Below are positions 1 through 64,000 of a stretch of DNA of 64,000 bases, piece by piece (the stretch's first letter is position 1; each line of letters begins with the position of its first letter). The notes beneath the pieces are model-generated. The model saw nothing but the letters and a program-made list of their open reading frames with translations. It had not been told where the DNA came from and did no database searches. The DNA is taken from positions 435,606 through 499,605 of the forward strand of contig NZ_MKSQ01000008.1 in assembly GCF_001898115.1 (NCBI RefSeq). The letters run 5' to 3'. A program made the position numbers and the translations under genes. Origin of the DNA: Allobosea sp. 67-29. GTDB taxonomy: Bacteria; Pseudomonadota; Alphaproteobacteria; Rhizobiales; Beijerinckiaceae.

Positions 1-194
1 GGCAGGAATTTACCGAGCGCATCGGTGTATTCGACAAAGGGCGTCTCGACCGGATCGAAGCCATAACGCGAGAAGCTCTCGCGGATGACTGCGAGCATGC
101 GCTCGGTGGCAGCAACATCGGCGGGGCCGCGATCGACGAAGCCGCGCGGCTGGCGGGCCTTCAGCTTGGCAGGGGCGGTCTTGTCGGCGGACAT
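1..194 (-). CDS. hisS: Histidine--tRNA ligase, N-terminal part (truncated by window edge)
   Basis: Manual minus-strand translation from ATG at 194: [65 protein letters not shown]; matches the class II HisRS N-terminus. Not in the ORF track. Confidence 0.8.
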
Positions 195-276
195 GGCGTG
201 CGAAACTCGGACAATCAACAAAAAGTCGATTGCGGGTTAGACCGTACGAGCGCCAGGGGCAAGCGCGTCCTTCTCG

Positions 277-1647
277 CTACTCAGCCACCAGTTGCGCAGG
301 CCGCAACGGCCGGTCCTCGATCCCCGCCCGCGCCAGCTTCTCCGGCAGCGGGCCACCGGTCGCCCAGTCCAGCAATTCGGCCGTATGCACAACCGGCGTG
401 GTGGCTCCCTTGTCGGCAAAACCCTTCGCGAGCTGGGTCATGCAGCCGATATTGCCGGTCGCGACCAGCATCGGCCTGGTGCGCTCGATATTGCCGACCT
501 TGCGCTCGCGCAGCTTCCCTGCGATCTCGGGCTGCAGGATGTTGTAGACGCCGGCCGAGCCACAGCAGATATGGCCCTCCGGCACGTCCTTGACCTTGAA
601 GCCTGCACCCGAGAGCAAGCGCTTCGGCCCGTCCTTGAGCTGCTGGCCGTGCTGCATCGAGCAGGCCGAGTGATAGGCGATCGGCATCGCGACGTCGCGG
701 ACAGGCGCAAGTTCCAGCGTCTCCAGGAACTCGGTGACGTCCTTGGCCAACGCGGCGACCTTCGCCGCCTTCTCGGCATAATCCGGCTCGTTGCGGAACA
801 TGAAGCCGTAATCCTTGATCGTCGTGCCGCAGCCGGAGGCCGTGATCAGGATGGCGTCGAGCCCTTGGCCGTCGATCTCCGCGGTCCACGCGTCGATGTT
901 CTTCCGGGCGAAGGCGAGCGCATCGTGCTCCTGCCCCATATGATGGACGAGCGCGCCGCAACAGCCCTCGCCTTTCGGCAGCACGACCTCGACGCCATGG
1001 CGGTTGAGCAGGCGGATCGTCGCCTCGTTGATCGCGGGATCGAGCACCGGCTGGGCGCAGCCCGAGAGCAGCGCGACGCGCCTCTTGCGCCCGGCCGACG
1101 GCGGGAAGCTGCGCGGTCCCTCCATCGCCGAGCGTGTCGGCAGGCGTGCGGGCGCCAGGGCCAGCATCGCCTTCAGACGCGGACCGAAGACGGGCAGCAG
1201 GCCGAGAACAGGAGCGAGGGGCTTCGCCGGCAGCGCCGCCAGCATCGCCGCGCGGAAGCGGCCGGGATAGGGCAGGATCGCCGCCAGCACCTTGCGCAGC
1301 AAACGATCATGCCAGGAGCGCGTATAGGTCTCCTCGATATGGGCGCGGGCATGGTCGACGAGGTGCATGTAGTGCACGCCCGAGGGGCAGGTCGACATGC
1401 AGGAGAGGCAGGATAGGCAGCGGTCGACATGCTTCACCACCTCTTCGGTGGCGGGCTTGCCGTTCTCCAGCATGTCCTTGATCAGGTAGATGCGCCCGCG
1501 CGGGGAATCGAGCTCGTCGCCGAGCAGCAGATAGGTCGGGCAGGTCGCGGTGCAGAAGCCGCAATGCACGCAAGTGCGCAGGATCTTCTCCGAAGCCGGC
1601 ATGCGCGGGTCGGAGGCGAGGCGCTCGGGGGTGAAGTTGGTCTGCAT
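277..1647 (-). CDS. glcF: Glycolate oxidase iron-sulfur subunit
   Basis: Two CxxCxxCxxxCP clusters (CVHCGFCTATCPTY, CLSCLSCMSTCPSG) plus CCG motifs; downstream of glcD/glcE. Confidence 0.93.
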   Translation of the reverse strand: MQTNFTPERLASDPRMPASEKILRTCVHCGFCTATCPTYLLLGDELDSPRGRIYLIKDMLENGKPATEEVVKHVDRCLSCLSCMSTCPSGVHYMHLVDHARAHIEETYTRSWHDRLLRKVLAAILPYPGRFRAAMLAALPAKPLAPVLGLLPVFGPRLKAMLALAPARLPTRSAMEGPRSFPPSAGRKRRVALLSGCAQPVLDPAINEATIRLLNRHGVEVVLPKGEGCCGALVHHMGQEHDALAFARKNIDAWTAEIDGQGLDAILITASGCGTTIKDYGFMFRNEPDYAEKAAKVAALAKDVTEFLETLELAPVRDVAMPIAYHSACSMQHGQQLKDGPKRLLSGAGFKVKDVPEGHICCGSAGVYNILQPEIAGKLRERKVGNIERTRPMLVATGNIGCMTQLAKGFADKGATTPVVHTAELLDWATGGPLPEKLARAGIEDRPLRPAQLVAE

Positions 1648-1653
1648 GGCGCG

Positions 1654-2289
1654 TCAGGCTCCACCCTGCCAGGCCTTGATCCAGTCCATCGGCCAGAGCA
1701 GCATGATGACGTTGAGGGTCAGGTTGTCGCGGATCAGCCAGCCGACGATCAGCTCCATCGCCAGCGCGCTCGAAACCGTCAGCCAGACCGGCGCCAGCCG
1801 GGCGATCAGGAAGCCGAGCACCATCGCGAGGATGTCGCAGACCGAATTCAGGACGCTGTCGCCGTAGTAGTCGAGCGAGATCGTGGCCGAGCGATAATGC
1901 TCGATCACGGCCGGCGAATTCTCGGTGATCTCCCAGGCGCTCTCGATGACGATGGCGAGCAGCAGCGCGGCGCCGAAGGAGATCGGCAGGCCGGTGACGC
2001 GGCGGATCAGCCAGAACAACCCGTAAAACAGGAAGCCATGAATGATGTGCGAGAAGGTGTACCAGTCGGCGATGTGCTGGGAGTTCTCGGAGGAGAACAC
2101 CTGTCCCTGCCAGAGCTTCACATAGCCGCATTTGCACATCGGCTCGCGGCCCATCGCCAGCAGGATCGCCGCGGCGGCGGCCACGAGCAGCAGAGCCGCC
2201 CCTGCAACGGCGAGCCGGTTCAATCGCCCGGAGGCCCAGCGCGTCCGTGGCTCGGCCAGGTCGGTGGAGATCGATTCGGTGAGCGCCAT
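1654..2289 (-). CDS. DUF2585/UPF0314-like integral membrane protein within the glc operon
   Basis: [11 protein letters not shown]...[44 protein letters not shown]...[12 protein letters not shown]; several TM segments; ATG overlaps the glcE stop (TGATG). Confidence 0.85.
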
Positions 2290-3476
2290 CAGATCCCCGC
2301 ATACATCCGGCCGGGCTCGAAGATGCCGGCCGGATCGAAACTCTTCTTGATGCCGACTGTCACACGTATCAGCGGCTCGGACAGAGGCTGGAAGACCGCG
2401 ACGGCGGCGCGGATCGCATCGGGCGCGCGAACCAGCGTCGCATGGCCGCCGAGCGGCTTCAGTGCTGCGCGGATGGCCGCTGAGCCGGCGTCGCTTCCGG
2501 CCGGCGCTGCAAGCCAGACCAGGCCACCGCCCCAATCGTAGAACCAGCGGGCGCCGGGCAACATCTGCGCGATGGCGCTTGCGGCTCTCGGGCTGTCGGT
2601 CGGCTTGACCGACAGGCGCCAGACCGCCTCCTGCGTCCCGGCGAAGAAGGCCGCGTCGCGGATATGACGCCAGAGCGCCGCCATGGGCTCGCCTTCCAGA
2701 TTGTCGGGCACGCCATATTCGCCGAGCAGCAGCGCGAGCTCGCCGGAGCGGTATCGAAGCGAGTCCGGAAAATTCTCCAGCCGCAGGAGCGTCAGCGCCT
2801 CCTCGCCGCCGAGGCCGGCGGGCAGATGCGCCGCCGCCATCGGCTCGAAGGGCGAGCCCAGCGCCTTGGACAAGAGCGCGACGCCCTGAGCATCCGAGAG
2901 GCCGCGCCATTGCAGCGTGGCGGTCTCGGCGGGCTTCGGCAGCACGCGGAAGGTGACCTCGGTGAGGAAGCCGAGCGTGCCGTAGCTGCCGCAGACGAGC
3001 TTCACGAGATCGAGGCCGGTGACGTTCTTCATCACCCGCCCGCCGGATTTCACCATCTCACCGCGGCCATTGACGAGCCGCACGCCGATCAAGGAATCGC
3101 GCGCGGCGCCGGCGTTGATGCGGCGGGGGCCAGAGACGTTGCAGGCGGCGACCGCACCGATGGTCGGCGTGCCGTCGGAGCCGAAGAGCGGCCGGTGGTC
3201 CATGGGCTCGAAGGGCAGCATCTGGCCGCGCTCGGCCAGCGTCTCCTGTACGGTTTCCAGCGGCGTTCCGGCGCGGGCGGCGATGACCATCTCGGCCGGC
3301 TCATAGAGCGTGATGCCGGTGAGGCCGGCGCTGGACAGGGTGCTCGCCACCTGGGGCGGGCGGCCGAGACCGGCGCGCGTGCCGCCGCCGCGCAAGGTCA
3401 GCGGCACGGCGTTCTCGACGACGGATTTCACGACGGCGCAGGCCTGCGCCTCGGTTGTGGGCGTGTGGATGATCAC
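2289..3476 (-). CDS. glcE: Glycolate oxidase FAD-binding subunit
   Basis: FAD-binding PCMH-like protein ([17 protein letters not shown]...[17 protein letters not shown]); GTG start overlaps the glcD stop. Confidence 0.9.
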
Positions 3477-4909
3477 GCGGCGATCCGCCCTTCCAGCGGG
3501 AAAACCTTGGCCGGGTTGAGCAGCCAGCGCGCGTCGAAGACCGCCCTCACCCGCATCTGCTGGGCGAGATCGGCCTCGTTGAACTGGACCGTCATCAGGT
3601 CGCGCTTCTCGATGCCGACGCCGTGCTCGCCGGTGAGGCAGCCGCCCACCTCGACGCAGAGCTTGAGGATGTCCATGCCGGCATCCTCCGCCTTCTGCGC
3701 CTCGACCGGGTCGTTGCAGTTGTAGAGGATCAGCGGATGGAGATTGCCGTCGCCGGCGTGGAAGACGTTGGCGACGCGCAGGCCATAACCCTTCACGATC
3801 TCGTCCATGCGCTTGAGCACGTAGGGGAGCTGACCGGTCGGGATCGTGCCGTCCATGCAGATGTAGTCGGCGATGCGGCCGGTCGCGCCGAAGGCCGATT
3901 TGCGCCCCTTCCAGATCGCCGCCGCCTCCATCGCCGATTTGGATTCCTTGACGGTGGTGACGCCGTGTTCCCGGGCGATGGCGACGATGCGGGCAAGCTG
4001 CGCGTCCATCTCGGCATCCGAGCCCTCGACCTCGATGATCAGGAGCGCCTCGACATCCATCGGATAGCCGGCCTTGGCGAAGGCCTCGCAGATCTCGATC
4101 GCCGGCTTGTCCATGAACTCCATCGCGACCGGGATGATGCCCGCGCCGATGATCGCAGCCACGGCCGCGCCCGCCTGCTCGCTGGTCGGGAAGCCGAAGA
4201 GCACGGGCCGCGCGCCTTCGGCCGCCCGCAGGATGCGGACCGTTGCCTCGGTGACGATGCCGAGCTGCCCCTCCGAGCCGTTGATCAGGCCGAGCAGATC
4301 GTAGCCGGGGGCATCGAGATGGGCGCCGCCGATCTCGACAACCTCGCCATCGAGCATCACCATCGTGACGCCCAGCACATTGTTGGTGGTGACGCCGTAT
4401 TTGAGGCAATGGGCGCCGCCCGAGTTCATGCCGATATTGCCGCCGATCGAGCAGGCGAGCTGGGAGGACGGGTCGGGCGCATAGAAGAAGCCCTCGGCCG
4501 AAACGGCACCCGTCACGGCGAGGTTGGTGACGCCCGCCTCGACCCTGGCGACGCGATTGGCATAGTCGATCTCGAGGATGCGGTTCATCTTCGAGACGCC
4601 GATGACGACGGCATCCTCCTGAGGGATCGCTCCGCCCGCGAGCGAGGTGCCCGAGCCGCGCGGAATCACAGGCACGCCCTGCTCCAGGCAATAGCGCAGC
4701 ACCGCCGCGACCTCCCGGGTCGTCTCGGGCAGCACGACGGCCAGGGGCATGCGGCGATAGGCGGTGAGTGCGTCGGTCTCGTAGGGTCGCCGCTCGTCGT
4801 CGCTGGTGATCAGCGCCTGCGGCGGGACGAGTCGCGCCAATCCGGCGATGATCGCATCGCGGCGGGCGAGAATGCCGGCATCCGGCGCCGGAAAAGCAAT
4901 CGCGCTCAT
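3473..4909 (-). CDS. glcD: Glycolate oxidase subunit GlcD, FAD-linked
   Basis: PRGSGTSLAGGAIP, GGNIGMNSGGAHCLKYGVTTNNVLG, HAGDGNLHP, GEHGVGIEKRDLM motifs of the GlcD family. Confidence 0.93.
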   Translation of the reverse strand: MSAIAFPAPDAGILARRDAIIAGLARLVPPQALITSDDERRPYETDALTAYRRMPLAVVLPETTREVAAVLRYCLEQGVPVIPRGSGTSLAGGAIPQEDAVVIGVSKMNRILEIDYANRVARVEAGVTNLAVTGAVSAEGFFYAPDPSSQLACSIGGNIGMNSGGAHCLKYGVTTNNVLGVTMVMLDGEVVEIGGAHLDAPGYDLLGLINGSEGQLGIVTEATVRILRAAEGARPVLFGFPTSEQAGAAVAAIIGAGIIPVAMEFMDKPAIEICEAFAKAGYPMDVEALLIIEVEGSDAEMDAQLARIVAIAREHGVTTVKESKSAMEAAAIWKGRKSAFGATGRIADYICMDGTIPTGQLPYVLKRMDEIVKGYGLRVANVFHAGDGNLHPLILYNCNDPVEAQKAEDAGMDILKLCVEVGGCLTGEHGVGIEKRDLMTVQFNEADLAQQMRVRAVFDARWLLNPAKVFPLEGRIAA

Positions 4910-5037
4910 CTCCCTCCCCCTCGCGAGCCACATCGCTCCGATCACTGATTGCGCTGCAGACTAGACCAATTCAAGGCCCCTTGCAGCGTGTGTGGAAAGC
5001 CAGCAATTATTTCCAAAATGGAAAAGGTGGCCCGATC

Positions 5038-5943
5038 ATGGACCGGTTCGGCGATCTCGACGTGTTTGCACATGTGGTCACGACCAAAAGCATGTCGGCC
5101 GCCGGCCGGCAGCTCAACCTGTCGCCGGCCGTGATCTCGAAGCGCATCCGGCGCCTGGAAGAACGTCTTGGCGTGCGCCTGCTGCAGCGCACGACGCGCC
5201 AGCTCGCCCTGACCGAGGCCGGACAAGGCTTCTACGAGCGCGTCGTCTCCATCCTGTCCTCGATCGAGGAGGCGGAGGCCTGGGTTTCCAGCGGTGCCGG
5301 GCAGGTCCGCGGCACGCTCCGCGTCTCGGCGCCCACCTCCTTCGGGCGCCTGCATATCGCGCCGCATCTCAAGCGCTTTCTCGACGCGAATCCCCTGGTG
5401 ACGGTCGAACTCGTGCTGAGCGACGCCTTCGTCGACGTGGTCGGGGAAGGCTTCGACCTCGCGGTCCGCATCGCCGACCTGCAGGATTCGAGCCTGGTGG
5501 CAAAGCGGCTCGCCCCGAATCACCGGGTGCTCTGCGCGACGCCGGGCTACCTTGCCGCCCATGGCACGCCGACCGGCATCGCGGCGCTGTCACGGCACAC
5601 CTTGATCGCCCACAACGCCGATCACTGGCGGCTCGACGGGCCGGAGGGGCCCGTCTCCGTGCGGGTCAACGGCCCGCTGCGGACCAATTCGAGCGAGGTG
5701 GTGCGCGAGGCGCTCCTGGCCGGCGTCGGCATCGCCCTGCGCTCGACCTGGGATGTCGGGCCCGAACTGAAGTCCGGGGCGCTGCAAAGAGTGCTGCCCG
5801 CCTACGCCGTCGGCTCGCGCGTTGCGGTCTATGCGGTCTATCCCAGCCGCAGACACATGGAGCAGAAGCTGCGCGCCTTCGTCGACTATCTGGCGGAGCT
5901 CTACGGCGCCACGCCCTATTGGGATGCGGGGCTTGCGCTATAG
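5038..5943 (+). CDS. LysR family transcriptional regulator, divergent from glcDEF
   Basis: N-terminal wHTH MDRFGDLDVFAHVVTTKSMSAAGRQLNLSPAVISKRIRRLEERLGVRLLQRTTRQLALTEAG. Confidence 0.92.
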   Translation: MDRFGDLDVFAHVVTTKSMSAAGRQLNLSPAVISKRIRRLEERLGVRLLQRTTRQLALTEAGQGFYERVVSILSSIEEAEAWVSSGAGQVRGTLRVSAPTSFGRLHIAPHLKRFLDANPLVTVELVLSDAFVDVVGEGFDLAVRIADLQDSSLVAKRLAPNHRVLCATPGYLAAHGTPTGIAALSRHTLIAHNADHWRLDGPEGPVSVRVNGPLRTNSSEVVREALLAGVGIALRSTWDVGPELKSGALQRVLPAYAVGSRVAVYAVYPSRRHMEQKLRAFVDYLAELYGATPYWDAGLAL

Positions 5944-6003
5944 GCCATTGCCCTGCGTCGCGCCTGCGGGGATGGTCGGGATGATATCCGAGGGAGGACA
6001 GGC

Positions 6004-6936
6004 ATGTTCGGCGTGCTCGACGGCACTGGGGTTTCGGTTCTGGATCCGCGCTTTCATCGCGTCGTGCCGGGTTCGGCGCGGGTCGAGCGGCTGTGGACGG
6101 GTGCGCGCTGGTCGGAGGGGCCGGCCTGGTTCCCCGCCCACAACACCTTGGTCTGGTCGGATATCCCGAACGACCGCATGCTGCGCTACGACGCATTGAC
6201 CGGTCAGGTCGGCGTCTTCCGCCAGCCGGCGCGCAATTCCAACGGCAACACGGTCGACGCGCAGGGCCGCCTTGTGACCTGCGAGCATGGCGGGCGGCAA
6301 GTGACGCGCACCGAGCATGACGGCTCGATCACGGTGCTTGCGAGCCACTATGGCGGCAAGCAGCTGAACTCGCCCAACGACGTCGTGGTCAAGTCGGATG
6401 GCTCGATCTGGTTCACCGATCCCGACTACGGCATCCTGAGCGATTACGAAGGCGACAAATCCCCGGGCGAGATCGGCGCCTGCCATGTCTACCGGATCGA
6501 CGGGCAGAGCGGCGAGATCGCCATCGTCGCCGATGACTTCGTCAAGCCCAACGGCCTCGCCTTCTCGCCGGACGAGAGCATCCTCTACATCGCCGATACC
6601 GGCGCCAGCCACGACCCCGAGAACGGCCCGCGCCATATCCGTGCCTTCAAGCTCGGCGCTGACGGCAAGACGCTGGGCGCCTCGAAGGTCTTCGCCACCT
6701 GCACGAGCGGGCTCTTCGACGGCTTCCGCTTGGACATCGAAGGGCGGATCTGGTCGAGCGCCGCCGATGGCGTCCACATCTACCACCCGGACGGCACCCT
6801 CGTCGGCAAGGTGGCGATTCCCGAGATTGTCGCGAATGTCTGCTGGGGCGGGCCGAAGCTCAACCGCCTGTTCATCTGCGGGACGACCTCGCTCTACGCC
6901 GTGATGACCCATACGAACGGCGCGGGCCGGCCCTGA
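6004..6936 (+). CDS. SMP-30/gluconolactonase/LRE family protein
   Basis: WSEGPAWFPAHNTLVWSDIPNDRMLRYD, NSPNDVVVKSDGSIWFTDPDYG, KPNGLAFSPDESILYIADT motifs. Confidence 0.9.
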   Translation: MFGVLDGTGVSVLDPRFHRVVPGSARVERLWTGARWSEGPAWFPAHNTLVWSDIPNDRMLRYDALTGQVGVFRQPARNSNGNTVDAQGRLVTCEHGGRQVTRTEHDGSITVLASHYGGKQLNSPNDVVVKSDGSIWFTDPDYGILSDYEGDKSPGEIGACHVYRIDGQSGEIAIVADDFVKPNGLAFSPDESILYIADTGASHDPENGPRHIRAFKLGADGKTLGASKVFATCTSGLFDGFRLDIEGRIWSSAADGVHIYHPDGTLVGKVAIPEIVANVCWGGPKLNRLFICGTTSLYAVMTHTNGAGRP

Positions 6937-6951
6937 GCCGGCCACCGCCGG

Positions 6952-8307
6952 CTACACGTCCTGCCCGACATAGTCGGCGACCTGCTGCATGCGCTTCAGC
7001 GTGCGCCAGTAGATGTCCTCCATCAGCAGATGGGCGAACTCGCCGTTGCGGCCGATGCTGTAGAGGCCCGCGACGCCGGTTTCGCGAGCGAACTCCTGCC
7101 GCCGCCGCTCGTAGCGCGACAGATAGACCGGATAGGCAAAGGGCGTCTTCAGCATGCCGCCGGCGCCGATGTAGCGCGCACGCAGATGCGGATAGATCCG
7201 ACACAGCCCGTCGAGGCAGATCCGGGCGAGGTCCTCGTCCGACATCGACCAATGGGCATCGCCGACCTCACAACCGATGTCGAAGGTCAGTTGCGTGCGC
7301 CCCTCCGGAGCAAGCCAGGGCATAGAGAACGGCGCCTCGGTGACCCGGAAGAACGGCTGCGACCGGTCCGGCACCCACAACATGGTATCCGGCAGGAGAT
7401 TTCGCCCTTCGAAGCGCAGGTTGACGAAGATCATCGGCCGGTAGCGGAACCGGGCGAGCTCGTCGAGCTTGTCAGTCCCCTCCACGAGGCGCGGCAGAAC
7501 GTGTACGGGCGCGGTGCTGACCGCGGCCGAGACGCCGACCTCGCGGCCGTTCACCCTGACGGCGACGACACGGCCGCCCTCGACGAAGATGCGCTCGACC
7601 CGCGATTCCAGCGCGACGCGGTGGCCGACCCGCTTCAGCGTCGGCTCCAGCAGCCGCGAGACGCCGCCCTCCGGATAGACGTGATAGACGGCCGCGCTTT
7701 CCGGCATCTCATGCGAGTATCCGTTGCAGACCGCACGCCCGGTCAGACGCGAGGCGGCCTTGAGATAGAGCGTCTTCAGAACCCCGGCCGAAAGCTTCTG
7801 GCCGACGGCCGGCGAGAGTTCCGAGGCCGGAGCGCCGGACCAGGCCTCCGCCAGCGGGATCGCGACGTCCTCGGCCAGCGCCGCCCCGTAGGCATTGCGG
7901 AACCAGTCGGCGGCGCTCTCGACACTGCCGGGCTTCAGCCGGGCCGCGAGGGCGCTGGCGGCATAGCGCGGCGAAGCGGCGAGGCCGAACGGATAGGCGT
8001 AGCTGCGTCCCCGCAGCGCCACGGCCTCGCCGTAATGGCCGACCGTATGCGAGATGTCCTCGGCTCCCAGCGCACGCGCCAGCCGGTTGCTGACGAAATG
8101 CGCCCCGAAATCATAGCTGTAGCCGTCAGCGTCCTTGAACGAAGCGGCCATTCCGCCGACCGCGCGGCCGGTCTCGAACACAGCAGCCTGAAGCCCCCGC
8201 CGCTCCAGCTCCGCGGCGGCCGTCAGGCCGGCGATGCCGGCCCCGATGACGGCCACAGGCCGCGCCAGGCGGCGCCAGACCGCCGGCGCCTTGACAGCGA
8301 TGTTCAT
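6952..8307 (-). CDS. FAD-dependent oxidoreductase (protoporphyrinogen oxidase/UDP-galactopyranose mutase-like)
   Basis: Rossmann motif PVAVIGAGIAGLTAAAELERRG; C-terminal YSIGRNGEFAHLLMEDIYW. Start at MNIAVKAP chosen. Confidence 0.78.
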   Translation of the reverse strand: MNIAVKAPAVWRRLARPVAVIGAGIAGLTAAAELERRGLQAAVFETGRAVGGMAASFKDADGYSYDFGAHFVSNRLARALGAEDISHTVGHYGEAVALRGRSYAYPFGLAASPRYAASALAARLKPGSVESAADWFRNAYGAALAEDVAIPLAEAWSGAPASELSPAVGQKLSAGVLKTLYLKAASRLTGRAVCNGYSHEMPESAAVYHVYPEGGVSRLLEPTLKRVGHRVALESRVERIFVEGGRVVAVRVNGREVGVSAAVSTAPVHVLPRLVEGTDKLDELARFRYRPMIFVNLRFEGRNLLPDTMLWVPDRSQPFFRVTEAPFSMPWLAPEGRTQLTFDIGCEVGDAHWSMSDEDLARICLDGLCRIYPHLRARYIGAGGMLKTPFAYPVYLSRYERRRQEFARETGVAGLYSIGRNGEFAHLLMEDIYWRTLKRMQQVADYVGQDV

Positions 8308-8425
8308 GGCCGCTCCTCCGGACATGCCGGCAAGGTCCGGCAGCAATTGCCCTAGCAGGAGCGGATGAATCCCGGCTTGAACCGACCTCGCAATCGAGGA
8401 AAGCAATCGTCATGAATCGTTAAGG

Positions 8426-9508
8426 CTAATCGCGCGGCGGCTGACCGGAGCCTCGCGGCTCGTCCCGGATGCGGGTCAGCACCAGCGGCATCGCCAGGCC
8501 GATGACCACGAAACGCACGAGGTGGTGAGCCCCGACATAGAGCGTATCCAGCCCCATGGCGAAGGCGAGCATGGCCATGGCCTCGAGCCCGCCCGGTGCG
8601 AAGGCGGCCATGCCGCTGGCGTAGGGCACGCCGGCCAGGAGAGCCGCCGGCCAGGCGAAGAGGAAGGCGACGCCCATCGAGACCGCAAAGCCTCCGACCG
8701 CCAGCGGAAACAGGCCGCGAAGCTCCCTGCGCGGAATATGGGCGATGCGGCCGCCGATCGTCGAGCCCAGCAGGATCTGCACGGCGATCTGAATCGGCAT
8801 GGGCAGGCTGCCTTCCACCAGCCCGGTACCGTGGAAGATCGCGCTGGAGAACGTCGCGCCGAACATCAACGGCGCCGCGAGACCGACGCGCTCGAAGCCC
8901 AACCCGAGCACAAGCCCTGCCATGGTCAGCCCGAGCATGACGGCCGGACCGACCGGGCTCAGCACAGGCGCCGGCGCGCCCGCCGACGTGCCGGTCGCCT
9001 GCATCAGGCTCGGCAGGAAGGCGACGAGCACCAGAAGCCGGAAGAGCTGAACGACGGAGATGCGGCCGATATTGGCGCCCTTCGCCTGGGCGATCGCCAG
9101 CACGGTCGAGAGCGCGCCCGGGGCAGCCGCGAGCAAGGCATCGATCCAGGGCCAGCGCGCGACATGGCGCAGATAGGCCCCGGTCGAGAGCATGATCGCG
9201 GCGACGCCGACGAGCAGCATGGCCAGCGAGGCGGGGTAGCGGCCGAGCGCGGCCAGGGCCTCCGGCGTCGCGGCCGAGCCGAGGATCGTGCCCGACAGCA
9301 GCATCGTCGAATCGAACCAGGGGCGCCGCAGTGCCGGCAGCGGCCGGATCAGCGCCACGACGGTGCTGAGCAGCATCGAGCCCGACAACCAGGCCGCCGG
9401 CATGCCGAGCGTCGCGAACAGGGCGCCGCCGGTCGCCGCGATCGCGATCACGACCGCTTCGCGCCCCAGGATCGCCGATCGCGAGGAAGGGTAGCCGAAA
9501 ACTCTCAT
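8426..9508 (-). CDS. AbrB family membrane protein (putative ammonia monooxygenase/AbrB duplication family)
   Basis: Hydrophobic, about 10 TM; GxxWLSGSMLL and GGLEAMAMLAFAMGLDTLYVGAHHLVRF signature. Confidence 0.8.
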   Translation of the reverse strand: MRVFGYPSSRSAILGREAVVIAIAATGGALFATLGMPAAWLSGSMLLSTVVALIRPLPALRRPWFDSTMLLSGTILGSAATPEALAALGRYPASLAMLLVGVAAIMLSTGAYLRHVARWPWIDALLAAAPGALSTVLAIAQAKGANIGRISVVQLFRLLVLVAFLPSLMQATGTSAGAPAPVLSPVGPAVMLGLTMAGLVLGLGFERVGLAAPLMFGATFSSAIFHGTGLVEGSLPMPIQIAVQILLGSTIGGRIAHIPRRELRGLFPLAVGGFAVSMGVAFLFAWPAALLAGVPYASGMAAFAPGGLEAMAMLAFAMGLDTLYVGAHHLVRFVVIGLAMPLVLTRIRDEPRGSGQPPRD

Positions 9509-9619
9509 TCTGCCCCGAAGCGCCGCGTCGACGGCGCCGGGCGTTCATGGCCACGGCCGAGGCGGCGGTCAACCGCGCCGCCCGACGGCCCACGCAGGGC
9601 CGCCTTGCGCGGCGGGCGG

Positions 9620-10837
9620 TCAGGCCGCCATCAGCGCCTTCTGCAGCCGGGCCACGGCTTCCGTCAGGTCGGATGACTTGCGGGCGAAGCAGAGCCGCAG
9701 GCCCTTCTCCCCGCCCGGGCCGAAAGCGAGGCCCGGCGCCAGCCCGACATTGGCCTTGTCGATCAGATCGAGCGCGAGCGCCCGGGAATCCTCACGGCCG
9801 TCGACGGAGAAGAACTGATAGAAGGCACCGACCGGGGCCGAGAGCGAGACGCGGTTGGTCGCCTTCAGCCCTTCGTAGACGATCCGGCGGCCCTCGGCGG
9901 CGCGCGCGATCTGCTCGGCGATGAAGCTCTCGCCTTCGTCAAGCGCCGCAACGGCAGCGCGCTGCACGAAGACCGGCGAGCCCGAGGTCGAGTACTGTAC
10001 GAGGTTCTCGATGACCTGGCCCAGCGCGGTCGGCGCCTCGATCCAGCCGATGCGCCAGCCGGTCATCGCCCAGTTCTTCGAGAAGGTCTGGACGAAAAGG
10101 ACCCGATCCTCTTCAGCGATGATGTCGTGGAAGGACGGGGCCCGCGCCGAGCCGTCATAGACGAAGCGGCCGTAGATTTCGTCCGCGACGATCCAGATGC
10201 CGTGCTTGCGCGAGAGCGCCAGCAGCGCCTCCTGCTCCTCCCGCGTCGCGGTCCAGCCCGTCGGATTGGCGGGCGAGTTGATCAGCATGCCGCGCGTCCT
10301 CGGCGTGATCGCGGCCTCGAGCTTGCCGAGATCGAGCGTGAAGCGCCCCTGCTCGTAGTCCATCGGGACGCAGACCGGCCTCGCGCCGCCGACGCTCGCC
10401 GCAGCGACGAAATTCGGCCAGGCCGGCGTCGGAATGATGAGCTCGTCGCCGGTGCCCGCGATCATCCGCACCGCGATCTGGAGCGACTGCATGCCCGAGC
10501 CGGTGACATAAAAGCGCTCCGGCGAGAAGGGCTGGCCGTAGAGACGCTCGTGATAGCGCGCCAGCGCCTCGCGCAGCTCCGGAATACCGCGCTGCCAGGT
10601 GTAGAACGTCTCGCCGGCGGCCAGAGAGCGGGCTGCGGCCTCACGGATGAAGGCGGGGGTCGGCAGGTCACCCTCGCCGACCCAAAGCGGGATCAAGCCC
10701 TCCCGCAGCCGGCCGTAATTCATCACCTCGACGATGCCGCTTTCAGGCGCCTCCCGCGCCTCCGGCCGCAGATCGGGGATCAAGGTGCTGCCCGTGGGAG
10801 CGACGAAATTCATCGGGTTCAACCTCGCGATTGCCAT
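9620..10837 (-). CDS. PLP-dependent class I/II aminotransferase
   Basis: NSPANPTGWTATREE, VADEIYGRFVYDG, FSKNWAMTGWRIGW (PLP lysine). Confidence 0.9.
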   Translation of the reverse strand: MAIARLNPMNFVAPTGSTLIPDLRPEAREAPESGIVEVMNYGRLREGLIPLWVGEGDLPTPAFIREAAARSLAAGETFYTWQRGIPELREALARYHERLYGQPFSPERFYVTGSGMQSLQIAVRMIAGTGDELIIPTPAWPNFVAAASVGGARPVCVPMDYEQGRFTLDLGKLEAAITPRTRGMLINSPANPTGWTATREEQEALLALSRKHGIWIVADEIYGRFVYDGSARAPSFHDIIAEEDRVLFVQTFSKNWAMTGWRIGWIEAPTALGQVIENLVQYSTSGSPVFVQRAAVAALDEGESFIAEQIARAAEGRRIVYEGLKATNRVSLSAPVGAFYQFFSVDGREDSRALALDLIDKANVGLAPGLAFGPGGEKGLRLCFARKSSDLTEAVARLQKALMAA

Positions 10838-10893
10838 GGCACAGCTTTAGCCGATGACGGCGCCGCCCGGCATGAAATCGCGAGATCGGGTCG

Positions 10894-10922
10894 ATCGGTC
10901 GCGGTGATGAATCGCGACCGAT
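10894..10922 (-). terminator. Inverted repeat downstream of mscL (atcggtcgcg-N9-cgcgaccgat)
   Basis: Perfect 10-bp arms read from sequence; no clear U-tract, so assignment as a terminator is tentative. Confidence 0.4.
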
Positions 10923-10933
10923 GCGATGCGCCG

Positions 10934-11353
10934 TCAGACCGTCTTCTGCTTGAGGAGATCGCGGATCTCGCCGAGCAGCACGACATCGTCCGGCTTCGCG
11001 GCCGGCGCGGCCGGTGCCTCCGCCTTCTTGGCCTGAAGCATGTTGATGCCCTTGACGACGAGGAACAACACGAAGGCGATGATGATGAAGTTGACCGCGA
11101 CCGTGATGAAGTTGCCGTAGGCGAGGACCGCGCCCTGCTTCTTGGCCTCCGCCAGCGTCGTCGCGGTGACGCCGCTGTTCAGTCCGACGAAGTAATTCGA
11201 GAAGTCGACGCCGCCGAGGGCACCGATAAAGGGCATGATGATGTCGTTGACCAGGGAGTCGACGATCTTGCCGAAAGCGGCGCCGATGACCACACCGATC
11301 GCGAGATCGATGACGTTGCCCCGCAGCGCGAATTTCTTGAATTCCTCGAGCAT
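10934..11353 (-). CDS. mscL: Large-conductance mechanosensitive channel
   Basis: [44 protein letters not shown]. Confidence 0.97.
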
Positions 11354-11613
11354 GCTGCACCTTTCCTCAAAATCGCCAGGACCTGCCCATCGGCACGGGC
11401 AGCGTAGACGACGCAGAGGTGCCAGGAAAAGCCCGCCGGGGAGCCAGAGCAGCATCAGGCGCGGTCTGCGCGAAATAATCTGGGGACGACCAAGACGAAT
11501 GACCTGTGGCGGAGCGATTGGCCGGCCGCTAGACTGCCCGAAAACCTGAAACGGAAGGTCATGCGGTCAGCTTTGCGTCGTCGATTGCAGGCAGTCTGGC
11601 GGGAGATCGCACA

Positions 11614-14600
11614 GTGATTCCGGCCTGGTCCGTCGTCCTGGTCGCGCTCGCCTATCTGTGCGGTCTCTTCGCGGTCGCACATACGGCCGATACGTCGGGC
11701 CGCCGCCTGATGACCGGGCGCGCGCGCCCGACGATCTATGCGCTGGCGCTCGGCGTCTACTGCACCTCCTGGACTTTCTACGGCTCCGTCGGCTTCGCCA
11801 ACCTGGCCGGCTTCGACTTTCTCGGCATCTATGTCGGGCCGATCCTGGTGATCGGCCTGGGTCACCGCTTCGTCGAACGGATCGTCGGAATAGCCAAGTC
11901 GCAGAACATCACCTCGGTCGCCGACTTCGTCGGCGCGCGCTATGGCAAGAGCGAGCGGGTGGCGGCGCTGGTCTGCATCGTCGCCGTCATCGGCGCCCTG
12001 CCCTACATCGCGCTGCAACTCAAGGCGGTCGCCAACTCGCTCTCCGTGTTCCTCGCCGCCACCGGCGGCCATTCCCCCGTCGCGAACGTGCCGGTGCTGA
12101 GCGATCTGGCCTTCCTGGTCGCCATGGTGCTCGCCGGCTTCGCCTGCGCCTTCGGCACCCGCCATATCGACGCCACCGAACATCAGGACGGGCTCGTTCT
12201 GGCCATCGCCGCGGAGTCCCTCGTCAAGCTCGTCGCCTTCCTCGTCCTCGGCCTCTACATCGTCTACGGGCTGTTCGACGGCATGGGCGATCTCCTGGGC
12301 CGTGCGGCCGCAGCGCCCCCGGCGGGGCTGCCGCCGATCTGGGAGCGAACCTCGAGCCTGCCGGGCTTCCTGACGCTGACGCTGCTGTCGGGCTGCGCAG
12401 CGCTGCTGCTGGCGCGACAGTTCCACATGGCGATCGTCGAGAACCGCGACCGCCGCGACGTGCGCCGTGCGGCCTGGATGTTCCCGCTCTATCTCCTGCT
12501 GATCAATCTCTTCGTCCTGCCGCTGGCAGCGGCAGGAGAAATCCTGATGCCGGGCACCGGCGTCGATCGCGACATGACGGTGCTGCTCCTGCCGCTTCAG
12601 CACGGCGCGGGAATGGCCGCGCTGTTCGTCTTCGTCGGCGGCCTGTCGGCGGCGACGGCGATGGTCATCGTCGCCTCGGTCGCCCTGGCGATCATGATCT
12701 CGAACCATCTGGTGATGCCACTGCTGCTGCGCGGCCGCAGGGCGCTCAGCGAGCCGAAGGGCGGGACGGCCCAGACCAGCGCCTGGACCTCGGCCAACAC
12801 CAATCTCGGCGGCGACCTCGGCTCGCAGGTGGTCATCATCCGCCGCGTGAGCATCTTCCTCGTCATCCTGCTGGGCTATGCCTACTACCGCGCGGCCGGC
12901 GAGGCCGCCCTGGTCTCGATCGGCCTGCTGTCCTTCGCGGCGACAGCGCAGATCGCCCCGGCCTTCCTCGGAGGGCTGGTCTGGCGACGCGGCACCGCGC
13001 TGGGCGCCGTGGCGGGCCTCGCCATCGGCACGCTGGTCTGGGCCTATACGCTGCTGATGCCGAGCCTTGCCATTCCCGGAAGCTGGTGGAGCGACGTGGT
13101 CGCCCATGGCCCGTTCGGCACCGACATGCTGCGGCCGGAAGCGCTCTTCGGGCTCGGCATGCCGCCGCTGACGCATGGCGTGGTCTGGAGCCTGGGCCTC
13201 AACATCCTCGCCTATGTCGGCTTCTCCCTGCTGCGGCCGGCGAATGCGATGGAACGGCTGCAGGCCAACGCCTTCGTGGAATCCGACCGGGCGACCATGG
13301 CGCAGACCTTCTCGCTCTGGCGCACCAGCGTCACCGAAGGCGAGCTGCAGGCGACCATCGCCCGCTATCTCGGCCAGGAGCGCACGGAGCGCGCCTTCGA
13401 GAGCTTCAACCTCAGCCGCGGCGAAAAGCCGGAGGCCGGACGCGACGCCGACATCCATCTGCTGCGCTTCGGCGAGCATCTCCTGTCCTCGGCGATCGGG
13501 GCGGCCTCCTCCCGGCTGGTGCTGTCGCTGCTGCTGAAGAAGCGCAATCTCTCGACCGAGGCCGCCTTCAAGCTGCTGGACGATGCCTCGGCCGCGCTGC
13601 AATACAACCGCGACATCCTCCAGCACGGCCTCGACCATGCCGGCCAGGGCATCACGGTCCTTGACCGCGACCTCCGGCTGCTCGCCTGGAACCAGGCCTT
13701 CCTGCGGCTCTACGACCTGCCGCCGTCGCTGGTGCGGTTCGGCACCGGACTCGACGAGATCGTGCGCTACAACGCCGCGCGCGGAGCCTATGGCGACGGG
13801 GCTCAGGACGAACTGATGGCGGCGCGGCTCGAAAGCTTCGTCAGGGATCGCGAGCCGGTCCGCCTCAAGCTCTTTCCGTCGAAGACCGTGATCGAGGTGC
13901 GGACCAATCCGCTGCCGGACGGCGGCTTCGTCACCACCTACACGGACATCACCGAGACCGTGGCGGGCGAGGAGAAGCTGGAGCGGGCCAACGAGAGCCT
14001 CGAGAAGCGCGTCGCCGAGCGCACCGAGGAACTGCTGCACGTCAACGCCGAGCTCCAGCGGGCCAAGGCCGAGGCCGAGGCCGCAAATCTCTCCAAGACC
14101 CGCTTCCTCGCGGCCGCGAGCCACGACATCCTGCAGCCGCTCAACGCCGCCCGCCTCTACGCGACCTCGCTGGTGGAGCGGGACCGGTCCGCCGGCCAGC
14201 CCGACCTCGCCGAGAACATCGACGCCTCGCTCGACGCGGTGGAGGAGATCCTGACCGCACTGCTGGAAATCTCGCGGCTGGACGGGGGCGCGCTGCGGCC
14301 GGAGCTGACCTCGTTCCGCCTCGACGAGCTGATGCGCCAGCTTCAGCGCGAGTTCGAGCCGAGCGCGCAGGAACGGGGATTGAAGCTCGTCTTCGTGCCG
14401 ACCGGCCTCGCAGTGCGCTCGGACCGGCGCCTGCTCAGGCGGCTGCTGCAGAACCTGATCTCGAACGCCATCAAATATACGCCGAACGGCAAGGTCCTGG
14501 TCGGCTGCCGGCGGCGCGAGGGGCAGGTCGCCGTCGAGGTCATCGACACCGGCCTCGGCATCCCGCAGAGCAAGCAGAAGACCGTGTTCCGCGAGTTCCA

Positions 14601-15189
14601 GAGGCTCGACCAAGGGGCGCGTGTCGCGCGCGGCCTCGGCCTGGGCCTCTCCATCGTGCAGCGCATCGCACGCGCGCTCGACCACGCGCTGACGCTGGAT
14701 TCCGCCCCGGGCCGCGGCACGCGCTTCTCGCTCACCGTGCCGCGTGCCGCCCCGCTCCCGGCAATGGCCACCGCCACCGCCACCCGCCAGTCTCCGGCCG
14801 GGCAGCTCGCCGGAATGCGGCTGCTCGTCATCGACAACGAGCCGGCGATCCTCGACGGGATGAAGCGCCTGCTCGAAGGCTGGGGCTGCCGGGTCACGAT
14901 CGCGGCTGGCCTCGACGAGGCACTGCCCCATGTCGGCGGCAAGGCCGAGCCGGACGTCGTGATCGCCGACTATCATCTCGACCACGGCAACGGCCTGACC
15001 GCGATCAGCTCGCTGAGGGCCCGCGCCCGCGCGCCGATGCCAGCGATCCTGCTGACGGCGGACCGCACGCCGCATGTCCGCGAGGCCGCTGCCGCGCTTG
15101 ACGTGCACATGCTGAACAAGCCGCTGAAGCCGGCCGCGCTGCGGGCCCTGCTGGCGCAGTGGCGCGCGACGAGGCTGGCCGCCGAATAG
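11614..15189 (+). CDS. Hybrid sensor histidine kinase/response regulator with N-terminal sodium/solute symporter-like domain (CbrA/NahK-ErcS-like)
   Basis: About 13 TM SLC5-like N-terminus (YCTSWTFYGSVG), PAS region, H-box AASHDILQPLNAARLYATSL, HATPase (NLISNAIKYTP, DTGLGIP, GLGLGLSIV), C-terminal REC (VIADYHLDHGNG). Confidence 0.9.
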   Translation: MIPAWSVVLVALAYLCGLFAVAHTADTSGRRLMTGRARPTIYALALGVYCTSWTFYGSVGFANLAGFDFLGIYVGPILVIGLGHRFVERIVGIAKSQNITSVADFVGARYGKSERVAALVCIVAVIGALPYIALQLKAVANSLSVFLAATGGHSPVANVPVLSDLAFLVAMVLAGFACAFGTRHIDATEHQDGLVLAIAAESLVKLVAFLVLGLYIVYGLFDGMGDLLGRAAAAPPAGLPPIWERTSSLPGFLTLTLLSGCAALLLARQFHMAIVENRDRRDVRRAAWMFPLYLLLINLFVLPLAAAGEILMPGTGVDRDMTVLLLPLQHGAGMAALFVFVGGLSAATAMVIVASVALAIMISNHLVMPLLLRGRRALSEPKGGTAQTSAWTSANTNLGGDLGSQVVIIRRVSIFLVILLGYAYYRAAGEAALVSIGLLSFAATAQIAPAFLGGLVWRRGTALGAVAGLAIGTLVWAYTLLMPSLAIPGSWWSDVVAHGPFGTDMLRPEALFGLGMPPLTHGVVWSLGLNILAYVGFSLLRPANAMERLQANAFVESDRATMAQTFSLWRTSVTEGELQATIARYLGQERTERAFESFNLSRGEKPEAGRDADIHLLRFGEHLLSSAIGAASSRLVLSLLLKKRNLSTEAAFKLLDDASAALQYNRDILQHGLDHAGQGITVLDRDLRLLAWNQAFLRLYDLPPSLVRFGTGLDEIVRYNAARGAYGDGAQDELMAARLESFVRDREPVRLKLFPSKTVIEVRTNPLPDGGFVTTYTDITETVAGEEKLERANESLEKRVAERTEELLHVNAELQRAKAEAEAANLSKTRFLAAASHDILQPLNAARLYATSLVERDRSAGQPDLAENIDASLDAVEEILTALLEISRLDGGALRPELTSFRLDELMRQLQREFEPSAQERGLKLVFVPTGLAVRSDRRLLRRLLQNLISNAIKYTPNGKVLVGCRRREGQVAVEVIDTGLGIPQSKQKTVFREFQRLDQGARVARGLGLGLSIVQRIARALDHALTLDSAPGRGTRFSLTVPRAAPLPAMATATATRQSPAGQLAGMRLLVIDNEPAILDGMKRLLEGWGCRVTIAAGLDEALPHVGGKAEPDVVIADYHLDHGNGLTAISSLRARARAPMPAILLTADRTPHVREAAAALDVHMLNKPLKPAALRALLAQWRATRLAAE

Positions 15190-15192
15190 GCG

Positions 15193-15753
15193 TCAGCGTT
15201 CGCTGGCGGCGGCGCTGCGCAGGACCTCCTCCGATGCCAGAAAGGCCTCGACCTCGGGGCTGGGCGGCGGGCTTTCCGCCGCGACGCCGATCTCGCGCAG
15301 CAGTCGCGAGACCGGCACGTAGGCCTTCGCATCGCGATCGTAGATGGCTGCCCGCACGAGCGCGACGGCGGCAACGATCTCGGTACCGTCGCGCCCGCGC
15401 ATCAGCATGCGATGCTGCATCACCAACCAGTTCTCGCGCCAGCACAGGATGCGGGTTTCCAAGTCGAAAGTGCGGAAGAGCCGCATCTCCCGCCGGAAGC
15501 GGATGGTGCCGGCATTGACCACGGGCACCCAGCGATGCCGCAGGATCGCCCGCCACAGGCCGCTGCGCAGCACCAGATCGGTGCGGCCCAGATCCATCAG
15601 CGTCCAGTAGCGGCCATTGTTCAGATGCAGGCTGGTGTCGAGATCGTGGAACCAGACCCGGAAGGGCAGCAGCGAAGCCCCGCCCGGCAGGGCCAGGCGC
15701 GGACGCATCCGGAAAGTGGCCAGCAGCCAGAGGAGGCGAAGCCAGAGGTTCAT
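15193..15753 (-). CDS. Acyl-CoA thioesterase (4HBT-like) family protein
   Basis: FHDLDTSLHLNNGRYWTLMDLGRTDL hot-dog-fold motif. Start at 15753 or 15804. Confidence 0.8.
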   Translation of the reverse strand: MNLWLRLLWLLATFRMRPRLALPGGASLLPFRVWFHDLDTSLHLNNGRYWTLMDLGRTDLVLRSGLWRAILRHRWVPVVNAGTIRFRREMRLFRTFDLETRILCWRENWLVMQHRMLMRGRDGTEIVAAVALVRAAIYDRDAKAYVPVSRLLREIGVAAESPPPSPEVEAFLASEEVLRSAAASER

Positions 15754-15835
15754 GACCACCGTCGCGGTTGTGGAGAGGCAAGACTTCGATGCCATGTCAC
15801 GCAAGCGGCACCGCTGTCGATCATGCTATCGTCCG

Positions 15836-16381
15836 ATGCCGCCACAACGCAGCAACGGAGCCTCGGTCTTGCCGACCCTGCACGTCTCGCCACTGTCGAA
15901 GCTCGACGCGACCGTCGCCGCCTGCGGCGCGAGCCACCTCGTCTCGTTGATCAATCTCGCCACCCCGGTCGAGCGCCCACCCGGTATTGCCGAAGGCCGG
16001 CATCTCTTCCTCGGGATGTCCGACATCAGCCAGCCGACGGAAGGCCATGTACTGGCCGGACGGGAGCATGTCGAACGCCTGGTCGCCTTCGTGCGCGGCT
16101 GGGACCGCGCCGCGCCGCTCGTCATCCATTGCTGGGCCGGCATCAGCCGCTCCACCGCCGCGGCCTATATCACGGCCTGCGCCCTGGCGCCGGCACGCGA
16201 CGAGGACGCAGCGGCCGATGCGCTGCGCCTGGCCTCGCCCTCGGCCACGCCCAATGCCCGGCTCGTCGCCCTCGCCGATGAGCTCCTCGGCCGTGGCGGG
16301 CGAATGGTGCGGGCCATCCGGCGCATCGGCCGCGGCGCCGACGCCTTCGAAGGCACGCCCTTCGTCCTCGGTCTGGACTGA
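15836..16381 (+). CDS. Tyrosine/dual-specificity phosphatase-like protein
   Basis: P-loop HCWAGISRSTAAAY (HCx5R). Start uncertain (15794/15836). Confidence 0.8.
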   Translation: MPPQRSNGASVLPTLHVSPLSKLDATVAACGASHLVSLINLATPVERPPGIAEGRHLFLGMSDISQPTEGHVLAGREHVERLVAFVRGWDRAAPLVIHCWAGISRSTAAAYITACALAPARDEDAAADALRLASPSATPNARLVALADELLGRGGRMVRAIRRIGRGADAFEGTPFVLGLD

Positions 16382-16524
16382 GCGCGGACCGGCGCAGCAA
16401 TTTCATGCGGGTGAAGCACTCCTTGCCGTGAATGATGCGGCATCAGCCGCGCAACGATACAGAAGATTGCTTGCTTTCCATCAATTTTGCGACGATTGAT
16501 CGCGCGGGAGGCAATACCGGCATC

Positions 16525-16989
16525 ATGACGATCGAACTGGATTCACGCGACCGCTCGATTCTGCGGATCCTCCAGCAGGACGGGCGCATCACCAATTCGG
16601 ACCTGGCCGAGAAGGTGCACCTGTCGCCCTCCGCCTGCCTCCGGCGCGTGCGCCAGCTCGAGGACAGCGGCCTTATCCGCGGCTATGCGATGATGCTCGA
16701 CGACAAGATCGCGGGCTTCCCCGGTACGGCCTTCGTCTTCGTCACGCTCGACCAGCAGGGCCGCGCCTCGCTGGAGAGTTTCGAGCAGGCCGTGCAGAAC
16801 CTGCCCGAGATCCTCGAATGCCATCTGCTGGCCGGCGCCCACGATTATCTGATGCGGGTGATCTATCGCGACAGCGCCGATTTCGAGCGCATCCACACCG
16901 ACATCATCACGCAATTGCCCGGCGTCACCCGCGTGCAGTCGACGCTGACCTTGCGCACGATCAAGAAGACCTCGGCGCTGCCGGTCTGA
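16525..16989 (+). CDS. Lrp/AsnC family transcriptional regulator
   Basis: [50 protein letters not shown] plus ligand-binding domain. Confidence 0.93.
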
Positions 16990-17065
16990 GTCAGGAGCGG
17001 CGCGAAGCGGGTTGCGGCCAGCCGCGCTCCGGCCGATAAACTCTCCCGCAAAGAGGAATCAGGCC

Positions 17066-17323
17066 GTGAGCGAAGAGAAGACCAACGCCGATGTCGCCGC
17101 CCTGCCCTTCGAGGCGGCAATGAAGGAGCTCGAAGGCATCGTCGCGCGGCTGGAGCGCGGCGACGTCCCGCTCGAGGAATCGATCGCGATCTACACGCGC
17201 GGCGAGGCTTTGAAGGCGCGCTGCGACGCGCTGCTGAAGCAGGCGGAAGCCCGGATCGAGCGCATCACGCTCGGCGCCGACGGCAAGCCGACGGGCGCGA
17301 CCCTGCTCGACGTCGAGAACTGA
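17066..17323 (+). CDS. xseB: Exodeoxyribonuclease VII small subunit
   Basis: [58 protein letters not shown] start. Confidence 0.93.
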
Positions 17324-17371
17324 GCCCCCGGCAGCGCCTCCGCACCGGGACAAACAAAACGAACCAATTTT

Positions 17372-17406
17372 GCAATGCCGCGGCGCCCCGGGTGCCGCGG
17401 CATTGC
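17372..17406. repeat. Strong inverted repeat: 13-bp perfect arms, 9-nt loop (gcaatgccgcggc/gccgcggcattgc)
   Basis: Arms read directly from sequence in the xseB-pirin intergenic region. Confidence 0.85.
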
Positions 17407-17415
17407 ATTTCTGCC

Positions 17416-17439
17416 AGCGCCCGGTTGCGACCGGGCGCT
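17416..17439. repeat. Second inverted repeat: 10-bp perfect arms, 4-nt loop (agcgcccggt-tgcg-accgggcgct)
   Basis: Arms read directly; lies 9 nt after the first hairpin. Confidence 0.85.
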
Positions 17440-17490
17440 TGCCTGAGCGCCTCCACGGGGTCAGATTCGGCCTCAACCAAGGAGGCCCTC

Positions 17491-18816
17491 ATGTCGCAAC
17501 TCCCCGCCGACGATCCGATCCTGGGCGATGCCCGCTCCTGCGAGGCGATCGAGAAGGTGATCGTGCCGCGCTCCCATGACCTCGGCGGCTTCCAGGTCCG
17601 CCGGGCGCTGCCGGCGATCGGCCAGCGCATGGTCGGCCCCTTCATCTTCTTCGACCAGATGGGCCCGGCCGAGTTCCATCTCGGCGAAGGGCTCGACGTG
17701 CGGCCGCATCCGCATATCGGGCTCTCGACCGTGACCTATCTCTTCGACGGCGAGATCATGCATCGCGACTCGCTGGGCACCGCGCTCGCGATCAAGCCGG
17801 GCGCGGTGAACCTGATGACCGCCGGGCGCGGCATCGTCCATTCCGAGCGCACCGGCATGGAAGCCCGCGCCACCGGCCCCAAGCTCTACGGCATCCAGGC
17901 CTGGCTCGCCCTGCCGAAGACGCATGAGGAGGTCGCGCCCGAGTTCAAGCATCACGGCGCGCAGGACCTGCCCCGCATCGTCGAGGGCGGCAAGCGGATC
18001 AGCCTGATCATGGGCTCGGCCTATGGCCAGACCTCGCCGGTCAAGTTTCCCTGGGACGCACTCTATGCGGAGGCCGTGCTCTCGCCGGGCGCGATCCTGC
18101 CGCTCGACCCCGACTATGACGAGCGCGCGATCTACATCGTCTCCGGCAAGGTCGACATCGCCGGCGACGAGTTCGGCGCCGGCCAGCTCCTCGTCTTCAA
18201 GCCGGGCGACCGGAACCTGATGACCGCCGGGCGCGGCATCGTCCATTCCGAGCGCACCGGCATGGAAGCCCGCGCCACCGGCCCCAAGCTCTACGGCATC
18301 CAGGCCTGGCTCGCCCTGCCGAAGACGCATGAGGAGGTCGCGCCCGAGTTCAAGCATCACGGCGCGCAGGACCTGCCCCGCATCGTCGAGGGCGGCAAGC
18401 GGATCAGCCTGATCATGGGCTCGGCCTATGGCCAGACCTCGCCGGTCAAGTTTCCCTGGGACGCACTCTATGCGGAGGCCGTGCTCTCGCCGGGCGCGAT
18501 CCTGCCGCTCGACCCCGACTATGACGAGCGCGCGATCTACATCGTCTCCGGCAAGGTCGACATCGCCGGCGACGAGTTCGGCGCCGGCCAGCTCCTCGTC
18601 TTCAAGCCGGGCGACCGCATCTCGATCCTCGCCATCGACCAGGCCCGCGTGATGATCGTCGGCGGCGAGCCGATGGACGGACAGCGCCACATCTGGTGGA
18701 ACTTCGTCTCGTCGTCGAAGGAGCGCATCGACCAGGCCAAGGAAGAGTGGAAGACCGGCCGCTTCGATACCGTGCCCGGCGACGACAAGGAGTTCATCCC
18801 GCTGCCGGAAGGCTGA
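17491..18816 (+). CDS. Pirin family protein with internal 135-aa tandem duplication
   Basis: Pirin motifs RPHPHIGLSTVTYLFDGEIMHRDSLG and GIVHSERT; 441 aa, with NLMTAGRGIVHSERT...LLVFKPGDR present twice. Confidence 0.93.
   Translation: MSQLPADDPILGDARSCEAIEKVIVPRSHDLGGFQVRRALPAIGQRMVGPFIFFDQMGPAEFHLGEGLDVRPHPHIGLSTVTYLFDGEIMHRDSLGTALAIKPGAVNLMTAGRGIVHSERTGMEARATGPKLYGIQAWLALPKTHEEVAPEFKHHGAQDLPRIVEGGKRISLIMGSAYGQTSPVKFPWDALYAEAVLSPGAILPLDPDYDERAIYIVSGKVDIAGDEFGAGQLLVFKPGDRNLMTAGRGIVHSERTGMEARATGPKLYGIQAWLALPKTHEEVAPEFKHHGAQDLPRIVEGGKRISLIMGSAYGQTSPVKFPWDALYAEAVLSPGAILPLDPDYDERAIYIVSGKVDIAGDEFGAGQLLVFKPGDRISILAIDQARVMIVGGEPMDGQRHIWWNFVSSSKERIDQAKEEWKTGRFDTVPGDDKEFIPLPEG
17808..18212 (+). repeat. 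Tandem repeat unit copy 1 (405 bp) within pirin gene
   Basis: Identical by eye to 18213-18617. Confidence 0.95.
18213..18617 (+). repeat. Tandem repeat unit copy 2 (405 bp) within pirin gene
   Basis: Identical by eye to 17808-18212; 405 = 3 x 135, so frame is kept. Confidence 0.95.
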
Positions 18817-18844
18817 TCGAGCTCGCCGGCAGCCGACATTCTGC

Positions 18845-20074
18845 TCAAGCGAGCTCGGCGATATCCCGCAGCCTCGGCACCCGCGAAAAGCCGATGACGA
18901 GGAGCTGGATCAGGAAGCCCACCGTCGCCAGCGCCAGGCAGGCGGCGGTGCCGGCCTGCGCCGCGACCGCGGCGCCGATCGCAGCGCCCAGCGGCCGTGC
19001 GCCGAAGGTCGCCGTCATGATCAGGGCCGAGACGCGGCCGAGCATGGCATTGGGCGTCACCGCCTGACGCAATGTCATCGTCGAGATCGTCCAGATGATC
19101 GGCCCGACGCCGAACAGGAAGAAGCTCGTCCCCACGAGAACGACGGATGGAAGCCACAGCGTGGCGAGCATCACGCTCGCGGCGCAGAGGCCACAGAGCG
19201 GGCCGAGCAGGACAAGTGCGCCGAAGGAGAGCCGCCGGGCGATGGCGGGCGCAAGCGCTGCTCCGACGATCATGCCCGCGCCATAGATGCCGAGCGTCGC
19301 GCCGACCTCCGTCGCGCTCAGGCCGAGGGTTTGCACCGCGTAGGCGACATAGACCGCCTGCAGGATAAACCAGGAGAGGTTGAAGAAGACGGCCGTCAGC
19401 AGGATCGGCCGGAGCAGGTCGTGACCGGCAGCGAAGCGGGCGCCCTCCCCCAGATCATGCAGCAGGTCCCGTTGCGGCCCGGAGCGCGGCTCGTCCTTGG
19501 GCAGTCCCGCCAGCAGGACCACGGCGAGGATGGAGAGCGCCGCCGCCAAACCGTACGCCGAGGAGACACCGATCCAGCCCACGAGCGCCCCGCCGAGCGC
19601 CGGCCCGCCGGCATAGGCGACGCTGCGAGCCAGCTCGAGCCAGCGATTGGCATCCGCCAGGCGCTGGCGTGGCACCACGGACGGCACGAAGGCCGGGGCC
19701 GCCACGCTGTAGCAGACCGTGCCGACCGCTCCGAGCGCACCGAGCATGGCGAGCCAGGGCAGGTTGAGCCCTCCCGCGGCCAGCAACAGCGGAATGGCGA
19801 GCAGCGACAGCGCGCGCAACGCTTCCGTGCCGACCATCAGCCGGCGCCGCGAGGCGCGGTCGACGATCAGTCCGGCCGGGATCGAGAGCAGGAGGAACGG
19901 CAGGGTCTGCGCCGTCTGCAGCCAACCGGTCTCGGCGGGCCCGGCGGATAGCAGCAGAACTGCGGCCAGGGGCGCGGCCGCCAGTGCGACCTGCTCGGAG
20001 AACTGGGCGCAGAGATTGGACCAGCCGATGCGCCGGAAGGCTGCCGGAAGCGGGGCATTGTCAGTGGGATTCAT
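18845..20074 (-). CDS. MFS transporter (EntS-like)
   Basis: 12-TM protein; [21 protein letters not shown] loop motif. Start at [10 protein letters not shown]. Confidence 0.87.
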
Positions 20075-20262
20075 CGCCGAGGTCCTTGGAAAGATCGTCG
20101 GCGCACTGAAGTGCGTCTTCGGCGCCGGAACCACCCGTTTCGTGGAAAGCGGCCACGGCAGCCACAGCCGGCACCAGGGTCGACGGCCGTTTCAGCTCCG
20201 GTTTGCCAGCGCGCCGCGTAAGCTTTATTCCAGACGACATCACCGAAGGATCAGATTGCCTC

Positions 20263-22173
20263 GTGCCCCGCCCCGTCACGCCGCTCCTCGACACCATTCA
20301 CGACCCGGCCGATCTCCGCAGGCTCGACGACACGCAGCTGCGCCAGCTCGCCGAAGAACTGCGGCAGGAGACCATCGATGCCGTCTCGGTCACCGGCGGC
20401 CATCTCGGCGCGGGCTTAGGCGTAGTCGAGCTCACGGTCGCCCTGCATCATGTCTTCGACACGCCGCGCGACCGGCTGATCTGGGATGTCGGCCACCAGG
20501 CCTATCCGCACAAGATTCTCACCGGCCGCCGCGACCGGATCCGCACGCTGCGCCAGGGCGGCGGCCTCTCCGGCTTCACCAAGCGCGCCGAGAGTCCCTA
20601 CGACCCGTTCGGCGCGGCGCATTCCTCGACCTCGATCTCGGCCGGGCTCGGCATGGCGGTGGCGCGCGACCTCGCAGGCCGCAAGAACAACGTCATCGCC
20701 GTGATCGGCGACGGCGCCATGTCGGCCGGCATGGCCTATGAGGCGATGAACAATGCCGGGGCGCTCGATTCGCGGCTGATCGTCATCCTCAACGACAACG
20801 ACATGTCGATCGCTCCGCCCGTCGGCGCGATGTCGGCCTATCTGGCGCGGCTCGTCTCGGGCCGGACCTATCGCTCGCTGCGCGAGGTCGCCAAGCAGCT
20901 CGCCGAGAAGCTGCCGCGCTTCTTCCACGACAAGGCGAGGCGGACCGAGGAATATGCCCGCGGCTTCTGGACCGGCGGGACCATGTTCGAGGAGCTCGGC
21001 TTCTACTATGTCGGGCCGATCGACGGGCACAATCTCGACCATCTGCTGCCGGTGCTGCGCAATGTCCGCGACGCCGGCAACGGGCCGATCCTGGTCCATG
21101 TCGTCACGCAGAAGGGCAAGGGCTACGCCCCGGCCGAGGCGACGCCTGACAAGTACCATGCCGTGGTCAAGTTCGACCCGGTCACCGGCCTGCAGGCCAA
21201 GGCGCCCGCCAATGCGCCGAGCTACACCGCCGTCTTCGCCCAAGCGCTGATCAAGCAGGCGCGGGAGGACGACAAGATCGTCGCGGTGACCGCCGCCATG
21301 CCGTCGGGAACCGGTCTCGACGCCTTCGGCAAGGAGTTCCCGGGCCGCACTTTCGACGTCGGCATCGCCGAGCAGCATGCGGTGACCTTCGCCGCCGGGC
21401 TCGCCACCGAGGGCTACAAGCCCTTCGTCGCTATCTACTCGACCTTCATGCAGCGCGCCTACGACCAGATCGTGCATGACGTGGCGATCCAGAAGCTGCC
21501 CGTCCGCTTCGCGCTCGACCGGGCCGGGCTCGTCGGCGCCGACGGCGCGACGCATGCCGGCTCCTTCGACATTGCCTATCTCGCCTGCCTGCCCGACATG
21601 GTGGTGATGGCGGCGGCCGACGAGGCCGAGCTGACCCATATGGTCGCGACCGCGGCCGCCTACGACGCCGGTCCGATCGCTTTCCGCTACCCGCGCGGCG
21701 AGGGCGTCGGCGTGGAGATCCCCGATGTCGGCGTGCCGCTCGAGATCGGCAAAGGCCGCATCGTCCGCGAGGGCACGCAGATCGCCTTGCTCTCGCTCGG
21801 CACCCGGCTCGGCGAAAGCCTCAAGGCCGCAGAGCTGCTGGCGCAGCGCGGCCTCTCAGCCACCGTGGCCGATGCGCGCTTCGCCAAGCCGCTCGACGAA
21901 GGGCTGATCCTCAAGCTCGCCCGCGAGCACGACATCCTGATCACGATCGAGGAAGGCTCGGTCGGGGGCTTCGGCAGCCATGTGCTGCACCTGCTGGCGC
22001 AGAGCGGCTTGCTCGATTCAGGCCTGAAGGTTCGCTCGCTGACGCTGCCGGACGTCTTCCAGGATCAGGACAAGCCCGACGCCATGTATGCCGCTGCGGG
22101 GCTCGACGCGGCCGGGATCGTGAAGGCTGTCGAAGGCGCACTCGGCAACCCGAGCTCGATCAAGCGCGCCTGA
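20263..22173 (+). CDS. dxs: 1-deoxy-D-xylulose-5-phosphate synthase
   Basis: [79 protein letters not shown] start. Confidence 0.97.
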
Positions 22174-22183
22174 GCTCCTCGCC

Positions 22184-22912
22184 ATGAAGAGCCGGGCGGA
22201 CCAGTTGCTCGTCGAGCGCGGCTTCTTCGAGAGCCGGGCGCGGGCGCAGGCCGCGATCGCGGCCGGGCTCGTCACCGCAGACGGCGTCGCCGTGCGCAAG
22301 GCTTCGGAGATGGTGGCGCGGAGTGCCGCCCTGACCGCCGAGGCCCCGCACCCATACGTCTCGCGCGGCGGCCTCAAGCTCGAAGCTGCGCTCGACGTCT
22401 TCGGCTTTGATCCGAAGGGCTGCGTCTGCCTCGACGTGGGGTCCTCGACCGGCGGCTTCACCGATCTCCTGCTGCAGCGCGGAGCACGGCATGTGATCGC
22501 GGTCGATGTCGGGCGCGACCAGCTCCACGCCTCGCTCCGCGGCGATCCGCGCGTGAGCAGCTTCGAAGGACAGGATATCCGCCTGCTCGCAGCCGAAGCC
22601 CTGCCGGAGCGGCCGGTCCTCGCCGCGATCGACGTCAGCTTCATCTCGCTCAAGCTCGTACTGCCGGCCGTCGCCGCGCTGCTTGCTCCGCAGGCCGGTA
22701 TCGCCGCGCTGATCAAGCCGCAGTTCGAGGCGGGCCGCGCAGCGTTGAAGAAGGGCATCGTGCGGGACGAAGCGGTGCAAAAGCAGGTCTGCGACGAGAT
22801 CGTCCTGCTGCTGGGCGAACTGGGCTTCCGCGTCGCCGGGCCGATCCCCTCCCCGATCGAGGGCGGCGACGGCAACCGCGAGTTTCTCGCAGGCGCGCGT
22901 CGCGGCGGCTGA
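22184..22912 (+). CDS. tlyA: TlyA family RNA methyltransferase
   Basis: S4 domain RADQLLVERGFFESRARAQAAIAAGLV; methyltransferase VCLDVGSSTGGFTDLLLQRGARHVIAVDVGRDQLH. Confidence 0.93.
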   Translation: MKSRADQLLVERGFFESRARAQAAIAAGLVTADGVAVRKASEMVARSAALTAEAPHPYVSRGGLKLEAALDVFGFDPKGCVCLDVGSSTGGFTDLLLQRGARHVIAVDVGRDQLHASLRGDPRVSSFEGQDIRLLAAEALPERPVLAAIDVSFISLKLVLPAVAALLAPQAGIAALIKPQFEAGRAALKKGIVRDEAVQKQVCDEIVLLLGELGFRVAGPIPSPIEGGDGNREFLAGARRGG

Positions 22913-23425
22913 TCAGCCGGCCAGCAGCCGGTCGATCTCCTTTTGCAGGGCCGCATCGTCGAAGGCCGCGATATCCACCGTGCCGTTCGCGTTGATGAAT
23001 TGCGTCGACCGGGAGATGAGCTTGCGGAGCGCTTCGCCTGCGACCTCGATGATCATCGGCAGCTCGGCCGGGCGCGGCGTTTCGGCGAGCAGGGCATTCA
23101 CGGTCGCCACCAGCCGCGTCATCGACCTGCAGACATCCTCGAAGGCCCTGCGTCGGCCGGGATCGACGCCGTCATAGGCCGCCAGCGCGGTTGCGGCGCA
23201 GCGCAGGGAGGAGGCCTCGAAATGCTCGCGATAGCCGACGCTGCGCCAGGCCTGCAGGTCCTCGATGATGCTGTCGTCGCTCTCGGCGAGCTCGATCAGC
23301 ATCAGAGCCTCGCTGAAACGATTGAGAAAATCCGTCGAGAGCCGGGGCGCGAGCACCCCGTCCATCCCGTCGGCCATCTTCTCCATCTGCATCTTCGTCG
23401 CGGAGGCGATCATCCCGAGCCCCAA
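22913..23425 (-). CDS. Hypothetical protein (helical, about 170 aa)
   Basis: Open frame, convergent with tlyA; no recognised motif. Confidence 0.55.
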   Translation of the reverse strand: MGLGMIASATKMQMEKMADGMDGVLAPRLSTDFLNRFSEALMLIELAESDDSIIEDLQAWRSVGYREHFEASSLRCAATALAAYDGVDPGRRRAFEDVCRSMTRLVATVNALLAETPRPAELPMIIEVAGEALRKLISRSTQFINANGTVDIAAFDDAALQKEIDRLLAG

Positions 23426-23504
23426 ACCGGCGGGCGCGACTATGGTGGCCCAACCCCGAAGAAAGTGTTGCTTCGCGCACTCGCTATCGCGCTAAACAGG
23501 CGCC

Positions 23505-24269
23505 ATGTGCGGACGCTATGCCATCACCCTGCCGCCCGAGGCGATGCGCGCCGCCTTCGGCTATCGCGAGCAGCCGAATTTTCCGCCGCGCTACAACATC
23601 GCGCCGACGCAGCCGGTACCGGTCATCCGACCGCAGGACGGGTCGCGGCAGTTTGTGCTGATGCGCTGGGGCTTCGTCCCCGGCTGGGTGAAGGATCTCA
23701 GGGATTTCCCGCTGGTCATCAATATCCGCGCCGAGAGCGCGGCCGAGAAGCCGTCCTTCCGCCACGCGCTGACCCGGCGCCGCTGCCTGCTGCCGGCGGA
23801 CGGGTTCTACGAGTGGCGGCGCAACGGCACCGGCCGGCAGGCCCGCGCGGACGCCTTCCTGTTCCGCCGGCCGGATCGCGGCTTCTTCGCCTTCGCGGCG
23901 CTGTGGGAGACCTGGCATTCGCCGGATGGCTCCGAGCTCGACACGGTCGCGATGATGACAGGCCCGGCCAACGGCACCATGGCGGCGATCCATCATCGCT
24001 GCCCGATCATCCTCGATACCGGCGACCACGGCGCCTGGCTCGACCCCGAAGCGACCTCCCAGCAGGTGCAGCATCTGCTGAAGCCGCCGCCGGACGACCT
24101 GCTGGAGGCCGTGGCCATCGGCCCGGCTGTCAACAAGGTCGTGAACGACGCACCCGATGTGCAGATGCCGGTGACCTCCCCGGAGGATACTCCTGCTCAC
24201 GAGCCGCAGCGCCATGCGCGCAGAGCGACCCGGCGTCCCGCCGACGATGGGCAAGGCAGCCTTTTCTGA
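23505..24269 (+). CDS. SOS response-associated peptidase (SRAP/YedK/HMCES family)
   Basis: MCGRYAITLPPEAM (catalytic Cys2), NIAPTQPVPVIRP, RWGFVPGW, NIRAESAAEKPSFR, CLLPADGFYEWRR. Confidence 0.96.
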   Translation: MCGRYAITLPPEAMRAAFGYREQPNFPPRYNIAPTQPVPVIRPQDGSRQFVLMRWGFVPGWVKDLRDFPLVINIRAESAAEKPSFRHALTRRRCLLPADGFYEWRRNGTGRQARADAFLFRRPDRGFFAFAALWETWHSPDGSELDTVAMMTGPANGTMAAIHHRCPIILDTGDHGAWLDPEATSQQVQHLLKPPPDDLLEAVAIGPAVNKVVNDAPDVQMPVTSPEDTPAHEPQRHARRATRRPADDGQGSLF

Positions 24270-24316
24270 CGGCGGAATCATGCTCTGATCGGGCAACGCT
24301 CGATAAGGATGCACCG

Positions 24317-25915
24317 ATGCTTGGCCGACGCCCCACCATGACCTCCCGCCACGGCATGGTCGCCGCCGCCCATCCCCTCGCAGCCCAGGCCGGAGCGCGC
24401 CTCCTCGGGCAAGGCGGCAACGCCTTCGACGCCGCCGCCGCCACCGCGGCCGCCCTGAATGTGGTCGAGCCTTTCATGTCCGGCCTGGCCGGGATGGGTT
24501 TCGCGACGATGTGGGTCGGTGCCGAGCAGCGCGTGCGCGTTCTCGACTTCGTCCCACCGATCCCGGCGAGCTTCCCAACCGATCGCTTCAGCCAGCGCAC
24601 CGACCTGGCGCGCGGGGCCCTGTCGGTCGCGTCTCCCGGCAATCTCGCCGGCTGGTGCGAGCTGGTGAAGACCTACGGACGCAAGCCGCTGGCGGACGTC
24701 CTCGCGCCCGCCATCGCACTCGCCCGGGACGGTTTCGCGCTCGCCGAATTCGGTGCGGCCGAGTTCGAGGAGAACGATCCGCTGCTCAAGGCCCATGCGG
24801 AACTCTACCCCGCCTGGTCCGCAAACTATCAACCCGGCGGCAGGACCCTGAAGCTCGGCTCCCTGCTGATCCAGCCCGACCTTGCCCGATCGCTAAGCGA
24901 CATCGCCGCCAAGGGGCCGGACCACTTCTATCGGGGTGCACTCGGAGAGGCTGTCGTGAAGCACCTCCAGGCCCTGGGCGGCTCGCTCACCATGGCCGAC
25001 CTCGCCGCCGTGAAGACCGTCTGGCGCGAGCCGCTCGCGGTCAGCTATCGCGGATTGAACGTGCATGTGCCGCCCCCGCATTGCGAGGGCTTCCAGTTCC
25101 TGCTGACGCTGCGCCTGCTGGAGGGGCTGGACATCGGTGCCCTGCCCAAGGACGGCCCGGAGCATCTCGACCTCGTCTATCGCGCCATCCGCCTGGCGGC
25201 CGGCGAGCGCATCGCCCACAACAACCCGAGCGCGGAGCAGCTGGCCGAGATCCTGTCGGATGCCGCCGTCGAACGGCTGCGCCGGCGCCTCACCGACGGC
25301 AGGCCCGTGACCGGGCCGACCGAGCAGTGGACGCCGCAGGAGCAGGAAGACCCGGCGCACACGACATCGCTTTCGGTCGCTGACAGCGACGGCAACCTCA
25401 TCTGCATCACGCAGAGCCTCGGCAGCCCCTTCGGCAGCGGCGTCGTGGTGCCGGGCACGGGCCTGTGCCTCAACAACTTCCTGTACTGGGCGGACGTCCA
25501 GACCGGCAGCCCGAACCGGGCCCGGCCCGGCGACGCACTGGCGATGTGCATGTCGCCCTCGATCTCCACCCGCGACGGCCAGCCCGTGCTCGCGCTCGGC
25601 ACGCCCGGCAGCTACGGCATCATGCAGACGCAGGCGCAGGCCATGGTGCAGTATGTCGATTTCGGTCTGCCCCTGCAGGAGGCGATCGAGGCGCCGCGTG
25701 CCCGGCTCTGGGATGGGCGCCTCGTCGAGATCGAAAACCGGATCGCCCCCGAGACCATCGCCGAGCTCGTCCGGCGCGGGCACGATGCGCAGGCCTTCGA
25801 TATCGGCTGGACGATGCGCTGCGGCGGCATGCAGGCCATCGCGGTCGACCCGGCGACCGGGATTTTCACCGGTGCGGCCGACCCGCGCCGCGACGGTTAC
25901 GTCGCGACGCCGTAA
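24317..25915 (+). CDS. Gamma-glutamyltransferase family protein
   Basis: AAAHPLAAQAGARLLGQGGNAFDAAAATAAALNVVEP; HTTSLSVADSDGNLICITQSLGSPFGSGVVVPGTGLCLNN (nucleophile Thr); GTPGSYGIMQTQAQ. Confidence 0.93.
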   Translation: MLGRRPTMTSRHGMVAAAHPLAAQAGARLLGQGGNAFDAAAATAAALNVVEPFMSGLAGMGFATMWVGAEQRVRVLDFVPPIPASFPTDRFSQRTDLARGALSVASPGNLAGWCELVKTYGRKPLADVLAPAIALARDGFALAEFGAAEFEENDPLLKAHAELYPAWSANYQPGGRTLKLGSLLIQPDLARSLSDIAAKGPDHFYRGALGEAVVKHLQALGGSLTMADLAAVKTVWREPLAVSYRGLNVHVPPPHCEGFQFLLTLRLLEGLDIGALPKDGPEHLDLVYRAIRLAAGERIAHNNPSAEQLAEILSDAAVERLRRRLTDGRPVTGPTEQWTPQEQEDPAHTTSLSVADSDGNLICITQSLGSPFGSGVVVPGTGLCLNNFLYWADVQTGSPNRARPGDALAMCMSPSISTRDGQPVLALGTPGSYGIMQTQAQAMVQYVDFGLPLQEAIEAPRARLWDGRLVEIENRIAPETIAELVRRGHDAQAFDIGWTMRCGGMQAIAVDPATGIFTGAADPRRDGYVATP

Positions 25916-25916
25916 A

Positions 25917-26693
25917 TCAGGAGACGATCTCGCCGCGGAAGGCCCAGCGGGTCATCCGCCGCTCGACCAGGGCGCAGAGCGCATAGAGCGCCATGCCCAT
26001 GATGGCGATGGAGAACAGGCCGGCGAAGGTCGTGGGCGCGTCGTTGCGCGCGCCGGCCGAGAGCATCAGGAAGCCGATGCCGCGATTGCCCCCCACCGTC
26101 TCGGACAGCACCGAGCCGACGAAGGCGAGCGTCACCGCCACCTTCAGGCTGGCGAAGAGATAGGGCATGGCGCGGGGCACGCCGACCTTGGTCAGGATCT
26201 CGAATTGGCTGGCCCCCAGCGAGCGCATGACGTCGCGCATCTCGGGTTCGATCGTGGCGAGCCCGGTCGCGACGTTTACGACGATCGGGAAGAAGGAGAT
26301 GACGAACGCGGTAATGACGGCCGGCAGGGCGCCGACGCCGACCCAGATCATCAGGATCGGGACGATCGCGACCTTGGGAATCGCGTTGAAGGCGATCAGC
26401 AGCGGATAGAGACCCGAATAGACGAAAGGCGAGGCACCGATGGCGAGGCCAAGCAGCAGGCCGAAGCCGATCGCCAGCCCGAATCCGATGATCGTGGTCC
26501 AGAGCGTCTCCAGGCAGAAGCGCAGCAGGATGTCCCAGCGCTGGATCATCGTCTCGATGATGCGGCTGGGGCGCGGCGCCAGGATCTCCGGAACATCGAA
26601 GACGATGCAGGCGAGTTCCCACAGCAGCAGCAGGCCGGCCATGGCGAGCCATGGCATGGCGAGGAGCAACAGGCGCTTCTGCCTCTCCGTCAC
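25917..26693 (-). CDS. ABC transporter permease (SsuC/TauC/nitrate-type)
   Basis: BPD_transp_1-like EPEMRDVMRSLGASQFEILTKVGVPRAMPYLFASLKVAVTLAFVGSV. Confidence 0.92.
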   Translation of the reverse strand: MTERQKRLLLLAMPWLAMAGLLLLWELACIVFDVPEILAPRPSRIIETMIQRWDILLRFCLETLWTTIIGFGLAIGFGLLLGLAIGASPFVYSGLYPLLIAFNAIPKVAIVPILMIWVGVGALPAVITAFVISFFPIVVNVATGLATIEPEMRDVMRSLGASQFEILTKVGVPRAMPYLFASLKVAVTLAFVGSVLSETVGGNRGIGFLMLSAGARNDAPTTFAGLFSIAIMGMALYALCALVERRMTRWAFRGEIVS

Positions 26694-26718
26694 GATCTTT
26701 GCTCCGCCGGCGGCCGCA

Positions 26719-27597
26719 TCATGCGTGCTCCATGTGGATGCGCTCTCGCAGTTCGTGGACGATGTCGACGAACTCGGCCGTGAAGGTCGTCTCCAGCGTG
26801 CGCGGGCGCGGCAGCTCGATTTTGCGGATCTTGACGATCCGGCCGGGGCGCCGGCTCATCACATAGACTGTGTCGGCGAGATAGACCGCCTCGCGCAGAT
26901 CGTGCGTCACCAGCACCGCTGTGAAGCGGCGCTCCAGCCAGAGCTTCTGCATCACGCTCCAGAGTTCCTCGCGCGTGAAGGCGTCGAGCGCGCCGAAAGG
27001 CTCGTCGAGCATCAGGATCTCGGGTTCGTGGACGAGCGCGCGGCACAGGCTCGAGCGTTGCTGCATGCCTCCCGAGAGCTGCCAGGGGAATTTCTGGCCG
27101 AAACCGCCCAGGCCGACCGAGGACAGCAGCGCCTCGCCACGCGCGATGTACTCCGCCTTGTTCGAGCGGAAGCGGCGCTTGTGCGGCTCGACGACCTCGA
27201 GCGGCAACAGGATGTTGTCGAGGGTCGTGCGCCACGGCATCAGCGTCGGCGCCTGGAAGGCCATGCCGACGCCGCGGATCGGCCCCTTCACCACCTGCCC
27301 ATGCACCCGGACCTCGCCGCCGGTCGGGGGCAGCAGCCCGGTGACCAGCTTCATCAGGGTCGACTTGCCGCAGCCCGACGGGCCGACCACCGCGATGAAC
27401 TCGCCCTTGGCGATGGAAAGGGTCGCGTCCTCGAGCGCCAGCATGCGGCCGGCGCCGCCGCCATAGGCGAGGCTGACCTGGCGCAGCTCGACGAGAGGCG
27501 TCTCGGCCCGCTCGCGCGCGCCGTCATCCTGGGGAGCAGGCCGCACGGTCTGCGTCTCGGAGGATGGACCAGATGTCACGGGAGCCTCCTGGGGCAT
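26719..27597 (-). CDS. ABC transporter ATP-binding protein (SsuB/TauB-type)
   Basis: Walker A GPSGCGKST, signature LSGGMQQR, Walker B ILMLDEPFGALD, H-loop VTHDLREAVYLAD. Confidence 0.95.
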   Translation of the reverse strand: MPQEAPVTSGPSSETQTVRPAPQDDGARERAETPLVELRQVSLAYGGGAGRMLALEDATLSIAKGEFIAVVGPSGCGKSTLMKLVTGLLPPTGGEVRVHGQVVKGPIRGVGMAFQAPTLMPWRTTLDNILLPLEVVEPHKRRFRSNKAEYIARGEALLSSVGLGGFGQKFPWQLSGGMQQRSSLCRALVHEPEILMLDEPFGALDAFTREELWSVMQKLWLERRFTAVLVTHDLREAVYLADTVYVMSRRPGRIVKIRKIELPRPRTLETTFTAEFVDIVHELRERIHMEHA

Positions 27598-27661
27598 CCG
27601 TCGAGGAGCCGGTCCGGGCGGAGCGGTCCCCCCGGATCAGGGCTGCGATCCTGCAGAAGCG

Positions 27662-28744
27662 TCAGGGTGCCACCATCCGCTCGGCCTTCGGCGGCAGGTA
27701 TTTGCCGGAGAAGACCTTGTCCGGATCAGGCGCCGTCGGAAGCCCGAAGGCCTCAGCCACGTCCTTGACCGACCGGGCGAAGCGGGCCGGGTCGACATCA
27801 CCCATGCCGTTTTCCTTCACATAGGGGGTCAGCACGTTCATCTTCAGCGACAGGTCCAGCCGCCGGGCCTCGAGCTTCTGGTCGAGCAACGGGTCGCGCT
27901 TGGCCGCCGCCGCGATGCCGATCGCGGGATTGGCGGCGACCTCCTTCCAGGCCTTTGCCGTGGCGCGCAGAAACCCCTTCACGACATCGGGCTTGGCCGC
28001 CAGAGCGGGGGAAATGATGATGCCGTTGCCATAGACGTCCATCTTGTAGTCGGAATAGTTGAAGGAGACGATGTCCTCGGGCTTCACCCCGCGCGCCTCC
28101 AGATCGAGCACCGAGGAGAAGTAGTGCCCGGTGATGAAGTCGACGCTGCCCTGCACCAGCGACTGCTCACGCAGCTGCGGCGTCAGGTTGACGAACTGGA
28201 CTGTCGAGGCGTCGAGCCCGACCTTCTTGGCAAAGGCGGGGAACAGCCGGTAGGAAGCGTCGAAAACCGGGGCGCCGAGCTTCTTGCCCGCCAGATCGGC
28301 AGGCTTGGCGATGCCCGTCTTCTTCAGCGTGTGGACGCCGAAGGGCGGGAAGTCATAAGCCATGAACACGCACAGCACTTCCTTGCCCGCATTCTTGGCG
28401 TTGTACTCGATCAACGAGTTCACGTCGGCGAAACCGATGTCGTAGGCACCCGTCGCGACGCGCTGCACCGCCCCGGCCGAGCCCTGGCCCGGATCCATCG
28501 TCACGTCCAGCCCCTCGGCCTTGTAATATCCCTTGTCGAGCGCGACGAGGAACGGCGAGGTCGGGCCCTGGAAAACCCAGTCGAGCGTGAACTTCAGCGA
28601 GGTCTGGGCGGCGGCGGGCACCACGCCCGCGAGCGCCGCCGCCGCAGCCAGGGCCAGACCACCGAGCATCCGCCGGGTCGCTCCCCGGCTCCGCGTCTCC
28701 GCGCCATCCGCCAGCATCCGCGCCACGCCGATCATGTCCGCCAC
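27662..28744 (-). CDS. ABC transporter substrate-binding protein, NMT1/THI5-like
   Basis: Signal peptide; LKFTLDWVFQGPTSPFLVALDKGYYKAEGLDVTMDPGQGSAGAVQRVATGAYDIGFADVNSLIEY. Confidence 0.92.
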   Translation of the reverse strand: MADMIGVARMLADGAETRSRGATRRMLGGLALAAAAALAGVVPAAAQTSLKFTLDWVFQGPTSPFLVALDKGYYKAEGLDVTMDPGQGSAGAVQRVATGAYDIGFADVNSLIEYNAKNAGKEVLCVFMAYDFPPFGVHTLKKTGIAKPADLAGKKLGAPVFDASYRLFPAFAKKVGLDASTVQFVNLTPQLREQSLVQGSVDFITGHYFSSVLDLEARGVKPEDIVSFNYSDYKMDVYGNGIIISPALAAKPDVVKGFLRATAKAWKEVAANPAIGIAAAAKRDPLLDQKLEARRLDLSLKMNVLTPYVKENGMGDVDPARFARSVKDVAEAFGLPTAPDPDKVFSGKYLPPKAERMVAP

Positions 28745-28904
28745 CCTTCGCCTTCTCGTTATGCGGCCGAAGGCTAGAGAGGAGGCGAAAAGCGGTCAAT
28801 CGAGCGCGCGGGCGATCCTGCCAGATTTTTGGGCAGCAGGTTCCGACAGCGATGCTTGACCATGCAGCGTGCCGATGGCGCGGGCAGGCCTCCTGCGGGG
28901 CCTC

Positions 28905-30317
28905 TCAGCCCTGCGCCAGCACCGCATTGGGATTCAGCAGGCCCTTCGGGTCGAGCGTCTTCTTGATGGCGCGCATCAGGTCGAGCTCGACCGGATCCTT
29001 GACGCCGGGCAGCAGGTCTCGCTTGAGACGGCCGATGCCGTGCTCGGCCGAGATCGAGCCGTGCAGCTCCGCCACAATCGCGTGCACCGCCTCGTTCATC
29101 TCGCTCCAGCGCGCGAGGAAGGCCTGCTTGTCGGCTCCGACCGGCTGGCTGATGTTGAAATGGATGTTGCCGTCGCCGAGATGGCCGAAGGGCACCGGCC
29201 GGCAGCCGGGCACCATCGCCTCGACGACCGCGATCGCCCGCTTCAGGAACTCCGGCGTGGCATGGACCGGCACCGAGACATCGTGCTTGATCGAGCCGCC
29301 CTCATAGGTCTGCACCTCGGACATCATCTCGCGCAGCTTCCAGAAATCGGCGCGCTGGGTCAGCGACCCCGCCAGCGCGGCGTCGGTGACGATGCCCTTC
29401 TCCAGCGCCTCACCGAGAAAGGCCTCGACATGCTCGTCGAGCCCGGCGGCGGACTGGGCCGAAACCTCCATCAGCACGTACCAGGGCGACGCTTCTGAGA
29501 GCGGATCGCGGGCGCCGGAGGCGTGCCGCAGGACGAAATCAAGGCCGATGCGCGGCATCAGCTCGAAGGTGGTGAGCGTGCCGCCGGCCCCGGCCTTGGC
29601 GGCGTTCAGCAATGCGAGCGCCGCCTCGGGGCTCGGCACGGCGAGGAAGGCGGTGGCGCGCGCGGCCGGCAGCGGAAAGAGCTTCAGCACCGCTGCCGTG
29701 ATGATGCCGAGCGTGCCTTCGGCGCCGATGAAGAGATCCTTCAGGTCGTAGCCGGTGTTGTCCTTGCGGAGCTGGCGCAGCCCGTTCCAGATGCGCCCGT
29801 CCGGCAGCACGACCTCCAGACCCAGGCAGAGCTCGCGGGCATTGCCATAGGCCAGCACGGCGGTTCCGCCCGCATTGGTCGAGAGGTTGCCGCCGATGGT
29901 GCAGGACCCCTCGGAGGCGAGCGAAAGCGGGAAGAGGCGTCCCGCCGCTTCCGCGGCATCCTGCGCCCGCTTCAGCGTGACGCCGGCCTCGACGATCATG
30001 GTGTCGCCGTCCGCATCGACCGCCCGGACCCGGTCGAGGCGCTGCAGGGACAGGATGACCTCCCTGCCGTCGGCGATCGGGATCTGGCCGCCGACCAGGC
30101 CGGTATTGCCGCCTTGCGGCACCAGGGTCGTGCCGGTCTCGGCCGCGAGCTTGACCAGCTCGGCGACCTCGGCGGTCGAGCCGGGGCGAACGATGCCCTG
30201 CGCCTTGCCGCGGAAGAGATCCCGCCACTCCTTGAGATAGGGCACCATCGCGTCGGCATCGGTGACGATGTTCTTCGCGCCGACGATCCCGGCCATGCGA
30301 TCGAGAATTGTGCTCAT
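28905..30317 (-). CDS. FAD-binding oxidoreductase (D-lactate/D-2-hydroxyglutarate dehydrogenase-like)
   Basis: PQGGNTGLVGGQIP, GGNLSTNAGGTAVLAYGNARELCLGLEVVLPDG, FGHLGDGNIHFN, SAEHGIGRLKRD. Confidence 0.92.
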   Translation of the reverse strand: MSTILDRMAGIVGAKNIVTDADAMVPYLKEWRDLFRGKAQGIVRPGSTAEVAELVKLAAETGTTLVPQGGNTGLVGGQIPIADGREVILSLQRLDRVRAVDADGDTMIVEAGVTLKRAQDAAEAAGRLFPLSLASEGSCTIGGNLSTNAGGTAVLAYGNARELCLGLEVVLPDGRIWNGLRQLRKDNTGYDLKDLFIGAEGTLGIITAAVLKLFPLPAARATAFLAVPSPEAALALLNAAKAGAGGTLTTFELMPRIGLDFVLRHASGARDPLSEASPWYVLMEVSAQSAAGLDEHVEAFLGEALEKGIVTDAALAGSLTQRADFWKLREMMSEVQTYEGGSIKHDVSVPVHATPEFLKRAIAVVEAMVPGCRPVPFGHLGDGNIHFNISQPVGADKQAFLARWSEMNEAVHAIVAELHGSISAEHGIGRLKRDLLPGVKDPVELDLMRAIKKTLDPKGLLNPNAVLAQG

Positions 30318-30332
30318 CCTGAAGCCCTGCCC

Positions 30333-31571
30333 TCAGCCCTTCCTGCCGCGCCGGAACACGCCGACGAGCTCGACATGAGCGGAATAGCGGAACTGGTCGA
30401 CCGGCGTCACGGCCTCCAGCGCATATCCGCCCGCAGCCAGCGTCGCGGCGTCGCGCGCGAAGCTGCCGGCGTCGCAGGAGACGTAGATCACGTCCCTCAC
30501 CTTCGAGGCCGCCAGCCGCCTGACCTGCGCCTCCGCCCCGGCCCGCGGCGGATCGAGCACGACGACGTCGAAGCCGTTGAGTTCATGCTCCAGCAGCGGG
30601 CGGCGGAACAGATCGCGCGCCTCGGTGGCGATCGGCTTCAGCCCGGGCGTCGCGCCGAAACCCTTCGCCAGCGCCAGCATCGCCGCCTTGTCGCTTTCGA
30701 CCGCCAGCACCTGCATCCGCTCCGCCAGGCGGACGCTGAAGGGACCACAACCGGCAAAGAGATCGGCGGCGCGCTTGCCCTTCGGCAACGCCGCCATGAC
30801 GAGCCCCGCCAGGGTCTCCTCGCCAAGCGCCGTCGCCTGCAGGAAGCCGCCCGGCGGCGGCGCGACCAGCGCCTTGCCCATCTGCTGCAGGGGTGGACGG
30901 CGCTCCACGACGATCTCGCCATGGTTGGAGAGCCGGGCGAGGTCGAGCCGCTCGGCGAGCTGCGTCAGGGCGAGCCTGAGCTTGTCGCCAAGCGGGCCAT
31001 GGCCACGCAGGTCGACATCGAGCCCGGCCTCCGAAGCGGTGAGTTGGATGTCGAGCGGCTTGCCGGCGCCGCCCATGCGGTTCGCCAGCATCTGCGCGAC
31101 GGCCGGCGCGCGGTCGAGGCCGGGCACCAGCACCGGGCAGGCCTCGACCTCGATCAGCTCGTGGCTGCGCGCCGCCATGAAGCCGACGACCATCGCCTCG
31201 CCCTGGCGGCGGGCATGGAAGGTGACACGGCGACGTCCGGCGCCGTGGGCGTCGATCAACGCGCCGACCGGCGCCGCGACACCCGCACGCTCCAGCGCCG
31301 TCACGACCTGCCGGCGCTTCCATTCGCGGTAGAGGTCGGGCGCCATGTGCTGGGCGGCGCAACCGCCGCAGCGGGTGAAGAGAGGGCAGATCGCAGCGAT
31401 GCGGGACCCGGAGGGCGCCAGGATCTCGACGAGCTGCCCCCGCTCGCCGTCGACGACGGCGCGCACGGTCTCGCCCGGCAGTGCATAGGGAACGAAGACG
31501 CTGCCGGACGCCATCCGTGCGATTCCATCGCCGCGCTGGCCCAGATGGTCGACGGTCAGGATTTCGTTCAT
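30333..31571 (-). CDS. Class I SAM-dependent RNA methyltransferase (TrmA/RlmC/RlmD family)
   Basis: TRAM-like N-terminus; CPLFTRCGGCAAQHM Fe-S Cys; ADLFAGCGPFSVRLAE; VVLDPPRAGAEAQV; YVSCDAGSFARD. Confidence 0.93.
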   Translation of the reverse strand: MNEILTVDHLGQRGDGIARMASGSVFVPYALPGETVRAVVDGERGQLVEILAPSGSRIAAICPLFTRCGGCAAQHMAPDLYREWKRRQVVTALERAGVAAPVGALIDAHGAGRRRVTFHARRQGEAMVVGFMAARSHELIEVEACPVLVPGLDRAPAVAQMLANRMGGAGKPLDIQLTASEAGLDVDLRGHGPLGDKLRLALTQLAERLDLARLSNHGEIVVERRPPLQQMGKALVAPPPGGFLQATALGEETLAGLVMAALPKGKRAADLFAGCGPFSVRLAERMQVLAVESDKAAMLALAKGFGATPGLKPIATEARDLFRRPLLEHELNGFDVVVLDPPRAGAEAQVRRLAASKVRDVIYVSCDAGSFARDAATLAAGGYALEAVTPVDQFRYSAHVELVGVFRRGRKG

Positions 31572-31712
31572 GGCGAGCTTCGGAGAAGGATTTTCTCCGG
31601 CCTGCGGCTTGGCGACTGGCATTGTTCCGAACTCGGGGCTGGTCGCCCGCTCGCTGGTGACCTCGGTGAGGCTTTCGCCTATCAGGTCGGGGACGAATTG
31701 GGAAATCCGGCC

Positions 31713-32759
31713 ATGACCATCCGCGACGGCGTCATCGAAGCCATCGGCAATACCCCGCTCATCAAGCTCCAGCGCGCCTCGGCCGAAACCGGCTGCGCCA
31801 TCCTCGGCAAGGCCGAGTTCATGAATCCCGGCCAGTCGGTCAAGGATCGCGCCGCGCTCGCCATCATCCGCGATGCGGAGGCGAAGGGGCAGTTGAAGCC
31901 TGGCGGCGTCATCGTCGAGGGCACCGCGGGCAATACCGGCATCGGCATCGCGCTGGTCGGCAACGCGCTGGGCTATCGCTCCGTCATCGTCATCCCGGAG
32001 ACGCAGAGCCAGGAAAAGAAGGACATGCTGCGGCTCGCCGGCGCGACCTTGGTCGAGGTCCCGGCCGCGCCCTACGCCAACCCTAACAATTATGTGAAGG
32101 TCTCCGGCCGCCTTGCCGACGAACTGGCCAGGACCGAGCCGAACGGCGCGATCTGGGCGAACCAGTTCGACAACACCGCCAACCGCCAGGGCCATTTCGA
32201 GACCACCGGCCCCGAGATCTGGGAGCAGACCGCCGGCAAGGTCGACGGCTTCATCTGCGCGGTCGGCTCAGGCGGCACGCTCGCCGGCGTCGGCATGGCG
32301 CTGAAGGCGCGCAACCCCAAGGTGACGATCGGCCTCGCCGACCCGATGGGCGCGGCTCTCTACTCCTATTACACGACCGGTGTCCTCAAGTCCGAAGGCT
32401 CCTCGATCACCGAGGGCATCGGCCAGGGGCGGATCACCGCCAATCTGCAGGACGCGCCGGTCGACATCGCCTTCCAGGTTCCGGATGCCGAAGCGGTGCA
32501 GGTGGTCTTCGAACTGCTGGAGCATGAAGGGCTCTGCCTCGGCGGCTCGTCCGGAATCAATGTTGCGGGGGCGATCCGGCTGGCACGCGAGCTGGGTCCC
32601 GGCCATACCATCGTGACGGTGCTGTGCGACTATGGCACGCGCTATCAATCCAAGCTGTTCAACCCCGATTTCCTGCGCGCCAAGAACCTACCGGTGCCGG
32701 CCTGGCTCGAGCGCGACGAGCGGGCGCTGAAGCAGATGGTCGCGGGCGTGCTCGCCTAG
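31713..32759 (+). CDS. cysK: Cysteine synthase A (PLP-dependent)
   Basis: IGNTPLIKLQRAS, EFMNPGQSVKDRAAL (PLP Lys), EGTAGNTGIGIALVGNALGY, GGSSGINVAGAIRLA. Confidence 0.93.
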   Translation: MTIRDGVIEAIGNTPLIKLQRASAETGCAILGKAEFMNPGQSVKDRAALAIIRDAEAKGQLKPGGVIVEGTAGNTGIGIALVGNALGYRSVIVIPETQSQEKKDMLRLAGATLVEVPAAPYANPNNYVKVSGRLADELARTEPNGAIWANQFDNTANRQGHFETTGPEIWEQTAGKVDGFICAVGSGGTLAGVGMALKARNPKVTIGLADPMGAALYSYYTTGVLKSEGSSITEGIGQGRITANLQDAPVDIAFQVPDAEAVQVVFELLEHEGLCLGGSSGINVAGAIRLARELGPGHTIVTVLCDYGTRYQSKLFNPDFLRAKNLPVPAWLERDERALKQMVAGVLA

Positions 32760-32859
32760 AGGCCGGCACCGGCGCGATCCTTTGCCGCAAAAGTGATTTC
32801 CACGAAGCCGGAACAGTTCTAGCCTGCCTTCCCTGTCCCGCGAGCGAGGGGGTGGAGGC

Positions 32860-33918
32860 ATGCCGGTCTCGCATATCAGGCTCGCCACGGTCGAACCGCC
32901 CGAGCATGGCCCCGGCGATCCCGGAATGGATCAGGGCCAGTTGCACGCGGCCGGCGTGATCGCCTCGAGCGTCTATGCCCATGGCGTGCGCGTCGCCGAC
33001 ATCCCCGTCGAGGAAGCGGGCGAATGGGCGCGCAAGGGCGACCATGTCGTCTGGATCGGGCTGTTCGAGCCGGACGCCACCCTGCTCCGCTGCGTCCAGC
33101 AGCAGTTCGGCCTGCATCCCCTCGCGGTCGAGGACGCCACGAACGCGCACCAACGCCCGAAGCTCGAGCAATATGGCGACGCGCTGTTCGTCGTCGCACG
33201 CACCGCGCAGTTGATCGACGGGCGCATCGCTTTCGGCGAGACGCACATCTTCCTCGGCCGCGGCTACATCGTCAGCGTGCGGCACGGCGCCTCGACCTCG
33301 TACAGATCGGTCCGGCAGCATTGGGAGACCTGCCCGACATCCCTGGCCAAGGGCGAGGACTTCATCCTCTATGCGATCCTCGACTTCATCGTCGACAACT
33401 ACATGCCCGTGCTCGAGGCGATCCATGACGAGGTCGAGGAGATCGAGGACATGGTGCTCGCCCGGCCGATGGCGCGGACCGAGATCGAGCGCCTCTACAT
33501 GCTGCGGCGGGATCTGCTGCGCCTGCGCAACGCGATCATGCCGCTCGTCGATGTCTGCCAGCGGCTGACCAACGGCAACGTCCCGCAGGTGCGGCCGACG
33601 CTCGCGCCGATGTTCCGCGACGTCACCGACCACCTTCGCACCGTGCAGGAAAAGATCGACAGCCTGCGCGAGGTGCTGGCGTTCGCCTTCGAGGCCAGTC
33701 TGCTCGTCGGCCAGAGCCAGGAGAACGCCATCACCAAGCGGCTCGCCTCCTGGGCGGCGATCCTGGCGGTGCCGACCGCGGTCGCGGGCATCTACGGCAT
33801 GAACTTCAGGAACATGCCGGAGCTCGACCTGCATTACGGCTATTATGGCGTGCTGGCCTTCATCGTCGCGTCCTGCGCCGTCTTGTACTGGCGCTTCAAG
33901 CGCAATGGCTGGCTGTAG
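32860..33918 (+). CDS. CorA-like magnesium/divalent cation transporter (paralog 1)
   Basis: C-terminal IYGMNFRNMPELDLHYGYYGVLAFIVASCAVLYWRFKRNGWL with the GMN motif. Confidence 0.95.
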   Translation: MPVSHIRLATVEPPEHGPGDPGMDQGQLHAAGVIASSVYAHGVRVADIPVEEAGEWARKGDHVVWIGLFEPDATLLRCVQQQFGLHPLAVEDATNAHQRPKLEQYGDALFVVARTAQLIDGRIAFGETHIFLGRGYIVSVRHGASTSYRSVRQHWETCPTSLAKGEDFILYAILDFIVDNYMPVLEAIHDEVEEIEDMVLARPMARTEIERLYMLRRDLLRLRNAIMPLVDVCQRLTNGNVPQVRPTLAPMFRDVTDHLRTVQEKIDSLREVLAFAFEASLLVGQSQENAITKRLASWAAILAVPTAVAGIYGMNFRNMPELDLHYGYYGVLAFIVASCAVLYWRFKRNGWL

Positions 33919-35697
33919 CTAGCGCAACGGCCAGACAAGCAGGATCATCGGCACCGCGAGCAGGATGACGATCAGGGACAAGGGCGCCCCGAGCCGGGCG
34001 TAATCGCTGAAGCGGTAGCCGCCCGGGCCCATCACCAGCGTGTTGCACTGGTGCCCGATCGGCGTGAGGAAGTCGCAGGCCGCGCCGATCGCCACCGCCA
34101 TCAGGAACGCGTCCGGGTTGTAGCCGAGGTTGCGGGCGAAGCCGGCGCCGATCGGCGCCATCACCAGCACGGTGGCGGCATTGTTGAGGAAGGGCGTCAC
34201 CGCCATCGCCGCGACCAGGATCAGGGCGACCGCGGCCCAGCCCGGCAAACCAGCACCGATGGTCGCAAGCCAAGAGGCGAAGAGTTCGGTCGTGCCGGTC
34301 GTCCGCAACGAATCGCTGACGGGAATCAGGGCGGCCAGCATCAGCAGGATCGGCGCGTCGATGTTGCGGTAGGCCTCGCGCAACGGCACGCATCGGAACG
34401 TGATCAGCAGGACCGCCGCCGCGAAAAAGACGAGCGGCACCGGTGCCAGCCCGGCAGCGAGCGTGGCGACGGTCGCGAGCGTGATCGCCACCGTCAGCAC
34501 CACGCGCCGGGTCGAGCCCAGGGGCACGAGACGGTCGGCCAGCGGCAGAAGGCCCATTTCGGAGAGCTTCTCCGGCAGAAGCTTCTCGTCGCCCTGGATC
34601 ACCACGATGTCGCCCGCGCGCAGCCGGATATCGCGCAGGCGCTGGCTGAAGCGCTCGCCAGCGCGGCTGATAGCCAGCATGTTGACGCCGAAGCGGGCGT
34701 GGAGGGCCATATCGCCGGCGGATTGGCCGATCACGACGGAATCGGGCCCAACGATCGCTTCGGCGATGCGATCGGGATCGAGCGCATCGTCCTTCTGCGT
34801 CGGCCTGTCCTTGCCGATCAGGTCGAGACCGCCCTCGGCCACGACCCGCTCCAGCACCGCGGCATCGCCGCGCAGCAGCAGGATGTCGCCGGCGCGCAGG
34901 CCGGCATCCGGCAGCGGCGCCTTGACCCGCCGCTCGTCGCGCAGGATCTGGACGATCTCGACATTGCCGCCGCCGATCGCCTTCAGCGCATCGACCGTCT
35001 TGCCCGCCAGGGCCGATTTGGGGCCGACCTTGGCTTCGGTCAGGTAGTCCTTGATCTCGATCGCCTGGTCGAGGGAAACGGCGCCGCGCCGGTCGCGCGG
35101 CAGCAGGCGGTAGCCGACGCTGAGGAACGCACAGCCGGCGAGCGCCACGACGATGCCGACGGGGGCGAAGTCGAACATGTGGAAGGGCTTGCCGCCGAGC
35201 TCCTCGCGCACGCGGGCGACGATGACGTTCGGCGAGGTGCCGACGAGGGTGACGATGCCGCCGAGCAGCGAGGCGAAGGCCATCGGCATCAGGAAGACCG
35301 AGGGCGATTTGCCGTCCTTGCGGGCGAGCTGATAGGCGATCGGCAACATCATGGCGAGCGCGCCGATGTTCTTGATGATCGCCGACATGATGGCGACGGT
35401 GAAGACCAGCAGCGGCACCTGCAGCTGCGTCGAGGCCGTGCCGGAGCTCAGCTTCGAGAAGACCCGCTCGATGATGCGCGAGCGCGCCACAGCGGCGCTC
35501 AGCACCAGCGCGCTGCCGACGATGATAACGATGTCGTCGGAGAAGCCCTTGAAGGCCTCGGCCGCAGGGACGAGCCCGAGCGCGACCGCGGCGAGCAGCG
35601 CCAGCATGGCCACGACGTCGTAGCGCAGGCGGCCCCACAGGAAGGCCCCCATCATGCCCGCGACGAGAAGGACAGAGAGAATCTGCTGCTGGGTCAT
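33919..35697 (-). CDS. SLC13/CitT-type permease with two TrkA-C (RCK_C) domains
   Basis: 592 aa; TM segments flanking two RCK_C-like repeats (LPDAGLRAGDILLLRGDAAVLERV; LRDIRLRAGDIVVIQGDEKLLPEKL); FLNNAATVLVMAPI. Confidence 0.92.
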   Translation of the reverse strand: MTQQQILSVLLVAGMMGAFLWGRLRYDVVAMLALLAAVALGLVPAAEAFKGFSDDIVIIVGSALVLSAAVARSRIIERVFSKLSSGTASTQLQVPLLVFTVAIMSAIIKNIGALAMMLPIAYQLARKDGKSPSVFLMPMAFASLLGGIVTLVGTSPNVIVARVREELGGKPFHMFDFAPVGIVVALAGCAFLSVGYRLLPRDRRGAVSLDQAIEIKDYLTEAKVGPKSALAGKTVDALKAIGGGNVEIVQILRDERRVKAPLPDAGLRAGDILLLRGDAAVLERVVAEGGLDLIGKDRPTQKDDALDPDRIAEAIVGPDSVVIGQSAGDMALHARFGVNMLAISRAGERFSQRLRDIRLRAGDIVVIQGDEKLLPEKLSEMGLLPLADRLVPLGSTRRVVLTVAITLATVATLAAGLAPVPLVFFAAAVLLITFRCVPLREAYRNIDAPILLMLAALIPVSDSLRTTGTTELFASWLATIGAGLPGWAAVALILVAAMAVTPFLNNAATVLVMAPIGAGFARNLGYNPDAFLMAVAIGAACDFLTPIGHQCNTLVMGPGGYRFSDYARLGAPLSLIVILLAVPMILLVWPLR

Positions 35698-35730
35698 CCG
35701 GTCATCACGAGCGTTTGCCGGACAGTCGCC

Positions 35731-36720
35731 TCACAGCCACTTCTTCCAGCGGAAGAACAGATAGGGCAGCACCGCGAAAAGCACCATCGACATCAGCGCG
35801 AGCGGATAGCCCCACTGCCACTCCAACTCCGGCATGGTCTTGAAGTTCATGCCATAAATCGAGGCGATGAGCGTCGGCGGCATCAGCGCCACCGAGACCA
35901 CCGAGAACAGCTTGATGATCTTGTTCTGCTCGATCGAGACGAGGCCGAGCGTGGCGTCCAGCATGAATTGCAGCTTGTTGGAGAGGAAGGTGGCGTGCTC
36001 CTCGATCGCCTGCACGTCGCGGACCGCCGAACGCCACTCGGCCGAGAAGCCGGTCTGCGCCTTCTTCGGCCGGTTGTAGTTGGCCGAGAGGAAGAGCAGC
36101 ACCCGCTCGATCGACATCATGCTCTCGCGGACGTTCGAGATGATGTGCTCGTGCTGGCCGATATGCTGGATCACGACCTGGTAGACGCCGCCCTGCTCGA
36201 CGTCCTGGGCCCGGCCGGCAAAGATCCGCCGCGAGGCCATGTCGACCTTGTCGCCGACGCCGCGCAGCACCTCGGCGGCACGGTCGACGATCGCCTCGAT
36301 CAAGCCGTCGAGCACCGCCTCCGGCTGCTGGCCGCAGCCGCCCGGCTTGGTCGCACGGTTGAGGAAGATGTTGAAGGCGCCCGGCTCATCGTAGCGAACC
36401 GTCACGAGCGCCTTCTCGGTGAGGATGAAGGTGACGTCGGCGAGCTTGGGGACGATGCTGTCCGACTGGCAGATGACGCGCGACGTCATGTAGTGCGCGC
36501 CGTTCTCCGTATAGATGATTTCGGAGGGCTCGAGATCATGCATCTCCTCGCGCGTCGGGATGGAGATGCCGAGAAGGCCCTCGACGCGCTTGTCCTCTTC
36601 CGGCGTCGGGTTGAGCAGGTCGATCCAGATGGCATCGGCGGGCAGGATCTCCCCGGCCCCCGCGACAGCAGGACGCAGCTTGTCGCGCGAATCCGGGCAG
36701 ATGCCGTGGATCGTCAGCAT
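35731..36720 (-). CDS. corA: CorA-like magnesium transporter (paralog 2)
   Basis: IYGMNFKTMPELEWQWGYPLALMSMVLFAVLPYLFFRWKKWL; N-terminal WIDLLNPTPEED. Confidence 0.95.
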   Translation of the reverse strand: MLTIHGICPDSRDKLRPAVAGAGEILPADAIWIDLLNPTPEEDKRVEGLLGISIPTREEMHDLEPSEIIYTENGAHYMTSRVICQSDSIVPKLADVTFILTEKALVTVRYDEPGAFNIFLNRATKPGGCGQQPEAVLDGLIEAIVDRAAEVLRGVGDKVDMASRRIFAGRAQDVEQGGVYQVVIQHIGQHEHIISNVRESMMSIERVLLFLSANYNRPKKAQTGFSAEWRSAVRDVQAIEEHATFLSNKLQFMLDATLGLVSIEQNKIIKLFSVVSVALMPPTLIASIYGMNFKTMPELEWQWGYPLALMSMVLFAVLPYLFFRWKKWL

Positions 36721-36799
36721 GGGGCGAATCTCGCTGCACGGTCGGGAGGAAGGACCTGCAGGAACTCCGAACCGGAGCGCATGTCAAACCGATGACGGC

Positions 36800-37660
36800 T
36801 CAGACGCCACCCTTCACGCCTTGCGGCGGCTTCGAGTCGGCCGGCACGAAGAAATCCGGCATCAGCGGCACGGACGGATCGACACGATAGGGCGTGAAGT
36901 CGGTTACGCCTTCGGCTGCCATGAAGCTATCGTCGATCAGGAAGTTTCCGGAGAATTCGCGCGACGGTTTCGAGAAGATCATGTGGGCCGCGTCGGCCAG
37001 GATCTCGGGCGTGCGGCTCGCCTGCACCATCTTGTCGCCGCCGAGCAGGTTCTGGACGGCCGCGGTCGCGATCGTCGTGCGCGGCCAGAGCGCATTGACC
37101 GCGATGCCCTTCGGCGCCAGCTCGCCGGCCAGGCCCAGCACGCACAGGCTCATTCCGTATTTGGCGATGGAATAGGCCAGATGCGGCGCGAACCACTGCG
37201 TCTTCATGTCGAGCGGCGGCGACAACATCAGGATGTGCGGGTTCTCGGCCTTCTCCAAATGCGGAATCGCGTATTTCGAGACCATGAAGGTGCCGCGCGT
37301 GTTGATCTGATGCATCAGATCGAAGCGCTTCATATCGGTCATCGCGGTATTGGTTAGCTGGATAGCGCTGGCGTTGTTCACGACGATGTCGATGCCGCCG
37401 AAGGTCTCCGCCGTCTTCGCGATCGCGTCCGCCACGCTCTGCTCGTCCCGGACATCGACCATCAGCGGCAGGCATTTGCCGCCGGCCGCCTCGATCTCGG
37501 CGGCGGCCGTGTGGATCGTGCCGGGCAGCTTCGGATGCGGCTCGGCCGTCTTGGCGGCGATGGTGACGTTCGCGCCGTCCTTCGCCGCGCGGATCGCGAT
37601 GGCGAGGCCGATGCCGCGCGACCCGCCGGTGATGAAGAGCGTCTTACCCTCGAGCGACAT
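36800..37660 (-). CDS. SDR family oxidoreductase (HSDL2-like)
   Basis: MSLEGKTLFITGGSRGIGLAIAIRAAKDGANVTIAAKTAEPHPKLPGTI. Confidence 0.92.
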   Translation of the reverse strand: MSLEGKTLFITGGSRGIGLAIAIRAAKDGANVTIAAKTAEPHPKLPGTIHTAAAEIEAAGGKCLPLMVDVRDEQSVADAIAKTAETFGGIDIVVNNASAIQLTNTAMTDMKRFDLMHQINTRGTFMVSKYAIPHLEKAENPHILMLSPPLDMKTQWFAPHLAYSIAKYGMSLCVLGLAGELAPKGIAVNALWPRTTIATAAVQNLLGGDKMVQASRTPEILADAAHMIFSKPSREFSGNFLIDDSFMAAEGVTDFTPYRVDPSVPLMPDFFVPADSKPPQGVKGGV

Positions 37661-38525
37661 CGCCGCCTCCCTCTGCGTTCGTGATGGTGAAACGGCCCGG
37701 CTGCGAGCCGTCGCGGTCGGTGAAGCCATAGGAACGCGCCAGATCCGCGACATGCAGCACCTGCCCGGTATGGCGCGCGACCTCCGGGTCGGCCGCGAGC
37801 CTCGCGACGGCCCGGCCGGCATAGAGCGGCGTCTCGGTGGTATGCGGCCCGAGCCCGGCGTCGCGGACGCGCTCGGTCAGGACATGACCCGGCGAAATCC
37901 CCAGCGCGGTGACACCGAAGGGCTTCAACTCCTGCGCCATCGCGAAGGTCAGGCGGTTCGTCGCAGCCTTGGCGAGGTCGTAGAAGACGTCGCCGAGATA
38001 ACCGCCATCGGTGCCGAAGCTCACCGTGACGATGAGGCCGGAACGCGCCTGCACCATCGCCGGCGCCACGGCGCGCGCCAGCAGGAGCTGCGCATAGACA
38101 CCGCTCTCGAAACTCTCGCCCAGCCGCGCCGCGGGACGGCGCCAGAACGGCGTGCCGTAGCCGGAGCCATCGGGGTAGCGGTCGCCGTCATAGCCTTCAT
38201 TGCCGCCCCAGACGGCGTCGACGACGCAGTCGAGCCTGCCGAAGCGGCGCAGGGCCCAGGCAACGAGCCCGTCGACATCGCGCTCGCTGGTGTGGTCGCA
38301 GCGATAGGGATGGCCTCTGCCGCCGGCGGCCTCGACCTCGCGCGCGGTGTCCTCGAAGGTCTCGGGACGCTGGTCGGTGTGAGAGCCGGCCTCGCTGGAA
38401 CGGCCGGTGACGATGACGGTGGCACCCGCCTCGCCCAGCGCCCGCGCGACGCCGCGCCCGAGCCCGCGCGAGGCGCCCGCGACGAGGCAGATGCGGCCGG
38501 AGAGGGAAGGTTGCATGGCACTCAT
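37644..38525 (-). CDS. SDR family oxidoreductase
   Basis: ICLVAGASRGLGRGVARALGEAGATVIVTGRS; overlaps the start of the downstream SDR gene by 17 bp. Confidence 0.92.
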   Translation of the reverse strand: MSAMQPSLSGRICLVAGASRGLGRGVARALGEAGATVIVTGRSSEAGSHTDQRPETFEDTAREVEAAGGRGHPYRCDHTSERDVDGLVAWALRRFGRLDCVVDAVWGGNEGYDGDRYPDGSGYGTPFWRRPAARLGESFESGVYAQLLLARAVAPAMVQARSGLIVTVSFGTDGGYLGDVFYDLAKAATNRLTFAMAQELKPFGVTALGISPGHVLTERVRDAGLGPHTTETPLYAGRAVARLAADPEVARHTGQVLHVADLARSYGFTDRDGSQPGRFTITNAEGGGDVARG

Positions 38526-38605
38526 GCGCGGCCCCTGCGAATCATCGCTGGCCAGGAAGCAGCCGCTGCCCTATAGCCCCGCTCCCCCCGCAACGGAGCA
38601 GCATC

Positions 38606-39400
38606 ATGGACAGCACCGATGTCGCCGCCTGCTGGGAGGCCAACGCCGAAACCTGGACGCGCCATGCGCGCGCCGGCTACGACCTCTATCGCGACGCGTT
38701 GAACACGCCGATGTTCCTGGCGAACCTGCCACTCATCGAGGGCCTGAAAGGCCTCGACATCGGCTGCGGCGAAGGCTCGAACACGCGCAAGCTCGCCGAG
38801 CGCGGCGCGCGGATGACGGCAGTCGACATCGCGCCGACCTTCATCCGCCACGCGCGAGTGGCGGAGGCGGCGGCACCCCTTGGCATCACCTATCTGGAGG
38901 GCGACGGCACCGCCCTGCCCTTCGCTGGCGAGAGCTTCGACTTCGCCACCGCCTTCATGTCGCTGATGGACATGCCGCGGCAGGACCATGCCCTGGCGGA
39001 GGCGCAGCGGGTGCTCAAGCCCGGCGGCTTCGTGCAGTTCTCGATCCTGCATCCCTGCTTCGCCCCGCCTTATCGCAAGGTGCTGCGTGAGGCGGATGGC
39101 CGCGTCCGCGCCATCGAGGTCGGCCGCTATTTCGACGGCGTCGACGGCGAGATGGAGACCTGGCGCTTCGGCGCTGCCCCGGCCGAGGTCAGGGCCAGCG
39201 TCGAGCCCTTCCGCGTGCCGCGTTTCCATCGCACGCTGGGCGAATGGGTTGCGATGATCGTCGCCGCCGGGCTGGCGATCGAGCATATGGGCGAGCCGCG
39301 CGTCGATGCCGAGACCGCGCGGACGACGCCCTATCTGGCCGATACCCATGTCGCGCCGCTGTTCCTGCATATCCGTGCCCGCAAGGGCGCGACGGCCTGA
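38606..39400 (+). CDS. Class I SAM-dependent methyltransferase
   Basis: LKGLDIGCGEGSNTRKLAERGARMTAVDIAPTFIRHAR. Confidence 0.92.
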   Translation: MDSTDVAACWEANAETWTRHARAGYDLYRDALNTPMFLANLPLIEGLKGLDIGCGEGSNTRKLAERGARMTAVDIAPTFIRHARVAEAAAPLGITYLEGDGTALPFAGESFDFATAFMSLMDMPRQDHALAEAQRVLKPGGFVQFSILHPCFAPPYRKVLREADGRVRAIEVGRYFDGVDGEMETWRFGAAPAEVRASVEPFRVPRFHRTLGEWVAMIVAAGLAIEHMGEPRVDAETARTTPYLADTHVAPLFLHIRARKGATA

Positions 39401-39417
39401 ACGGGGCGCGGCTGCCC

Positions 39418-41193
<1,776 letters not shown>

Positions 41194-41332
41194 CGATCAG
41201 TCTCCCTGGGAGCGGCGCGAGCTGAGAGCGGCGGCCGCCCGCTTTTACCGTTGCCGCGATGGTAGCGAGGAACTATCGCCTATGCCACGCAAGCCAAGCC
41301 CGACCTTCGTTCCGTGTCGCGGCCGTCAGTTA

Positions 41333-41346
41333 GTTTATATATAAAC
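41333..41346. promoter_or_regulatory. 14-bp perfect AT-rich palindrome GTTTATATATAAAC upstream of tsaC/Sua5
   Basis: Self-complementary as read; 20 bp before the 41367 start, in the divergent acyl-CoA dehydrogenase/tsaC intergenic region. Confidence 0.6.
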
Positions 41347-41366
41347 CATACCCGGTCAATCGCGCC

Positions 41367-42350
41367 TTGAACCAGTCTCCTTCCGCTCCCCGCCAGACGA
41401 AGCTCCTTGCAGCGGATGCCGTCGGCATCGCGGAGGCGGCCGAGCTGCTGCGGGCCGGCGGGCTCGTCGCCCTGCCGACCGAGACGGTGTACGGGCTTGC
41501 GGCGGATGCGACCTCCGGAACCGCCGTCGCCGGCATCTACGCCGCGAAAGAACGGCCGAGCTTCAACCCGCTGATCTCGCATCTCCCCGATCTGGCAAGC
41601 GCCCGTCGTCAGGGGCTGTTCGACGCCAACGCACTGGCGCTGGCGCAGAACTTCTGGCCGGGGCCGCTGACGCTGGTGGTGCCGGCCTCTCCCGGCTGCA
41701 CGGTGAGCGAGCTGGCGCGGGCCGGCCTCGCAACGGTAGCGCTGCGCGTGCCGGCACATCCCGTCGCGCATGCGGTTCTCGCGGCGGCGGGGCGGCCGAT
41801 CGCGGCGCCCTCGGCCAATCGCTCCGGCCGGATCAGTGCGACGAGCGCCGAAGATGCGCTTGCCGATCTCGGCGGACGCATCGACGCCGTGCTCGATGCC
41901 GGCCCGACCGAGGTCGGCGTCGAATCGACCGTCGTCTCCTGCCTTGACGGCGCGCCACGCCTGCTGCGCCCAGGCGGCGTGCCGCGCGAGGCGATCGAGC
42001 ATGTCATCGGCCGCCCGCTCGTCATCGCGGGCGATGCCGGGCATGCGCCGATCTCGCCCGGGATGCTCGCTTCCCACTATGCCCCGGCGGCGCGGGTCAG
42101 GCTCGACGCCGAGGCACCGCAGCCGGGGGAGGCCTGGCTCGGCTTCGGACCCGACGGGAACGACGATCATCCGCAGGCCCTCAATCTGAGCCCGAGCGGC
42201 GACCTGCGCGAGGCGGCGAGCCATCTCTTCGGATATTTGCGGCGGCTCGATACGCTCGGGCCGAGCGCCATCGCGGTCGCGCGCATCCCCGAGCAGGGGC
42301 TGGGCGAGGCGATCAACGACCGGCTGCGCCGGGCCGCCGCGCCGCGCTGA
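41367..42350 (+). CDS. tsaC: L-threonylcarbamoyladenylate synthase (Sua5/TsaC)
   Basis: LRAGGLVALPTETVYGLAADA, KERPSFNPLISH, WPGPLTLV, SANRSGRISAT; C-terminal Sua5 domain (PGMLASHYAP). Confidence 0.95.
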   Translation: MNQSPSAPRQTKLLAADAVGIAEAAELLRAGGLVALPTETVYGLAADATSGTAVAGIYAAKERPSFNPLISHLPDLASARRQGLFDANALALAQNFWPGPLTLVVPASPGCTVSELARAGLATVALRVPAHPVAHAVLAAAGRPIAAPSANRSGRISATSAEDALADLGGRIDAVLDAGPTEVGVESTVVSCLDGAPRLLRPGGVPREAIEHVIGRPLVIAGDAGHAPISPGMLASHYAPAARVRLDAEAPQPGEAWLGFGPDGNDDHPQALNLSPSGDLREAASHLFGYLRRLDTLGPSAIAVARIPEQGLGEAINDRLRRAAAPR

Positions 42351-42410
42351 CCGGTCGCGTCCGTTCGGGCCATATTGTTCGGCGCCTCGCCCGGATCTGA
42401 ACACCAGCAG

Positions 42411-42426
42411 CTTGCATGAATGCAAG
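42411..42426. promoter_or_regulatory. Inverted repeat CTTGCAT-ga-ATGCAAG upstream of LysR gene
   Basis: 7-bp perfect arms, 2-nt spacer; 36 bp upstream of the preferred ATG. Confidence 0.5.
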
Positions 42427-42462
42427 ATATCGGCTTGCGTGCCGGCAGGAGAAAATGCGCCG

Positions 42463-43365
42463 ATGTCTTCCAAGCTCGCCTGGGACGATTTCCGTCTGGT
42501 CAAGGCCATCACTGACCATGGCGGGTTGACGGGGGCGGCCGCGGCGCTTTCGGTCAATCATTCCACCGTGTTCCGACGCCTCGGGCAGATCGAGGAGCTG
42601 GTCGGCATGCCCCTCTTCGAGCGCCGCAAGACCGGTTATGTCGCGACCGTGGCCGGTGCCGAGATGGCCTCGCTGGCCGGGCGCATGGAGGAGGACGTCA
42701 CCGCCTTCTCACGCCGCCTCGCCGGCCGGGACGTCGCTCCCTCGGGCGAGATCAGGGTGACGACGACCGACACGCTCCATCTCCATCTGCTCCTGCCGAT
42801 CTTCGCCGGTTTCCGGCGGGAGCATCCGGCGATCCGGCTCGATGTGGTGATCGGGAATCAGGCGCTCAACCTGTCCAAGCGCGATGCCGACGTCGCCATC
42901 CGTGCGAGCGATACGCCGGGCGAGACGCTGGTCGGCCGGCGCGTGGCGACGCTGGCCTGGGCGATCTACGGCCGCGCGGACGAAGAGATGGCGGCCGAGA
43001 CCGCCGACCCGGCGGCACTCTACAGACGCGACTGGGTGGCGCTCGGCGACCAGCTCTCGCATGTCAAGGCGGCGCGCTTCGTGCGCGAGCACGTCGCGCC
43101 CGAGCAGATCGCGCTGAAGAGCTCGGCGGTGCTCGGCATCACCGAGGCGGTCGAGCTCGGGCTGGGCATCGGCCCCCTGCCCTGCTTCATCGCCGACCGG
43201 CGGCCGGGGCTCATGCGCCTGATGCCGCCCAACCCCGATTTCGCAACCGGGCTCTGGGTGCTGACCCATCCCGACATCCGCCACGTCCCGCGCGTGCGGG
43301 CGTTCATGGACTACTGCAGCAACGAGCTGATGCGGCACCGGCCCTTGATCGAGGGTGGCGCCTAG
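42463..43365 (+). CDS. LysR family transcriptional regulator
   Basis: WDDFRLVKAITDHGGLTGAAAALSVNHSTVFRRLGQIEELVGMPLFERRKTGYVATVAG. Confidence 0.92.
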   Translation: MSSKLAWDDFRLVKAITDHGGLTGAAAALSVNHSTVFRRLGQIEELVGMPLFERRKTGYVATVAGAEMASLAGRMEEDVTAFSRRLAGRDVAPSGEIRVTTTDTLHLHLLLPIFAGFRREHPAIRLDVVIGNQALNLSKRDADVAIRASDTPGETLVGRRVATLAWAIYGRADEEMAAETADPAALYRRDWVALGDQLSHVKAARFVREHVAPEQIALKSSAVLGITEAVELGLGIGPLPCFIADRRPGLMRLMPPNPDFATGLWVLTHPDIRHVPRVRAFMDYCSNELMRHRPLIEGGA

Positions 43366-43458
43366 ACGATCGCGCGAGTGTTCCGACGCGATCACGACGA
43401 GCTGTCTTATTGTTCGTGCGTTGGATGTGTTCCGAGTCGTGGACTTGCCGCCCGATCT

Positions 43459-44445
43459 CTAGCCGATCTCGACGACGACGCGGCCCTTGACCTTGCCTTC
43501 GACGATCGCCTTGCCGGTCTCGATGACGTCCTCCAGCGGGATCGTCGTGGTCATGGCGGCGAGCTTGTCACGGTCGAGATCGGCCGCGAGACGCTGCCAG
43601 GCCTCGAGACGGCGGGGCTTGGGACACATCACCGAATCGACCCCGAGAAGCGCAACGCCACGCAGGATGAAGGGTGCGACCGAGGCCGGCAGGTCCATGC
43701 CCTGCGCCAGGCCGCATGCCGCGATGGCACCGCCGTACTTCGTCATCGAGAGCAGGTTGGCCAGCGTGTGCGAGCCGACGGCGTCGACACCTGCAATCCA
43801 ACGCTCCTTGCCGAGCGGGCGGCCAGGCTGGGACAATTCGTTGCGGTCGATGATCTCGGATGCGCCCAACCCCTTGAGATAGTCCGCCTCCTCCGCACGT
43901 CCGGTCGAGGCGATGACATGCCAGCCGGCCTTGGCGAGCAGTGCGATCGCGACCGAGCCGACGCCGCCGGCCGCGCCGGTGACCACGACGGGACCATCCG
44001 CGGGCTTGAGGCCGTATCGCTCCAGCGCCAGCACGCAGAGCATCGCAGTATAGCCGGCCGTGCCGATCGCCATCGCCTCGGCAGGCGTGAGTCCCGCCGG
44101 CAGCGGCACCAGCCAATCGCCCTTGACGCGGCTCTTCTGGGCATAGGCGCCGAGATGCGTCTCACCCGTACCCCAGCCGTTCAGCACGACGAGATCGCCC
44201 GGCTTGAAATCGGGATGCTCGGAGGTCTCGACGCGGCCGGCGAAATCGATGCCCGGGATCATCGGCCAGCGGCGCACCACCGGCGCCTTGCCGCTGATCG
44301 CGAGCCCGTCCTTGTAGTTCACCGTCGAATGCGTGACGCGGACGGTGACGTCGCCTTCCATCAGATCGCTCTCGGCGAAATCGGCGAAGGCGAGGCTCGG
44401 CCCCGTCTCGCCCTTCGTCGCCACAAGGGCCCTGAATGTCGTCAT
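43459..44445 (-). CDS. MDR family quinone/acrylyl-CoA reductase (YhdH/AcuI)
   Basis: [58 protein letters not shown]. Confidence 0.95.
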
Positions 44446-44588
44446 CGCCGTCTCCCTGGATCGTCCGCGTCAGAGAACAGCGGCCCGGACGCCGACGCAA
44501 GCCGGTTCTCCTCCGTTTGACGGACGTCCGCCGATCGGTGGCCGCCCTAGCATGCCGGCATTCCCGGCTGCACTGAAAGGCCGCATGC

Positions 44589-45416
44589 ATGGTTGCCGTC
44601 ACCTTCGACAGCTACCCACCCTGGCAGCAGATCGACGACTACGCCAACATTGCGGTCACGACCACCGCCGGCACCCTGACGGCCGCGGTCACGGAATATC
44701 GCTGTCTCAAGAAATTCGCTCACGGCGCCCGCGGCTGCGACGATGCGCTGTCGGTCAAGGACGCGCTGCTCCAGACCCACAAGGAGGTTCTCAAGGCCTT
44801 CGGCGGCGGTCAGAACATCGTCGACATCTTCACCGGCAAGGCCAGCGTGGCGACCATCGCCAGGGGGCTCGGCGCCGTCTTCGAGTACCGGCGTCCCTTC
44901 GTCGAGAAATACATCAAGTCGCCGGACCCGAACCGGCGCAAGGCCGCGGAGATTCTCGCCACGCCTTCGACGGACGTGCTCGCGCGCTTCGCCTACGCCT
45001 TCATCGGGCTCGACTGCAACGGCTTCGTCGGCAACTACCTCCGGCAATTCCCGTCGCTCGCCGGGCTGACAGAGCAACATGCCCCGAGCCAGTGGTACAA
45101 GTCGCTGCCGGCCGCAAACTTCAGGAAGAACGTCGCGGAGTTCGAAGTCGGCGATGTCGTGATCGCCTCCAACTTCGCGCATATCGGCGTCGTCGATTCG
45201 CCCGGCCACTACAACCAGGTCGATATCGCGCAGAGTGGCGGCAAGATCATGTACAGCAGCCACAAGATCACCAAGGGATCGGTCAAGGACCGCGGCACAC
45301 TCTTCACCATCGACAAGCCGAGCGGCGGCTTCGCCGGCTGCCCGACCGTCTACGTGGCGCGCGCGGTATCGAACACCGCCCACGGCCATGTCGCAGGCTA
45401 TGAGGCAAGGGGCTGA
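44589..45416 (+). CDS. Uncharacterised protein with NlpC/P60-like Cys/His motifs
   Basis: FIGLDCNGFVGNYLRQFP and FEVGDVVIASNFAHIGVVDS resemble the DCSGxV...GDxxxF...HVGIY pattern; no signal peptide seen. Confidence 0.65.
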   Translation: MVAVTFDSYPPWQQIDDYANIAVTTTAGTLTAAVTEYRCLKKFAHGARGCDDALSVKDALLQTHKEVLKAFGGGQNIVDIFTGKASVATIARGLGAVFEYRRPFVEKYIKSPDPNRRKAAEILATPSTDVLARFAYAFIGLDCNGFVGNYLRQFPSLAGLTEQHAPSQWYKSLPAANFRKNVAEFEVGDVVIASNFAHIGVVDSPGHYNQVDIAQSGGKIMYSSHKITKGSVKDRGTLFTIDKPSGGFAGCPTVYVARAVSNTAHGHVAGYEARG

Positions 45417-45460
45417 GCCGGACCTGCCGGCCGGCTCAGCCGACGCGGATGCGCAGCGCC

Positions 45461-46693
45461 TCAGGCGGGCTGTGCGGCGGAGCGCTCGACCGGCCGCTCG
45501 ACGATCGGCAGGTTGATCAGCGCCGAGGCGACGCCGAGCGCGACCGAAAGCCACCAGACGAACTGATAGTTGCCCATCGACTCGTAGAGCACGCCGCCGA
45601 GCCAGACACCGAGGAAGCCGCCGACCTGATGCGAGAAGAAGGCGAAGCCATAGAGCATCGCCATGTATTTGGTGCCGAACATCAGCATCACCAGCGAGGA
45701 GGTCGGCGGCACTGTGGAGAGCCAGAACAGCCCGATGACCACACCGAAGGTCAGCGCCGTCAGCGGGCTCGCCGGGATCAGGATGAAGGCGGCGATCGCC
45801 ACCGCGCGCCCCAGATAGATCCAGGCGAGCAGATGGCGCTTCGGCATCCGCGTCGAGAGCCAGCCCGACGAGAGCGAGCCGACCGCATTGGCGAGGCCGA
45901 TCACCGCGAGCGTCCAGCCGCCGACCCAGGCCGGCAGGCCGGCATCCTTCAGATAGGCCGGCATATGCACCGTGATGAAGGCGAGCTGGAAGCCGCAGGT
46001 GAAGAAGCCGAGCACGAGCAGGACGTAGCTGCGGTGCTTGAAGGCCTCGCCCAGCGCCTGCACGATGGTCTGGTTCGGCAGATTGGGTGCGGCGGCACCG
46101 GCCGCAGCGCCGGTCTTGCGCGTCGCCATGACGATCGAGATCGGCAGGATCGGCAGCAGCGTGAAGGCGAAGACGACCAGCGCCTGCTGCCAGCCCAGCG
46201 TATCGATCAGGATGTTGCCGATCGGCGGGAACAGGAACTGGCCGAAGGAGCCGGCGGCCGTGCCGGCGCCGAAGGCCATCGGACGCCACTGCTCCGGCAG
46301 CAGCTTGCCGAAGGCGGCGAGCACGAGGTTGAACGAGCAGGCCGAGAGACCGAAGCCGATCAGCACGCCTGCGCCGAGATGGAGCTGCAGCGGCGACGTG
46401 GCATAGGCCATCGTCACGAGGCCAGCTGCATAGAGCAGCGCGCCGACGCAGAGCACGCGGACCGTGCCGTAGCGGTCGGCGATCGCACCAGCGAAGGGCG
46501 CGCCGAGCCCCCAGAGCAGGTTCTGGATCGCCAGCGCCAGGCTGAAGGTATCACGGCCCCAGTGGAACTGGACCGTCATCGGAATCTGGAACAGGCCGGC
46601 GCTGGCGCGCGGACCGAAGGTGATGAGCGCGATCAGGCAGCCTGCCGCGACGACGATCTCCGGTGCGTAGCTGCGGGCCGGATTGGAGCTCAT
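45461..46693 (-). CDS. MFS transporter (OFA/monocarboxylate-like)
   Basis: 12-TM protein, e.g. FGPRASAGLFQIPMTVQFHWGRDTFSLALAIQNLLWGLGAPFAGAIADRYG. Confidence 0.92.
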   Translation of the reverse strand: MSSNPARSYAPEIVVAAGCLIALITFGPRASAGLFQIPMTVQFHWGRDTFSLALAIQNLLWGLGAPFAGAIADRYGTVRVLCVGALLYAAGLVTMAYATSPLQLHLGAGVLIGFGLSACSFNLVLAAFGKLLPEQWRPMAFGAGTAAGSFGQFLFPPIGNILIDTLGWQQALVVFAFTLLPILPISIVMATRKTGAAAGAAAPNLPNQTIVQALGEAFKHRSYVLLVLGFFTCGFQLAFITVHMPAYLKDAGLPAWVGGWTLAVIGLANAVGSLSSGWLSTRMPKRHLLAWIYLGRAVAIAAFILIPASPLTALTFGVVIGLFWLSTVPPTSSLVMLMFGTKYMAMLYGFAFFSHQVGGFLGVWLGGVLYESMGNYQFVWWLSVALGVASALINLPIVERPVERSAAQPA

Positions 46694-46917
46694 GGATCTC
46701 TCCGAAGGCTGGAATGTGTGGTTACACGTTAGCGACTCGCCCTTGCCGCAACCAGCGCGTTTTCGTGAAATCCGGCATCACAGACCGATATGGACCGGCG
46801 CCGACGCAGCGGCGTTAACCGGCGCTCAACCTTACCGAGGCGATAACGGATTCCAACGAAGGCCCCGGGAATCGCCGGCCGTCTTCGGTTCCGTGTCGCC
46901 GGGACGGGTGCGTCGCT

Positions 46918-48216
46918 TTGAGTCATTTGCGTCTTCACAGACGGAAACGTGGAGGTCGGGCGCCGGGACTGCGCTGGGCCGCGGCAACGGCAGCGCCCTG
47001 GGCGCTCTCGGTCGGGCTGCTGGTGTCCTTCACCGCGTCGGCCGGTCAGAATTTCGGGCCGAACGGCCTGCCCTCCAGCGCGATCCCGCGCGTCGCTCCC
47101 GGCCCGGCATCGGCCCTGGCCGAAGGACCCTCCATGCTGGTGGCGGCAAGCGCGTTCCGCCTGCCCGGCCTCGCGCTGACTTCCGCCATCGTGCGGACGA
47201 GCCTGTCGTTCGAGGATCCCGAACGGCGTATCGTGGTCGACCCGCGCCAGCCCCGCGAGGATATGAAGCGCTCGGTGACGAACTTCCCGGAGGTCGACCG
47301 CACCGCCAAGGGCGACATGCTGCCGAGCCTGCGGCCGGGCCTGTCCGGGCATCCATCGGTCGAGCTGGAGGCCGTCGTCTTCGGCGAGACACAGCCCCGG
47401 CTGATCTCGGGCGGCTTCTCGATCGACGCGATGCGCGCCGCCGAGGCCGTCGAGGGACCGCCGAGCGGTTTCGAGCCCTACCCGATCGACGAAGGACTGA
47501 CCGACCCGGCGCTGTCCGATTCCTCGCCGGTCTCGCTGAAGCCGAAGATCACCTCCGCCCGGCAGGCCGAGCTCTATCTCGACAGCATCGACGGGTCCTC
47601 GCCTTCGGTTCCGGCCGCGCGGCAACGCGATTCCGCGACGCCGCACTCGGCCATCGCCATGGCCGAACTGACGCCGCCCGCCCTGCCCGCGCATGGCGCG
47701 CAGCCGGCGGCGCGCATCACCTTGGCCTCCGCGCCGGCGACCCGCGACCTGCGGCTTGCGGCGCCGGGCGAACGACAGAGCTATGCCGGGCTGATCGCGC
47801 CCGAGAACATGGCACGCGAGCAGCGCTGCCTGGCCGAGGCGGTCTATTTCGAGGCGCGCTCGGAATCGGCCGAGGGCCAGGCCGCCGTCGCGCAGGTCGT
47901 GCTCAACCGGGTCAAGAGCGGGCTGTACCCCGCGAGCGTCTGCGGCACGGTCTATCAGAACGCCAACCGCTACCTGTCCTGCCAGTTCACCTTCGCCTGC
48001 GAGGGCAAGTCCCTGCGCATCACGGAGCCGGGCCCCTGGCGCGATGCGGTGCGGATCGCCCGCGAGGTCTACGAAGGCCAGACCTATCTGGCCGAGGTCG
48101 GCGCCTCGACCCATTATCACGCCCGCTACGTCAGGCCCTACTGGGCGAAGCGGCTGAAGAAGATGGACACCATCGGCCAGCACGTCTTCTACCAGCTTCG
48201 GCCCGGGCAGACCTGA
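46918..48216 (+). CDS. SleB/CwlJ-type cell wall hydrolase with N-terminal TM and long linker
   Basis: C-terminal CLAEAVYFEARSESAEGQAAVAQVVLNRVKSGLYPASVCGTVYQNANRYLSCQFTFACEGK. Start (TTG) uncertain. Confidence 0.88.
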   Translation: MSHLRLHRRKRGGRAPGLRWAAATAAPWALSVGLLVSFTASAGQNFGPNGLPSSAIPRVAPGPASALAEGPSMLVAASAFRLPGLALTSAIVRTSLSFEDPERRIVVDPRQPREDMKRSVTNFPEVDRTAKGDMLPSLRPGLSGHPSVELEAVVFGETQPRLISGGFSIDAMRAAEAVEGPPSGFEPYPIDEGLTDPALSDSSPVSLKPKITSARQAELYLDSIDGSSPSVPAARQRDSATPHSAIAMAELTPPALPAHGAQPAARITLASAPATRDLRLAAPGERQSYAGLIAPENMAREQRCLAEAVYFEARSESAEGQAAVAQVVLNRVKSGLYPASVCGTVYQNANRYLSCQFTFACEGKSLRITEPGPWRDAVRIAREVYEGQTYLAEVGASTHYHARYVRPYWAKRLKKMDTIGQHVFYQLRPGQT

Positions 48217-48396
48217 TCGGTAAAATGCCAATGATTTCCTTCATCTGCCGGCAATCTGGATGAAGGACGCCGCGCTCGTGGGCGTGGTTAATTTTACCTT
48301 GTTTTAGCGTTTACCTTGCGTTCATCACCCCGAGCGGGCTTCCTGACCACGACGAACGGCGCGACAGCCGCCGGAACCGACAGGTCAAGGTCCAAC

Positions 48397-48990
48397 ATGG
48401 TGCGAACGCTTTCTTCGCGGCGCCTCGTCGCCGCCTCGGCATTCACGACCGCAGTTCTGCTCGGCGCCGGCGCAGCGCAGGCGGGCGGCTGCCATGGCTC
48501 GGCCTGCTACAACCTCGTCGACACCCCGCCGGTCTACGGCACGATCGACGAGACCTATCAGGTTCGGCCCGCACAGGTTCAGCGCCATGTCGTCCCGGCT
48601 GAATACGAGACCGTGACCGACACCGTGATGATTGCTCCGGCGCGGCAGATCCCGCACTACCGGGCCGCCGTCTACGACACCGTCACCGAAAAAGTGCTGA
48701 TCGCGCCCGCGACGCGGCGCTGGGAGGTGACCCGCGACGCGTGGGGCAACACGGTCGGATGCTGGGTCGATGTGCCCGCGCAGTACGGTTACCAGAGTCG
48801 CCGGGTCGAGGTTTCGCCGGCCTCCGTCGAATATGAGACGGTTCCTGCCGTCTACACGCAGCGTCAGCGCAAGGTGATGGTGCGCCCCACCCAGGTCGTG
48901 CGGGAGGAGATTCCCGCCGCCTATGCGACACGGCAGCGCCAGGTTCTGGTCAGCCCCGGCTCGCAGTACTGGTCCCGCGCCCGCTACTGA
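48397..48990 (+). CDS. Secreted protein with degenerate Y-x-TV-x3-V-x-V-x-PA repeats
   Basis: Signal peptide then YETVTDTVMIAPA / YDTVTEKVLIAPA / RRVEVSPASVEYETVPA / RKVMVRPTQ / RQVLVSPGS. Confidence 0.75.
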   Translation: MVRTLSSRRLVAASAFTTAVLLGAGAAQAGGCHGSACYNLVDTPPVYGTIDETYQVRPAQVQRHVVPAEYETVTDTVMIAPARQIPHYRAAVYDTVTEKVLIAPATRRWEVTRDAWGNTVGCWVDVPAQYGYQSRRVEVSPASVEYETVPAVYTQRQRKVMVRPTQVVREEIPAAYATRQRQVLVSPGSQYWSRARY

Positions 48991-49046
48991 GCGCGGTCCC
49001 GCAGAGTTTCACGCAGACCCTTTATCCACGGAACGACCACTTTCAG

Positions 49047-49071
49047 CCCCGGCTTCGCGCCGGGGTTTTTT
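49047..49071 (+). terminator. Rho-independent terminator
   Basis: CCCCGGC-TTCGC-GCCGGGG followed by TTTTTT. Confidence 0.92.
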
Positions 49072-49105
49072 CTTGCGGCTTCGGGGTCCGCACGGCGGCA
49101 GCCGC

Positions 49106-49375
49106 TCAGACGTAGCGCTCGCCGAGCAGCAGCACGCAGACGCCGATGACGAAGGCCAGGAAGCGAGCCGGCATGCCGACCAGCGTGCCGGGCGAGCGCC
49201 CGGCCGCATAGCCTGCCAGCAGTTCCACGAGGCCGAGGCCGAGCAGCACGATCGCGAAAGGCGGAAGGGCCCCGTCCCGCGCGACCACACCGGCCTTCAC
49301 GGCATAGGCGACGGCGGCACCCAGGACGGCACCAAGCGCGACGAAGAGAAGCTCGTTCCGCGACAGGCGCATCAC
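49106..49375 (-). CDS. Small membrane protein (about 3 TM)
   Basis: MMRLSRNELLFVALGAVLGAAVAYAVKAG...FLAFVIGVCVLLLGERYV; 5 bp downstream of infA. Confidence 0.65.
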   Translation of the reverse strand: MMRLSRNELLFVALGAVLGAAVAYAVKAGVVARDGALPPFAIVLLGLGLVELLAGYAAGRSPGTLVGMPARFLAFVIGVCVLLLGERYV

Positions 49376-49380
49376 AGCCG

Positions 49381-49650
49381 TCAGCGGCGGCGGAAATTCT
49401 GGCGCGGCGGGCCGCCCGGCGCCGGACCCGCCGTCTTCTGGCGGAAGTTGATGCGGCCACGGTCGAGATCGTAGGGCGACATCTCGACGATGACGCGGTC
49501 ACCGGCGATCGTACGGATGCGGTTCTTCTTCATCTTGCCGGCTGCATAGGCCAGGATCACGTGGTCATTGTCGAGCTTGACCCGATAGTTGCCGTCCGGG
49601 AGCACCTCGACCACCGTGCCGTCGAATTCAAGCAGTTCTTCTTTCGCCAT
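49381..49650 (-). CDS. infA: Translation initiation factor IF-1
   Basis: [70 protein letters not shown]. Confidence 0.96.
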
Positions 49651-49741
49651 CTGTCGTCCTTCGTGAGCCCTTGTGCGCAAAGGCGGGCCATCGTCCCGTC
49701 AGGATAACGAATGAGCCCGCCCTGTTCTGGCCGATTGCGCG

Positions 49742-51265
49742 TCAGCGCGCGCGCCGCCGGGCGCCGTCGGTGCGTGGTTGTTGTGTTCTTTGCTGCAAGA
49801 ATGCGACGCCGCCAAGCCCTTCTTTCGCGGAAACCGCTTCTTTTCGTTGCTGCCTCTGCTCAGGACGCTGCTGCCGCTCGCCCGTGCGAGGGCGATGCTC
49901 CTGCCGCTGCTCCTGACGATCCTGGCGCTCCTGCCGCGGCGCCCCGCCGGCATGGTTGCGATGGCCGCCCTGGTCGGAGCGCTTGCCGTCCGCCCGCTTG
50001 GCCTGTCCCTGCGGCCTGCCCTGCCCTTGCGGCCGGCCCTGCTGCTGGCCGCGGCCGCCGCGATTCTGCTGCGGCTTCTTCGGCGTGCGGCCATCCCAAT
50101 AGGGCACCTCGCCGACCGGGGCCGGCTTGACGCCCGTCAGCTTCTCGATGGCGGCGAGGTCGCCGCGCTCTTCCGGCGTGCAGAAGGCGATGGCGACGCC
50201 GGCCGCGCCGGCGCGCGCAGTGCGGCCGATACGATGAACATAGGTCTCGGGAACGTTCGGCAGGTCGAAATTCACGACATGGCTGATGCCGTCGACATCG
50301 ATGCCGCGCGCGGCGATGTCCGTCGCGACGAGGATGCGCAGACGCCCATCACGAAAGGCGCCGAGGGCTCGCTCGCGTTGGCCCTGGCTCTTGTTGCCGT
50401 GGATCGCCGCCGCCTCGATGCCTGACTGCTCGAGCTGGCGCACGACCTTGTCCGCGCCATGCTTCGTGCGGGTGAAGACGATGGCGCGCTCCATCTCCGG
50501 CACGGAGAGCGTCTTCGCCAGCAGCGCAGGCTTGTCGCCGGGCTCGGTAAAGATGACGCGCTGGTCGATCTTCTCCGCCGTAGTGGCGACCGGCGTCACC
50601 GCGACCTCGACCGGGTCAGTGAGGTAGGCGGAGGCGATGTCGCGGATCGGCTTCGGCATGGTCGCCGAGAAGAGCAGCGTCTGGCGCTCCTTCGGGATCA
50701 GCGTCGCGATGCGGCGCAGCGCATGGATGAAGCCGAGATCGAGCATCTGGTCGGCCTCGTCGAGGACGAGGAACTCGATCTCGCGCAGCGAGACGGCGCG
50801 CTGGTCGACGAGATCGAGCAGACGGCCGGGCGTGGCGACGAGGATATCGATCTTGTCACCGAGCGCACGGATCTGCTTGCCGACGGGAACGCCGCCGAAG
50901 ATCACGGTCGAACGCAGCGTGGTGAACTGGGCGTAGGCACGGATCGAGGTCTCGATCTGGGCCGCAAGCTCGCGCGTGGGAGACAGGATCAGGACGCGCA
51001 CGGCGCGTGGCGACAGGCGCCGCGGATTTGCCAGCAGCCGGTGCAGCATCGGCAGCGCGAAGGCGGCCGTCTTGCCGGTGCCGGTCTGGGCGGCGCCGAG
51101 CAGGTCGCGGCCCTGCAGAATATGGGGGATGGCCTGCGCCTGGATCGGCGTCGGCGTTTCATAGCCCTCGGTCGCGAGCGCCTTGAGGAGCGGCTCGGCG
51201 AGTCCGAGATCGGTAAACTTGGTCAAGAAGAAGCTTTCTGGACGCCGTGATGACGGGGGGCGCAT
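49742..51265 (-). CDS. rhlE: DEAD-box RNA helicase (RhlE/CsdA-like) with Q/R/G-rich C-terminal tail
   Basis: [38 protein letters not shown]. Start could be downstream (about 51226). Confidence 0.93.
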
Positions 51266-51403
51266 GTGGTCTCGGCTGCGCCGACGGCCCGTACCCGGCC
51301 TGGATATCAGAGAATCGGTCCTGCCGGCGAACCGCTAGCCACAGCGCCGGCAGGCTTGTCGTAGGACCGGGCGGCCACAGGCACGCCCGGTCAATCGGTC
51401 ATA

Positions 51404-51613
51404 TCACTCGGCGACGAGGTTGCCGGCCGAGGTCTTGCCGGTCTTGCGATCGGCAACGAGTTCATAGGAGACGACCTGGCCGTCGCGCAGCTCGCGCAGG
51501 CCGGCCCGCTCGACGGCGGAGATGTGGACGAAAACGTCCTGGCCGCCGTTCTCAGGGGTGATGAAGCCGTAGCCCTTGGTGGCGTTGAACCACTTCACGG
51601 TGCCCTTGTTCAT
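51404..51613 (-). CDS. cspA: Cold-shock protein (CspA family)
   Basis: MNKGTVKWFNATKGYGFITPENGGQDVFVHISAVERAGLRELRDGQVVSYELVADRKTGKTSAGNLVAE. Confidence 0.97.
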   Translation of the reverse strand: MNKGTVKWFNATKGYGFITPENGGQDVFVHISAVERAGLRELRDGQVVSYELVADRKTGKTSAGNLVAE

Positions 51614-51884
51614 GGTGTTAGTCCTTACGTTCAGATCCGCGTCTATCGGTATGACACGACGGACGCGCGGACGCCTCGCCATGGCCTTGTAGCGATGTGT
51701 GGTGGATCTGATTCGTAACCGCCACCGGACAAGCCGCCAAGCGGAGGAGTGGCCAGAACCCGGCCGCATCTCGTCTTACATCGGTACCGGTAGCATGAAA
51801 TGCAAGAAGGGTCCAGTAAGGCGGGCGAAACTGCGGAACAAGCCGGGCCAGCCCGGGTTCGATCGTCAGATGGAGGGCCGCACC

Positions 51885-52379
51885 ATGCCGATCACGCTGA
51901 AGGGTTCGTGCCGCTGCGGGGCGGTGCATTTCTCGGTCGAAAGCCATGCTCCCGTCCCCTACCAGCTCTGCTACTGCTCGATCTGCCGCAAGACGGCCGG
52001 CGGCGGCGGCTTCGCCATCAACCTCTCGGCCGGAGCCGCGACGCTGAAGGTGGAGGGCGAGGACAAGGTCGGCAGTTTCAGCGCCGAGATCCGAGGCGAT
52101 GACGGTGCCTGCGAGCACTCCCAGGCGCAACGCCGCTTCTGCACGGGCTGCGGCACCGCGCTTTGGCTGTTCGACCCGCGCTGGCCGGAACTGCTGCACC
52201 CCTTCGCCTCGGCGATCGACAGCCATCTGCCGCGGGCGCCGGAAAAGACCCATATGATGCTGCGCTTCAAGGCGAGCTGGGTCGAGCCGGCGATCGGTCC
52301 GCGCGACCAGAGCTTCGACGACTACCCCGAGGAATCGATCGAGGATTGGCACCGCAAGCGCGGCCTCTGGGTCGACTGA
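51885..52379 (+). CDS. GFA family (glutathione-dependent formaldehyde-activating-like) protein
   Basis: GSCRCGAVHFSVES, YCSICRKTAGGGG, FCTGCGTALW zinc-ligand Cys motifs. Confidence 0.92.
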   Translation: MPITLKGSCRCGAVHFSVESHAPVPYQLCYCSICRKTAGGGGFAINLSAGAATLKVEGEDKVGSFSAEIRGDDGACEHSQAQRRFCTGCGTALWLFDPRWPELLHPFASAIDSHLPRAPEKTHMMLRFKASWVEPAIGPRDQSFDDYPEESIEDWHRKRGLWVD

Positions 52380-52414
52380 CCCGCCGGCAGCGGCCACGCC
52401 CAGCGCTCAATCGG

Positions 52415-53116
52415 CTATCGAGCGAGTTGCTCGATCAAGCCCCGCAACGGCCCCAGATCCGGGATGACGCGATAGCGGCCATGCCCGACCGGCTCCTCGG
52501 CGTGCTCCAGCGCCCAGGTCAATTCATGCGGCACATGGACCGCCCAGGATCCCGCTTCCAGGGCCGGCAGGATGTCCGATTTCAGCGAATTGCCGACCAT
52601 CATTGCCCGCCCTGCCCCGTCGCCGTGACGCGCAAAGACCCGGTCGTAGGTGGCGGGCTTCTTGTCGCTGACGATCTCGACCGCATCGAAGAAATCGCCG
52701 AGACCGGACTGGGCGAGCTTGCGCTCCTGGTCGAAGAGATCGCCCTTGGTGATCAGGACCAGCCGGTAGTCGCCGGCCAACGCCGCCAACGTCTCGCGGG
52801 CGTGCGGCAGCGTCTCGACGGGGTGCGCCGCCATCTCGCGGCCGGCGGCAAGGATCTCGCCGATGACGGCCGCGGAAACCTGGCCTTTGGTGACCTCGAT
52901 CGCCGTCTCGATCATCGAGAGCACGAAGCCCTTGATGCCGAAGCCGTAGAAGCCGAGATTGCGCTTCTCCGCTTCCAGGAGGCGCCCGGAGATCTCGGCC
53001 GCCTCGCCATGGGCGCCGAGCAGCGCGACGAAACGGTCCTCCGTCATTCGGAAGAACTGCTCATTCTGCCAGAGCGTGTCGTCGGCATCGAAGCCGATGG
53101 TGGTCAGGCTTGACAT
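52415..53116 (-). CDS. HAD family hydrolase
   Basis: IGFDADDTLWQNE, LVLITKGD, MMVGNSLKSDILPALEAG. Confidence 0.92.
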   Translation of the reverse strand: MSSLTTIGFDADDTLWQNEQFFRMTEDRFVALLGAHGEAAEISGRLLEAEKRNLGFYGFGIKGFVLSMIETAIEVTKGQVSAAVIGEILAAGREMAAHPVETLPHARETLAALAGDYRLVLITKGDLFDQERKLAQSGLGDFFDAVEIVSDKKPATYDRVFARHGDGAGRAMMVGNSLKSDILPALEAGSWAVHVPHELTWALEHAEEPVGHGRYRVIPDLGPLRGLIEQLAR

Positions 53117-53130
53117 AGCTCGCAAGGTCC

Positions 53131-53685
53131 TCAGCCGGACGCGAAGCAGGAAGGGGGTAGCGTTTGCCCCTCCCAATCGGCATAGGCGTCGGGTGCCAAC
53201 ACCCGGACCGCCACCGGCTTTTCGTCGGCGCCGGGCGAGGCATCCCGATCGCCGACCTCTCCAGGTGGCAACTTGATGGTGGCTTCCTCGATCCGCCCGG
53301 GAATCCCGCTCAAATCCAGACCGAATTGCGGCAGCCGCCACGGGCGGATCGTATCGCTCGCCGTCACCAGCAGACGCACGGGCGTATCGGCCGGAAGCAC
53401 GAGAGTTCCATTTACGATGCAGTCGTCGTCGGAGCCCGCTCCGCCCGGCTGGAGATAATCGTAACGCCAACCTTGCGATGTGCCGGTCGCGAGGATGCGG
53501 CGAGCAGGCTCCTGCTCTTGCGGATGGCTCTGCACGAGCAACTCCAGCGCCTCGCGGCAAGGCTTCTGCATCGCGGCAGGCTGCCCACTGCAAAGATCGG
53601 GCGTCTGCGCCACCGATGGGGCAGCAAAACCGCAGCCCAAGGCTAGCAGCAACCCGCCGAAGCTGGTGAGCCGCCCGCCCGTCAC
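53131..53685 (-). CDS. Exported protein with COX2-like cupredoxin domain lacking recognisable CuA ligands
   Basis: Signal peptide; GWRYDYLQP...GTLVLPADTPVRLLVTASDTIRPWRLPQFGLDLSGIPGRIEEATIKLPPGEV...KPVAVRVLAPDAYADW parallels the COX2 periplasmic domain. Confidence 0.65.
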   Translation of the reverse strand: MTGGRLTSFGGLLLALGCGFAAPSVAQTPDLCSGQPAAMQKPCREALELLVQSHPQEQEPARRILATGTSQGWRYDYLQPGGAGSDDDCIVNGTLVLPADTPVRLLVTASDTIRPWRLPQFGLDLSGIPGRIEEATIKLPPGEVGDRDASPGADEKPVAVRVLAPDAYADWEGQTLPPSCFASG

Positions 53686-53688
53686 GGC

Positions 53689-56373
53689 TCAGCCATCCTT
53701 GGGCCTGATCGCGCCCAGGGCCGCCTGCGCGGCGGCAAGCCGGGCGATCGGCACGCGGAAGGGCGAGCAGGAGACGTAGTCGAGGCCCACGCTCTCGCAG
53801 AAGCCGATCGAGGCCGGGTCGCCGCCATGCTCGCCGCAGATGCCGAGCTTGATGCCGGAGCGGGTCTTGCGGCCGCGCTCGGCGGCGAGCTTGACCAATT
53901 CGCCAACGCCGTCCTGATCGATGGTGACGAAGGGATCGGCCTCCAGCAGGCCCTTGGCGGTGTAGGAACCGAGAAAGGACGAGGCGTCGTCGCGGCTGAT
54001 GCCGAGCGTTGTCTGGGTCAGGTCGTTGGTGCCGAAGGAGAAGAACTCGGCGCTTTCGGCGATCTCGGCGGCGCGCAAGGCGGCGCGCGGCAGTTCGATC
54101 ATGGTGCCGACCTGATAGTCGATCGTCGTGCCGCTCTCCTGCATCACCGCCTTGGCCATCGCGTCGATGCGGGACTTGACCAGATCGAGCTCCGGCTTGC
54201 CCATCACGAGCGGCACCATCACCTCGGGGATCACCGGCTTGCCGGTTTCCCTGGCTGCGATGACGGCGGCCTCGAAGATTGCGCGGGCCTGCATCTCGGC
54301 GATCTCGGGGAAGGCGACGGCGAGGCGGCAGCCGCGGAAGCCGAGCATCGGGTTGAACTCGTGCAACTCGGCGGCGCGCTGGCGCAGTGCATCCGGCGTG
54401 ACGCCGAGCGCGCCGGCGACCTCCGCGATCTCCTTGTCGCCGTTCGGCAGGAACTCGTGCAGCGGCGGATCGAGCAGGCGGATCGTCACCGGCAGGCCGC
54501 TCATGATGCTGAAGAGCTGGACGAAGTCCTGGCGCTGCACCGGCAGCAGCTTGGCGAGCGCGGCGCGCCTGCCCTTGTCGTCCTGGGCGAGGATCATCTC
54601 GCGGACCGCCTGGATGCGGTTCTCGTCGAAGAACATGTGCTCGGTGCGGCAAAGGCCGATGCCCTCGGCGCCGAATTCGCGGGCGGTCTTGGCATCCTCC
54701 AGCGTCTCGGCATTGGCGCGGACCTTGAGGCGGCGGACCTTGTCGGCCCAGCCCATCAGCGTCGCGAACTCGCCGGAGAGTTCCGGCTTCTGCATCTTGA
54801 TCTCGCCGAGCAGAACCTGGCCGTTGCCGCCGTCGATGGTGACGAAATCGCCGGCCTTCAGCGTCGTCGGGCCGACCGAAAGCGTGCCCTTGGCGTAGTC
54901 GACGCGGATCTGTCCGGCACCGGAGACGCAAGGCTTGCCCATGCCGCGCGCGACGACCGCCGCATGCGAGGTCATGCCGCCGCGGGTGGTGAGGATGCCT
55001 TCGGCCGCGTGCATGCCGTGGATGTCCTCAGGCGAGGTCTCGACGCGCACGAGAATGACCTTCTTGCCGGCCTTCTTGGCAGCTTCGGCATCGTCCGAAT
55101 TGAACACGATTTCGCCGGCGGCGGCTCCGGGCGAAGCCGGCAGGCCGGTGGTCAGCACGCGGCGCTCGGCCTTGGGATCGATGGTGGGGTGCAGGAGCTG
55201 GTCGAGGGCCGAGGGCTCGACACGGCCGACGGCCTCTTCCTCGGAGATCAGCCCTTCGCTGGCGAGATCGACCGCAATCCTCAGCGCCGCCTTGGCGGTG
55301 CGCTTGCCGGACCGGGTCTGCAGCATCCAGAGCTTGCCCTCCTGGATGGTGAACTCCATGTCCTGCATGTCGCGGTAATGCTTCTCGAGGATGCCGTAGA
55401 TGCGGACAAGCTCCGCATAGGCCTCCGGCATCGCCATCTCCATCGACGGCTTGTCGGAACCGGCCTCCTTCTTGGCCTTCTCGGTGATGTCCTGCGGCGT
55501 GCGGATGCCGGCGACGACGTCCTCGCCCTGCGCGTTGATCAGGAATTCGCCATAGAGCGCGTTCTCGCCGGTCGAGGGATTGCGCGTGAAGGCGACGCCG
55601 GTCGCGGAGGTGTCGCCCATGTTGCCGAACACCATCGACTGGACGTTGACCGCCGTGCCCCAGCTCGCAGGGATGCTGTTGAGCTCGCGATACTTGATGG
55701 CGCGGGCGTTCATCCAGGACGAGAAAACGGCGCCGACTGCGCCCCAGAGCTGCTTCTCGGGCTCCTGCGGGAAGTCGGAGCCGAGCGCCTTCTTCACGAT
55801 GTCCTTGTACCGGCCGACCAGCACCTTCCAGTCCTCGGCCGAGAGGTCGGTGTCGAGATGGAGGCCCTTGCGCTCCTTGTAATCCTCCAGCGCCTCCTCG
55901 AAGAGGCCGTGGTCGATGTCGAGCACGACGTTGGAATACATCGTGATGAAGCGGCGGTAGCTGTCCCAGGCGAAGCGGGCGTCGCCCGAAGCCTTGGCCA
56001 CCGCCTCGACCGTCTCGTCGTTGAGTCCGAGGTTGAGGACGGTATCCATCATGCCCGGCATCGAGGCGCGCGCGCCGGAGCGAACCGAGACGAGCAGCGG
56101 GTTGGCCGGGTCGCCGAAGGTCTTGCCGGTGAGCTCCGCCATGCCGGCGAGCGCGGCCTTGACCTGCGCATCCAGATCGGCGGGGAACTGCTTGCCGTGG
56201 TCGTAATAGTAGGTGCAGACCTCGGTGGTGATGGTGAAGCCGGGCGGGACAGGCAGGCCGAGATTGCTCATCTCGGCCAGGTTCGCGCCCTTGCCGCCGA
56301 GCAGGTTCTTCATCCCCGCCTCACCTTCGGCCTTGCCGTCGCCGAAGGTGTAGACCCACTTCCCACCTGCCAT
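53689..56373 (-). CDS. ppdK: Pyruvate, phosphate dikinase
   Basis: MAGGKWVYTFGDGKAEG; GGKGANLAEMSNLGLPVPPGFTITT; TRGGMTSHAAVVARGMGKPCVSG (phospho-His); SFGTNDLTQTTLGISRDD; GICGEHGGDP. Confidence 0.97.
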   Translation of the reverse strand: MAGGKWVYTFGDGKAEGEAGMKNLLGGKGANLAEMSNLGLPVPPGFTITTEVCTYYYDHGKQFPADLDAQVKAALAGMAELTGKTFGDPANPLLVSVRSGARASMPGMMDTVLNLGLNDETVEAVAKASGDARFAWDSYRRFITMYSNVVLDIDHGLFEEALEDYKERKGLHLDTDLSAEDWKVLVGRYKDIVKKALGSDFPQEPEKQLWGAVGAVFSSWMNARAIKYRELNSIPASWGTAVNVQSMVFGNMGDTSATGVAFTRNPSTGENALYGEFLINAQGEDVVAGIRTPQDITEKAKKEAGSDKPSMEMAMPEAYAELVRIYGILEKHYRDMQDMEFTIQEGKLWMLQTRSGKRTAKAALRIAVDLASEGLISEEEAVGRVEPSALDQLLHPTIDPKAERRVLTTGLPASPGAAAGEIVFNSDDAEAAKKAGKKVILVRVETSPEDIHGMHAAEGILTTRGGMTSHAAVVARGMGKPCVSGAGQIRVDYAKGTLSVGPTTLKAGDFVTIDGGNGQVLLGEIKMQKPELSGEFATLMGWADKVRRLKVRANAETLEDAKTAREFGAEGIGLCRTEHMFFDENRIQAVREMILAQDDKGRRAALAKLLPVQRQDFVQLFSIMSGLPVTIRLLDPPLHEFLPNGDKEIAEVAGALGVTPDALRQRAAELHEFNPMLGFRGCRLAVAFPEIAEMQARAIFEAAVIAARETGKPVIPEVMVPLVMGKPELDLVKSRIDAMAKAVMQESGTTIDYQVGTMIELPRAALRAAEIAESAEFFSFGTNDLTQTTLGISRDDASSFLGSYTAKGLLEADPFVTIDQDGVGELVKLAAERGRKTRSGIKLGICGEHGGDPASIGFCESVGLDYVSCSPFRVPIARLAAAQAALGAIRPKDG

Positions 56374-56555
56374 CACTTCAACCTCTTCGTTTGCAGCCGG
56401 ACGCAGCAACGCCGCGGCGATGCGAAAGTTTCGTGTGCGAGCCACCGATGCCGTACCGGCACCCGCAGCGGGACGCGGCGGTCATGCCCAAAAGCACCTG
56501 AACAATCAATGAGCAGGTGCAACAAACTTTCCGCAGGCGCACAAGCGACGACGCA

Positions 56556-57053
56556 TCATTTCGTCTGGCGATCGCGCGCGCCGCGCGGCCAGCGCAGCGG
56601 CCAGGCCACGATGCGCTCGGCGACGTCGTCCTCCGGCACCTCGTCCTCGTTCGCGAAGACGCGGCCCCGCACCGAAATACCGGCCGCCACGACCGTCTCC
56701 GGATCGCCCGAGACGAGCGGATGCCACCAGGGCAGGTCCCGGCCCTCGGCGACGAGGCGGTAGGCGCAGGTCGGCGGCAGCCAGGGCAGCGTGCGGACGT
56801 CCTCCGGGGTCAGCGTGACGCAATCCGGCACCGCGCGGGACCGGTTCGCATAGTCGCGGCAGCGGCAGGTGCCGGCATCGAACAGGCGGCAGCCGATATC
56901 GGTGGCGAAGAGACGCCCGGTATCCTCATCCTCGAGCTTGACGAGGCAGCAGCGCCCGCAGCCGTCGCAGAGCGACTCCCATTGCGTGCGGTCCATCGCC
57001 TCCAGGGGCGTGGTCCGCCAGAACGGCTCGTCCAGGGCGCTTTCCGGCTTCAT
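56556..57053 (-). CDS. YcgN/UPF0260 cysteine-cluster protein
   Basis: [48 protein letters not shown]...[23 protein letters not shown]. Confidence 0.93.
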
Positions 57054-57296
57054 GGCAGGCTTATGCGCCGATGCGCGGGAAGATGGAAGGGCCGCGCCGT
57101 TGCCGGCCCTGCTGTCCCACTCCGGGACAGCGAGGCTGGCTCGGATCCTGCTGTTCGGAAGGAATTCCGCGCATGCTGGGCTTATCGCCTGTGCGGGTCG
57201 TGATTATGTGTCCATTCCCGGGCGCTCTCCTGTTGCCAACGCGGCGCTCGCGCGGCAGGACTGTGTCGGGGGCCATTCGGGAAGCCTGGAACGGCC

Positions 57297-59516
57297 ATGG
57301 AGTTCAGGAAGGCAGGCTGGAGGACGCGGCTGAAGCGCCATGCGCTCGCCGCCGATTCATGGCTGGATGCCGGGCTGTGGGGCGCGGGCCGGCATGCCGG
57401 CGAGATCTACGAGCGCATCCGCAGCTACGCCGATCGCCTTACGGTCACCGGCGGCAGGCGCCTGGCGGCCGAGTTCGCCAGCGAGGGGCTGAACATCGGC
57501 ATCGTCGGCGCGCTGTTCATGCTGATGCTGGCCCTGCCCGCCTTCCGGATCGGCAACGAAGATGCCCTGAAGAGCCAGGTTCTCGCCGTCAGCTTCCTCG
57601 ACCGCTACGGCAACCCGATCGGCCATCGCGGTGCCCGGCACGACGATTCGCTGAAGCTGGAGGAGATGCCGGACCACCTCCTCAAGGCCGTGATCGCGAC
57701 CGAGGACCGGCGCTTCTACGACCATTTCGGTATCGACGTGATCGGCACCTTCCGGGCGCTGACCGTCAACGCCCGCGCCTCCGGCGTCGTCCAGGGCGGT
57801 TCATCGTTGACGCAGCAGCTCGCCAAGAACCTGTTCCTCTCCAACGAGCGCTCGCTCGACCGCAAGATCAAGGAAGCCTTCCTAGCGCTCTGGCTGGAAG
57901 CGCGACTGAGCAAGAACGAGATCCTCAAGCTCTATCTCGACCGCGCCTATATGGGCGGCGGCACCTTCGGGGTCGCGGCGGCGGCCGAATACTATTTCGG
58001 CAAGTCGGTGAAGGACGTCTCGCTGGCGGAGGCGGCGATGCTGGCCGGCCTGTTCAAGGCGCCGACGAAATACGCCCCGCACGTCAACCTGCCGGCCGCC
58101 CGGGCCCGCGCCAACGACGTGCTCAACGCCATGGTCGATGCCGGCTTCATGACCGCCGGCCAGGTCGACAGCGCCAAGCGCAACCCGGCGACGCCGGTCG
58201 ACCGCAAGCGCGATTCCAGCCCCGACTACTATCTCGACTGGGCCTTCGACCAGGTGAAGGAGCTGGCCGACGAGGGCAAGCTCGGCTCCGACCGCGTGCT
58301 GACGGTCAAGACCCCGCATGACGCAGCGATCCAGGAGCGGGCCGACGAGGCGATCGAGACGATCCTGCGCCAGCACGGCCCGGCCTACCGCGTGAAGCAG
58401 GCGGCGACGGTGGTGATGGATCCCGACGGCGCCGTGCGCGCCATCGTCGGCGGGCGCGACTACGGCGCGAGCCAGTTCAACCGCGCGACGGCGGGCCAGC
58501 GCCAGCCCGGCTCGTCGTTCAAGCCCTATGTCTACGCGACGGCGCTTTCGGCCGGGCTCTACAGGCCCAATACGATCGTCACCGACCGGCCGGTCTGCAT
58601 CGGCAACTGGTGCCCGAGCAACTACGGCCACTCCTATGCGGGCTCGGTACCGCTCTACGTGGCGCTGGCGAAGTCGATCAACACGATCCCGGTGCAGATG
58701 TCGATCGCCATCGGCCGCGCGACCGGCGAGACGCACGAGGCACGCGCCGCCGCGATCGGCCGCAAGAAGATCGTGGCGACGGCGCGCGCGATGGGCCTGA
58801 CCACGCCGTTGACCGACACGGTCTCGCTGCCGATCGGCGCGGCGGAGGTGACGGTGATCGATCAGGCCGCCGGCTACGCCGTCTTCGCCAATGGCGGCAA
58901 GCGCGCAAAACCCTACGCCGCGATCGACATCACCAATTCGCAGGGAGAGCTGATCTACAGCCACGCCCGGGACGAGCCGGAGCCGCAGCAGGTGCTCAGC
59001 ACGCAGGTCGTGCAGGACATGAACTTCATGCTGTCCAAGGTGCCCACGGAAGGAACCGGTCGGCGCGCCGCCCTGGACGGGATCGTCGCGGCCGGCAAGA
59101 GCGGCACGACCAATGGCTACAAGGACGCCTGGTATGTCGGCTACACCGGCAACCTCGTCGAGGCGATCTGGTTCGGCAACGACGATTCCTCCGAGACCGC
59201 GAACCTCACCGGCGGCTCGCTGCCGGCGATGACGTTCAAGGAGGTCATGCAGTTCGCCCATCAGGGGCTGGAGCTGAAGCCGATCCCGGGCGTGCCCGCC
59301 GATCCGAAGGCGGCCGCGGTCGCCAAGGCGGGCGGCGCTACGCGCGACCCGCTCGGCGCCGGCACGCCGGGCGCCGGCCATATGCCGCGCCAGTCCTTCG
59401 AGGTGCTGTCGGCCGTCGGCTCGATGTTCAAGACGATCGAACCCTCGCGCAGCGCACCCCGGCCGGTGCAGGTCGGCATCCGGGAGGTCTCGGGGCCGGA
59501 GACGCGACTGCGCTGA
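57297..59516 (+). CDS. Class A penicillin-binding protein (transglycosylase/transpeptidase)
   Basis: GT51 ATEDRRFYDHFGIDVIGTFRA, QGGSSLTQQLAKNLFLSNERSLDRKIKEAFLALWLE; transpeptidase PGSSFKP, KSINT, KSGTT. Confidence 0.95.
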   Translation: MEFRKAGWRTRLKRHALAADSWLDAGLWGAGRHAGEIYERIRSYADRLTVTGGRRLAAEFASEGLNIGIVGALFMLMLALPAFRIGNEDALKSQVLAVSFLDRYGNPIGHRGARHDDSLKLEEMPDHLLKAVIATEDRRFYDHFGIDVIGTFRALTVNARASGVVQGGSSLTQQLAKNLFLSNERSLDRKIKEAFLALWLEARLSKNEILKLYLDRAYMGGGTFGVAAAAEYYFGKSVKDVSLAEAAMLAGLFKAPTKYAPHVNLPAARARANDVLNAMVDAGFMTAGQVDSAKRNPATPVDRKRDSSPDYYLDWAFDQVKELADEGKLGSDRVLTVKTPHDAAIQERADEAIETILRQHGPAYRVKQAATVVMDPDGAVRAIVGGRDYGASQFNRATAGQRQPGSSFKPYVYATALSAGLYRPNTIVTDRPVCIGNWCPSNYGHSYAGSVPLYVALAKSINTIPVQMSIAIGRATGETHEARAAAIGRKKIVATARAMGLTTPLTDTVSLPIGAAEVTVIDQAAGYAVFANGGKRAKPYAAIDITNSQGELIYSHARDEPEPQQVLSTQVVQDMNFMLSKVPTEGTGRRAALDGIVAAGKSGTTNGYKDAWYVGYTGNLVEAIWFGNDDSSETANLTGGSLPAMTFKEVMQFAHQGLELKPIPGVPADPKAAAVAKAGGATRDPLGAGTPGAGHMPRQSFEVLSAVGSMFKTIEPSRSAPRPVQVGIREVSGPETRLR

Positions 59517-59548
59517 GCGATGGCGGCGGGTCGGCTTGAGGTCGGCAG

Positions 59549-59567
59549 TGGGTCGGAAGCGGAAGTT
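59549..59567 (+). repeat. Short near-repeat copy 1: TGGGTCGGAAGCGGAAGTT
   Basis: 17/19 identical to 59829-59847. Confidence 0.6.
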
Positions 59568-59594
59568 AATTCGCCTCCGCTACCAAGAGCCACT

Positions 59595-59804
59595 ATGGAC
59601 ATGCTGAAGTCGATAATCGGTTGGGTATGGAGGGTTCAGACCAGACCGAACCTGATCATACTCGGAGGGCTCTGCACCCTCGTCTTCGTGTATGAAGCTG
59701 CCGGCAGGCACACCGCCGTTATTGCGATTGCACTCCTGGTTTTCCTGGCATGCGGCTTAACGTTCGTTTGGTGGTTAGGGCGAGCACCTGGCGACGATAA
59801 ATGA
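59595..59804 (+). CDS. Small putative membrane protein (69 aa)
   Basis: MDMLKSIIGWVWRVQTRPNLIILGGLCTLVFVYEAAGRHTAVIAIALLVFLACGLTFVWWLGRAPGDDK; two TM segments. Confidence 0.45.
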   Translation: MDMLKSIIGWVWRVQTRPNLIILGGLCTLVFVYEAAGRHTAVIAIALLVFLACGLTFVWWLGRAPGDDK

Positions 59805-59828
59805 TCGAGCCGCGGCGAAGTTCTGAGA

Positions 59829-59847
59829 TGGGTCGGAAGCAGAACTT
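59829..59847 (+). repeat. Short near-repeat copy 2: TGGGTCGGAAGCAGAACTT
   Basis: 17/19 identical to 59549-59567; 280-bp offset. Confidence 0.6.
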
Positions 59848-59854
59848 GGACTTC

Positions 59855-60082
59855 TTATCCCAACGCGTTCTCACCGATGCGACGGCGGAACTCCGTCAAC
59901 TCCCTCGCAGACTCAGCATCGTTGTCGAGACGAACTTTCTCAAAAAGCTCCGCGCCGCTCAAATGCCGTCCTTCTTTCACAGTATATAGTTGGGGCTCTT
60001 CGGGTCGATGCTTTCTATCGTCGGACTGGCGCTGTAAGCCCCAGGGGAGAAGTGGGTTCAATAAGCGCCAGAACAGACCCAT
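59855..60082 (-). CDS. Small hypothetical protein (75 aa)
   Basis: MGLFWRLLNPLLPWGLQRQSDDRKHRPEEPQLYTVKEGRHLSGAELFEKVRLDNDAESARELTEFRRRIGENALG; open frame only. Confidence 0.35.
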   Translation of the reverse strand: MGLFWRLLNPLLPWGLQRQSDDRKHRPEEPQLYTVKEGRHLSGAELFEKVRLDNDAESARELTEFRRRIGENALG

Positions 60083-60286
60083 CAGCCCAATCCGTTTTTC
60101 CGTGACAGTGCATATGCCTCGAAGTCACAGGAGCGTAGGTCCATTTGGCTTCCGAAGCTTCAAGCCAAACTCCGCAAGGGCCGAACTCCGAAATTCAAAA
60201 CCGGGACATCGCCGGTGGTTGACGATGCGAGGCGGCGAGGTTCAACTCCGCCGGCCTGCGACGCAGGGCAGGCGCGGAAGGCAAGC

Positions 60287-60862
60287 GTGCGGATTCTCGA
60301 TCTCGCCTATATCCTGGGCCTCGGTGCCGGCCTCGGGCTGGTCTCGGCGCATTGGGCCGTCGCCGGCCGCCCGGCGGTCGGCAAGGTCGAGGTCGGCTCC
60401 TGGATGGCCTGGCCCGGCAGCGGCAGCCGCGACGTCGACCCCTATATGCGGGCCTATCTGGCGCGCGGCGTGCACCTGCCGCTCGGCGCCGGCGAGGGTC
60501 TGCAGCTGATCGCCGCGCGCAGCGACGACGGCGCACCGCTCGACGGGCGCTGCCGCTATCGAATCAGCGGCAGCGTGCCGACGACGCGGGGCTGGACGCT
60601 CGAGGTCACCGACGCCGCCGGCCGGCCCTTCCGCCTGCCGCTCGAGCGGGCGAGCTTCACCGATGCCGAAGTGGTGCGCAGCGAGGACGGCGCGCTCGCG
60701 ATCATGGCGGCCGCGCCGCCCCAGGCCGGCAACTGGCTGCCGCTGCCGCCGGAGGGCCGCTTCCAGTTCCGGCTGCGGCTTTACGACACCCCTGTCTCCG
60801 GCCAGACCGGCGAGACCCGGGCGACGAACCTGCCCCAGATCACGCGCGTCGACTGCCGATGA
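60287..60862 (+). CDS. DUF1214-like membrane-anchored protein
   Basis: N-terminal TM then GRCRYRISGSVPTTRGWTLEVTDAAG...NWLPLPPEGRFQFRLRLYDTP. Confidence 0.75.
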   Translation: MRILDLAYILGLGAGLGLVSAHWAVAGRPAVGKVEVGSWMAWPGSGSRDVDPYMRAYLARGVHLPLGAGEGLQLIAARSDDGAPLDGRCRYRISGSVPTTRGWTLEVTDAAGRPFRLPLERASFTDAEVVRSEDGALAIMAAAPPQAGNWLPLPPEGRFQFRLRLYDTPVSGQTGETRATNLPQITRVDCR

Positions 60863-61527
60863 GCGCGGTCGACCATGGTTCAGCGCTGCTCCCCGCGGAG
60901 GAATCTCCGCCGCCGGCCGCTCGCCCGCCCTTACCAGCGCGGCGGCGCCTGCCGCAGCGGCTGCGCGCGGCTGCGACCCGTCTTGCCATGACGACCCTCG
61001 CCGGGCTGATGCTCGCGGCCATCGTGCATATCGTCACGATCCTGCTGATCCCGGCCCTGTCGCAACGCGATGCCGCCCATGCCTATCGCCTGCTCGGGGC
61101 AGAAGGACATGCCGAACTCGTTCCGCTCGCCGCCAGTCCCGGGGGAATGCCCGTCCTGCAGGAGGCCGACCCCAACGAGGTGACGGCGGTCTGCGGCTAC
61201 GATCTTTCGGCAGGGCCGGTGCGGGTGGTCGCCCGAACCGGGACCCTGCCGCTCGGGCTCACGCTGCACCGGCAAGGCGGCGGCGTGATCTATGCGATCA
61301 CCGACCGGGCCGCGATCCGCGGCGTGCTGGAATTCCTGATCCTGACGGAGGCCCAGTACGACGAGCGCGTCGCCAATGACGAGGAAGGCGAGACCAGCCG
61401 CGAATTGCGCGTGGTGTCCGACAGCGCGCGCGGTCTGATCGTCGCGCGCGTTCTGGCGAAGCGCCCCTCGGACCGGGGCGACGCCGAAGCGCTCGCCGCG
61501 AGCGTGCGGTGCGGCCCCGTCGAATGA
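60859..61527 (+). CDS. DUF1254-like membrane-anchored protein
   Basis: N-terminal TM (LAMTTLAGLMLAAIVHIVTILLIPALS); MPVLQEADPNEVTAVCGYDLSAGPVRVVAR; ATGA overlap with previous gene. Confidence 0.75.
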   Translation: MSAVDHGSALLPAEESPPPAARPPLPARRRLPQRLRAAATRLAMTTLAGLMLAAIVHIVTILLIPALSQRDAAHAYRLLGAEGHAELVPLAASPGGMPVLQEADPNEVTAVCGYDLSAGPVRVVARTGTLPLGLTLHRQGGGVIYAITDRAAIRGVLEFLILTEAQYDERVANDEEGETSRELRVVSDSARGLIVARVLAKRPSDRGDAEALAASVRCGPVE

Positions 61528-61540
61528 GGCCCTGCCCGAC

Positions 61541-62311
61541 TCAGCCCTTGTAGACCACCGGCCGCTTCGTGCCGCCGCCAAAGGCATCGTTGAGCGGCAT
61601 CGTGCAGAGCGGCCCCGCTTCGGCCTCGAGCGCCATCACCGCACGCTCGGCCTTGATCGCCTCGCGCGAGGGCATCTCGACCACGAGGTTGGCGAGCGCG
61701 TGACGATAGCTGCGGATGCGGAAATCGAGACGCTCGCAGACCCAGAAGACGAGGCCTTCGTTCTCGACGACGCGCGCCAGCGCCGGCTCGCCCTTTTCCG
61801 GCGCGACGTCGGGGGAAGCCGCAACGGTGCGCATCCGCACCCGGTCCATGCTCACCACCCGCCCGGCATTGGCGCGAAACGGGCCGATGAGCAGGCGGTC
61901 CGCATTGGCATCCTCGGCCAGGCGGTTGTAGCGCGAAGCCTGCGAGGCGAAGGAGGTCGCGGTCAGGCCCCGGAAGTAGTCGGAGACGTCCACGGACTGG
62001 GCCGCGACGGGCAGAATGCGCGTATGGGCAAGGTTCGAGACCTCGCCCTGGAAGACGCTATGCGGGCTCGCGGGCATGATGAAGCGCCAGGCGCGATCGC
62101 GCATCTGCTCTTCGTCATCGGTCAGGCGGAAGGGCGAAGCGGCTTCGCCACGGGCCGATGCCGCGAGGAAACCGGCCTCGGGCGCCAGAAGCTGGGACCA
62201 GATGGTTGGCCGCGGGCGGCCGAGATCGCCGGTGGTCGCCGTACAGCCCGCCGCGAGCAGCGCCGTCGCGAGGACGGCACCGAGCGTGCGGAGCCTGCGC
62301 GCCCCACCCAT
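61541..62311 (-). CDS. Putative lipoprotein
   Basis: Lipobox-like LATALLAAGC in MGGARRLRTLGAVLATALLAAGCTATTGDLGRPRP. Confidence 0.72.
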   Translation of the reverse strand: MGGARRLRTLGAVLATALLAAGCTATTGDLGRPRPTIWSQLLAPEAGFLAASARGEAASPFRLTDDEEQMRDRAWRFIMPASPHSVFQGEVSNLAHTRILPVAAQSVDVSDYFRGLTATSFASQASRYNRLAEDANADRLLIGPFRANAGRVVSMDRVRMRTVAASPDVAPEKGEPALARVVENEGLVFWVCERLDFRIRSYRHALANLVVEMPSREAIKAERAVMALEAEAGPLCTMPLNDAFGGGTKRPVVYKG

Positions 62312-62331
62312 CTCTGCACCCGCGGCATCGA

Positions 62332-62541
62332 TCACGCCGGCCGCCTTGCCTTCCTGCGGCCGACCGGCTTGGCCGGCGCCGCGCGTCCGTCGCGCTGCGC
62401 GGAGGTGCGCTTCGCGGCCGGTTCCGTCGGCCGCTCGTAGCGGACGCCGGTGAAGAACAGGATCGCGGCGGTTTGCTGCGGATAGGCGCAGAAGCGAGGC
62501 TGCCAGCGCCGCCGCAGCGCGAGAGGGATGACGTCGGCCAT
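62332..62541 (-). CDS. Small basic hypothetical protein
   Basis: MADVIPLALRRRWQPRFCAYPQQTAAILFFTGVRYERPTEPAAKRTSAQRDGRAAPAKPVGRRKARRPA. Confidence 0.55.
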   Translation of the reverse strand: MADVIPLALRRRWQPRFCAYPQQTAAILFFTGVRYERPTEPAAKRTSAQRDGRAAPAKPVGRRKARRPA

Positions 62542-62703
62542 GTGCGCCTCCTTGCTCAGCGCGGTTGCGATCGCGGGAGCCACGGAGGTTGCGGAAGCCG
62601 CACCCCGAGTCGCAGCTCTCAAGATCATCAGGCCCGTACATGGTTAACGCGGTCTTAAGGCCTCGGGGATAATCTGCGCCTCGACACCGGATCTGCTGCC
62701 TCG

Positions 62704-63843
62704 ATGACCAAACCCGACACCACCGAACTCGCCCATCTCGCCAGGCTCGCCCGCGACGGCGGCCTCGACCTCAGCCAGGTGTCGCTGCGCGTCAAGGCGG
62801 ACCTCCTGCTCTCCGCGCAGCAGCCCCCGATCGACGACCTGAGGGCCTTTGCGGAGATGGCGACGGCGCTCGTGCCGACCATCGACGAGGCGACCGCGCT
62901 GATCCTGGCGCGCAAGCTCGCCGGCTGGCGCCACACGCCGCCGCCGGTCCTGCTGGCCCTGCGGGACCGCGGCGGCGCCGTGTTCGCCGAGATGGTGCGG
63001 CACGGCCTGCCGCTCGGCACCGGCGAAATCGAGGAGCTCGCGGAGACGGGCGACGACATGCTGCTCGCCGCTCTGGCCTCGCGCCCGGACCTGACCAGCG
63101 TCGCGACGCTCATGCTGGTCGACCGCGACCTGGAGAGCCTCGACCTTGCATTGATCGCCAATATCGAGGCGCCCCTGCCTCGACCTGCGGCCGCGATCCT
63201 GATCGCCCGCGCCCGCAGCCGCGCCGCCTATCAACCCGGGCTCCTCGGCCGCCCCGACCTGTCCAATCTCGAATTGGCGCCACTGTTTCTGCGCGCCGGC
63301 CCGGAACGGCGGCTGACGATCATCGATTCGCTTTCCGCCTATGAGGCGCTGCATCCGGGGGAACGTACTCTCCCGCTCGCAACGACAGCCCTTGTCGAAT
63401 GGCTCGATCTCGCCAGCGAGGACCGGTCCCGGGCGTTCGAGGCGATCGCCCGCTTCCACGGCGGCGACGAAGCCTTCGCCCGGGCAATGGAAGACGATGC
63501 CGGCCGCGAGCTTGCCGCGCTCTCCCTCGTCGCGAGCGGTACGACGGTCGAGGAAGCGACCCGCTTCCTCATCCGCCTCGGCGACGAGACGGCCCGCTCG
63601 GTAGAGCGCATCTTCGCGCTCGTGGCGCTAATGCGCGCGACGAGGCCGGTCATCGCCCGACGCCTGATCCAGCACATCGCCGGGCTCACGCCTGCTGCGG
63701 CCCAGCGGCGCGGCCAGCACCAGCCGGTCATGGATCCCAGCGGCACGCCGTCGCGGGCCGGAACCGGCGCCGCCAGGCCGGATAGCCAGCCGGCGATGTC
63801 GGACGTGCTCGGCCGGGTCGGCCTGCAACGCGAACGCGGCTAG
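62704..63843 (+). CDS. DUF2336 domain-containing protein
   Basis: Helical-repeat protein LARLARDGGLDLSQVSLRVKADLLLSAQQPPIDDLRAFAEMATALVPTIDEATALILARKLA; assignment from general resemblance. Confidence 0.65.
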   Translation: MTKPDTTELAHLARLARDGGLDLSQVSLRVKADLLLSAQQPPIDDLRAFAEMATALVPTIDEATALILARKLAGWRHTPPPVLLALRDRGGAVFAEMVRHGLPLGTGEIEELAETGDDMLLAALASRPDLTSVATLMLVDRDLESLDLALIANIEAPLPRPAAAILIARARSRAAYQPGLLGRPDLSNLELAPLFLRAGPERRLTIIDSLSAYEALHPGERTLPLATTALVEWLDLASEDRSRAFEAIARFHGGDEAFARAMEDDAGRELAALSLVASGTTVEEATRFLIRLGDETARSVERIFALVALMRATRPVIARRLIQHIAGLTPAAAQRRGQHQPVMDPSGTPSRAGTGAARPDSQPAMSDVLGRVGLQRERG

Positions 63844-64000
63844 TCCGGCGCCAGCTCCAGTCGCGGATCGCCCTCGCGGTTCTCGATTTCGACGAGCCAC
63901 AGGTCGCCGTCGAAGCGCAATTCGCGCGTGACTCGGTCCTCCACCGCGAGCGGATCGGAATCGAGCAGGAGCTGGAAGCGGCGCACCCCGTCATCCGCCG
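63840..64000 (-). CDS. Hypothetical protein, C-terminal part (truncated by window edge)
   Basis: Manual minus translation ...DDGVRRFQLLLDSDPLAVEDRVTRELRFDGDLWLVEIENREGDPRLELAPD*. Confidence 0.5.
   Translation of the reverse strand, partial: ADDGVRRFQLLLDSDPLAVEDRVTRELRFDGDLWLVEIENREGDPRLELAPD

Follow-up and report, generated by a model that had tools for sequence, protein, structure and literature searches.

The gene and its product

The window analysed here is a stretch of 64,000 nucleotides from Allobosea sp. 67-29. On its minus strand, which carries all the window features described below, positions 53131 to 53685 encode a copper-free protein of 184 amino acids that resembles COX2, subunit II of cytochrome c oxidase. 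The frame begins with a GTG codon, 10 bases upstream of which an AAGGA motif can be read, and ends with TGA. Four Bosea genomes contain same-locus orthologs with 78-90% identity to the window protein, the frames are intact in five Bosea genomes, and pairwise dN/dS among the Bosea orthologs is 0.08-0.32, which indicates that the gene is maintained as a protein. The four orthologs and the dN/dS values together mark 53131-53685 as a real gene under purifying selection.

The product is predicted to begin with a signal peptide (residues 1-26, 53608-53685), likely cut between SVA and the following Q. This call is based on a hydrophobic N-terminus, present in all 14 members of the family described below, and on a small-x-Ala motif, both read from the sequence. 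A preliminary description of this DNA had taken the protein to be exported and devoid of the transmembrane (TM) helices of COX2; the signal-like stretch agrees with probable export, and there is no TM-like segment beyond it. The place of the COX2 TM region is occupied by an N-terminal helix (residues 37-52, 53530-53577), in which A46, L49 and L50 are invariant in an 11-member alignment. The helix is followed by a cupredoxin barrel (residues 63-163, 53197-53499). Within the barrel, R114 (53344-53346) occupies the position of the first CuA His, and the eroded CuA loop (residues 141-156, 53218-53265) has no Cys, His or Met. Two cysteines that are not found in COX2, C89 (53419-53421) and C180 (53146-53148), are invariant in the family and are proposed to be disulfide partners. 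A second Cys pair, C32 to C43 (53557-53592), is common to the Bosea, g29 and G641 members.

Relationship to oxidase subunit II

The preliminary description had likened the protein to the periplasmic domain of subunit II, and both profile and structure comparisons bear this out. The Pfam COX2 profile (PF00116) matches residues 91-137 with an E-value of 1.8e-7 and 31.5 bits, above the cut-off of 22, and Pfam families other than COX2 gave no match to the window protein. All 11 members of the first family set match PF00116, and solved COX2 chains match the window protein in sequence at about E 3e-8. The NCBIfam CoxB profile (TIGR02866) covers residues 47-138 with an E-value of 8.6e-12, but its 45 bits are far under the cut-off of 147.7, so that the window protein is not an orthologous subunit II.

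An AlphaFold2 model of the window protein, built on an 11-sequence alignment, has a barrel whose core blocks are mostly at 86-93 pLDDT (pTM 0.62). Its top Foldseek match is Bradyrhizobium CoxB in complex with TlpA (4TXV, E 9.5e-12), followed by 4W9Z (E 5.9e-11) and then by other COX2 chains. A second model, of the divergent G088 member, matches 2YEV (E 1.5e-9) and 4TXV (E 8.7e-9). The COX2-type cupredoxin fold is thus supported by the profile, by the solved-chain matches and by two models, and it is close to certain that the window protein has a COX2 fold and lacks CuA. With CoxB (e.g. Bradyrhizobium 4W9Z and 4TXV) it shares the barrel fold, the PGR motif and the second Trp of W-x-W; it differs in having a short loop and in lacking the CuA ligands, the entry Trp and the TM helices, while the family as a whole has an extra Cys pair and no oxidase operon.

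Loss of the copper site

The two replacements from which the loss of CuA had originally been deduced are present, namely DTIRPW for DVIHSW and PGEVGDRDASPGADEKP for GQCSELCGxxHxxMP. The reference set comprised 72 rows of canonical subunit II, none of which departs from the entry Trp or from the ligands H, C, C, H and M; because the rows were chosen by a Cys motif, the constancy of Cys among them is partly a result of selection. The Bosea proteins retain none of the five ligands (two Cys, two His and Met). Alignment of the Bosea loop is uncertain, as residues have been deleted there too, but the missing Cys and His are independent of the alignment. The sole His of the mature window protein, H54, and its sole Met, M39, both precede the barrel, and because they lie outside it neither CuA nor another copper site can be drawn in this protein. 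The large loop of subunit II is also missing. The electron-entry Trp, fixed in the canonical rows, is gone in 14 of 14 family members and is Q or E in Bosea. To judge by these residues, the window protein cannot carry electrons the way subunit II does.

A survey of the orthologs, which the preliminary description had suggested, revealed that loss of CuA ligands is conserved among them and marks a wider family. Ligand loss, as read across the members, is graded. In the Rhizobium, XES5 and G466 proteins the loop has its original length and the first His and the Met are retained, whereas the two Cys are replaced by Ala and Ser and the other His by Tyr or Phe; given the two remaining ligands, weak metal binding by these proteins is possible. 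The first His is the only ligand retained by the G641, G495 and G543 members, and none is left in the g29 and Bosea members. Partly and fully eroded proteins thus occur side by side in one family.

The family and its distribution

The 14 members were collected by a profile search of the order and then by tblastn of plasmids. The former found distant members in G088 and G453, in G641, and in G495, G543 and G466, which belong to three Hyphomicrobiales genera besides Bosea/Allobosea. The latter added members from XES5 (WP_226922008.1, labelled 'hypothetical protein', on a plasmid filed as 'Roseateles'), Rhizobium leguminosarum WSM2304 (WP_012555280.1, on pRLG202, labelled 'cytochrome c oxidase subunit II') and R. 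acidisoli. A short frame in G1056 was rejected, because it belongs to an ordinary subunit II that retains every ligand and is cut off at a contig end.

All 14 proteins are 173-221 amino acids long and have a single N-terminal signal-like segment with no further TM-like stretch. The equivalents of C89 and C180 are invariant throughout, and the mature proteins carry two or four Cys, nearly always paired. WP_012555280.1 and WP_226922008.1 are like the Bosea protein in being exported, in having the invariant Cys pair and a dead CuA loop, and in belonging to the same clade; they differ in retaining the first His and the Met, neither of which the Bosea protein has.

In a tree that included aa3-type, caa3-type and CyoA rows, the 14 members form one clade (support 99/98), separate from aa3- and caa3-type subunit II and from CyoA, with an attachment point that is unsure owing to long branches. 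In an 11-member tree without caa3 rows the support of the clade is 100/99. The clade supports a single origin of the family, to which the shared cysteines also point independently. The gene is scattered among rhizobia and their relatives, and its presence is patchy: it was found in 5 of 67 genomes of Bosea/Allobosea, 2 of 5 of g29, 3 of 5 of g276 and 1 of 41 of g344. A search for phage or viral carriage of the family found none. The open literature searched, which omits most subscription papers, contained no paper on such a family.

Genomic neighbourhood

The gene is flanked by a gene that reads as ppdK (pyruvate phosphate dikinase, 53689-56445), whose stop is 3 bases before the GTG, and by a HAD hydrolase gene (52415-53116), which starts 14 bases after the stop of the COX2-like gene. 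It had been described as an orphan, and with respect to PF00116 it is the sole match on the window's contig; the true subunit II and CyoA of the host genome sit on other contigs. Nor did any of the neighbourhoods examined show an oxidase gene next to a family member.

Four other genomes of the genus have the gene at the same place after ppdK. In the close relatives G012 and G018, ppdK directly adjoins HAD, and comparison of these loci identifies the gene in the Bosea subclade as an insertion between the two. In the HAD tree, close relatives without the gene (G012, G023 and G030) fall inside the carrier group, which implies either a single insertion followed by loss or replacement, or several separate gains of the gene. 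The linkage with ppdK and HAD, which the preliminary description had proposed to survey, holds in the Bosea subclade and breaks down in the other genera, where the neighbours differ. A functional link with these genes as a rule was rejected, since ppdK and HAD are adjacent without the gene in G012 and G018 and the family lies elsewhere in other genera. These other loci are between genes reading as rsmB and guaA, between DUF2711 and GNAT genes, after an Lrp-type gene, and near hutH.

Several of the loci have particular features. The interval between ppdK and HAD (window 53116-53689; L049-L058) is occupied by an MFS-like gene in G023 and by other sequence in G030 and others. In G002, ppdK and the family member are kept, HAD was not found, and a DEAD-box helicase gene is next (L045, 9672-12628). 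In G641, PAAR and DUF6881 genes come next after the family member on the same strand, in an operon-like arrangement (L107, 6694-7973). On both Rhizobium plasmids (L152, 4836-6041; L153, 4836-6066) it is followed by a gene for a 180-residue exported protein of no known family and then by hutH.

Comparison with quinol oxidases and copper proteins

Subunit II of quinol oxidases (CyoA, QoxA) is a COX2 domain that has lost CuA (PMC6431628). The loss of CuA is thus known inside oxidases; here it is found outside any oxidase. CyoA is a membrane-bound oxidase part, whereas the family members have no TM anchors and lie outside oxidase operons. The less eroded members have CyoA-like replacements, in which Cys has given way to Ser or Ala, and His to Phe or Tyr. 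An origin from CyoA was rejected, as the CoxB model outscores the CyoA/QoxA models in every family member tested and the tree separates them. Because the family is nearer to CoxB, the CyoA-like replacements are read as convergence. As a separate observation, subunit II genes of the caa3 type are present in some Bosea genomes (L154, L155 and L157); their products have a cytochrome c motif at the C-terminus and, as in the family, a short loop.

PCuAC (PMC9145763) and PmoD (PMC6189053) are small periplasmic cupredoxin-type copper proteins. Both are, like the window protein, small, exported and cupredoxin-like, and both bind copper via conserved His/Met or Cys, of which the Bosea protein has none.

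Possible function

The reading favoured here, with moderate confidence, takes the window protein to be a periplasmic binding protein derived from the COX2 cupredoxin domain, free of copper and probably stapled by a disulfide. The cupredoxin domain of cytochrome c oxidase subunit II would have become a stand-alone periplasmic protein with loss of CuA and of the TM anchors. A C89-C180 disulfide may close in the periplasm; it would fasten the C-terminal tail onto the barrel and could stabilise the barrel in place of copper. The barrel would then work by binding a periplasmic protein or ligand. A weak point of this explanation is that no neighbour is conserved across the family. More tentatively, the proteins may constitute an undescribed family of copper-free COX2 cupredoxins with a non-respiratory periplasmic role (binding, inhibition or immunity), in which living intermediates of a stepwise loss of CuA have been preserved.

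Among the possible partners of such a protein, oxidase biogenesis factors are ranked above secreted effectors. The protein could be a partner of the respiratory oxidase: by imitating subunit II and docking on Sco, PCuAC, TlpA or subunit I, it would promote or restrict the assembly of apo-subunit II. It has the fold of CoxB, on which the Sco, PCuAC and TlpA factors act (PMC9145763), its best structural match is the CoxB-TlpA complex, and the host has a complete subunit II. However, the Cys pair on which Sco and TlpA act is missing, no member of the family adjoins an oxidase gene, and most genomes with the same oxidase do without the gene (5 carriers among 67 in the genus), which makes such a partnership rather unlikely. 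A role as a periplasmic immunity protein or inhibitor that counters a secreted effector, e.g. of a type VI system, is less probable still. The G641 gene directly precedes PAAR and DUF6881 genes, and the family is patchy, exported and fast-diverging; the PAAR linkage, however, occurs in that one lineage and is not constant, PAAR genes are found in carriers and non-carriers alike and are absent from the g29 carriers, the Bosea neighbours are metabolic genes, and the family has no match in the defence library.

Two further readings return to the copper site itself. It is very improbable that the proteins are metal carriers with a novel mode of metal binding: the Rhizobium, XES5 and G466 members do retain the first His and the Met of the loop, but no further His or Met is conserved in the family, and the one His and one Met of the mature Bosea protein are both outside the barrel. 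Loss of ligands and patchy presence would also be expected of a decaying pseudogene of subunit II. This has next to no probability, given the derived Cys pair common to several genera, and for the Bosea clade it is excluded by the dN/dS of 0.08-0.32 and the intact frames in five genomes.

If the favoured binding-protein reading is true, a respiratory electron-transfer domain has been reused as a plain binding scaffold, with its TM anchors gone and a Cys pair gained. The coexistence of partly and fully eroded members makes the path of metal-site loss open to direct study. At least one public name, 'cytochrome c oxidase subunit II' for WP_012555280.1, appears to be wrong in function. The plasmid that carries the XES5 member (NZ_CP084753.1) has minCDE, putA and homogentisate pathway genes which, like the family member, look rhizobial, and its organism name (Roseateles, flagged as unverified in its record) is possibly mistaken.
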